Virus record (IMG/VR): IMGVR_UViG_3300023116_000210
Location: 1 to 31,112 of that record
Source: a virus
Strand: one strand, 5' to 3'
DNA length: 31,112 bases
Shown: one piece after another, positions 1 to 31,112 of the stretch
Layout of the letters: every line of letters begins with the position of its first letter
Numbering within the stretch: the stretch's first letter is position 1
Notes under the pieces: model-generated
What the model saw: only the letters and a program-made list of their open reading frames with translations
The model's database searches: none
Told to the model about the DNA's origin: nothing
Position numbers and translations under genes: made by a program

Positions 1-11
1 AAGAAAAGCTA

Positions 12-242
12 CTAGTGGACTTCGTTCTGGTCTAGGCTTTCTATAAGTCTTTCCAAGTACCACTTACCCTTCTTTAGATCTTGTACAGCTGCGTCCTTGT
101 ACCTAAAACGCCACAGGTACTTCATAACTGCACCTTTTAAATACCCTTGGAACTCTAGAGGGTCCATAGATGCTTCGATTGCATCGATAGCTTCAATAGC
201 ACCGTGGTTGTAGTGAGGTGGATTCTTTACGGGGTCACTCAT
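12..242 (-). CDS. DUF3310 family protein
   Basis: 76 aa. The sequence matches the DUF3310 pattern: a PPHYNHG motif near the N terminus (residues 9-15), then IDAIEA, a GYLKGAVMKYLWRF core (33-46) and DLKKGKWYLERLI (55-67). The family is common in phage early and replication regions; it is often labelled nucleotide kinase in databases but has no P-loop, and its function is unknown. A TAGGAG ribosome binding site lies upstream of the ATG. It is the last leftward gene visible and is separated from the gene before it by about 210 bases of gene-free DNA. Confidence 0.85.
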   Translation of the reverse strand: MSDPVKNPPHYNHGAIEAIDAIEASMDPLEFQGYLKGAVMKYLWRFRYKDAAVQDLKKGKWYLERLIESLDQNEVH

Positions 243-452
243 TATTATCTCCTATTTAAATTCTTGCCCGGACGTACACACCCATTAATGTGGCATCCGG
301 GACTAACCTTAGCGTGGTTTCTCCGACACGCACACTAGTAAGGAGCATTAGTTGCGTATTGCGGGTGTTTTTTACGGCTTAGATAATGACATGAAGATGA
401 ACATGAAGTTAGCCTAGCCCACCGCCCGCTGGGGCTTTTCCCTCTGGGAAAA
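243..452 (-). other. Gene-free spacer with hairpins
   Basis: No credible reading frame is seen. The best hairpin pairs CCCGGA (267-272) with TCCGGG (296-301), with an inner CACA/TGTG pair (277-280 and 289-292). It would lie in the leader of the DUF3310 gene if transcribed leftward. A second small hairpin, TTTTCCC/GGGAAAA (436-442 and 446-452), sits directly after the stop of the nuclease gene; no U-tract follows on the minus strand, so it is not a clear intrinsic terminator. A promoter or processing site is possible but not shown. Confidence 0.4.
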
Positions 453-842
453 TCATAATCCGCAAGTAGCTTCCAGTATACACAAAGCTACGTCTTTATA
501 AGTTAAATCAGGATCAAAAGACTTCTTAGGCAGCACATCAAGCTTAACAGAAGTATCTTTTAGCACCGCAACTCCCTCTTCTTCTGTACCAATTACTACC
601 CAGCACGGCACACCATAGCCTGATATACGATGTAGCCACTGCTGTTGCAGGACTGACAGACCAGTCTTGATAGAGTTGTTTGGTAATTTATAAATGAACT
701 TGTACTCCACAAATAAAATACTAGCGGGGCCAGCGTAGAAAGCATCTGGAACCCCGCCAGTAAAGCGATCATTTATTTTCCAGCGGTAAACGTCTGGAGA
801 TAAATGTTTGTGAACAGCTTTTACAAAGCCGTGTTCATTCAT
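453..842 (-). CDS. VRR-NUC-like nuclease
   Basis: 129 aa. The sequence carries a PD-(D/E)XK nuclease signature of the VRR-NUC type: GGVPDAF with Asp33, then LFVEYK with Glu46 and Lys48, followed by a Gln-rich helix (LQQQWL, about 64-69). Small stand-alone VRR-NUC proteins are common in phages and are thought to act as structure-specific or Holliday-junction nucleases. The length fits this class. The start has no clear ribosome binding site. It is the last gene of the replication/recombination cluster. Nuclease fold is fairly sure; substrate is unknown. Confidence 0.75.
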   Translation of the reverse strand: MNEHGFVKAVHKHLSPDVYRWKINDRFTGGVPDAFYAGPASILFVEYKFIYKLPNNSIKTGLSVLQQQWLHRISGYGVPCWVVIGTEEEGVAVLKDTSVKLDVLPKKSFDPDLTYKDVALCILEATCGL

Positions 843-860
843 AGTTTAGTAAGTGGAAAC

Positions 861-1568
861 TTATTGAATGTCAGTTGCCAAGTGTTTCTGATAGTACTCT
901 TTAGCCTGGTTGTACACGTTCTCTGGAGCGTAACCAACCGGCTCGATAGAGATATTTACCCAGCTGTTACTACCTTTAGACTCGGAAGTAGAAGTAAGCT
1001 TCCATACGTGAGAGAACCTATCATACTGCTTGAGTGCTATATTGCTGTTCCAAGAACGGCTAACTCGCATTTTTGAGTTAGCAAAGTCAAGGATGTAAGG
1101 TATCTGCTCCAGCTCGTTTGTTTCTGGGTCAAGAATCCACAGAAGATGACGGTGGGTTTCATCTACTTTGCAAGATGTTTTAGCCATATCAGACATAAAC
1201 TGATCCTCAGCTATAGCTTCTGTAGCTTCATGCCTAGAACCAAACTCACCAAGCTTACCGCCACCAGCTTCTTGGCCTTTCCATACGACATACCTTGTTT
1301 CGAACTTAAGGTTGACGCAGAGAAGCTCATCATAGAAGTCGCCAGTAGTAGAGTTTAAGAACTGGCCAACCTTAACGCCTTCAACGTAGCTCTTATGGTT
1401 GGGGTCTATACACTTACTACTCTGCTGGACCAGTGAAATCCTAGGTATTTCAAGATCTTCAGCACGGACTTCCTGGTTACCAAGGTTAGAACTATCCTGC
1501 AAGTAAGCAGGTACTGCTACGTCTAGTTCAGTGGTTTTAGCTGTTACTACTTCAGTTTTCTTAGTCAT
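861..1568 (-). CDS. Conserved phage protein of unknown function
   Basis: 235 aa, not assigned to a named family with certainty. The N terminus is a low-complexity tail; the ordered part has IPRISLVQQSS (42-52), an EGVKVGQF segment and a KFETRYVVWKGQEAGGG stretch. Proteins with this architecture recur in phage replication regions near nucleases and helicases. A role such as single-stranded DNA binding would suit the position, but no motif proves it. An AGGAAA ribosome binding site precedes the ATG. A triple 8-bp repeat fills the spacer before it. Confidence 0.6.
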   Translation of the reverse strand: MTKKTEVVTAKTTELDVAVPAYLQDSSNLGNQEVRAEDLEIPRISLVQQSSKCIDPNHKSYVEGVKVGQFLNSTTGDFYDELLCVNLKFETRYVVWKGQEAGGGKLGEFGSRHEATEAIAEDQFMSDMAKTSCKVDETHRHLLWILDPETNELEQIPYILDFANSKMRVSRSWNSNIALKQYDRFSHVWKLTSTSESKGSNSWVNISIEPVGYAPENVYNQAKEYYQKHLATDIQ

Positions 1569-1582
1569 GTGTTATTTCCTAA

Positions 1583-1606
1583 TGTGTTAGTGTGTTAGTG
1601 TGTTAA
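1583..1606. repeat. Three tandem 8-bp units
   Basis: TGTGTTAG, TGTGTTAG and TGTGTTAA follow each other without a gap in the spacer between two leftward genes, just upstream of the ribosome binding site of the 235-aa protein. It is probably slippage-prone spacer DNA; a role in translation coupling is not shown. Confidence 0.8.
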
Positions 1607-1617
1607 GTCGGATCAAC

Positions 1618-1986
1618 TTACAACGATCGCATGTTGATCTTTTTTATCGTCCGTGGTTCTACTCCAGGAACTTCTTCCCCAGAGGTTAAAAACTCCTCGT
1701 AGGCTTTCGATGAAACCCTGCGATGGAGAAATTCGAGATACCTATTCTCAAGAATAAAGTTCCCAAATGCTTCCCAGTCAGTGACGTTTGGAACCGTCTG
1801 CTCTGCTATGGATACAGTTGCTAAGCCAGTAATGCTGGTTTTATCTAACCCCTCTGCTTCAAGCTTTTCCATCACTTGAGCATCAAGCTCAGCAATCTTC
1901 TTATTAATTTCTTTTTCTTGCTCGGACAAGTCGCGTAGTTTGTCACGCAATTCTACTTTCTGTTTTACGATTTCTTGTAAAGTCAT
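1618..1986 (-). CDS. Coiled-coil phage protein
   Basis: 122 aa, family not recognised. Residues 1-45 are a strongly charged heptad-like helix (ELRDKLRDLSEQEKEINKKI), predicted coiled coil; the C-terminal half contains an aromatic FGNFILENRYLEFLHRR segment and ends in KKINMRSL. The start ATG overlaps the stop of the upstream helicase gene (ATGA), so the two are probably translationally coupled. An AAGGAA site lies upstream. It may be an accessory protein of the helicase, which is inference from position only. Confidence 0.6.
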   Translation of the reverse strand: MTLQEIVKQKVELRDKLRDLSEQEKEINKKIAELDAQVMEKLEAEGLDKTSITGLATVSIAEQTVPNVTDWEAFGNFILENRYLEFLHRRVSSKAYEEFLTSGEEVPGVEPRTIKKINMRSL

Positions 1987-3365
1987 GATGCTTTCCTTAG
2001 TTGGTTGAGAAGTGAAAGTAAGTTGTCTATACGCTCTACTTTGCCATCTAGCTTTTTATAAACATAAGGCTCGATAGTGTTTCTTGCTGCGATTCTAATG
2101 ATTTGGGTACGCTCTTCCTGTCCTACACGGTATATACGTCTGTTGAACTGTTGGTAATGCTCCGCAGAGTACGTAGGAGAAGCCCATATGATAGTCTTAG
2201 CTCGCGTCATTGTTAGGCCGTGGCCTGCTGATGCTGGCTGTACCAGTACAACTTTTAGCTGTCCGGCTTGCAGTGCTTTGACTATGTCGGCTCTTTTCTT
2301 CTCAGGGACATCGCCATCAATTACTTCGTAACGCCACTTGCGTTTGTCCATTAGCGCTTTGAGCGCATCACGTTCATGCTTGTAGTTGAAAGCAACAAGT
2401 GACACATCACGCTCGTCAAGTAAGTCCATGACTAGTTCGTACCGCTGACTGTGGACTAGCAGCTTCTTCTTGTCTTCGTTGTACACGCTGCCTGAGCATA
2501 TCTGTAGAAGCTTTTTAACTACTGAACCGGCGTGTGTGGAGCTTAGGTTCCCGCCTTCTAGCATGATTACCTGCTCATCTTTGTACTGATCATAGATCTG
2601 CTGTATATCTTTAGGCAGATCTAGTTTGTACAGCGTTGTAGACTGCTCAGGCATATCAATACATTCTTCTAATTTAAAGCGAATGTTTATGTCGTTGATA
2701 GCTGCTGCAACTATCTCTTCTGCATTGTCTTTGTCACGCCACTCATGCCCAAATCCATTGAACACAGGCGTACAGACGTTACTACGGAACTGGGTAAATC
2801 GCTGGCCTAAACGCTCGCCTTCATCGACTAACTTTGTCGGATACCATATGTCTAAGATGGTGTTGGTATTAGGTGTACCTGACATAGCAATACGGCGTTC
2901 AAATTCTTTAAGAACAAATGCAGCTGCTTTACTACGTTGCGAACTTGGGTTTTTAAAAGCAGTGAACTCATCAATACAGACCGTATCGAAGTCATCAAGC
3001 AAAGCTACGCGCTCTACTATAGGTACTATCTGAGAAGTTCTACCTCTTGGTACTTTTTTGCAGAACCAGTTGACTGCATCATGGTTCATAAGAACAATGT
3101 CAGCGCCAGAGGTTAGGGCTTTTTCGCGTTTGGTGTTTGTGCCGATAGCGTAGGTAAGGTCAGGCTGGAACTTCTCTATGTCATCGCCCCAGCTGGCTTG
3201 TAGAATAGATAGGGGGGCTAAGACTAGCATCCTGCCTTCTTTGCGTTTGGCAAAAGCGTCTAGAACAGAACGGGTTTTACCAGTACCAGCATCGTTGGTA
3301 ATCAAACATCTAGGATTAGATAAGATGTGATCTGTAGTAGCGATTTGGTGTTGAAATGGTTTCAT
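1983..3365 (-). CDS. SNF2/superfamily 2 DNA helicase
   Basis: 460 aa from the chosen ATG. Helicase motifs appear in order: motif Q-like KPFQHQ (2-7), Walker A DAGTGKT (25-31), Ia VLAPLSIL, motif II DEFT (132-135, in place of DEAH), motif III SGTP (162-165), then the C-terminal lobe with an NYKHERDAL segment, QPASAGHGL and motif VI QQFNRRIYRVGQ. This is the compact SNF2-type ATPase found in many phages. A longer frame begins at 3521 but would overlap the GP88-like gene; the ATG at 3365 has a CAGGAAG ribosome binding site and starts at the family's usual N terminus. Likely role: ATP-driven translocation in replication or recombination. Confidence 0.9.
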   Translation of the reverse strand: MKPFQHQIATTDHILSNPRCLITNDAGTGKTRSVLDAFAKRKEGRMLVLAPLSILQASWGDDIEKFQPDLTYAIGTNTKREKALTSGADIVLMNHDAVNWFCKKVPRGRTSQIVPIVERVALLDDFDTVCIDEFTAFKNPSSQRSKAAAFVLKEFERRIAMSGTPNTNTILDIWYPTKLVDEGERLGQRFTQFRSNVCTPVFNGFGHEWRDKDNAEEIVAAAINDINIRFKLEECIDMPEQSTTLYKLDLPKDIQQIYDQYKDEQVIMLEGGNLSSTHAGSVVKKLLQICSGSVYNEDKKKLLVHSQRYELVMDLLDERDVSLVAFNYKHERDALKALMDKRKWRYEVIDGDVPEKKRADIVKALQAGQLKVVLVQPASAGHGLTMTRAKTIIWASPTYSAEHYQQFNRRIYRVGQEERTQIIRIAARNTIEPYVYKKLDGKVERIDNLLSLLNQLRKAS

Positions 3366-3396
3366 GTATCTTCCTGACAGTCTTGGGATATTACTA

Positions 3397-4074
3397 TTAA
3401 TGTTCAATAAAAACAACAGGTTTTGGGCTTGACCAGCAGATACCACACGTAGTACAACTTGCTGTTTTCTTAGTTTGCTCTGGACATACGACCTCTCCTG
3501 GTAGCACTGGATCACCGTCATTTATTACTCTGGTGCGGAAACCAGTGTTCATATCACCAGAGTGTCTGACAGCAAAGCGCTCTGGGAATAAAGCATTGAG
3601 CCTAGCTATTGCAGTACCTATGCCATTGTCATCATGAGGATGATGAGTGTAACCAAACAAATTGATATTGGGGTACTGGTCAAGTATCAACTGCCAAAAG
3701 TCAACATACTTTGTGTCAAAGAAATCACCAAGTACATGTGTTCTAATGACTATTGGTTTACCGTTACTGGCTACGTTCTCAATAGATTTTTCAAGCTTTG
3801 AGTAAAAGTCAGGGTGAGTGTGGTCAAAACGATGTGCGAATGGCATGTTGTTACCAAAACAAACATCATAGACTGCGCAGTTTGGAGTGCAGCTCTTCCG
3901 TTCTTCTAAGGTAAGTGTGTGCATCCTTGCACTTTTCCACTTCTTTACCGTTACTATGTGACTAGCAGCGCCTAGCTTTTTGTTATACTTAGCCGACTTG
4001 ATCATCACATCATTAGGCTCATGAACATTTTTAAGGTAGATAGTCCGGTGTTCATTCTGGCGCTTCTTGTACAT
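3397..4074 (-). CDS. Cys-rich GP88-like phage protein
   Basis: 225 aa. Two cysteine clusters are seen: Cys62, Cys66, Cys72 near the middle, and Cys197, Cys207, Cys210, Cys213 near the C terminus (CTTCGICW). Between them are IRTHVLGDFFD (110-120), a segment like YPNINLFGYTHH (134-145) and FAVRHSGD. The layout resembles the phage GP88-type families, in which an RxHxxGD motif and paired Cys clusters suggest a metal or iron-sulfur site. Biochemical function is unknown. An AAAGGAG site precedes the ATG. It lies between DUF932 and the helicase. The family link is from memory of the pattern and should be treated as moderate. Confidence 0.6.
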   Translation of the reverse strand: MYKKRQNEHRTIYLKNVHEPNDVMIKSAKYNKKLGAASHIVTVKKWKSARMHTLTLEERKSCTPNCAVYDVCFGNNMPFAHRFDHTHPDFYSKLEKSIENVASNGKPIVIRTHVLGDFFDTKYVDFWQLILDQYPNINLFGYTHHPHDDNGIGTAIARLNALFPERFAVRHSGDMNTGFRTRVINDGDPVLPGEVVCPEQTKKTASCTTCGICWSSPKPVVFIEH

Positions 4075-4085
4075 AAATTACTCCT

Positions 4086-5222
4086 TTAAGCTGCTATCAT
4101 CTGGGGTTCTAAATTAACAATGCGGTTCCACATTGCATCGCCGAAGTTAAGAATCTTGCCGCCAATAGATTCGATCTCGTTAGCCCTATCGTAGGTACAG
4201 ATGTCTGCTTCGTTAGCGATCTCTGTGACGGCTGATGCTAGACCAAACTTACTGAAATCAGCATCACGTAGGAATGTTTCTAAGGCTTTCTGATGCTCAA
4301 TTTCTGACAGCTGAAACTCCTTAGTTATCATGTTGATAGCTTCTATTGGCTTTTTAACCTGTTCAGTGTTAGCTGCTAGTATCAGATGATCGGCTAGTTT
4401 CTGTACGTTATCTGGGTTAGATAGGCTACGCATACAGTCACTTAGCTGAGCAATGATGAGTTTATTCTCCTGCTCGATAGTCTCGCTACTAAGTATCTGT
4501 AAATCAGCGCCAGCATCTAACTTGCTACCGATGTGAGTACGGCTAAAGTTAAACAGATTATCTACGCCGAACACGCAACCGTTAGTACAGTATGAATCGT
4601 AGAAGAAACCTTCTAGCTTGAGTGAGCCTTGACCTGTCTCCGAGTTGCTAAGTCTAAAGCCAGGAAGCACTACACGCTCGTTGCCATTAGCCTTTGCAAC
4701 GGTGTGACGAAGGTTCTCATCACGAAATAAAACCTTCATATTCATATAGTTATCGTTGACATTAGAACCTAAAACAACCGTGTCGAGGTTACTAATAACT
4801 GGCAAGGTCTGGCTAAGAACTTCTAAGTTGTCAATCCTACGATACCTACTTGATAGTACAGCCCGCAGCCTGTCGCCAAACATACGAAACATGCACTCTT
4901 TAGGCTCACGCTCAAACAGCTTGTTAACTGTATCTATATACAGGTCAACATGGTCATCAAGGCAGCGGCGGTAATGAGACCAGTGGACTTTAATCTTAGC
5001 CGCTATCTGCCTGTGCGCATGCTCGTTGATAGTAAAGTGGTGAGCCTTACCATCGTGATCAGTTACTTCCATACGAAGCCTGTCACTTGGTGGGCCAAAG
5101 CCGTCTGTTAAAACAACCCGTGCACTAGTGCTTGTATCAACAATTAAATCATTCTTTAGGTTGTCTACAGTTGCCTGATTAACTTGCTGTGCCATTTCCA
5201 TGACTGTCATTGCTTGCTGCAT
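4086..5222 (-). CDS. DUF932 family protein
   Basis: 378 aa from the chosen ATG. The sequence matches DUF932: an AVLSSRYRRIDNLEVL motif, a middle FRLSNSETGQGSLKLEGFFYDSYC block with NGCVFG and the FSRTHIG segment, then helical C-terminal repeats. DUF932 proteins occur widely in phages and plasmids near replication genes; their activity is not established. An in-frame codon nine residues upstream exists, but the ATG at 5222 has an AGGAGGAG ribosome binding site and forms a TAATG junction with the upstream gene, so it is preferred. Confidence 0.8.
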   Translation of the reverse strand: MQQAMTVMEMAQQVNQATVDNLKNDLIVDTSTSARVVLTDGFGPPSDRLRMEVTDHDGKAHHFTINEHAHRQIAAKIKVHWSHYRRCLDDHVDLYIDTVNKLFEREPKECMFRMFGDRLRAVLSSRYRRIDNLEVLSQTLPVISNLDTVVLGSNVNDNYMNMKVLFRDENLRHTVAKANGNERVVLPGFRLSNSETGQGSLKLEGFFYDSYCTNGCVFGVDNLFNFSRTHIGSKLDAGADLQILSSETIEQENKLIIAQLSDCMRSLSNPDNVQKLADHLILAANTEQVKKPIEAINMITKEFQLSEIEHQKALETFLRDADFSKFGLASAVTEIANEADICTYDRANEIESIGGKILNFGDAMWNRIVNLEPQMIAA

Positions 5223-5482
5223 TAGTCTCCTCCTAGGATAGTTATGCACTGCTTGGTTCGTGTTAATTTAGTACCGTTGAACTTATAGATATCAAAAGTA
5301 TTAGTAATGGTATGAGGTGGTAGCTTTGACCCACGGTGTACTACGTACTGAGTATTGGAGTCATCGTTTTTTCTTATGGGTTTAAAGTCACCAAGGCGGT
5401 GTAAGCACTGCCAGATTTGGCATATCCCGTCAGACTTAGTTAAATCATCAAGCCTGATCAGGAGGTATCTCACAGATTTCAT
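5222..5482 (-). CDS. Hypothetical phage protein
   Basis: 86 aa, no family recognised. It begins MKSVRYLLIRLDDL, contains two Cys (CQIWQC) and ends KQCITILGGD. It overlaps the upstream gene by 35 bases and shares a TAATG junction with DUF932. An ATAGGAG ribosome binding site lies inside the upstream gene, which supports real translation. Confidence 0.55.
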   Translation of the reverse strand: MKSVRYLLIRLDDLTKSDGICQIWQCLHRLGDFKPIRKNDDSNTQYVVHRGSKLPPHTITNTFDIYKFNGTKLTRTKQCITILGGD

Positions 5483-5690
5483 AAGTATCTCCTATCACTT
5501 TGACTATTCGATAGTCATCTATTGAATAGCTTTCCATTCCTTCTTCCTTGCAATCTTTAATCGTTTCTTTGATCTCGGTTAGTGCCTCCTCATAGCTGTC
5601 AAATATTGCAGGTTTATTTTGATCTGCGGTTAGGGTCCAGCAGTTGGCCCAGCCTCCGCATAAGAAACACATCTGTACTTCATAGTGCAT
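5448..5690 (-). CDS. Small acidic phage protein
   Basis: 80 aa starting MHYEVQMCFLCGGW. The frame is open 20 codons further upstream, but the ATG at 5690 follows AAGGAGAGG, so it is preferred. The N-terminal part has CFLCGG and ANCWT, the middle a SYEEALTEIKETIKD helix. Function is unknown. It resembles short phage proteins that carry a DSYEEA-type helix in place of a defined domain. It overlaps its neighbours at both ends. Confidence 0.6.
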   Translation of the reverse strand: MHYEVQMCFLCGGWANCWTLTADQNKPAIFDSYEEALTEIKETIKDCKEEGMESYSIDDYRIVKVIGDTYEICEIPPDQA

Positions 5691-5817
5691 CGTCCTCTCC
5701 TTCTTCCGTTTCTTCTGTAGGAAAAGACACTGAGACAAACTCAAAGTCATCGTAAGTAATTTCCCACTTGTGAGTTGGGCATGTGTTTAACCACTCATAA
5801 AACTCGTGTCTAGTCAT
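5680..5817 (-). CDS. Very small acidic phage protein
   Basis: 45 aa, MTRHEFYEWLNTCP... with an acidic tail (TEETEEGEDDAL). The frame is open further upstream into the methylase gene, but the ATG at 5817 avoids that overlap. The ribosome binding site is weak (GTGGGG). Its last 11 bases overlap the start of the next gene. The pattern HEFYEWLNTCP...WE is like small phage proteins with one helix and a strand; function unknown. Confidence 0.5.
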   Translation of the reverse strand: MTRHEFYEWLNTCPTHKWEITYDDFEFVSVSFPTEETEEGEDDAL

Positions 5818-5821
5818 GTTG

Positions 5822-6427
5822 TTAACCCCACTGGTCTGCCATAGCATCTGCGATGCCTTGATAAGTAGTTGAGCGGATCTTCCATCTGTCATCCGAGGGC
5901 GGTAATTTATTTTGCCCGGAATCGGTTTGGTTCCCCCACCGCTTCATGCCATTAACTATACGCGGCTTAATGTAGCAGGTAGGGCTTAAAGGCAGCAGAT
6001 TATGCAGCCATAAACAGGTTTTTTTACTCGCATCATGGCCAAATTCGTATGGTTGTACAGTTGAAGGCTTCCCCAAATAGTTTGATAAAATGCCTACGGG
6101 GTTTTCTAACGCAACCATCTGGGCTTTTTCTTTTGCTGTTTCCCATAATGAAATGGTCCATTTCAAGCTTGCCAGTCTTTCTGAATACTTAGGCTTGCCC
6201 GGTGCGTAATGCGCATTACCTGAAACGGCCAGGGCCGTACAAGGTGGGTGTAATATGATTAAATCCCAATTGAATGATTCATTTATTGCTTTGACAACAT
6301 CATTCTGTATGTGCCACTCTGAGTTGTCATCGGCGGGCAATAAATCGCAAGAGTAGGCACGATGTCCCTTCTTCCTAAAGGCTTCTCGAACTATTCCGCT
6401 GTACTCACAACCAATTAGAATATCCAT
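5822..6427 (-). CDS. Dcm-like C5 DNA methyltransferase
   Basis: 201 aa. N-terminal MDILIGCEYSGIVREAF corresponds to the SAM-binding motif I; YSCDLL (25-30) to motif II; HPPCTAL with Cys63 to the catalytic PPC motif IV; LENPVG (107-112) to the ENP motif VI. The protein is about half the length of a full C5 methyltransferase and has no obvious target-recognition domain; it belongs to a compact phage family ending in an RSTTYQGIADAMADQW segment. It may methylate cytosine in the phage genome or make a modified pyrimidine. The start lacks a strong ribosome binding site. Confidence 0.75.
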   Translation of the reverse strand: MDILIGCEYSGIVREAFRKKGHRAYSCDLLPADDNSEWHIQNDVVKAINESFNWDLIILHPPCTALAVSGNAHYAPGKPKYSERLASLKWTISLWETAKEKAQMVALENPVGILSNYLGKPSTVQPYEFGHDASKKTCLWLHNLLPLSPTCYIKPRIVNGMKRWGNQTDSGQNKLPPSDDRWKIRSTTYQGIADAMADQWG

Positions 6428-6428
6428 A

Positions 6429-6659
6429 TTAGTTCACACAAATAGCGTTAACAGGTTTCTCTTCATGATGATCAATCTGAAAAGTTTCAGGGTCAAAGTA
6501 GAAAGGCGCTGGTAAGTAAGGCAGTAAGTCATAGTTGTTACCTTCTTCATCGCAGCTGTAAATCATTACCATGTCTTTAGCACCGGGTACTTTTTTAGCT
6601 ATGTCATTTAGTTTGTCTAAGTACATTTCTAGGGTAAATGGTCTAGATGGTTCTTTCAT
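6429..6659 (-). CDS. Hypothetical phage protein
   Basis: 76 aa, family not recognised. Contains a VMIYSCDEEGNNYDLLPYLP strand-turn-strand segment. It begins inside an ATGA overlap with the stop of the DUF1281-like gene, indicating coupled translation, and ends one base before the methylase start codon. Confidence 0.55.
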   Translation of the reverse strand: MKEPSRPFTLEMYLDKLNDIAKKVPGAKDMVMIYSCDEEGNNYDLLPYLPAPFYFDPETFQIDHHEEKPVNAICVN

Positions 6660-7141
6660 GCGTGTGCTTCCTCTTTTAAAAATTCTGTAATACCAAACAT
6701 TTCATCTAGTTCGGCAGTAGGAGAATGCATGTCTTCGTATTGAATAGAATGAGAATTAGGTTCTATTTCGGCGGTTCCTAACATCTCCAGACCATGTTCA
6801 TACCAGTGCATGCGAAAACTAAAACCATGAGTTGAAGCCCCTTCTATAAAAGCTTCTGTGGGAGGTGCCCAAGCTGAATCAAATTTTAATATAACTTCAG
6901 TTGGGCTTTGTTCATGTACCTCACAATAGTTAATATCCCATTTTGTACCCCAGTTTTTAACATTCCACGTATACCAAGCAGGCAAAACAGGATCAGGATC
7001 GTTAGAAGGGACATCATAGTTATTAGGTGGCGGAACTAAAAAACTTAGTAATCGGTCTTCAGATGCTGCTTCAACTAAATCAGAAAGTTTTTGTACGTTG
7101 GTTGTTTGAACATTTACTACATTGTTACACCAGTTTGGCAT
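6656..7141 (-). CDS. Api92/DUF1281 (YubB-like) protein
   Basis: 161 aa. The MPNWCNN start and the NWGTKWD motif (63-69) are signatures of the Api92-like/DUF1281 family with a ferredoxin-like fold, found on phages and conjugative plasmids. The middle FDSAWAPPTEAF and the WYEHG motif also fit. The biochemical role is unknown. An AAGGAG ribosome binding site lies upstream of the ATG. Length is normal for the short phage form. Confidence 0.85.
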   Translation of the reverse strand: MPNWCNNVVNVQTTNVQKLSDLVEAASEDRLLSFLVPPPNNYDVPSNDPDPVLPAWYTWNVKNWGTKWDINYCEVHEQSPTEVILKFDSAWAPPTEAFIEGASTHGFSFRMHWYEHGLEMLGTAEIEPNSHSIQYEDMHSPTAELDEMFGITEFLKEEAHA

Positions 7142-7152
7142 AGCTATTCTCC

Positions 7153-7347
7153 TTAGTATGTAGACTTTATGTCTTCTAAGATTTCGCGCCTGTACTTGGC
7201 AGCTGTTGATCTATCGCATTTGGTGAGGATTTTTATGTTACTAAGCTTTAGCTTGTAGGTTACCCAGTACATAGCTTCTTCTGGGTCAGTAACAATCTTG
7301 TACTCTATAAGACCATCTTCTGATTTATAGAACATACGCCCGATCAT
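7153..7347 (-). CDS. Small hypothetical protein
   Basis: 64 aa, MIGRMFYKSEDGLIEYKIV... ending with a basic helix (CDRSTAAKYRREILEDIKS). No family is recognised. The start is in an ATGA overlap with the upstream membrane-protein gene; an alternative ATG is four codons in. Neither start has a strong ribosome binding site, so translation is probably coupled. Confidence 0.5.
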   Translation of the reverse strand: MIGRMFYKSEDGLIEYKIVTDPEEAMYWVTYKLKLSNIKILTKCDRSTAAKYRREILEDIKSTY

Positions 7348-7634
7348 GGATCAACCATGACCCACGTAATTTTACGATAGGGGAATGAGTTTGTTTTGAC
7401 GAGCATAAGCTGTTCGTGACGCATGGTGCGTTTCATAACAAACAGAACAATTGATACTATTAAACCGCCAATCATTGCTGCGAACATGCCAGAGAATGTA
7501 CCGGCAAATGACGCAAGAAGGACAGCTGTAATAGCAATGTCGAAAAAGATGTCGTAGTTAATTACTTTACGAATACCGAGTTTAAATACGAGAAATAAAA
7601 AACCGATAGCTGAAATTACACCGGCGGCTACCAT
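7344..7634 (-). CDS. Small inner-membrane protein
   Basis: 96 aa with about three hydrophobic segments (roughly residues 2-18, 27-45 and 49-67) followed by a basic cytosolic tail (KRTMRHEQ). AGGAG lies before the ATG. No family is recognised. Small multi-span proteins in early phage regions often modify the host envelope or exclude other phages, but nothing here proves that. Confidence 0.55.
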   Translation of the reverse strand: MVAAGVISAIGFLFLVFKLGIRKVINYDIFFDIAITAVLLASFAGTFSGMFAAMIGGLIVSIVLFVMKRTMRHEQLMLVKTNSFPYRKITWVMVDP

Positions 7635-7643
7635 AGCATACTC

Positions 7644-7877
7644 CTATTGATATGATACTTGAGAAGTGGTTTCGACCCAGACTTTTGCACCACATGAAAG
7701 TGGTTTGTCTTTACTGTAAACAAGCTTGCTTGGGCCGTTAATATTTACGGCGTTACAAGTTACGTTGCTTTTGCTTGTTTTGATTGTTAGGACTGGACGT
7801 TGACCGTCATCTTTAGCATTAGCTTTTATATGATGTTGGTTAACGTGAATACGTTTGATTATGCCTTCTTTTATCAT
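7644..7877 (-). CDS. Small conserved phage protein (HVNQH)
   Basis: 77 aa, MIKEGIIKRIHVNQHHIKANAK..., with a PVLTIKTSKSNVT strand pair and a C-terminal KPLSCGAKVWVETT motif. I have the impression that this HVNQH...PLSCGAKVW pattern recurs in environmental phages; function is unknown. The ATG at 7877 has AGGAGG five bases upstream. The same frame stays open to an ATG at 7964 that has its own AAGGA, which would add a 29-residue hydrophobic N terminus, so a longer membrane-anchored form is possible. Confidence 0.65.
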   Translation of the reverse strand: MIKEGIIKRIHVNQHHIKANAKDDGQRPVLTIKTSKSNVTCNAVNINGPSKLVYSKDKPLSCGAKVWVETTSQVSYQ

Positions 7878-7953
7878 ACCTCCCTCCTGGGTTGATTTGA
7901 GTTTTTTGTACAGAATATAAAATTCAAAAGCTATGTATAATTTATTAATTACA

Positions 7954-8103
7954 TTAGCGATCATCTCCAATTCCTTGGGCTAATAAAAATACTAATACAG
8001 CGAGCGCAACTGCAATGATTAGTAATTGTATTGCTTCGCCTACTATAGCTATTGCTATAGTAAATAAACTGATAAGAATAATAAGCGTGGTTATTCTCTG
8101 CAT
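7954..8103 (-). CDS. 49-aa membrane protein
   Basis: A short gene starting MQRITTLIILISLF and ending FLLAQGIGDDR. Two hydrophobic segments (residues about 5-21 and 24-43) make almost the whole protein, so it is probably a small integral membrane protein. AGGAGG and GGGAG lie upstream of its ATG, inside the end of the preceding 113-aa gene, which it overlaps by 13 bases. No family is recognised. Confidence 0.6.
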   Translation of the reverse strand: MQRITTLIILISLFTIAIAIVGEAIQLLIIAVALAVLVFLLAQGIGDDR

Positions 8104-8432
8104 TCTGGCTCCCATTCCTCCTCAACTTGCCGTTGTATAGTAGGTTTAAGATAAAACTCAACTTGGTTACACAAAAGTTCGCCAAGTTTTGCATAGTCCC
8201 TAGCAAACAAAGCTTTACGTATTTTTGATATGTGTGCTTTATGTTTGTCATTAACATGCAAAATACCTTCGCCACCGACAGCTTCGAAAAGAAAGTCATT
8301 GTCGTGTAACAATTCTGTGTACTTTTCTTCGCAGCGTATTTTGTAGTCTTTAGAAAACAGAAATTGTTCGAACTCGTTTTCTAGCTGTGACGATTCATGA
8401 TCATACAAAAGTTCAGCAAGTTCAGGAGTCAT
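8091..8432 (-). CDS. Hypothetical helical protein
   Basis: 113 aa, mainly charged helix, with an LENEFEQFLFSKDY segment and the C-terminal EEEWEPECRE. No family is recognised. An AAAGGAA ribosome binding site precedes the start, and the gene follows the Cas4-like nuclease by 13 bases in the same unit. Confidence 0.55.
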   Translation of the reverse strand: MTPELAELLYDHESSQLENEFEQFLFSKDYKIRCEEKYTELLHDNDFLFEAVGGEGILHVNDKHKAHISKIRKALFARDYAKLGELLCNQVEFYLKPTIQRQVEEEWEPECRE

Positions 8433-8445
8433 GGGTTATTCCTTT

Positions 8446-9198
8446 TTAGTCAACGCCCCATTGGCATTCAGGCTCTTCGCCTTGTTTAAAGCTACACCAC
8501 CTACATGCAGAGGAGCTGGGTTTTGGATCGAATCTTGTAGCAGTAGTCATCGTAATTGCTCGTTGGTATATCCCAGGAAGGAACACCATTGCAGCTTCTC
8601 GTGACCATGTTTTTGTTGTGGTCTCACCTTTGTCTATGTACCAAAGCTCTGTTTGTACGTGTTCAAAATGTGGGTAACGGAGAAATGTTGCAATTGCATA
8701 CAGCAAACATTGCTGCGCATGAGATATTTCATTACCAAATTTCTTTCCTGATTTATAATCAATAACTCGCGCAGAGGTTTCGTCTTCGTTTACAAGAGCA
8801 TCTAGTTTAATTCGTGCCCATGTATCTGGTGATAACCATCCTGTTACACCCCAATCAATAGTAAATCCCCATTCTCCTTCGAGTTCTACTTTAGCTTCAG
8901 CAAAAAGTTCACGTAGTTCTTCAAATGAGGATTTAAACTTCTTAAGACTGGTAGGCAGTTCACCTAACTCTCCTTTGACATAGTCTTCTGCTTCCTGGTG
9001 GATTTGAGTACCTCTGTCAGCAGCGGGGGAAGATGGTTCCTTTACTTTCCTAACCTTAGCTATATAGGTGCGATACGGGCATTCTTCGTACACTTTAAGT
9101 GCAGAGTAAGACCACTGGGGGACAAGCCCTAGTTCTATTGGACCAGTCTCTTGCGCTTGTAAGTGCGCTGGGAGTTCGTTAGTTATTTCGTTTGACAT
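8446..9198 (-). CDS. Cas4/RecB-like PD-(D/E)XK exonuclease
   Basis: 250 aa. The protein has the full PDDEXK/Cas4-type pattern: WSYSALKVYEECPYR (29-43) with Cys40, GTQIHQEAE with His67, Asp133 in KLDAL, VIDYKSGK with Asp147 and Lys149, a QQCLLYAI helix (motif QxxxY), and Cys232, Cys235 and Cys245 at the C terminus. Cys40 with the three C-terminal cysteines is the arrangement that holds a 4Fe-4S cluster in AddB and Cas4 nucleases. It is probably a DNA end-processing nuclease for phage recombination or host DNA breakdown. There is no CRISPR array nearby, so this is not a CRISPR component. It lies directly downstream of the primase-helicase. Confidence 0.85.
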   Translation of the reverse strand: MSNEITNELPAHLQAQETGPIELGLVPQWSYSALKVYEECPYRTYIAKVRKVKEPSSPAADRGTQIHQEAEDYVKGELGELPTSLKKFKSSFEELRELFAEAKVELEGEWGFTIDWGVTGWLSPDTWARIKLDALVNEDETSARVIDYKSGKKFGNEISHAQQCLLYAIATFLRYPHFEHVQTELWYIDKGETTTKTWSREAAMVFLPGIYQRAITMTTATRFDPKPSSSACRWCSFKQGEEPECQWGVD

Positions 9199-9201
9199 GT
9201 A

Positions 9202-11688
9202 CTATACCTCGATTAGTTTTTTATCTGCGGTATCGAAGTACATTTCGATTAATCTTTCCCTAGCACCATTATCATTACGCCACTCAACTACAACTCCTCT
9301 CGCAGCTTTAGCATCACGGCCCCCATTTTTAGGGCGTTTTCTTTCAGACTTGAGTCCATAACGCCCCGCAAGCATTGAAAATTGTTTAGGTGAATGTTGC
9401 TGTTGTGAGCCTGATGCAATCATTACATTGTATACAGTCTTCATATGGTCTAGTGGGATTACTACAAAATCTTCGTTTGCGTATGCTACCCAAGACTTAA
9501 CAAAGCGTTTAGCTGCTTCTATTGCACCAGCATGCGCAATATTGTGTACGTCAAGCTGTAAGACATCTTCAAAATATTCAATATCACCTGTCTTGAATGC
9601 TTCAAAGAATTCTTGATTAGTTGAGATAGATGCTTTTCGCATAGCGTCTTTAGCGTCATTAAATATCGGTGTCTTGACTAGCATCTCGTTAACTTTAAAA
9701 ACTTTTAGATGCCCCGCAAACACATAAAGCTCTTTGTCTATTGCTTTTAGATTAGCTAATACATCTGGATGTGCGTCTTTGAGCATTGTCTCTTGGCGCG
9801 GTGCTATATTGTAGCGTCTATCTCCAGTGTCTAAAGCAACAGCATCATACCTGTTAGTTAAAAATATAAAGTTCGTATAGTTTTGAACTTCTATCTGGTT
9901 ACTGCGCATAGCCCTGATAGTCAGAGTCGGTTCAGTTATCTGGTTCTTAAGCTTATCAGCCATTTTAGATGCGCCAGATGAAGCTGAAGCCATATGGAAT
10001 TCATCAACAACCATAAAGATAGCTTGGCGCATATAGCTGTTGAATTGCTCTTCAATAGACTGCAACGATTTCATTGGCACATGGTCAATGCCAAACAGAG
10101 GCCGAAGGATGCGCGTGTAAAATAAACCTTTACCTGTTCCTTGGACACCTGTCAGTACCCAGGCGGTCATTGCTTTCTGTCGAGTTTGATAGATAAATGC
10201 CAGCCAGTTTATGAAGTATTCAAACTCTTCAACACCGTCACCAAGTATGTGCATGATTACTTTGTAAATAGTGGGGCAATGCCACTTGAGAGTTTGTGCT
10301 TCGCCAACTGTTAAAGGTTTATCGACAGCTGCTTCATTCAACATGTACTTAGATCTGCGATACAAGTTGATATCGTAAGGAACGGTATGCAGCTTAGGAG
10401 GAGAATCGTCTGTTGGATCAAAATAAATGTTAGCGTCTGGTATGTATTCGGGGGCTGTTCGGCCATGAGAAAACATAAAGGATTCAACGCCTTGGCGAGA
10501 ACTAGGAGTGAGAGGGAACTCGTCACTAAACTGATCTATATTGGGGTTGTATATACCGTTGTAAATAACGTCCGCTTTGAAGTCGCGCATGACTAAAGGA
10601 ATCATGGCGCGTTCTTTACCTCTATTTAAGTTGTCTACTAAGTCAGGTATGGTTGCAAAAAATTCAGGGTCAGCATCTTCAATAGCAAAGATAGCTTCGC
10701 CTTTGAAGTTAAACATGTAATGAGGGTTATCTAAGTTAAAGTAGTAAGCGCCGCTATCGCCACCGTTAATATTGCAGTTAACCCAAGGTAGATAGCTTGT
10801 GTTGGAAATGGTAATGGACATCCGATCAGGGTTAACAATTACCTGTTCCGCACGGTTCTCTATGTTAACAGTGCGTAGCTGGGTAGTTTTCTTCTTAAAT
10901 CCAGCTTCTTTCCTTAGTTCGTCTTTTAACTTTTCATGTTTTTCGTGGACCTGTTGTGGGTTCAAAGCCATCAATTTGTCTAAGGGAAGCTTCTCGTGTT
11001 CTTTAATTACATGCACAATTCTATGGCTTTGGTCAGGGAATTGATCTGCCATGCCATTGAACACGGGAGGGGCGATAAATATTAACTTTGAATTGTCAGC
11101 TACTGAGATATCTAAAGGGTATGTTAAAGACAAACCGTTAACTGACAATCCTACTTGACTGCGAAATACATCGATATCAAAGTTAGCGTTTTGTAGCCAC
11201 AGCTTTATAGACTTAGGTTCGAGAGGTACTGTCAACATGAACAAGATGTGCATACTTACAGTGTTGCCTTTCTTACCAAAAGAAGCTGAAGCCTGGGCAA
11301 TGTAACTAACATTCCTGAATTCTTTCGGGAAGTAGTTAGTTACAAGCTCTGCTACGCTAACTAGGTCTGCATCGGTGTAGGTAGGCTTAATAACAAAATC
11401 ATCAAAAGCAACCCCATCCAGATCTAAGACAAGCATATCTGTAAAGGCTCGCCTATCTACTTGGCCAGCACGGCTCTGTTCAGATAGCTGCTGTCTAGTG
11501 TTACCTTTTAAAAGACAATGGCCAAGTGCTGCATGTGAAACTATATGTTTATAAAAGTCAGCAGTGTCGTGTATTTCGTGTGTATAAGAGTTAACTTCTT
11601 TAACGTAAGGGTATGGAGTAACAGAGTTCGTTGAAATTTCTTTAACGAGAGGTTTTCCATTGGCTGATTCAAGAAATGTTATGTGCAT
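9202..11688 (-). CDS. Primase-helicase (AEP plus SF3)
   Basis: 828 aa. The N-terminal third shows an archaeo-eukaryotic primase/polymerase-like pattern: LVLDLDG with Asp89 and Asp91, SMH (145-147) and Asp193. The C-terminal half is a superfamily 3/D5-type helicase: Walker A GVQGTGKG (514-521), Walker B FMVVDEF (558-564) and a sensor region NFIFLTNRYDAVALDTGDRRY (605-625). Such fused proteins prime and unwind the fork in phages that also encode a family A polymerase. AGGTG lies before the ATG. It follows csrA by two bases, and polymerase, csrA and primase-helicase are clearly one unit. The AEP assignment is weaker than the helicase assignment. Confidence 0.88.
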   Translation of the reverse strand: MHITFLESANGKPLVKEISTNSVTPYPYVKEVNSYTHEIHDTADFYKHIVSHAALGHCLLKGNTRQQLSEQSRAGQVDRRAFTDMLVLDLDGVAFDDFVIKPTYTDADLVSVAELVTNYFPKEFRNVSYIAQASASFGKKGNTVSMHILFMLTVPLEPKSIKLWLQNANFDIDVFRSQVGLSVNGLSLTYPLDISVADNSKLIFIAPPVFNGMADQFPDQSHRIVHVIKEHEKLPLDKLMALNPQQVHEKHEKLKDELRKEAGFKKKTTQLRTVNIENRAEQVIVNPDRMSITISNTSYLPWVNCNINGGDSGAYYFNLDNPHYMFNFKGEAIFAIEDADPEFFATIPDLVDNLNRGKERAMIPLVMRDFKADVIYNGIYNPNIDQFSDEFPLTPSSRQGVESFMFSHGRTAPEYIPDANIYFDPTDDSPPKLHTVPYDINLYRRSKYMLNEAAVDKPLTVGEAQTLKWHCPTIYKVIMHILGDGVEEFEYFINWLAFIYQTRQKAMTAWVLTGVQGTGKGLFYTRILRPLFGIDHVPMKSLQSIEEQFNSYMRQAIFMVVDEFHMASASSGASKMADKLKNQITEPTLTIRAMRSNQIEVQNYTNFIFLTNRYDAVALDTGDRRYNIAPRQETMLKDAHPDVLANLKAIDKELYVFAGHLKVFKVNEMLVKTPIFNDAKDAMRKASISTNQEFFEAFKTGDIEYFEDVLQLDVHNIAHAGAIEAAKRFVKSWVAYANEDFVVIPLDHMKTVYNVMIASGSQQQHSPKQFSMLAGRYGLKSERKRPKNGGRDAKAARGVVVEWRNDNGARERLIEMYFDTADKKLIEV

Positions 11689-11690
11689 TC

Positions 11691-11882
11691 TTACACCTCG
11701 CCACGTTTTGTCTTGCTTTCAAAAATCTCCTTTCGATCGATGCGTACTTTTTTTGAAGCTTCAAACGATAGCCGCACATTTCCACGATCAATTCTGGTAA
11801 TAAAAATTTTACATAGGGTCTCGCCATCTTCATGGATAATGACTTCATCCCCTACACCACGAGTTAAAACTAGTCTGCTCAT
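11691..11882 (-). CDS. csrA: CsrA-family RNA-binding regulator
   Basis: 63 aa. The pattern is that of CsrA/RsmA: MSRLVLTRGVGDEVII at the N terminus (E. coli: MLILTRRVGE), a central GNVRLSFEA strand, and VRIDRKEIF (46-54), matching VAVHREEIY. Leu6 and Arg50 align with the key RNA-contacting Leu4 and Arg44 of E. coli CsrA; His43 is replaced by Asp49. CsrA dimers bind GGA in hairpin loops, often over ribosome binding sites, to block or stabilise mRNAs. The start overlaps the polymerase stop (ATGA). Several GGA-loop hairpins in this window are candidate targets. It could also rewire host mRNAs. Confidence 0.9.
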   Translation of the reverse strand: MSRLVLTRGVGDEVIIHEDGETLCKIFITRIDRGNVRLSFEASKKVRIDRKEIFESKTKRGEV

Positions 11883-13672
11883 TTAGAATACGCCTCACCA
11901 TAACTACCCTCTGCATTAAGAGGTATATCTTTGGCCCATTCTGGGGCTTTCGTCATTTCATGGATAATTGTTTGAAGGACATCTGCATGGTCTGTGCTTG
12001 CAGAAGATACTATGATTTCATCATGTACGGTCAGTACAACACGGAAGTCAGAGATCTTATTGATGCGTAAGATTGCATCGGTAATAACAAGTCTAGATAA
12101 AGCCTGGACTATATTTTCTGTGATCTTACCGCCGTAGGTGTATGTTTCTCCGTTGCGAGAATCAAAGACATAGCCTTTAGAGGTATGTCGTAAGTTTTCG
12201 TAGTAAAGAGATAGCCCGTTAGGGAGGACTATCCTATAAGGCTCTATTTGAAGGACTTTATGGGGGACATATTTATTAGTAGTCATCCAGACTAAGAAGT
12301 CTGAACACTTCGCCCATAAGTAGTTAATCAAATAAAAAGTAGCGCGGTACTTTGCAACTACTTCTTGGCACTTCATATCGTCAAGTTTTACCTGTGGACC
12401 AGCGCCTCCGCTGGCTAGGGTAGCTTGGAACTTCTTCCAGCCCATGCCGTAGCCAAGACCCAGAACGGCTGTTTTACCAACAAACCGTTCTTCGGGATAG
12501 TCTTTACCGTTGACTTCGAATCCATAGATGTCACTGGCAAAGCTTGAGTATACGTCTACGCCGTAGCGGAACTTCTCTAAGAGACTGTCTTGCCCTGCAA
12601 GCCAAGCAAGCATCCTAGCTTCGATGTTGGATAGGTCAACAGCGTAGAGCAGCTCGCCTTTTGGGGCTTTCAGACAGCGTCTTAGCTCAGAGCCGCGAGG
12701 CATGTTTTGGAAATTAAGTTTGTCAGACCCGCCAAAGCGTCCTGTGTGTGCAGCGTAATAGCGCAAAGGAATTGAGATCGTGCCATCCGGGTTAGCAGCT
12801 TCTAAAAAGCGCTTGGCACGTGTCTCGCGGAGCCTACTCTTAGTAGCAATACGTGCATCCCACAGGTCTTTATGCTCTGGGTAATCTTTGACCAGCTGCT
12901 GGAAGCCTGGGTCATTCTTACCGAATGCAGGAATTAACTTGTTAGTAGCAGGGGACAACTTTTTAGGAGGCTCAATGCCAAGAGACTCAAGGATAGCTTC
13001 AAACTTGGAGTTCGAAGCCAGGTCTTCGCGAGAGTAGCCAGACAGCTCTATAAGCTGTTCTGCGGCAGCTTTCTCTCGTTGATGGATAGCTGTTACCTGT
13101 TCCGTGTCAAGAATCATACGGGGTTCTGTGAACATCTTGATGGTAGCATCAATTACTTCTAGCTCTGACTGCGGAAAGTCTGCCCATTTCTTGTAGATAG
13201 CGTAAGTCAGCTCTACGTCTTGTATACAGTAGTCAGCGATATCTTGTTCTAAGTTAGGGGGAAGGTCATAAATCCCTTTAGCGGATGAAAGAGCATCGCC
13301 TTTCCTCATGCTAATATCGTCTGGAAACAGCCTTTCAGCGACTGCTCTTAGAGATGAGCTGTGGCCTGGATACATGGCGCGAGCCATAGAAGCTGTATCT
13401 AAATAGAACTGAGGTTTGTATCCATAGATGCGGGTGAGTATAGCCCCATCGAAAGCTGTGTTATGGGCAAGAATAGTTGTTTCTTCCCATAACAAACTAC
13501 TAAGGGCCATATCAACTTCGTCACCGCTAAACCACTCTGTAGGGGAGTCTTCTATCTTAATCCCTAACCCCCACACCTTAAAGTCAGGGTGGTGGATGTA
13601 CTGCATTGTGGTTTGTTTGGTAAGAGTTACATCCTTGGAGTAATAAGTTTCAAAATCTATAGTAACTAGCAT
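11879..13672 (-). CDS. polA: Family A DNA polymerase with 3'-5' exonuclease
   Basis: 597 aa. Exonuclease motifs: DFE (Asp6, Glu8), HNTAFD with Asp75, and DYCIQD with Asp152. Polymerase motifs: A, AVDLSNIEAR (Asp346, Glu351); B, R396-x3-K400 ... Y408-G409; C, VHDE (549-552) with Asp551. There is no 5'-3' exonuclease domain. The position equivalent to E. coli Phe762 is Leu404. It is the replicative polymerase of the phage. The start codon shares a TAATG junction with the preceding small gene; csrA overlaps the end. Confidence 0.95.
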   Translation of the reverse strand: MLVTIDFETYYSKDVTLTKQTTMQYIHHPDFKVWGLGIKIEDSPTEWFSGDEVDMALSSLLWEETTILAHNTAFDGAILTRIYGYKPQFYLDTASMARAMYPGHSSSLRAVAERLFPDDISMRKGDALSSAKGIYDLPPNLEQDIADYCIQDVELTYAIYKKWADFPQSELEVIDATIKMFTEPRMILDTEQVTAIHQREKAAAEQLIELSGYSREDLASNSKFEAILESLGIEPPKKLSPATNKLIPAFGKNDPGFQQLVKDYPEHKDLWDARIATKSRLRETRAKRFLEAANPDGTISIPLRYYAAHTGRFGGSDKLNFQNMPRGSELRRCLKAPKGELLYAVDLSNIEARMLAWLAGQDSLLEKFRYGVDVYSSFASDIYGFEVNGKDYPEERFVGKTAVLGLGYGMGWKKFQATLASGGAGPQVKLDDMKCQEVVAKYRATFYLINYLWAKCSDFLVWMTTNKYVPHKVLQIEPYRIVLPNGLSLYYENLRHTSKGYVFDSRNGETYTYGGKITENIVQALSRLVITDAILRINKISDFRVVLTVHDEIIVSSASTDHADVLQTIIHEMTKAPEWAKDIPLNAEGSYGEAYSK

Positions 13673-13839
13673 TATTTCTCTTCCTTTGCTGTGCGGAGAC
13701 TGTAATGCCGTTTGTCTTGAAACTCATAGCTTTTACACACTCCTTGTGGGATATGCTGAATAACACCGCCTTTGGCTAAAAACTTTTTAGTATGCTTGGC
13801 GATTTCTTCCCGTAGTTTGTCTCTTTCTTCTTGCGTCAT
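13672..13839 (-). CDS. 55-aa basic protein
   Basis: A small gene (MTQEERDKLREEIAKH... to TAKEEK). It fits exactly between two coupled junctions: ATGA with the upstream gene and TAATG with the polymerase, which strongly supports it. It has an N-terminal charged helix followed by KKFLAKGGVIQHIPQG, similar in shape to the FLxxGGxIxxxPxG segment of small phage DNA-binding-like proteins. Function is unknown. The ribosome binding site is weak, consistent with coupled translation. Confidence 0.65.
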   Translation of the reverse strand: MTQEERDKLREEIAKHTKKFLAKGGVIQHIPQGVCKSYEFQDKRHYSLRTAKEEK

Positions 13840-14204
13840 AAAGGCTCGCAAAAAGTATGCAGGCCAGAGATAACATCGTTACCTGGAGAGACATGTAAGT
13901 AGCTTGCGCCATTTCTTCTAGCGACTTGCAGCAAACTAACAAAAGCAAAGGAAAAGCTGTAGTTAATTAGCTCTTGGTATACTGAGTTTTCATCTTCAGG
14001 AACAAGAATAAAACAAGGGTCAGTACCTATAACGTATAATCTGGGGCAAGTGTGTAAAAGACCTTGGTCTAGCTTAGAAAGATGCTCTGTACTTACATGA
14101 AGTATTTCAGAAAGGGCATTCTTCAGAGGTATCGTGGGCTTGGATGTCTCGTAAAGAGGTATGGTGGTCTTGGATGGCTCGTAAAGCAACGACATTTGGC
14201 TCAA
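13836..14204 (-). CDS. Hypothetical protein with decapeptide repeat
   Basis: 122 aa, not recognised. Residues 7-26 contain two near-identical decapeptides (LYEPSKTTIP and LYETSKPTIP) made by a 30-bp tandem duplication. The rest looks globular, with an ARRNGASYLHVSPGNDVISGL motif near the end. It overlaps the preceding gene by 98 bases; the repeat lies in the overlap. Where translation starts is not certain; a later start would remove the overlap and the repeat. Confidence 0.5.
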   Translation of the reverse strand: MSQMSLLYEPSKTTIPLYETSKPTIPLKNALSEILHVSTEHLSKLDQGLLHTCPRLYVIGTDPCFILVPEDENSVYQELINYSFSFAFVSLLQVARRNGASYLHVSPGNDVISGLHTFCEPL

Positions 14205-14358
14205 TCCTCCTGAACTGGTTTTCTAGCTGCTTGAGTTTAACGGGGTCTTCAAGGCTAAGCGTTGCAACGATGAAACTATAGAACTCGAATTGATTTTGGT
14301 CTTGAGAATACTTGTTTTCGAGGTCTGAAAAGTGATCTAGGTACTCCATTGCGTCCAT
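14107..14358 (-). CDS. Hypothetical protein overlapping the next gene
   Basis: 83 aa from the ATG at 14358, which has GGAGGG five bases upstream. The frame stays open to an ATG at 14463 that has no ribosome binding site but would add a convincing transmembrane helix (ALLSSLSIFFLAYLYYLNYY), so a membrane-anchored 118-aa form cannot be ruled out. The C terminus holds the same DNA repeat as the next gene, read in another frame (LRAIQDHHTS, LRDIQAHDTS). No family is recognised. Confidence 0.5.
   Translation of the reverse strand: MDAMEYLDHFSDLENKYSQDQNQFEFYSFIVATLSLEDPVKLKQLENQFRRIEPNVVALRAIQDHHTSLRDIQAHDTSEECPF
14127..14186. repeat. 30-bp tandem duplication
   Basis: Two adjacent 30-bp units (14127-14156 and 14157-14186) differ at three positions. 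The unit length is a multiple of three, so both overlapping reading frames stay open and each shows a repeated decapeptide. Confidence 0.9.
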
Positions 14359-14425
14359 GAATCCCTCCGGGAAAAGTAAATAGTAGTTTAGGTAATACAG
14401 ATAGGCAAGAAAAAATATAGATAAG

Positions 14426-14638
14426 CTACTCAAAAGTGCTACGCAGATTTGCTTTAACGCCATAATCTACAGCAATTTCAATGAGTTGCGGATGAAACTC
14501 TTTTAGTATTTTTAATGTATCTATGTTGCACATGGATACAGCCTTGTGGATTGATTCCTGAGCACGGACTAAACTATAAGCTGTGTCATAGTCAATGCCG
14601 TTGTTTTCCATGTTGTCACGGATAAGATTCTCATTCAT
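14426..14638 (-). CDS. Small hypothetical protein
   Basis: 70 aa, MNENLIRDNMENNGIDYDTAYSL..., all helical by eye. A GAGGAG ribosome binding site lies upstream. It follows the 87-aa gene by three bases. No family is recognised. Confidence 0.55.
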   Translation of the reverse strand: MNENLIRDNMENNGIDYDTAYSLVRAQESIHKAVSMCNIDTLKILKEFHPQLIEIAVDYGVKANLRSTFE

Positions 14639-14641
14639 AAG

Positions 14642-14905
14642 TCACTCCTCAAATGGCTCGTCAAAGTAAGATCGGCAAGGCATGATGTCATGCCGATGTA
14701 ATGCAGTAGTTTTAAGTAAGTTTGTTCTTGTGGCGAACACCGTTTTATCTGTACCATCAACAAACTTCTGGTGGGCAGTTATGCCCAGTTTATCGCCAAT
14801 TGCTTCCTGCAACTTGTTAAGTGCTGCAAGCTCAGAGTCAGCTTCCACGGTGTAATGGTCAACATAAGTTTTGGTCCAGTGCTTTTGGATTGCGTACCAA
14901 GTCAT
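14642..14905 (-). CDS. Small hypothetical protein
   Basis: 87 aa. Strand-rich start (MTWYAIQKHWTKTYVDHYTVEADSELAALNKL) then a helix and VFATRTNLL. The aromatic YAIQ...HYTVEADSELAAL pattern is seen in small phage proteins of unknown function. The ribosome binding site GGAG sits in a possible hairpin loop between AAAC (14915-14918 on the complement) and GTTT. Confidence 0.55.
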   Translation of the reverse strand: MTWYAIQKHWTKTYVDHYTVEADSELAALNKLQEAIGDKLGITAHQKFVDGTDKTVFATRTNLLKTTALHRHDIMPCRSYFDEPFEE

Positions 14906-14969
14906 AAACTCTCCGTTTCTTCTATATAGTTAACAAGTTTAAATCTTTGTCTTGAGGTATCAGTAGTAT

Positions 14970-15311
14970 TTAGGAATGACAATAACCGTCTGCTTCGATG
15001 ACTAGCCACATACCACACCATTTGACAACGATGGCGTTGTCCATGCCAACTGTTGGCTGGGCTGTATCGACAAATTCCTCTAAAGTCATGCCGTTATTGT
15101 CTTGCGCCCACTTGCGAACTAAAGATTCTTTCTGCTCAAATGTCATATGACACGTGTTAATGTAAGTTGCTTTTTGAACTTCAGATAGGATTGAATCAGG
15201 TTGGTCGTCCTGGAAAACATCACATTTAGGACAATAGTCTAGAGTCTTTGGGTGTATGTAGTTTTCTTTACACTCACAGTCCCAGTGTGTCGGAGTTGTT
15301 ATTACTTCCAT
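14970..15311 (-). CDS. Zinc-ribbon-containing phage protein
   Basis: 113 aa. Residues 12-30 form a Cys knuckle pair (Cys12, Cys14, then CPKC with Cys27 and Cys30) typical of a small zinc ribbon. The rest contains a MTFEQKESLVRKWAQDNNGMTLEEFV helix pair and an IVVKWCGMWLVIEADG strand region. Role unknown; nucleic-acid or protein binding is likely. AGGATAG lies upstream of the ATG, which is inside the end of the preceding gene. Confidence 0.6.
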   Translation of the reverse strand: MEVITTPTHWDCECKENYIHPKTLDYCPKCDVFQDDQPDSILSEVQKATYINTCHMTFEQKESLVRKWAQDNNGMTLEEFVDTAQPTVGMDNAIVVKWCGMWLVIEADGYCHS

Positions 15312-15486
15312 GAGCTATCCTCATTGATTGTGCAGAGCTATACACCGCTCCTTGTGTGAAAGCTAAACGAACTATATGAACCAAGACATCGGATAAACCA
15401 ACACCTTCTAGTTCTTTACGTATAGCATCACACTCTTCTACGATGTTATCTATTTCATAATCAAATTCATCATTTGTCATCGTCAT
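15274..15486 (-). CDS. Small hypothetical protein
   Basis: 70 aa starting MTMTNDEFDYEIDNI. GTG one codon upstream and ATG two codons downstream are alternative starts; the ribosome binding site (GGGTG) is weak. Helical, acidic N terminus, with a VHIVRLAFTQGAVYSSA segment. It overlaps both neighbours (17 and 38 bases). No family is recognised. Confidence 0.5.
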   Translation of the reverse strand: MTMTNDEFDYEIDNIVEECDAIRKELEGVGLSDVLVHIVRLAFTQGAVYSSAQSMRIAHGSNNNSDTLGL

Positions 15487-15892
15487 CACCCATGTTTACC
15501 CATTGCTGCCAATTAGGGTTAGAGAAATCAACGAACTCACTATAGTTTTCTACCATCTCTTCTAAGACCTTCTTTCTATTACGAGCTGTTTTTTCATCAT
15601 GAAAGTCTTGAAGCATAGAAAAGAAATAGATCTCGTCTAGGATTAGTTGAGGGATAGGAAAGTCTTTATTGGTATACAGATAGATGTCGTGTATTGATTG
15701 GATGCTTCCTTTATATGTCATCAGTTCTGCACAATCATGATCAAGAAGCCATCCAACAGCGCAGTGATTTCCTTTGCCATCGCTGTAGGCACATAATGGT
15801 TTCTCATCATCATCATGAGAGAACATACACTGGCCACCTTGTTGAACTATTTTCTTTACTGCGAAATCAGCAGCTTGCTGTAGTGTTTCCAT
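15470..15892 (-). CDS. Conserved phage protein (CAVGWLL motif)
   Basis: 140 aa. Notable segments are CMFSHDDDEKPLCAYSDGKGNHCAV with a following GWLL, three cysteines in residues 22-44, and a WQQWVNMGDDDDK end. Phage proteins with a CAYxxGxGxHCAIGWLL-like motif are common and uncharacterised. The AGGAG ribosome binding site is in the loop of a CGCC/GGCG hairpin (15898-15910). Confidence 0.6.
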   Translation of the reverse strand: METLQQAADFAVKKIVQQGGQCMFSHDDDEKPLCAYSDGKGNHCAVGWLLDHDCAELMTYKGSIQSIHDIYLYTNKDFPIPQLILDEIYFFSMLQDFHDEKTARNRKKVLEEMVENYSEFVDFSNPNWQQWVNMGDDDDK

Positions 15893-15919
15893 AAGTACGC
15901 CCTCCTGGCGGTGTGTTGT

Positions 15920-16177
15920 TTACTCAGGTATGGTGGTGTGAAGGTAGAATAGAACTGCTGCAACTGCTCCGTTTTCTATGACACTGGGTAGAAATCCAGT
16001 GGTAGTTGCCAAGTCATAAAGCTCAATGGCTTCAAGACCAGCAACTAATCCAAAGATTACGCTTGCTACCCATAGTGTTAACGCTGCGGCAATCTTACAT
16101 CTTTTCTGCCAATTAGCCTTCTTGATGTCGTCACGCAGTGCGTACCAAGTAAGGCGTAGTTTCTCAATAGCGTCCAT
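15920..16177 (-). CDS. Two-span membrane protein
   Basis: 85 aa. An amphipathic basic N terminus (KANWQKRCK) precedes a first hydrophobic segment (about 29-50) and a second (about 62-81). AAGGAGG ribosome binding site. No family is recognised; it is too short and lacks motifs for a holin call, and it sits in the early arm. Confidence 0.55.
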   Translation of the reverse strand: MDAIEKLRLTWYALRDDIKKANWQKRCKIAAALTLWVASVIFGLVAGLEAIELYDLATTTGFLPSVIENGAVAAVLFYLHTTIPE

Positions 16178-16194
16178 ATGGACCTCCTTTTTGG

Positions 16195-16422
16195 TTAGTG
16201 AATCGTGGGTTTGTCTGATCCTAGTTGATCTATTTTCTTAAGGATAAGAACAAGTACTTCGTTAGCTTTGTCCTCGAATACATAGTCCATCATCTCTTTG
16301 ACAGGGATGAGGACTGAAGCTGCCAGATCTTCTGGTTCAAGGACAAACTCTATCTCTTCCTGGATCATTGCTTCATGAACTGTAGATGATATGTCAGCCA
16401 TCAGCTGTGCTTTGTCTTTCAT
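16195..16422 (-). CDS. Small hypothetical protein
   Basis: 75 aa, acidic and helical (MKDKAQLMADISSTVHEAMIQEEIEFV...). The start shares a TAATG junction with the DUF3846 gene; AGGA lies upstream. No family is recognised. Confidence 0.55.
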   Translation of the reverse strand: MKDKAQLMADISSTVHEAMIQEEIEFVLEPEDLAASVLIPVKEMMDYVFEDKANEVLVLILKKIDQLGSDKPTIH

Positions 16423-16805
16423 TATATTTGTCCTATTGTTAGAGATTCCTGCAAGATAGGACGTATTTCTGGGTATTGTAATGCTTCGAACGCTGATACC
16501 CAGACAATGTCCTGCTCTAAATCGTCAATTGTGAACTGTGTACTGACAGATTCTCCATACTTATCTGATCCAAGCACGAGTCCATAACCTGCAAGTGGAT
16601 AGCGCCAATTGCTAAGCATGAAGAATCTAGTGCTAGTGTTAGCTGTCAATAGACCATCGTCAGCTATATATACTCCTTCATTTTCGCCAATACGAACGTG
16701 ATCAAACATAGCTGCGCGTATATGCTTTTGGATATCTTTGTAGTCGTCTAAGTGTTCGACTTCTGTGATGGTTTGTTTGTATGGGTCTATCAGTAGAGCT
16801 TTCAT
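16422..16805 (-). CDS. DUF3846 family protein
   Basis: 127 aa. MKALLIDPYKQTITEVEHLDDYKDI at the start, FDHVRIGENEGVYIADDGLL in the middle and PLAGYGLVLGSDKYGE are the DUF3846 pattern, found in many phages and plasmids with unknown function. AGAGGAA lies before the ATG. An intrinsic terminator ends just upstream of the ribosome binding site, so this gene starts a new transcript segment or depends on read-through. Confidence 0.8.
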   Translation of the reverse strand: MKALLIDPYKQTITEVEHLDDYKDIQKHIRAAMFDHVRIGENEGVYIADDGLLTANTSTRFFMLSNWRYPLAGYGLVLGSDKYGESVSTQFTIDDLEQDIVWVSAFEALQYPEIRPILQESLTIGQI

Positions 16806-16823
16806 ATTCCATTCCTCTTAGTT

Positions 16824-16858
16824 AAAAAACCCTCCCCCTAAAAAACTAAGGGGAGGGT
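16824..16858 (-). terminator. Intrinsic terminator, leftward
   Basis: On the minus strand an 8-9 bp GC stem (CCCTCCCC at 16850-16857 read in complement, pairing with the complement of 16830-16837) closes a 12-base loop and is followed directly by six T (16829-16824). It lies between the 277-aa gene and DUF3846 and should cut or reduce transcription from the first two leftward genes. Confidence 0.85.
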
Positions 16859-16981
16859 AAGCATTACACGCAGCTTGTTAGGGGATAGCTGCGCGTCAAG
16901 GAGCCTTGCACATGTCAACCGGAGCTGCCGCTTACCCCGTACCAGGCGGATACCTGATACGGGGCAGAGGCTAACTATCAA
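16859..16981 (-). other. Structured 3' trailer of the 277-aa gene
   Basis: This gene-free stretch holds two good inverted repeats before the terminator: a 12-bp stem with one mismatch (16935-16946 with 16953-16964, six-base loop) and a 7-bp stem CGCAGCT/AGCTGCG (16869-16875 with 16887-16893). With the terminator they make three stacked hairpins, a form typical of a stable 3' end or a small RNA. No promoter is identified. Confidence 0.45.
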
Positions 16982-17815
16982 CTAGCAAGCAATATCAAAT
17001 TCCTTGAAGTCACTTGCGGTTACTACAGGAGGAGTTACCTTGCGGTAGTTCTTCTCAACGTAGTCGGCGCGGGCCTGGAGAGAACGCTTCACTTCGTAAT
17101 CGAAATAATAACTTGGTTCTTTCCATCCAGCAATCTTACGACACTCGATGTTGACTTGACGCCAAAGGGCAGCGTCACTGGATGCAGCGAGCATCTTGTC
17201 TTGAGCAGTGAGCATAGACTCGGACAGCTGCGACTCGTTCTGCTCCCTGTTGAGGCGAGAGAAGTACGAATACTTGGCGATACCACGCTGTACCAGTGCA
17301 GACTGCGCAATTGAATTGACACTGGACACGACATTGTAGGCGTTGGATGTCTCGGTAAGGATCACACGATAGCTGTCAATGATTGCCTTGAGCTTGTCTT
17401 TATCAATCATCTTAGCCATAGCCTCTAAATCTTTAGCTGAGTAATCGCAATAGCTAACAACACCCTTGATGGTTACTGCGTTGGGGCGTAAGTGATACTT
17501 GCCATCTGACCAAGCGCTACCCCACACGTTGTGGCGAGACAGCTCGTAATCGTTGAATACCCAGAACGGGAAGTCCTGATTGGTGAGTACGGTGTTGCGC
17601 TCGTCAGCACCTTCTGGATCTGCGATGGTGTCGGGGCGATCATCGTCAAGAGATGACTCCATCTTGTACTCCATTGCTGGCTCCTCAACTGCGTTGCGGT
17701 CGAATACTTCGTTGGTACGGTTTACTTTAGACATAGTTGCTACTCCATTAGTAGTGGTTGGTGAATCGATTGTTGCTTCTAGCTTTGTTATCTCGTCAGC
17801 AAGATCTAGTTGCAT
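16982..17815 (-). CDS. Unknown early phage protein
   Basis: 277 aa, family not recognised. The first 90 residues are acidic and low complexity; the remainder includes FPFWVFNDYELSRHNVWGSAW (82-102), a helical RVILTETSNAYNVVSSVNSIAQ region and a C-terminal RSLQARADYVEKNYRKVTPP. Two in-frame starts each have a ribosome binding site: 17815 (AGGAG) and 17734 (TGGAG, giving 250 aa). The first is used here because it overlaps the preceding small gene. It is separated from later genes by a terminator, so it is probably made at a high level early. Confidence 0.6.
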   Translation of the reverse strand: MQLDLADEITKLEATIDSPTTTNGVATMSKVNRTNEVFDRNAVEEPAMEYKMESSLDDDRPDTIADPEGADERNTVLTNQDFPFWVFNDYELSRHNVWGSAWSDGKYHLRPNAVTIKGVVSYCDYSAKDLEAMAKMIDKDKLKAIIDSYRVILTETSNAYNVVSSVNSIAQSALVQRGIAKYSYFSRLNREQNESQLSESMLTAQDKMLAASSDAALWRQVNIECRKIAGWKEPSYYFDYEVKRSLQARADYVEKNYRKVTPPVVTASDFKEFDIAC

Positions 17816-17934
17816 TCTAGCTCTCCTAGTTCAAGGTAATCATTGATAGTTGATAGGTATGTATCGGTATTTGATTCGTAATCAAACTCAATTGCTAACT
17901 GCCAGTTGTCAGATACTAAATAAACTTCAGACAT
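17806..17934 (-). CDS. 42-aa acidic leader gene
   Basis: A short gene: MSEVYLVSDNWQLAIEFDYE... ending LELGELECN. GAGGAAC lies 5 to 8 bases before its ATG, and its last ten bases overlap the start of the 277-aa gene, so it probably couples translation into that gene. It is the first gene of the main leftward unit. No family is recognised. Confidence 0.6.
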   Translation of the reverse strand: MSEVYLVSDNWQLAIEFDYESNTDTYLSTINDYLELGELECN

Positions 17935-17973
17935 ATGTTCCTCACTATAAGTGTGAAATCCATTGTTGGTTGC

Positions 17974-17992
17974 CAATCCTTTCCTAGGATTG
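17974..17992 (-). promoter_or_regulatory. GGA-loop hairpin in leftward leader
   Basis: Read on the minus strand: CAATCCT, loop AGGAA, AGGATTG, a perfect 7-bp stem with GGA in the loop. It lies about 40 bases upstream of the first leftward gene. GGA in a small hairpin loop is the known CsrA binding feature and the phage encodes a CsrA; the assignment as a CsrA site is inference. Confidence 0.5.
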
Positions 17993-18014
17993 TGTATTTT
18001 TTGATCAAATACAC
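17992..18014. repeat. Inverted repeat, operator-like
   Basis: GTGTATTT (17992-17999) and AAATACAC (18007-18014) are perfect 8-bp inverted arms around TTTGATC; the centre holds the palindrome TTTGATCAAA (18000-18009). Position just upstream of the first leftward leader suits a repressor site. Confidence 0.6.
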
Positions 18015-18020
18015 TTACAA

Positions 18021-18050
18021 ATCCGACTAAAAGCGAGCGTTAGCGAGCGT
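18021..18050 (-). promoter_or_regulatory. Leftward upstream module, copy 1
   Basis: On the minus strand: ACGCTCGCT, A, ACGCTCGCT, three bases, then AGTCGGAT (complement of 18021-18028). The same arrangement recurs at 19168-19197 before the other leftward unit. No standard -35/-10 pair is seen, so it may be an activator or phage-specific promoter element. Confidence 0.5.
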
Positions 18051-18078
18051 AAGGTATTGAAAAGTCTATTGAAAGTAG

Positions 18079-18362
18079 ATGTGTACCATGTGTACCGGGT
18101 GTGTACCGGGTAAAAAGGGGGATGTGGTACACAATTTCTTGTTATTTATCAGTTATTTATATTAATGTGTACCATGTGTACCACCAAAACAATAAAAATA
18201 AGACCTAAAAAACAGGCATGTATATTTTTTTGTTTCTGTAAGTATGTCCAAAAGACATGGTACACGTGGTACACGCGGTACACATAACTGTAAGTTGTTG
18301 AATGTTAAGGGTTAAATGTGTACCGGGTAGATGATTTTACATGGTACACATGTGGTACACAT
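18079..18362. repeat. GTGTACC iteron-like array; candidate origin
   Basis: Twelve copies of the 7-mer GTGTACC or its complement GGTACAC occur in 280 bp: forward at 18081, 18090, 18101, 18167, 18176 and 18318; reverse at 18126, 18259, 18268, 18277, 18343 and 18354. Eight extend to the exact 9-mer ATGTGTACC. Copies in a cluster are 9-11 bp apart, so they lie on one face of the helix. AT-rich tracts (about 18131-18166 and 18183-18245) lie between clusters. No gene is present. This is the form of an iteron origin or a multi-site operator. Confidence 0.7.
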
Positions 18363-18375
18363 TGAAAATGTATGG

Positions 18376-18510
18376 TTATCTACCCGTGGCCGCGAGACAG
18401 TTGTCATTTGCCAGTTGTTTTTTAACATGCTTACGGTTGGCTTTGTTGACACGCCGTTTAGTGTAAGCCCGTAAGTGTTTTGCATACTCTTTACAGCCCC
18501 TCTTTGACAT
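18376..18510 (-). CDS. 44-aa highly basic protein
   Basis: MSKRGCKEYAKHLRAYTKRRVNKANRKH... then KQLANDNCLAATGR. About a third of residues are Lys or Arg, so it probably binds nucleic acid. AGAGG lies upstream of the ATG. It is next to the repeat array. No family is recognised. Confidence 0.55.
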   Translation of the reverse strand: MSKRGCKEYAKHLRAYTKRRVNKANRKHVKKQLANDNCLAATGR

Positions 18511-18561
18511 TTAACACCTCTTAGTTGATAAGGTTTAGCTGTTACTTGGCACTTGACCTTT

Positions 18562-18618
18562 GTTAGTTAGCAGTTACTAACTATCAGGTGACAATTATCA
18601 GTTGTTAATTGCCACCTG
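18562..18618. repeat. Two inverted repeats in small-gene leader
   Basis: GTTAGT/ACTAAC (18562-18567 and 18576-18581) is followed by a 12-bp stem with one mismatch, CAGGTGACAATT with AATTGCCACCTG (18585-18596 and 18607-18618). They lie between the terminator and the start of the 44-aa gene. They may be operators or leader hairpins. Confidence 0.6.
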
Positions 18619-18684
18619 GCGTCCGTGGGGGCACACAAAGCTCGCGTCAGTGGCACACTTATGCACATCCCCCAGCGCCCTTAG

Positions 18685-18712
18685 AAAAAATCGCGAGGGC
18701 CGAAGCCCCCGC
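18685..18712 (-). terminator. Intrinsic terminator with UUCG loop
   Basis: Minus strand: GCGGGGGC, TTCG, GCCCTCGC, then ATTTTTT. An 8-bp stem with one G-U pair, a very stable tetraloop and a U-tract make this a clear intrinsic terminator, directly after the 32-aa gene. A ribosome binding site and ATG (TTAAGGAGATACACATG) stand just before it. Confidence 0.92.
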
Positions 18713-18728
18713 TTGCATGTGTATCTCC

Positions 18729-18827
18729 TTAACCTAGTAGTGCCATATAAACAGGGATGCAAGCCAGTAATGCTATCCAAACAAGCGCCCAACCTACGAT
18801 TTCAATAACCTTACAAAGTGTATTCAT
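18729..18827 (-). CDS. 32-aa membrane peptide
   Basis: MNTLCKVIEIVGWALVW followed by IALLACIPVYMALLG: one hydrophobic helix is almost the whole peptide. CAAGGAG lies upstream of the ATG, and a 7-bp inverted repeat TTGACCC/GGGTCAA (18839-18845 and 18860-18866) abuts that site and could hide it. It is probably a single-span membrane peptide of the early unit. No family is recognised. Confidence 0.6.
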   Translation of the reverse strand: MNTLCKVIEIVGWALVWIALLACIPVYMALLG

Positions 18828-18876
18828 ATTAGAACTCCTTGACCCCTGACAGTTGCCAAGGGTCAATTGATAGTTG

Positions 18877-19101
18877 TTAGTTAATAGATTCTGCTATCTC
18901 TTCGACATCGCCATCGATATCAACGATTGCTATGGTAAGTGCAAGCATGAATGCATCGCTTGGGTTCTCCTTCACCCAGTTAATCGTATTCCCGAATGCG
19001 CCTTTGGCATCGGCTAGTAAAGCGCCAGCTGTTTTCTTAGCCTTGTTGATGCGGCGGGTTCTCTTTGCTTTCTGTGCTTTAGTACTTTTGAGTTTGAGCA
19101 T
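18877..19101 (-). CDS. 74-aa basic early protein with hydrophobic segment
   Basis: The first 25 residues are very rich in Lys and Arg (KSTKAQKAKRTRRINKAKK), followed by a helix and a hydrophobic stretch (AFMLALTIAIVDI, 50-62) and an acidic tail. It is first in the small leftward unit. The ribosome binding site AGGAG sits in the loop of a CTAAC/GTTAG hairpin, with a second GGA-loop hairpin 37 bases further upstream. No family is recognised. Confidence 0.65.
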   Translation of the reverse strand: MLKLKSTKAQKAKRTRRINKAKKTAGALLADAKGAFGNTINWVKENPSDAFMLALTIAIVDIDGDVEEIAESIN

Positions 19102-19103
19102 TG

Positions 19104-19160
19104 CTAACTCCTGTTAGTTAATAGTTGATAGTTGTTAAGTTAGTAACTCCTACTAACTTA
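19104..19160 (-). promoter_or_regulatory. Paired GGA-loop hairpins over a ribosome binding site
   Basis: Minus strand, in order: TAAGTTAGTA, loop GGAGT, TACTAACTTA (19160-19136; perfect 10-bp stem), then after 18 bases CTAAC, loop AGGA, GTTAG (19117-19104), the latter holding the ribosome binding site of the 74-aa gene. Two GGA loops, one on the ribosome binding site and about 37 bases apart, is the standard layout of a CsrA-repressed leader. Confidence 0.6.
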
Positions 19161-19167
19161 TTAATAC

Positions 19168-19197
19168 ATCCGACTTGCGAGCGAGCGTAGCGAGCGA
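19168..19197 (-). promoter_or_regulatory. Leftward upstream module, copy 2
   Basis: Minus strand: CGCTCGCTACGCTCGCT, four bases, AGTCGGAT (complement of 19168-19175), followed by TGTATTAATAAG. It repeats the module at 18021-18050 and stands just before the GGA-loop leader of the 74-aa gene. Confidence 0.5.
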
Positions 19198-19243
19198 GCT
19201 ATGAATGGTTAGCTAATATCTAACAGTCGCCGGTCTGATTTTG

Positions 19244-19295
19244 AAACAAGGTTCCAATTGGTAAATCGAAAACAAGGTTCCAAAAAGGTAAAAAG
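19244..19295. repeat. Imperfect 26-bp direct repeat
   Basis: AAACAAGGTTCCAA occurs at 19244-19257 and 19270-19283, each followed by a GGTAAA segment. The two units are 26 bp apart, in the gene-free DNA (19102-19419) between the divergent arms. The rest of this stretch, up to the HNH gene, is AT-rich with A and T runs and may hold the rightward promoter; no convincing -35/-10 pair is seen. Confidence 0.75.
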
Positions 19296-19419
19296 GGGAA
19301 ACGGGGCGGCAAACTAGCGAGAGGGGTATGTACTGAGTGAGCAATTTAGCCCACTGTTTTCAAAAAAATTTTCCCAAAAAATTTTTATAAATCATTTTTT
19401 TACGTTATTGTTCTGACCC

Positions 19420-19890
19420 ATGACTGAAAAACGAACTTGTAAAATCTGCAAAAAGTCGCTACCTAGCACTCAATACTCGATGCGAGAGGGCTATCTGTCG
19501 CTAACATGTAACAAATGCTCTCAGCGACAACGCAACATACGAATCAGTGCTACCCCCGACTCTTACCTCCGTGTTGTATTTAATAGTGCTAAGCACCAAG
19601 CAACTTCTGGGAAGCGCAAGAAAGACTGGACCTTAGAGGTAGAAGATATCTTTGAGATATGGGCTAAGCAGGAGGGCAAGTGCGCTTTATCGGGCGTACT
19701 GATGACTTACGCAAGGGACGGGCAGGGCAGCAAAGATCTGAATGTATCCATTGATCGTATTGACCCAACGCTAGGATATGTTACTGGCAACGTACAGTTG
19801 GTGTCTTATCGAGTAAATCTTATGAAGCACACCCTGACGGAAGACGTTTTTTTCTGGTGGGTCAGAAATTTATATAATTTTTCTTGCTAG
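19420..19890 (+). CDS. HNH-type endonuclease
   Basis: 156 aa. An N-terminal zinc knuckle (Cys7, Cys10, Cys30, Cys33) is followed by the HNH region: KCALSG (87-92), VSIDRID (109-115), GYVTGNVQLV (119-128) and a final NLMK (133-136). In this variant SIDRID stands where classic HNH proteins have DHI. HNH proteins beside the terminase genes are often needed for DNA packaging, but a homing role is also possible. No ribosome binding site precedes the ATG. It is the first gene of the right arm. Confidence 0.8.
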   Translation: MTEKRTCKICKKSLPSTQYSMREGYLSLTCNKCSQRQRNIRISATPDSYLRVVFNSAKHQATSGKRKKDWTLEVEDIFEIWAKQEGKCALSGVLMTYARDGQGSKDLNVSIDRIDPTLGYVTGNVQLVSYRVNLMKHTLTEDVFFWWVRNLYNFSC

Positions 19891-19918
19891 TAGGCGGCGG
19901 TCGAACTAATATACCCCA

Positions 19919-20209
19919 ATGAGTAATGTCGAAGTATTGTGCCTGTCGGGACTAGAGCATGCAATTGTCGGTTATCAAGTGACAGCTGACAAGAATGCAG
20001 GGTTAGTTTACGACTACGAAAAGACAGTTACGGAGTTACAAGACCGAGGTTATGACGAAGAAGAGATCGAAGAATTCTTTGAAAACATACGAATGCTGCC
20101 TTTTCCGGGGCCATTGCCTATTTTTGTTAAGGTAGACTCAACATTAGGTGGTGCTGTTGCTGAAACAAAACCCATTATCCACGATGACCGAGACCCAACC
20201 TACCACTGA
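19919..20209 (+). CDS. Conserved phage protein next to terminase
   Basis: 96 aa. VLCLSGLEHAIVGYQV, VYDYEKTVTELQDRGYDEEEIEEFF and GPLPIFVKVD form a pattern recurring in small phage proteins encoded before the terminase (xLDGxDxAIxGY ... YDYxK ... TPIF). Function unknown. There is no clear ribosome binding site. Confidence 0.6.
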   Translation: MSNVEVLCLSGLEHAIVGYQVTADKNAGLVYDYEKTVTELQDRGYDEEEIEEFFENIRMLPFPGPLPIFVKVDSTLGGAVAETKPIIHDDRDPTYH

Positions 20210-20216
20210 GGGGCTT

Positions 20217-20711
20217 ATGCCCAGCAGTGAGTTCCAATCCCATATGCCTTATGCAGGGCTACAGCACAATGCGCTCACGATTCAGCAAGAAAAGTTTGTC
20301 CAATACGTGTCATCTGGCATGACATACGCGGCAGCTGCCAGGGCATCGGGGTATACAAACCCCGAAAGAGCCTATGAGTTGGTAAAAAATCCCAAAATAG
20401 CGCAGGCCATCGACTATTTTCGTGCCCAGATGCGTGAAGAGGTCAAATTCAACGTAGTAAACGCCCATTCTATGTACATGGATGCCTACGCGCAGTCGGC
20501 AACTGCTACTGAAATGAAGAATACGGTGGATTCGCTAGTAAAATTGCACGGTTTGGCCAAAGACAACCAGCCACAAACGCAGGTTAACGTGCAGATTAAC
20601 AATATTAAACAGCTTGAGCGCCTGACTGACGAAGAATTGCTCAAGATTGTTGGTAAGGATATGCAGTACTTAGAGCCAGTTGCGGATGGAGATACCGAAG
20701 AGGCAGTGTAA
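20217..20711 (+). CDS. terS: Terminase small subunit
   Basis: 164 aa. ALTIQQEKFVQYVSSGMTYAAAARASGYTNPERAYEL with NPKIAQAIDYFR is the helix-turn-helix of Terminase_2-type small subunits; the C-terminal half is an oligomerisation helix (ATATEMKNTVDSLVKLHGL) followed by an acid tail. It recognises phage DNA and passes it to the large subunit. The ATG at 20217 has GAGGGG five bases upstream; an ATG at 20184 is an alternative without one. It overlaps the large subunit by 26 bases. Confidence 0.82.
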   Translation: MPSSEFQSHMPYAGLQHNALTIQQEKFVQYVSSGMTYAAAARASGYTNPERAYELVKNPKIAQAIDYFRAQMREEVKFNVVNAHSMYMDAYAQSATATEMKNTVDSLVKLHGLAKDNQPQTQVNVQINNIKQLERLTDEELLKIVGKDMQYLEPVADGDTEEAV

Positions 20712-22302
20712 GAGCTGTAAAAATGTCCACCCTGAGACATTAGTCAGCGATTACGGTGTATGTGTGTACTGCAAAGCGGCAGAGGCTGAGGCTCCCCCTG
20801 AGAAAAAGGAGGAAAAGTCTGACCCTAACGAGTTAGCCCGTGCTGAATTAGCGGCTAGGGTGCTAACTCGTAAGCGCATGTTACCGTTTGTAGAGCGGTT
20901 TAACCCAGATTATATCGCGGGTTGGGTACACAAAGACATTTGTAGGCGTTTAGAGCAGTTTTCAAAGGATGTGGTGGACAAAAAGTCGCCCCGATTGATG
21001 CTTTTTATGCCGCCACGGCACGGGAAGTCCACACTAGCTAGTGTATCTTTCCCAGCTTGGCATTTGGGACGTAACCCGGATCACGAGTTTATTAGCTGTT
21101 CGTACTCTGGCAGCTTGGCCATGACATTTAGCCGTAAGGTTCGTAACTTACTGCGTGAGCCGAGCTATAAGACAACTTTCAAGACTCGGCTAGACCCTGA
21201 GTCCCAGAGTGCTGAGGCGTGGCTGACCTCTGTTGGTGGTGGTTTTGTTGCTGCTGGTGTCGGCGGCGGTATTACGGGTAAGGGCGCTCACGTTTTGGTG
21301 ATCGATGACCCCGTAAAGAACCGCGAAGACGCAGAGTCGCAGCATAACCGTGATGCCACATGGGATTGGTACACCTCAACGGCTTATACCCGCCTAGCTC
21401 CAGGCGGCGGGGTGTTAGTTATTTTAACCCGTTGGCATGACGATGATCTTGCTGGCCGGTTGTTAGCTAACGAGGCCGCAGGTGACGAGTGGGAGGTAGT
21501 GCGCTACCCGGCTATTGCCGAAGAAGACGAAGAGTTCCGCAGCTTAGGTGAGCCGCTGCATGGCGAGCGCTACGATCTTGAAGCGCTAGAGCGTATTCGC
21601 AAGGCGGTAGGGCCGCGTGATTGGTCTGCTCTTTACCAGCAGAACCCTGTTGCTGAAGATGGTGACTACTTCAGCCGGACGATGGTTAATTACTACAAGC
21701 CGGAAGATATTGCTAATCACGGCATGCGTTTTTACTGCGCTTGGGACTTGGCAATTGGCAAGCGGGACCGTAACGACTATTCCGTGGGAATGGTTGTTGG
21801 TGTCGATGAGTATGACAGGATCTATGTAATGGATGTTGTCAGGGGTCGTTTCGATGGTTTTGAGCTAGTCGAAAAGATTCTTGACCTTTACGAGATGTGG
21901 AAGCCCTCTATCATAGGGATAGAGAAGGGCCATATAGAAATGGCGCTTGGTCCGTTCCTAGAGAAGCGTGTCCGAGAACGCGGGCTTTACGAAGCCTACT
22001 TTAAGGATCTTAAGACAGGGCGAAGAGATAAGGAAGCTAGGGCGAGGGCCATCCAGGGTCGTATGCAGCAGGGGATGGTGTTTATCCCGGAGAATGCTGC
22101 TTATACTGAGTCCTTAGTTTCAGAACTATTGCGTTTTCCTAACGGGACGCATGATGACCAAGTAGATGCTTTGGCATGGATAGGTTTGATGATGACAGAA
22201 TTTGCGGTCTATCAAACGCCAATAGAGCATGTTCCTTCATGGCGGGATCGACTTATGTTCCTGGCCAAAGGGAACCGTAAAAAATCAGCGATGAGTGCAT
22301 GA
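20686..22302 (+). CDS. terL: Terminase large subunit
   Basis: 538 aa from the ATG. N-terminal zinc ribbon (Cys8, Cys11, Cys26, Cys29), ATPase Walker A PPRHGKST (109-116), Walker B VLVIDD (203-208), coupling segment LTRWHDDDL (248-255), and RNase H-like nuclease acidic residues in CAWDLAIG (Asp354), IGIEKG (Glu413) and GTHDDQVDAL (490-494). It is the packaging motor and headful/cos nuclease. The zinc ribbon is an added element, not found in many terminases. A TTG two codons before the ATG is an alternative start. Confidence 0.95.
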   Translation: MEIPKRQCKSCKNVHPETLVSDYGVCVYCKAAEAEAPPEKKEEKSDPNELARAELAARVLTRKRMLPFVERFNPDYIAGWVHKDICRRLEQFSKDVVDKKSPRLMLFMPPRHGKSTLASVSFPAWHLGRNPDHEFISCSYSGSLAMTFSRKVRNLLREPSYKTTFKTRLDPESQSAEAWLTSVGGGFVAAGVGGGITGKGAHVLVIDDPVKNREDAESQHNRDATWDWYTSTAYTRLAPGGGVLVILTRWHDDDLAGRLLANEAAGDEWEVVRYPAIAEEDEEFRSLGEPLHGERYDLEALERIRKAVGPRDWSALYQQNPVAEDGDYFSRTMVNYYKPEDIANHGMRFYCAWDLAIGKRDRNDYSVGMVVGVDEYDRIYVMDVVRGRFDGFELVEKILDLYEMWKPSIIGIEKGHIEMALGPFLEKRVRERGLYEAYFKDLKTGRRDKEARARAIQGRMQQGMVFIPENAAYTESLVSELLRFPNGTHDDQVDALAWIGLMMTEFAVYQTPIEHVPSWRDRLMFLAKGNRKKSAMSA

Positions 22303-22303
22303 C

Positions 22304-24412
22304 ATGGCAAAGAAACTATCCGCAGAACAAGAGCACGTTATTTCCTCCACGCAGTGGGACCGTTATACCCGCGCTAGGGATAATGGTCATCTTGACTATA
22401 TCGATGTAGCTAAGAAATGTGATAGCTACTATAGGGGCGAGCAGTGGGATTCTGAGGACATTAAGCGTCTAGACGCTGAAGGTCGTCCGGCGCTGACAAT
22501 TAACACGATACTCCCGACAGTTAACACTGTGCTAGGTGAGCAGAGCACCCGCCGTGCTGACATTAAGTTCAAGCCCCGCCGTGGTGGGTCAGCTGAAGTT
22601 GCTGAGGTGCTGACCAAGCTGTACATGCAGATAGCTGACAACAATAAGCTAGACTGGGTTGAGCAGCAGGTATTCTCTGACGGTCTGATCCTTGACGGGC
22701 GTGGTTACTTCGATGTGCGCATCGACTTCTCAGACCATCTTGAGGGCGAAGTCCGTATCACCGCCAAAGACCCGTTGGACATATTGATTGATCCAGAAGC
22801 CAAAGAGTATGACCCTAAGACTTGGAACGAGGTATTTGAGACTCGGTGGATGACCCTTGATGAGATCGAGGAGCTATATGGCAAAGAAAAAGCTGATAAG
22901 CTGATCTTTATCGCCGAGAACGGTAACAGTTTCGGGCATGACTCTATTGAGTATGAAGAGACTCGTTACGGTACGCTAGAAGAAACTGACAACGCCTACC
23001 ATTCCAGTGTGCAGGGTGAAGACGAGTATCGTAAAGTCAGGGCGCTACGTGTCATTGAGCGCCAGCATCGTAAGCTTACTAAGTCTGACTTCTTTGTTGA
23101 CCCCGATACTGGCGATCAACGTCCGACACCTGAGAACTGGTCTGCTGCTAAGACTAAGAAGTTTGCTAAGCAGTATGGTCTATCTATTATCAGTAAGGCC
23201 GTGCGCAAAGTCCGCTGGACGGTGACCTGCGACAAGGTCGTTTTGCACGATGATTGGTCTCCCTACACAGACTTTACGATTGTTCCTTTCTTCGCCTATT
23301 TCCGTAGGGGCCGTCCTTTTGGCATGGTGCGTAACCTGTTGTCCCCGCAGGAGCAGCTGAATAAGATTGCCAGTCAGGAACTGCATATCGTCAATACCAC
23401 GGCTAACTCTGGCTGGATGGTTGAGAGTGGCTCACTGGTGGGTATGACCGTTGATGACTTGGAAGAGCACGGGGCCGAAACAGGTCTGATTGTCGAGTAT
23501 GCCCGTGGTACTGCGCCACCTACTAAGATACAACCTAACCAGATACCCACTGGCTTGGACCGCATAAGCCAGAAAGCAGCGGCTAACATCAAGACTATCT
23601 CTGGTGTTAACGACTCTATGCTGGGTTCCGACTCCGCTGAAGTATCCGGTATTGCCATTCAAGCTAAGCAGAATCGTGGCGTAGTCATGATTCAAGTTCC
23701 GCTGGATAACCTGCGTAAGACAAGGCAGTACCTAGCTGAGCATATTCTGCGTCTGGTGCAGCAGTTTTATACGGAGCAGCGCATCATACAGATTACTAAC
23801 GAGGATGACCCTCTGAAGTCCCGTGAGGCTATGGTCGTAAACCAGATGACCCCAGAGGGCACTGTTGTTAATGACCTTACTATTGGCGAATACGATGTCA
23901 TTGTAGCTACCGCTCCTGCAAGGGACAGCTTCGATGAGGTTCAGTTCGCAGAGGCCATTAACCTGCGTCAGGTAGGGGTTGCTATACCCGATGACGCTAT
24001 TGTTGAATACAGCCACTTGTCTAGAAAAGGCGAGTTGGCTAAACGGATTCGTGAACTGACCGGCATGGAGCCGCCTACGCCTGAACAGGCAGAAATGAGC
24101 GCTTACCATCATCAGCTTGAAATGCAGCAGATTGAGCTACAGATTCAGAAGATGCAGGCAGAGGTTCAGAAACTCCAGAGTGAAGCAGCTGTTAATGTGG
24201 CTAAGACACAAGATGTCGCAGACGTTGAGCCACAGCTTAGAATGGCTGAGCTGCAAACTAAGATGGAGATCAAACAGATGGAGCTGGATCTACGAAGAGA
24301 ACTTGCGGCTTTGACCAATCAAACTAGGACTGGGGCGCAGGAAACCCAAGCTGCTGCGAAGCTTGCTAGTGTAGCAATGCAACAGGCAGGAAGAAACACA
24401 ACAAACCAATGA
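22304..24412 (+). CDS. Portal protein, P22-like
   Basis: 702 aa. The N terminus has the family pattern CDSYYRGEQWDSEDIKRL, RPALTINTILPTVNTVLGE, and further FKPRRGG, ITAKDPLDILIDPEA, and NRGVVMIQVPLDNLR. The C terminus is a long Gln/Glu-rich coiled coil (QQIELQIQKMQAEVQKL; TKMEIKQMELDLRREL), as in P22-type portals. It forms the dodecameric DNA entry ring and the site of neck attachment. The ATG at 22304 stands two bases after the large-subunit stop. Confidence 0.92.
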   Translation: MAKKLSAEQEHVISSTQWDRYTRARDNGHLDYIDVAKKCDSYYRGEQWDSEDIKRLDAEGRPALTINTILPTVNTVLGEQSTRRADIKFKPRRGGSAEVAEVLTKLYMQIADNNKLDWVEQQVFSDGLILDGRGYFDVRIDFSDHLEGEVRITAKDPLDILIDPEAKEYDPKTWNEVFETRWMTLDEIEELYGKEKADKLIFIAENGNSFGHDSIEYEETRYGTLEETDNAYHSSVQGEDEYRKVRALRVIERQHRKLTKSDFFVDPDTGDQRPTPENWSAAKTKKFAKQYGLSIISKAVRKVRWTVTCDKVVLHDDWSPYTDFTIVPFFAYFRRGRPFGMVRNLLSPQEQLNKIASQELHIVNTTANSGWMVESGSLVGMTVDDLEEHGAETGLIVEYARGTAPPTKIQPNQIPTGLDRISQKAAANIKTISGVNDSMLGSDSAEVSGIAIQAKQNRGVVMIQVPLDNLRKTRQYLAEHILRLVQQFYTEQRIIQITNEDDPLKSREAMVVNQMTPEGTVVNDLTIGEYDVIVATAPARDSFDEVQFAEAINLRQVGVAIPDDAIVEYSHLSRKGELAKRIRELTGMEPPTPEQAEMSAYHHQLEMQQIELQIQKMQAEVQKLQSEAAVNVAKTQDVADVEPQLRMAELQTKMEIKQMELDLRRELAALTNQTRTGAQETQAAAKLASVAMQQAGRNTTNQ

Positions 24413-24422
24413 GGATAGCTTT

Positions 24423-25472
24423 ATGGCTGAAGATAGGAAAGAGGATCTTGAATTTGAAAGGATGCCAGGGTCAGACCCGATAGAAGATGCAGAGCCGGGT
24501 TTTGATTTCAATTTTGGTCTTGGCGAGGAAGAAGCTGCGCAACCAGAGCCAGAGGTAGACGAAGCTGAAGCCGTATCAGAGCCTGAAGAAGAGGAGTCTG
24601 AAGAAGAGGAAGTTGAAACCACCTCCGAAGCGGAAGAGCAGCCTGAAGAAGTAGAGGAAGAAGAGCCTGTTGCAGAGGTTGAGGAAGAGCCTGTTGCTGA
24701 AGTCGAAGAAGAGCCTGTCGCTCAGGAGACTACCAAAGAGCAGCCAATGATTCCTAAGTCTCGTTTTGACGAGGTCTTGCAGAAGCAGAAGGCATTGCAG
24801 AAGCGCCTAGACGAGATACAGGCGGCTGAGGAGAAAGCTCAGCAGAAAGCTAATATTCCTGACTATGACTTCGAAGCTAAAGAGCGTGAGTATCAGAACC
24901 TAGTTCTTGATGGCGAAGTTGATAAAGCAGCGGCAGTTCGCAACGAGATTAGGCAGGCTGAGCGGGATCGCCTTACAGCTGAGCTGAAGGAGGAGATTAC
25001 TCAGAACGTACATCAGAACCAAGAAGCTATCCTGCTCCAGCAGGCAGCTGATATTCTTGAGGCTGAGTACCCCGTGTTTGATCAGAATTCGGCGGACTAT
25101 AACGAAGACTACACGCAGGAAGCTATTAAGCTTCGTGATGCTTTCATCATACAGGGTGATTCAGCGGTTGACGCTCTGAACCAAGCATCTAAGTTCGTTA
25201 TAGATAAGTATGGTCTTAGCACCCCGGCCCCGGAAGCGCAGAATACGTTGACTTCTAAGGTCGCTCCTAAGAAAGTTGTCGATGAAGTTGCTAAGAAGAG
25301 AGCTGAAGTTAGCAAGAAACTTAAAGCAGCAGAGTCTCAGCCTCCTGAACTCCCTGGCGATAGTTCTTCATCCCACGGGGAAAAACCCCTTGATATCTCT
25401 AAGTTGACCGAAGATGAGTTTAACGCCCTTCCAGAGGCTACTTTAAAACGGTTACGCGGGGATATATTTTAA
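24423..25472 (+). CDS. Scaffold protein
   Basis: 349 aa. Glu-rich N terminus (about residues 30-105) with a repeated EEEPVAEV octapeptide, then a PKSRFDEVLQKQKALQKRLDEIQ coiled coil and a basic/helical C terminus ending DISKLTEDEFNALPEATLKRLRGD. Acidic tail, coiled coil, and position between portal and coat are characteristic of phage scaffolds. The C-terminal helix probably contacts the coat protein. AGGA precedes the ATG. Confidence 0.8.
   Translation: MAEDRKEDLEFERMPGSDPIEDAEPGFDFNFGLGEEEAAQPEPEVDEAEAVSEPEEEESEEEEVETTSEAEEQPEEVEEEEPVAEVEEEPVAEVEEEPVAQETTKEQPMIPKSRFDEVLQKQKALQKRLDEIQAAEEKAQQKANIPDYDFEAKEREYQNLVLDGEVDKAAAVRNEIRQAERDRLTAELKEEITQNVHQNQEAILLQQAADILEAEYPVFDQNSADYNEDYTQEAIKLRDAFIIQGDSAVDALNQASKFVIDKYGLSTPAPEAQNTLTSKVAPKKVVDEVAKKRAEVSKKLKAAESQPPELPGDSSSSHGEKPLDISKLTEDEFNALPEATLKRLRGDIF
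24660..24731 (+). repeat. 24-bp repeats in the scaffold gene
   Basis: Three 24-bp units starting at 24660, 24684 and 24708 encode EEPVAEVE-type octapeptides; the third is partly diverged. Unit length keeps the frame, so copy number could vary among relatives. Confidence 0.8.
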
Positions 25473-25487
25473 ATAGTCGAGGGTATT

Positions 25488-25775
25488 ATGGCTTCCAAGA
25501 AAGATCCAAGACTTGAAAGGGCGGGGGTAAGCGGCTACAACAAGCCAAAACGCACCCCTAACCACCCAACTAAGTCGCATGTCGTTGTAGCTAAGTGTGA
25601 GGACGGCAAGGTAAAGACTATTCGGTTTGGGCAGCAAGGTGTTAGCGGGGCAGGTAAAAACCCTCGAACCGCTAAAGAGAAAGCTAGACGGGCGTCTTTT
25701 AAGGCTAGACACGCTAAAAATATAGCTAAAGGCAAATGTTCGGCGGCTTATTGGGCTGACAAAGTTAAGTGGTAG
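25488..25775 (+). CDS. DUF5872 family protein
   Basis: 95 aa, basic. VVVAKCEDGKVKTIRFGQQG, AGKNPRTAKEKARRASF and KNIAKGKCSAAYWADKVKW match the conserved DUF5872 pattern common in phages. Function unknown; charge and place in the head cassette suggest DNA or head contact. The spacer before it is 15 bases. Confidence 0.85.
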   Translation: MASKKDPRLERAGVSGYNKPKRTPNHPTKSHVVVAKCEDGKVKTIRFGQQGVSGAGKNPRTAKEKARRASFKARHAKNIAKGKCSAAYWADKVKW

Positions 25776-25787
25776 GAGGTATGTTGG

Positions 25788-25955
25788 GTGGCGTTAAAAC
25801 CTTCCGACATGCACGAAGTCTATTTAGCCATACTTGAGTATACGCAGGGGCAGTGGGAGCTTGATGATGTTTTGTTCTTGGCTGAGATTATCTTTGATCT
25901 CTATGAGAAAGACCAGAAAGCAACCCTGTCCCTTATCACAAAGGAGCCTAAGTGA
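25788..25955 (+). CDS. 55-aa helical protein, GTG start
   Basis: A short gene reading MALKPSDMHEVYLAILEYTQ then a hydrophobic helix (DDVLFLAEIIFDLYE) and a basic tail. AGGAGG (25774-25779) lies eight bases before the GTG; an ATG at 25781 is too close to that site and leads to an early stop. The helical form is like small phage head proteins. No family is recognised. Confidence 0.55.
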   Translation: MALKPSDMHEVYLAILEYTQGQWELDDVLFLAEIIFDLYEKDQKATLSLITKEPK

Positions 25956-26033
25956 TGCCTAATACGAGGGGAGAAGCCTAAAAGGGCCGCTGCTCATGCG
26001 AAAAAGTATAGAAAATAGTTTGCATAAACGCAG

Positions 26034-26126
26034 CAGTACAGCTAGTATTACTGTGTATTCGTCTATCTAAGCGATATTAGATCGAGTCGAACTCGTAAAA
26101 CTCGCATTCCTCGTCTGCTAAAGACG
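26034..26126 (+). promoter_or_regulatory. Structured leader of the coat gene
   Basis: The 295 bases between the 55-aa gene and the coat gene hold no clear gene. Four hairpins follow each other: CAGTA/TACTG (26034-26053), ATCTAA/TTAGAT (26065-26082), CGAGT/ACTCG (26083-26095) and CGTCT/AGACG (26112-26126). This may be a stability or processing element for coat mRNA. A promoter in the stretch is likely but no strong -35/-10 is found. Confidence 0.5.
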
Positions 26127-26250
26127 TTAAACTTGCCGAGATCGCCTCTCGTTAATGAAGCGCAAAAACGCGGTCGTGCGATAAACGATATTTTTTCTGG
26201 GGGAGAGATACCCTCATTACTATTATTTTGCATTTTATTCGGAGGCTACA

Positions 26251-27396
26251 ATGGCTTTAACTAACTTTGCTTCCTTGACTTCAGAGCAGTTAACTGCGTG
26301 GAGTCGGGATTTCTGGCGTGTTGCCCGCAACATGTCTTTCGTGAACCAGTTCGCAGGTTCTGGTTCTAACGCTATGGTTCAGCGTATCACTGATCTGACT
26401 AAGTCAGACAAAGGTACTCGTGCCGTAATCACCCTGCTGGCAGATATGGCAGGCGATGGTGTCACTGGGGATAACACTCTGGAAGGTAACGAAGAAGCAC
26501 TTCGCGCCTATGACATCACTGTTGAGCTGGATCAGCTGCGTTTTGCAAACCGCATCGCAGGTCGTCTTGCCGATCAGAAGTCTGTCGTAAACTTCCGCGA
26601 AACCTCTCGTGACGCTCTTGCTTATGCAATGGCTGACCGTATGGACCAGCTGGCCTTCTTGACTCTGGCTGGCGTTGCTTACACTCACAAGACTAACGGT
26701 GCTCTCCGTGCAACTTCAGCCACCACCGGCCTTGAGCTGGTTGACCTTGAGTTTGCTAGTGATGTGTCTGCTCCTACTTCTAACCGCCACCTCCGTGTTA
26801 GCGGTAATGACTTAGTTTCTGGTGACACTACTGCTGTTACTGATTCTGACGTTATTAAGTATCGCCATATCGTTGATCTGAAAGCCTATGCCAAAGACAA
26901 CTACATTCGCGGTATTCGTGGTGCTGGCAACGATGAGGTATTCCACTTGTTTGTTACCCCCCAGCAGATGGCTGACCTGAAGTTGGATTCTGACTTCCTG
27001 GCCAACGTCCGTAACGCTGGCGTTCGCGGTAGCAGCAACCAGCTGTTCGCTGGCTCTTCAAGCCTGATGGTAGACGGCGTGATGGTCCATGAGTTCCGTC
27101 ATGTCTTCTCAACTGAAGGCGCTACCACTGGTACTTCTGCTGAAGCTGGCGATGCTGGCTACAAGTGGGGTGCTGATGCTGACGTTGTTGGTGCCCGTGC
27201 CCTGTTCTGTGGTGCTCAGGCTCTTGCAATGGCTGATATCGGTATGCCGGAAGTTGTCGAAGATACCTTCGACTACGGCAACCAGTCTGGTATCTCTATC
27301 GGTAAGATCTTCGGTCTTCGTAAGCCGAAGTATCAGAGCGATTACAACGGTTCTGTTGAGGACTTTGGTATTATCGCACTCGATACTGCCCAGTAA
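26251..27396 (+). CDS. Major capsid protein, N4-gp56 family
   Basis: 381 aa. MALTNFASLTSEQLTAWSRDFW..., a MVQRITDLTKSDKGTRAVITLL segment, VELDQLRFANRIAGRLADQ, the DALAYAMADRMDQLAFLTLAGV helix and the C-terminal KPKYQSDYNGSVEDFGIIALDTA fit the N4-gp56 coat family (HK97 fold). It forms the capsid shell. GGAGG lies five bases before the ATG. Codon use looks more optimised (many CTG, CGT, GGT, AAC) than in the left-arm genes, as expected for the most abundant protein. Confidence 0.9.
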   Translation: MALTNFASLTSEQLTAWSRDFWRVARNMSFVNQFAGSGSNAMVQRITDLTKSDKGTRAVITLLADMAGDGVTGDNTLEGNEEALRAYDITVELDQLRFANRIAGRLADQKSVVNFRETSRDALAYAMADRMDQLAFLTLAGVAYTHKTNGALRATSATTGLELVDLEFASDVSAPTSNRHLRVSGNDLVSGDTTAVTDSDVIKYRHIVDLKAYAKDNYIRGIRGAGNDEVFHLFVTPQQMADLKLDSDFLANVRNAGVRGSSNQLFAGSSSLMVDGVMVHEFRHVFSTEGATTGTSAEAGDAGYKWGADADVVGARALFCGAQALAMADIGMPEVVEDTFDYGNQSGISIGKIFGLRKPKYQSDYNGSVEDFGIIALDTAQ

Positions 27397-27404
27397 GACT
27401 AAGA

Positions 27405-27433
27405 CCCCCCTCTTCGGAGGGGGGATCTTTTTT
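27405..27433 (+). terminator. Intrinsic terminator after the coat gene
   Basis: CCCCCCTC (27405-27412), loop TTCG, GAGGGGGG (27417-27424), ATC, then six T. A perfect 8-bp GC stem with UUCG tetraloop and a U-tract; very strong. Confidence 0.95.
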
Positions 27434-27450
27434 GCTATTAAAGATTAATT

Positions 27451-27873
27451 ATGAGAATTACAACCGACAAGGATCTAAGGATTGCAACCACACACGGTTC
27501 AGTAGTTTTAGTCCAAGCAAATCAGATCAGAGAAGTTTCAGAGTCAATCGGCAGTATAGCCCTCCAAATGGGGGCCAAGCGTCTAGACGATACTGTAGAA
27601 GTAGAGATCAGGGCTAGGGACGAAGAAGGCCACTTTGTGGCTGATGACCCAAGCACTCCAGACGTAAACGAAGCCTATGAAACTGTAGAAGTAGTCAAAG
27701 ACGAATTCTTAGAAACAATAGCGGATGCCATGCAAGATATACTTACTCTTGGCGATCCGAATGACTTCAAAGGGAATGGTGAACCAAAAGCTTCGGCAGT
27801 AAAAAAAGCACTAGGTCAGGATACAGATGCAGACCAACGTGCAGCTGCTTGGGCAATTGTCCTTGAGCGTTAA
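27451..27873 (+). CDS. Hypothetical head-region protein
   Basis: 140 aa, acidic. MRITTDKDLRIATTHGSVVLVQANQI begins with strands; the C terminus has a DPNDFKGNGEPKASAVKKALG motif that recurs in phage head-region proteins. It may be a decoration or head-completion protein; no firm family. It follows the terminator by 18 bases and precedes the adaptor, so it needs read-through or a promoter of its own. The ribosome binding site is weak (AAAGA). Confidence 0.6.
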   Translation: MRITTDKDLRIATTHGSVVLVQANQIREVSESIGSIALQMGAKRLDDTVEVEIRARDEEGHFVADDPSTPDVNEAYETVEVVKDEFLETIADAMQDILTLGDPNDFKGNGEPKASAVKKALGQDTDADQRAAAWAIVLER

Positions 27874-27875
27874 CT

Positions 27876-28586
27876 ATGACAGTAACAGTTCAGAGTGTTT
27901 TAGACAGAGCAGCAATTGTTCTGCAAGATACGGCAAACATCCGGTGGGCAGAATCTGAACTAGTTTACTGGGTCAACGATGCACAGCGCGAGATAGTTCT
28001 TATAAAACCCGATGCTAGTGCTACTAACACTACAATTACCCTAGCCACTGGCACTAAACAAGAAATCCCCGCAGATGGTAATAGACTACTTCGAGTAGTT
28101 CGTAACATGTCTGCGGCTTCCGGCGGCACTGGCGGCAAAGCTATCAGGATTGTTGACGAGGATATTCTGGATGTCCAGACTCCTTCTTGGCATTTACCTA
28201 CCGTGACTGGCGATGCCACCCACGGCACAGTCGTGAAACACTTCGTTTATAACGAGCAGAACCCAAGAAATTTCTATGTCTACCCCGGAGTTAATGGGGA
28301 TGCATATATAGAGATAGTATACTCGGCCAACCCAGCCCAAGTTACTGCTTCAGACAATATTGGCCTACCTGACATATACAGCACAGCTATTCTAAACTAT
28401 GTTCTGTATATGGCGTTCATGAAAGATACCAACTACGCAGGTAACGCGCAGAGGGCTTCAAACCATTATCAATTATTCATGGCGGTAGTTACCGGAAAGG
28501 GGCAAGTAGATCAGATCACAACCCCTAATAATTCCTCACAAAGTGCTGCCCCCACTCAAATAGGTGGTTTCACTAGTGGCAATTAG
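27876..28586 (+). CDS. Head-tail adaptor (DUF6682-like)
   Basis: 236 aa. VQSVLDRAAIVLQDTANIRWAESELVYWVNDAQREIVLIKPDA is the usual N-terminal helix pair of phage adaptor proteins of the DUF6682 type; a beta-rich middle follows (PRNFYVYPGVNGDAYIEIVYSANP), then a YSTAILNYVLYMAFMKD helix. It probably sits under the portal as the first connector ring. Confidence 0.75.
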   Translation: MTVTVQSVLDRAAIVLQDTANIRWAESELVYWVNDAQREIVLIKPDASATNTTITLATGTKQEIPADGNRLLRVVRNMSAASGGTGGKAIRIVDEDILDVQTPSWHLPTVTGDATHGTVVKHFVYNEQNPRNFYVYPGVNGDAYIEIVYSANPAQVTASDNIGLPDIYSTAILNYVLYMAFMKDTNYAGNAQRASNHYQLFMAVVTGKGQVDQITTPNNSSQSAAPTQIGGFTSGN

Positions 28587-29262
28587 ATTCGATTCATTTT
28601 TACCCGAGGTTCTGTCCTTAGTTCCAGGATGCCCGGATCTGCTTGCTGTTAACGCACTTAGAAGCGCTGCTATAGAGCTTTGCGAAAAAGCAGATGCCTA
28701 CCAGCTTGAGATGGACCCCATCACCACTATTGCTGGTATCTACGATTATGAGTTCGAGGTTCCGGCCTCGACTGCTGTGCATAAAATTCTGTGGGTAAGT
28801 TTCCTAGGCCAAGATCTAGAGCCAATTACAACGAAACTATTAGAACAGCGTCAGCCTAAGTGGCGCACCCGCGATGAGTACGGTAAGCCCGTTTACTATG
28901 TCAAATTGTCCAGCGAGCAGCTTCGCATCGTGCCGGTGCCTAATGAGACAGAGTCCCAGAGCTTGATTATAAATGCCTCTCTGAAACCAACTCAGTCTGC
29001 TAGTTCCCTAGATAATGACTTTATGAATGACTACAAAGACACTTTGGTCAATGGAGCTGCTTTTAGGTTGCTCAGGCAACCATCGAAAGAGTGGACAGAT
29101 TTTACTGGTGCTCAGATCTATGGGTCGTTATTTAACGAAGGCATAATGAGTGCCTCGAGAAGAGCTAACAATTACGATATGCCTATATCGAGGAAGGTTA
29201 AATATGGAGGTTACGCAGGTTCCCCTGTTCAGAGAAGAAGAAGTAACTACCGCAGATATTAG
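28576..29262 (+). CDS. Connector/adaptor protein
   Basis: 228 aa from GTG at 28576, which has AGGTGG eight bases upstream; a GTG at 28564 would add four residues. MAIRFDSFLPEVLSLVPGCPDLLAVNALRSAAIELCEKA is an adaptor-type helical start; the middle YYVKLSSEQLRIVPVPNE and the final basic tail (VQRRRSNYRR) also fit. It is likely the second connector ring or neck protein. Confidence 0.65.
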   Translation: MAIRFDSFLPEVLSLVPGCPDLLAVNALRSAAIELCEKADAYQLEMDPITTIAGIYDYEFEVPASTAVHKILWVSFLGQDLEPITTKLLEQRQPKWRTRDEYGKPVYYVKLSSEQLRIVPVPNETESQSLIINASLKPTQSASSLDNDFMNDYKDTLVNGAAFRLLRQPSKEWTDFTGAQIYGSLFNEGIMSASRRANNYDMPISRKVKYGGYAGSPVQRRRSNYRRY

Positions 29263-29638
29263 AGAGCATTGGCATTGGGTTCGCCAAGGCATTGAAGAGA
29301 TTTTAGAAGAGCATAAGCATCTAACCTTTATCCCAGAAGATGTTTACGCAGAGTGTAAGGCAGGCAGGGCGCTGCTCTGGGTGGGTCCAGAAGTCTGGGC
29401 AGTAACTACCGCAGAGCGGGATCAGTTCACAGGCGCTCAGACTTGCCTTATCTGGTTGATGTGGAGCAGCAGTAAAAGCACCCCAGCCATATTTAAGTAT
29501 TTAAGAGTTATGGAAAACATAGCGGCAAAGTCTGGCTTCCAAGGCATTGAGGCTAGAACGCCGTTAAAAGGTCTTGGGAAGAGTTTAGAAAGAGCGGGAT
29601 GGTCTTTAGACCACATAGTGTATAGAAAGGAACTGTAG
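29204..29638 (+). CDS. GNAT-like virion-associated protein
   Basis: 144 aa from the ATG at 29204, with AGGAAGG upstream. The middle GRALLWVGPEVWAVTTAE, CLIWLMWSSSK and the end GLGKSLERAGWSLDHIVYRKEL resemble a degenerate GNAT fold, like the T7 gp13-type proteins encoded between connector and internal virion proteins. No intact acetyl-CoA binding motif (Q/RxxGxG/A) is seen, so enzymatic activity is doubtful. The gene overlaps the connector gene by 59 bases. Confidence 0.6.
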   Translation: MEVTQVPLFREEEVTTADIREHWHWVRQGIEEILEEHKHLTFIPEDVYAECKAGRALLWVGPEVWAVTTAERDQFTGAQTCLIWLMWSSSKSTPAIFKYLRVMENIAAKSGFQGIEARTPLKGLGKSLERAGWSLDHIVYRKEL

Positions 29639-30271
29639 ATGAGTTCGAAACCTAAAGCACAAGATTACCAAGCATCTGATTCTGAGAAAGCGTCAGCTAG
29701 AGTAGCACTTCAGGAGAAGCAGTACTTCAATGAAAAATACGCACCTCTTCTGCGTAAGATGCGTGATACCGCTAAGAATTATGATGCCGCACAAACTCTG
29801 CGAGGCAGAGCTAGTGCAGACACCGCACAGGCTTTGTCTGGTCCCAGCTATCAGAGAACCCAGAGCTTAGGTAGTGCTGGTGATTATGCGAGTGCTTTGC
29901 AGGGTCAGTTAGCTCAAGCTAATACCGCCGGTAAAGATATACAGAATAAGATGGCTACGAACGTGTTAGGCACTGCGCGTGGCCAAGCTGCTGACGCTCA
30001 AACCGGAATGGCTCAGGCTTCTAGGATGGCTACAAGTGACGCTTTAGAGAGGGCCAGAAACAAACAGATGGTTGCTGATGCAAAATATCAGGCTGCTGGG
30101 CAGGTTATAGGCAGCTTTGTTGGGCAGGGACTCGACAATATGGGGACGCAGGCAAAAGATCAGGATGGAAATGTGGTTCAAGGCACTTTCTTTAGCCCAG
30201 TGGGTTCTGATGCTAAGAGGCGTACTGGCTTTAGGGAGCGTCTTGGCTATTCTGGATTTCTAGGGAGGTAA
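29639..30271 (+). CDS. Internal virion protein, Ala/Gln-rich
   Basis: 210 aa. Long helical, Ala- and Gln-rich middle (GQAADAQTGMAQASRMATSDAL), a weakly hydrophobic AAGQVIGSFVGQGL segment and a basic end. Such proteins after the connectors are ejected into the cell envelope in T7- and P22-type phages. Function is by position and composition. TAGATG junction with the GNAT-like gene; AAGGAA site. Confidence 0.6.
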   Translation: MSSKPKAQDYQASDSEKASARVALQEKQYFNEKYAPLLRKMRDTAKNYDAAQTLRGRASADTAQALSGPSYQRTQSLGSAGDYASALQGQLAQANTAGKDIQNKMATNVLGTARGQAADAQTGMAQASRMATSDALERARNKQMVADAKYQAAGQVIGSFVGQGLDNMGTQAKDQDGNVVQGTFFSPVGSDAKRRTGFRERLGYSGFLGR

Positions 30272-30274
30272 TTC

Positions 30275-30856
30275 ATGGCTTACGATCTAGCAACTATGCC
30301 TATGGGACCAGGAATGCCAAGTGGCGGTATGAACACTACCAATATGACTGGTGATCCTGACAAGATGTATGCTGGCATCACCCAGAAAGAATTTAATGAT
30401 TACATTAAAGACTATCGTGGTTTTGAGGACGAGCTAATTGCAAAGTCACAGAGCGATACCTCTTTGATTGATCAAGCTAGTGATGATGCGCTACAGGCCC
30501 GAAAAAATGCTGCTGGGATGGCTAGGCGTAATGCTCAGCGGTACGGGGCGGGTTATACCCCTGCACAGCTACAGGAGGCTAGGAGAAGCTTACAGCGGGC
30601 TTCTTCTCTTGGTAGCGCTGATGCATTGAACAATGCTCGAATAGCGCAGAGAGAGGCTAATACGGCCCTTCTAAGCGATCTTATAAACATCGGTCAAGGC
30701 GTAAACAGGTCTTCTTTAAATCAGCTCGGCAGCGCGGCACAAGACGCGCAGAGCAGGAGACAAGCTTTTGAGGCAGCTAAAGCAAGCAGCAAAGCGCAGA
30801 CTTACAGCTCGATTGGTAGCTTAGCCTCAGCCGCAATTTTCGCATTCGCATTTTAA
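30275..30856 (+). CDS. Internal virion protein with C-terminal hydrophobic end
   Basis: 193 aa. Gly/Met-rich start (MPMGPGMPSGGMNTTNMTGD), a long Ala/Gln/Arg-rich helical region and a final hydrophobic stretch SSIGSLASAAIFAFAF. The form is that of a small ejection protein that could insert in membrane. GGGAGG lies upstream of the ATG. No named family is certain. Confidence 0.6.
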   Translation: MAYDLATMPMGPGMPSGGMNTTNMTGDPDKMYAGITQKEFNDYIKDYRGFEDELIAKSQSDTSLIDQASDDALQARKNAAGMARRNAQRYGAGYTPAQLQEARRSLQRASSLGSADALNNARIAQREANTALLSDLINIGQGVNRSSLNQLGSAAQDAQSRRQAFEAAKASSKAQTYSSIGSLASAAIFAFAF

Positions 30857-30865
30857 GGAGCAAGC

Positions 30866-31112
30866 ATGGCTACTTTAGCTGACGGACTTTTAGCTGGTTT
30901 CCAGGGTGCTCAAGCCCTAGGCCAGCAGCGCTTTCAAAATGATCTTGCTCGTGAACGCATGGATATGATGCAGCGCGATCAGAGAATGAGAGAAGAGCAG
31001 TTAGCTCTGCAACAAAATCAAGACAGAAGGGCTGCCGAAGAGTGGGGGATAAGAAAACAAGGTTTTCTTAATGAACAAGATGTCCAAGAACGGACCCTCC
31101 AGCTTCAAGATA
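30866..31112 (+). CDS. Internal virion protein, 5' part only
   Basis: The frame starts MATLADGLLAGFQGAQALGQQ and continues as Gln/Glu/Arg-rich helix (QRDQRMREEQLALQQNQD) to the window end, so the gene is cut off. AAGGAG lies five bases before the ATG. It is probably a further, larger ejection protein of the same set. Confidence 0.65.
   Translation, partial: MATLADGLLAGFQGAQALGQQRFQNDLARERMDMMQRDQRMREEQLALQQNQDRRAAEEWGIRKQGFLNEQDVQERTLQLQD

What the first reader, a model, noticed from the sequence alone, without database searches (positions are those of the whole stretch)
11691..11882. Phage CsrA inside the replication operon
A 63-aa CsrA homologue lies between DNA polymerase and primase-helicase, overlapping the polymerase stop (ATGA). 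The residues equal to the RNA contacts Leu4 and Arg44 of E. coli CsrA are kept (Leu6, Arg50), so RNA binding is expected. It could control phage mRNAs, host carbon and virulence mRNAs, or both.
Basis: partly seen in the sequence, partly recalled or inferred. Interest (0 to 1): 0.75.

Follow-up and report, generated by a model that had tools for sequence, protein, structure and literature searches.

The report
Phage CsrA repressor of its own operon
A large family of uncultured, probably mostly aquatic phages carries, between its DNA polymerase and primase genes, an inherited copy of the bacterial RNA-binding regulator CsrA, and the phages' own messenger RNAs carry matching CsrA-type hairpins on their ribosome-binding sites, so the phage most likely uses it to throttle its own replication genes rather than, or as well as, to reprogram the host.

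Summary
In detail: a 63-aa CsrA-family gene lies on the minus strand at 11691..11882, its ATG overlapping the polymerase stop. It is no stray acquisition. In scans that did not use csrA, 80/80 primase loci and 76/80 polymerase loci carry csrA; every listed pol-scan locus that also has this primase has it between pol and primase, and the four exceptions lack the primase or are cut off. csrA tracks pol and primase distances (Mantel 0.75), is under purifying selection (dN/dS about 0.14), and keeps the RNA-contact Arg44 in 113/113 distinct sequences. The new part is a target set inside the phage. The gene opening the pol-csrA unit has its Shine-Dalgarno in a hairpin with GGA in the loop, and the stem changes by compensatory substitutions (31 double-change cells against 7.3 shuffled, 0/500). 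Such leaders are enriched in this lineage (151 vs 57 expected, z -13.5), not in csrA-less phages, including the closest cultured relatives. The primase has its own hairpin only where it is not coupled to csrA. Best reading: a RegA-like translational autoregulator of phage mRNAs. Host, binding and sign of regulation are untested. Phage CsrA as such is known; its core replication role and covarying phage regulon appear new.

The parts
11691..11882 (-). csrA: 63-aa CsrA-family RNA-binding protein; ATG overlaps the pol stop (ATGA)
11879..13672 (-). DNA polymerase, family A with 3'-5' exonuclease domain
9202..11688 (-). primase-helicase (DUF5906 / VapE-like, phrog_24712); starts 2 nt after the csrA stop; no GGA hairpin of its own in this window
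8446..9198 (-). Cas4/RecB-like exonuclease, last of the conserved pol-csrA-primase-exo block
14107..14358 (-). 83-aa homologue of 'fam8', the small helical protein that opens the fam8-pol-csrA unit in relatives
   Evidence: hhalign 97% probability, E 7e-11 to the fam8 profile; gene order
14362..14373 (-). candidate CsrA site: UUCC-CGGA-GGGA / UCCC-GGA-GGGA hairpin over the Shine-Dalgarno of the fam8 homologue
   Evidence: shuffle p 0.024; included in the covarying set
13836..14204 (-). ORF (start uncertain, DUF5983-like just below cut-off) between the fam8 homologue and pol; its stop overlaps the next ATG
13672..13838 (-). 55-aa ORF whose stop overlaps the pol start (TAATG)
15470..15892 (-). 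140-aa gene of unknown function (phrog_17693-like), candidate CsrA target
15898..15910 (-). candidate CsrA site CGCC-AGGAG-GGCG, Shine-Dalgarno in the loop
   Evidence: p 0.018
18877..19101 (-). 74-aa gene of unknown function, candidate CsrA target with two sites
19104..19117 (-). candidate CsrA site CUAAC-AGGA-GUUAG over the Shine-Dalgarno
   Evidence: p 0.002
19136..19160 (-). second, upstream GGA-loop hairpin UAAGUUAGUA-GGAGU-UACUAACUUA in the same leader

Best explanation
The gene encodes a phage CsrA that acts as a translational regulator of the phage's own early mRNAs, most likely a negative autoregulator of the replication operon. Shown: a CsrA-family protein with its RNA-contact residues under selection; universal position between pol and primase in the sampled lineage; GGA-loop hairpins that overlap the Shine-Dalgarno of phage genes and covary, strongest on the gene that opens the fam8-pol-csrA unit; that unit is joined by overlapping stop/start codons (median gaps -1 nt), while the primase either abuts csrA or has, in about half of the loci with a wider gap, its own hairpin. 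Inferred: the CsrA dimer binds these hairpins, blocks 30S entry at the first gene, and through translational coupling shuts down fam8, pol and csrA itself, with primase repressed through coupling or its own site; this would cap replication proteins once CsrA has accumulated and free ribosomes for late mRNAs, as RegA does in T4.
For: Universality: 80/80 primase-scan, 76/80 pol-scan and 3/3 genome-scan loci carry csrA, between pol and primase wherever the pol/primase map was printed. Co-inheritance Mantel 0.75, dN/dS 0.14. Arg44-equivalent 113/113, Leu4 110/113, Arg6 111/113 in csrA sequences found without a csrA query. fam8 leaders: 88.9% of cells paired vs 49% shuffled, 31 double changes vs 7.3 (0/500), slid registers at most 7; second class 14 vs 4.6 (0/500). 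One sequence per <70% cluster: 20/31 with at least 4 WC pairs vs 4.0 permuted, 14 distinct stems. The unrelated gene before pol in another subclade (fam22) also has the hairpin (8/9 vs 3.8), some with a second GGA hairpin about 20 nt upstream, within the CsrA bridging range of 10-63 nt (PMC7652899). Pooled: 151 vs 57 expected, z -13.5. Controls: csrA-less phages 16 vs 12.6, HMO-2011-type marine contigs 12 vs 8.4, loops centred on TAA/AAA/ACA/TTA and GGA inside genes not enriched. Primase hairpin in 50/93 loci with csrA-primase gap >15 nt but 1/25 with gap <=10 nt. Coupling gaps.
Against: No binding or expression data. Host unknown; host CsrA could be the binder. F116, another csrA+ phage, shows no such enrichment, so the regulon is not general to phage CsrA. 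The window itself has only three candidate leaders at nominal p 0.002-0.024 among about 28 tested (a fourth, before 5750, is marginal and has no SD in place), its fam8-leader hairpin is short, and its primase has none. Many loops are 4-5 nt rather than the ideal ANGGAN hexaloop. Activation instead of repression cannot be excluded (CsrA does both). Related sequences inflate z-scores; the one-per-cluster test reduces but does not remove this, and the control set is essentially other lineages, so the csrA/hairpin association rests on one csrA+ clade. The families tested were ranked after looking at about 50 of them. The primase gap correlation is not corrected for phylogeny.
Confidence: 0.72

Rival explanations
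1. Host takeover: the phage CsrA is an effector aimed at host mRNAs (carbon flux, motility, CRISPR-Cas), as proposed for phage RsmA/CsrA by Campa et al. 2021; the phage hairpins are incidental or secondary.
For: RsmA represses cas operons and phage csrA co-occurs with host csrA in the literature (PMC8450108); the protein keeps general GGA-binding residues.
Against: Does not predict covarying GGA hairpins on phage leaders, absent from controls, nor why csrA is fixed inside and coupled to the replication operon in every member. Both roles can coexist.
Confidence: 0.13
2. The hairpins are sites for the host's CsrA: the phage senses host Csr state, and its own CsrA mimics or tops up that supply.
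For: CsrA-type sites would bind either protein; Campa et al. report phage csrA correlates with host csrA.
Against: csrA-less marine and cultured phages show no such sites, although several infect csrA+ hosts such as E. coli (control genome positive); host of this lineage unknown.
Confidence: 0.08
3. SD-in-loop hairpins are a CsrA-independent translation element (ribosome standby or SD display) and csrA is an unrelated passenger.
For: Loops always contain the SD; stems 4-6 bp could tune initiation alone.
Against: Enrichment is absent from csrA-less relatives with the same pol/primase type (phiA008, KPP25), and a passenger would not be universal and under purifying selection.
Confidence: 0.05
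4. Virion-borne or structural role, as suggested for CsrA of Bcep22-like phage JC1 (one peptide in virions).
For: JC1 gp47 detected by mass spectrometry (PMC9144972).
Against: JC1 csrA lies among head genes; here it is in the replication operon on the opposite strand from the late genes.
Confidence: 0.02

Closest known systems
Bacterial CsrA/RsmA/RsmE (PF02599; PDB 2JPP, 2MFC, 2BTI, 7YR6)
   Same: Sequence family, predicted fold, Leu4/Arg6/Ala36/Arg44 equivalents, GGA-in-loop sites overlapping the Shine-Dalgarno, two-site leaders
   Different: Misses NCBI's CsrA equivalog cut-off (36 vs 70 bits); extra Ser-Arg at the N-terminus and longer beta2-beta3 hairpin; His43 mostly Asp, Pro37 mostly Asp/Glu; phage-borne, targets inferred on phage mRNAs; no CsrB-like sponge found
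T4 RegA translational repressor
   Same: Small RNA-binding repressor gene fixed in the core replication cluster of a phage lineage, acting on translation initiation regions of many early mRNAs (PMC3014915)
   Different: Unrelated fold and RNA motif (A+U-rich unstructured AUG regions versus GGA hairpin loops); a functional analogy, not homology
CsrA of cultured phages (F116, Bcep22-like/JC1, GP4 and others; phrog_9500, phrog_5527)
   Same: Phage-encoded CsrA-family proteins (PMC7366521: 30 of 2,517 phage genomes)
   Different: In JC1 between portal and capsid genes and in F116 among structural and other genes, called morons; no covarying phage-mRNA sites seen in F116
Autogenous phage translational repressors (T4 gp32, gp43)
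   Same: A replication-module protein that represses its own mRNA
   Different: Those are replication proteins; here a dedicated global-regulator fold does it for several leaders

Membership tests
CsrA family (Pfam PF02599) | Significant match to the family profile | tested here: met
   39.7 bits vs cut-off 27
CsrA family (Pfam PF02599) | CsrA fold | tested here: met
   AF2 monomer pLDDT 91; top PDB matches all CsrA/RsmA/RsmE, probability 1.00, TM 0.7-0.82, though Foldseek E only 0.007 or weaker for a 63-aa query; the dimer itself was not modelled
CsrA family (Pfam PF02599) | RNA-contact residues Leu4 and Arg44 | tested here: met
   Leu6 and Arg50 in the window; Arg 113/113, Leu 110/113 across distinct relatives
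CsrA family (Pfam PF02599) | Binds GGA-loop RNA | not testable with these tools
   Indirect only: covarying GGA-loop hairpins in phage leaders
Bacterial CsrA equivalog (NCBIfam TIGR00202) | Score over the equivalog cut-off | tested here: not met
   36 bits vs 70.1; a diverged family member, not a recently captured bacterial CsrA
T4 RegA | RegA sequence or fold | tested here: not met
   No RegA match; fold is CsrA. The claim is 'works like', not 'is'
Csr regulatory system | Antagonist sRNA of the CsrB/RsmZ type | tested here: not met
   No Rfam match in the window; only 9 clusters of three GGA hairpins in 120 nt over 231 loci, none with uniform AGGA loops. Many bacteria with CsrA also lack such an sRNA, so this does not count against family membership

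The most novel reading that the evidence does not exclude
A large, mostly uncultured lineage of aquatic phages has domesticated CsrA as a core, RegA-like post-transcriptional switch: the phage protein autoregulates its replication operon by a hairpin plus translational coupling and represses a set of further phage genes carrying GGA-loop leaders, an early-to-late switch made from a host global regulator.
Probability: 0.6. Interest if true: 0.82.

Novelty: new variant of a known kind. Interest (0 to 1): 0.72.

Why it matters
Phage csrA genes have been listed as morons or as weapons against the host (anti-CRISPR, metabolism). Here the targets can be read from the phage genome itself, with covariation as evidence, so the long-open question 'what does a phage CsrA do?' becomes directly testable with a reporter and one short RNA. 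It would also be a second, independently evolved solution to the problem T4 solves with RegA, and one found in a very widespread group of environmental phages.

Tried and rejected
(1) Primase-leader hairpin as the universal site: the first lead, but it holds only in part of the lineage and not in the window; explained by coupling. (2) csrA-protein scans over-represent MSRLVLTR because that peptide was a search pattern; conservation was re-measured on loci found by pol/primase. (3) CsrB-like sponge RNA: none found. (4) csrA's own leader as the autoregulatory site: no hairpin signal, 0 of 24; it is coupled to pol instead. (5) A csrA in the pol-primase gap of Aeromonas phage phiA008: the gap holds a zinc-finger-like ORF, not csrA. 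(6) The 'transcription repressor' in that gap of MW202496: not CsrA-like. (7) Direct search of cultured phages with the window protein: no match. (8) fam8 function: no family match, all-helical model, no PDB match. (9) Host assignment: only three MAG contigs of three different phyla, not trusted. (10) First anchoring of leaders on the last GGA mis-set AGGAGGA motifs; corrected.

Full report
WHAT IS THERE. The window is a 31,112-base IMG/VR virus record classed 'linear'. Its left part is transcribed leftwards (minus strand) and carries the replication genes; terminase, portal and capsid genes run rightwards from about 19,400. At 11691..11882 on the minus strand lies a 63-aa ORF that passes the Pfam CsrA cut-off (39.7 bits vs 27). 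Its ATG overlaps the stop of a family A DNA polymerase (ATGA), and its stop is followed two bases later by the ATG of a primase-helicase. AlphaFold2 gives a confident CsrA fold whose top PDB matches are all CsrA/RsmA/RsmE. Leu4 and Arg44 of E. coli CsrA correspond to Leu6 and Arg50. It falls below NCBI's equivalog cut-off for bacterial CsrA (36 vs 70 bits), so it is a diverged family member.

A CORE GENE. A scan of IMG/VR with the protein returned 80 loci. All have csrA and nearly all show pol and primase on either side; the few that do not are cut at contig ends. Because that scan was conditioned on csrA, I repeated it with alignments of the primase and of the polymerase. All 80 primase loci contain csrA; 76 of 80 polymerase loci do, always next to pol and before primase when primase is present. 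The four exceptions are one truncated contig and three contigs of a lineage that also lacks this primase. csrA distances follow pol and primase distances (Mantel 0.75), with median dN/dS 0.14 in 72 close pairs. In 113 distinct csrA sequences from these scans the Arg44 equivalent never changes, and Leu4 and Arg6 equivalents change in 3 and 2. The nearest cultured relatives by primase, Aeromonas phage phiA008 and Pseudomonas phages KPP25/phiR18 (about 30% identity), lack csrA.

THE TARGETS. In many relatives the primase Shine-Dalgarno sits in a hairpin with AGGA in the loop and stems that differ between subclades, the textbook CsrA site (PMC7652899). I called genes in all loci, grouped them, and tested each family's leaders. 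The strongest family is 'fam8', a 60-80-aa protein encoded immediately upstream of pol. Its leaders read CAUCC-AGGA-GGAUG, CACCU-AGGA-GGGUG, CUCG-AGGAA-CGAG, ACGUC-AGGAG-GACGU, GUCAU-AGGAG-AUGAC and so on. On 18 distinct leaders with a 5-nt loop, 88.9% of cells pair (49% shuffled) and 31 cells are double compensatory changes (7.3 shuffled, 0/500); registers slid by one to three columns give at most 7. The second class, which includes the window, gives 14 against 4.6 (0/500). These two sets were sorted by register first, which favours pairing; the unsorted test, taking one sequence per 70%-identity cluster and permuting right arms, gives 20 of 31 stems with at least four Watson-Crick pairs against 4.0 expected, with 14 distinct stems. 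In another subclade the gene before pol is an unrelated protein (fam22), and its leader carries the same kind of hairpin (8 of 9), in some members with a second GGA hairpin about 20 nt upstream. fam23, fam27, fam87 and fam120 leaders show it too, the last three on small numbers.

CONTROLS. Pooled over 2,005 distinct leaders of the csrA lineage, 151 have a GGA-loop hairpin of -1.5 kcal/mol or better against 57 with permuted arms. Ten csrA-less loci including T7, N4, SIO1, HMO-2011, KPP25 and phiA008 give 16 against 12.6; 539 leaders of HMO-2011-type marine contigs give 12 against 8.4. In the csrA lineage, loops centred on TAA, AAA, ACA or TTA are not enriched, nor is GGA inside genes; GGA at -58..-30 is mildly enriched, as second sites would be. 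F116, which has csrA elsewhere in its genome, shows no enrichment, so this is a property of this lineage, not of every phage csrA.

HOW IT PROBABLY WORKS. fam8 and pol, and pol and csrA, are joined by overlapping stop/start codons (median gaps -1 nt), and csrA's own leader has no hairpin. One ribosome entry point, the fam8 Shine-Dalgarno with its CsrA hairpin, would therefore control fam8, pol and csrA. The primase is either coupled to csrA or often has its own hairpin: 50 of 93 loci with a csrA-primase gap over 15 nt have one, but 1 of 25 with a gap of 10 nt or less (not corrected for relatedness). In the window the primase start is 2 nt from the csrA stop and has no hairpin, as this rule predicts. 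The window's fam8 homologue is the ORF at 14107..14358 (hhalign E 7e-11); its Shine-Dalgarno is in UCCC-GGA-GGGA (p 0.024). Two further leaders, of genes 15470..15892 (CGCC-AGGAG-GGCG, p 0.018) and 18877..19101 (two GGA hairpins 39 nt apart, p 0.002), are candidate targets. The inferred outcome is negative autoregulation of the replication operon and repression of some other genes. This is what RegA does in T4, where regA is fixed in the core replication cluster and represses about 30 mRNAs (PMC3014915), but with an unrelated protein and RNA motif. Activation by CsrA binding is possible and cannot be told apart here.

WHAT IS KNOWN. Phage csrA genes were reported in 30 of 2,517 phage genomes (PMC7366521) and in IMG/VR contigs, and were proposed to suppress CRISPR-Cas or alter host physiology (PMC8450108); in JC1 csrA lies between portal and capsid genes and may be in the virion (PMC9144972). 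In the open-access papers searched I found no report of phage CsrA sites on phage mRNAs or of a lineage-wide replication-operon csrA; absence from that library is not proof.

LIMITS. No binding data, unknown host, sign of regulation inferred, phylogenetic non-independence reduced but not removed, and essentially one csrA+ lineage compared with several csrA- ones. Habitat was not looked up; 'aquatic' is my inference and untested.

Noticed in passing
window 18079..18362: About ten copies of GTGTACC/GGTACAC in both orientations, often 9 bp apart, in a noncoding stretch close to the divergence of early and late genes; looks like iterons of a replication origin or clustered operators.
   Followed up: partly
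window 18877..19160: Short gene with two tandem GGA-loop hairpins in its leader, next to the repeat array; the strongest candidate CsrA leader of the window.
   Followed up: partly
window 861..1568: Protein matching Pam3 phage gp34-like family (174 bits), conserved across the csrA lineage as fam11.
   Followed up: no
window 19420..19890: Endonuclease VII/HNH-like protein (86 bits) that also weakly matches PHROG families named as a host sigma70 decoy and Srd anti-sigma factor (33-39 bits).
   Followed up: no
L011:425-613 and homologues; window 14107..14358: fam8: small all-helical protein of unknown function (AF2 pLDDT 91.5, no PDB or Pfam match) encoded directly before pol.
   Followed up: partly
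L177, L179, L182, L188 and others, gene before pol: In another subclade an unrelated 'VYVKRNP' protein (fam22) replaces fam8 before pol yet carries the same kind of GGA-loop hairpin.
   Followed up: partly
L239 (F116) 16229..16600 and 33363..33569: F116 is annotated with two candidate CsrA-like genes: a 123-aa 'transcriptional regulator', which matched the lineage csrA HMM at 21.6 bits, and a 68-aa 'CsrA-like regulator' among structural genes.
   Followed up: no
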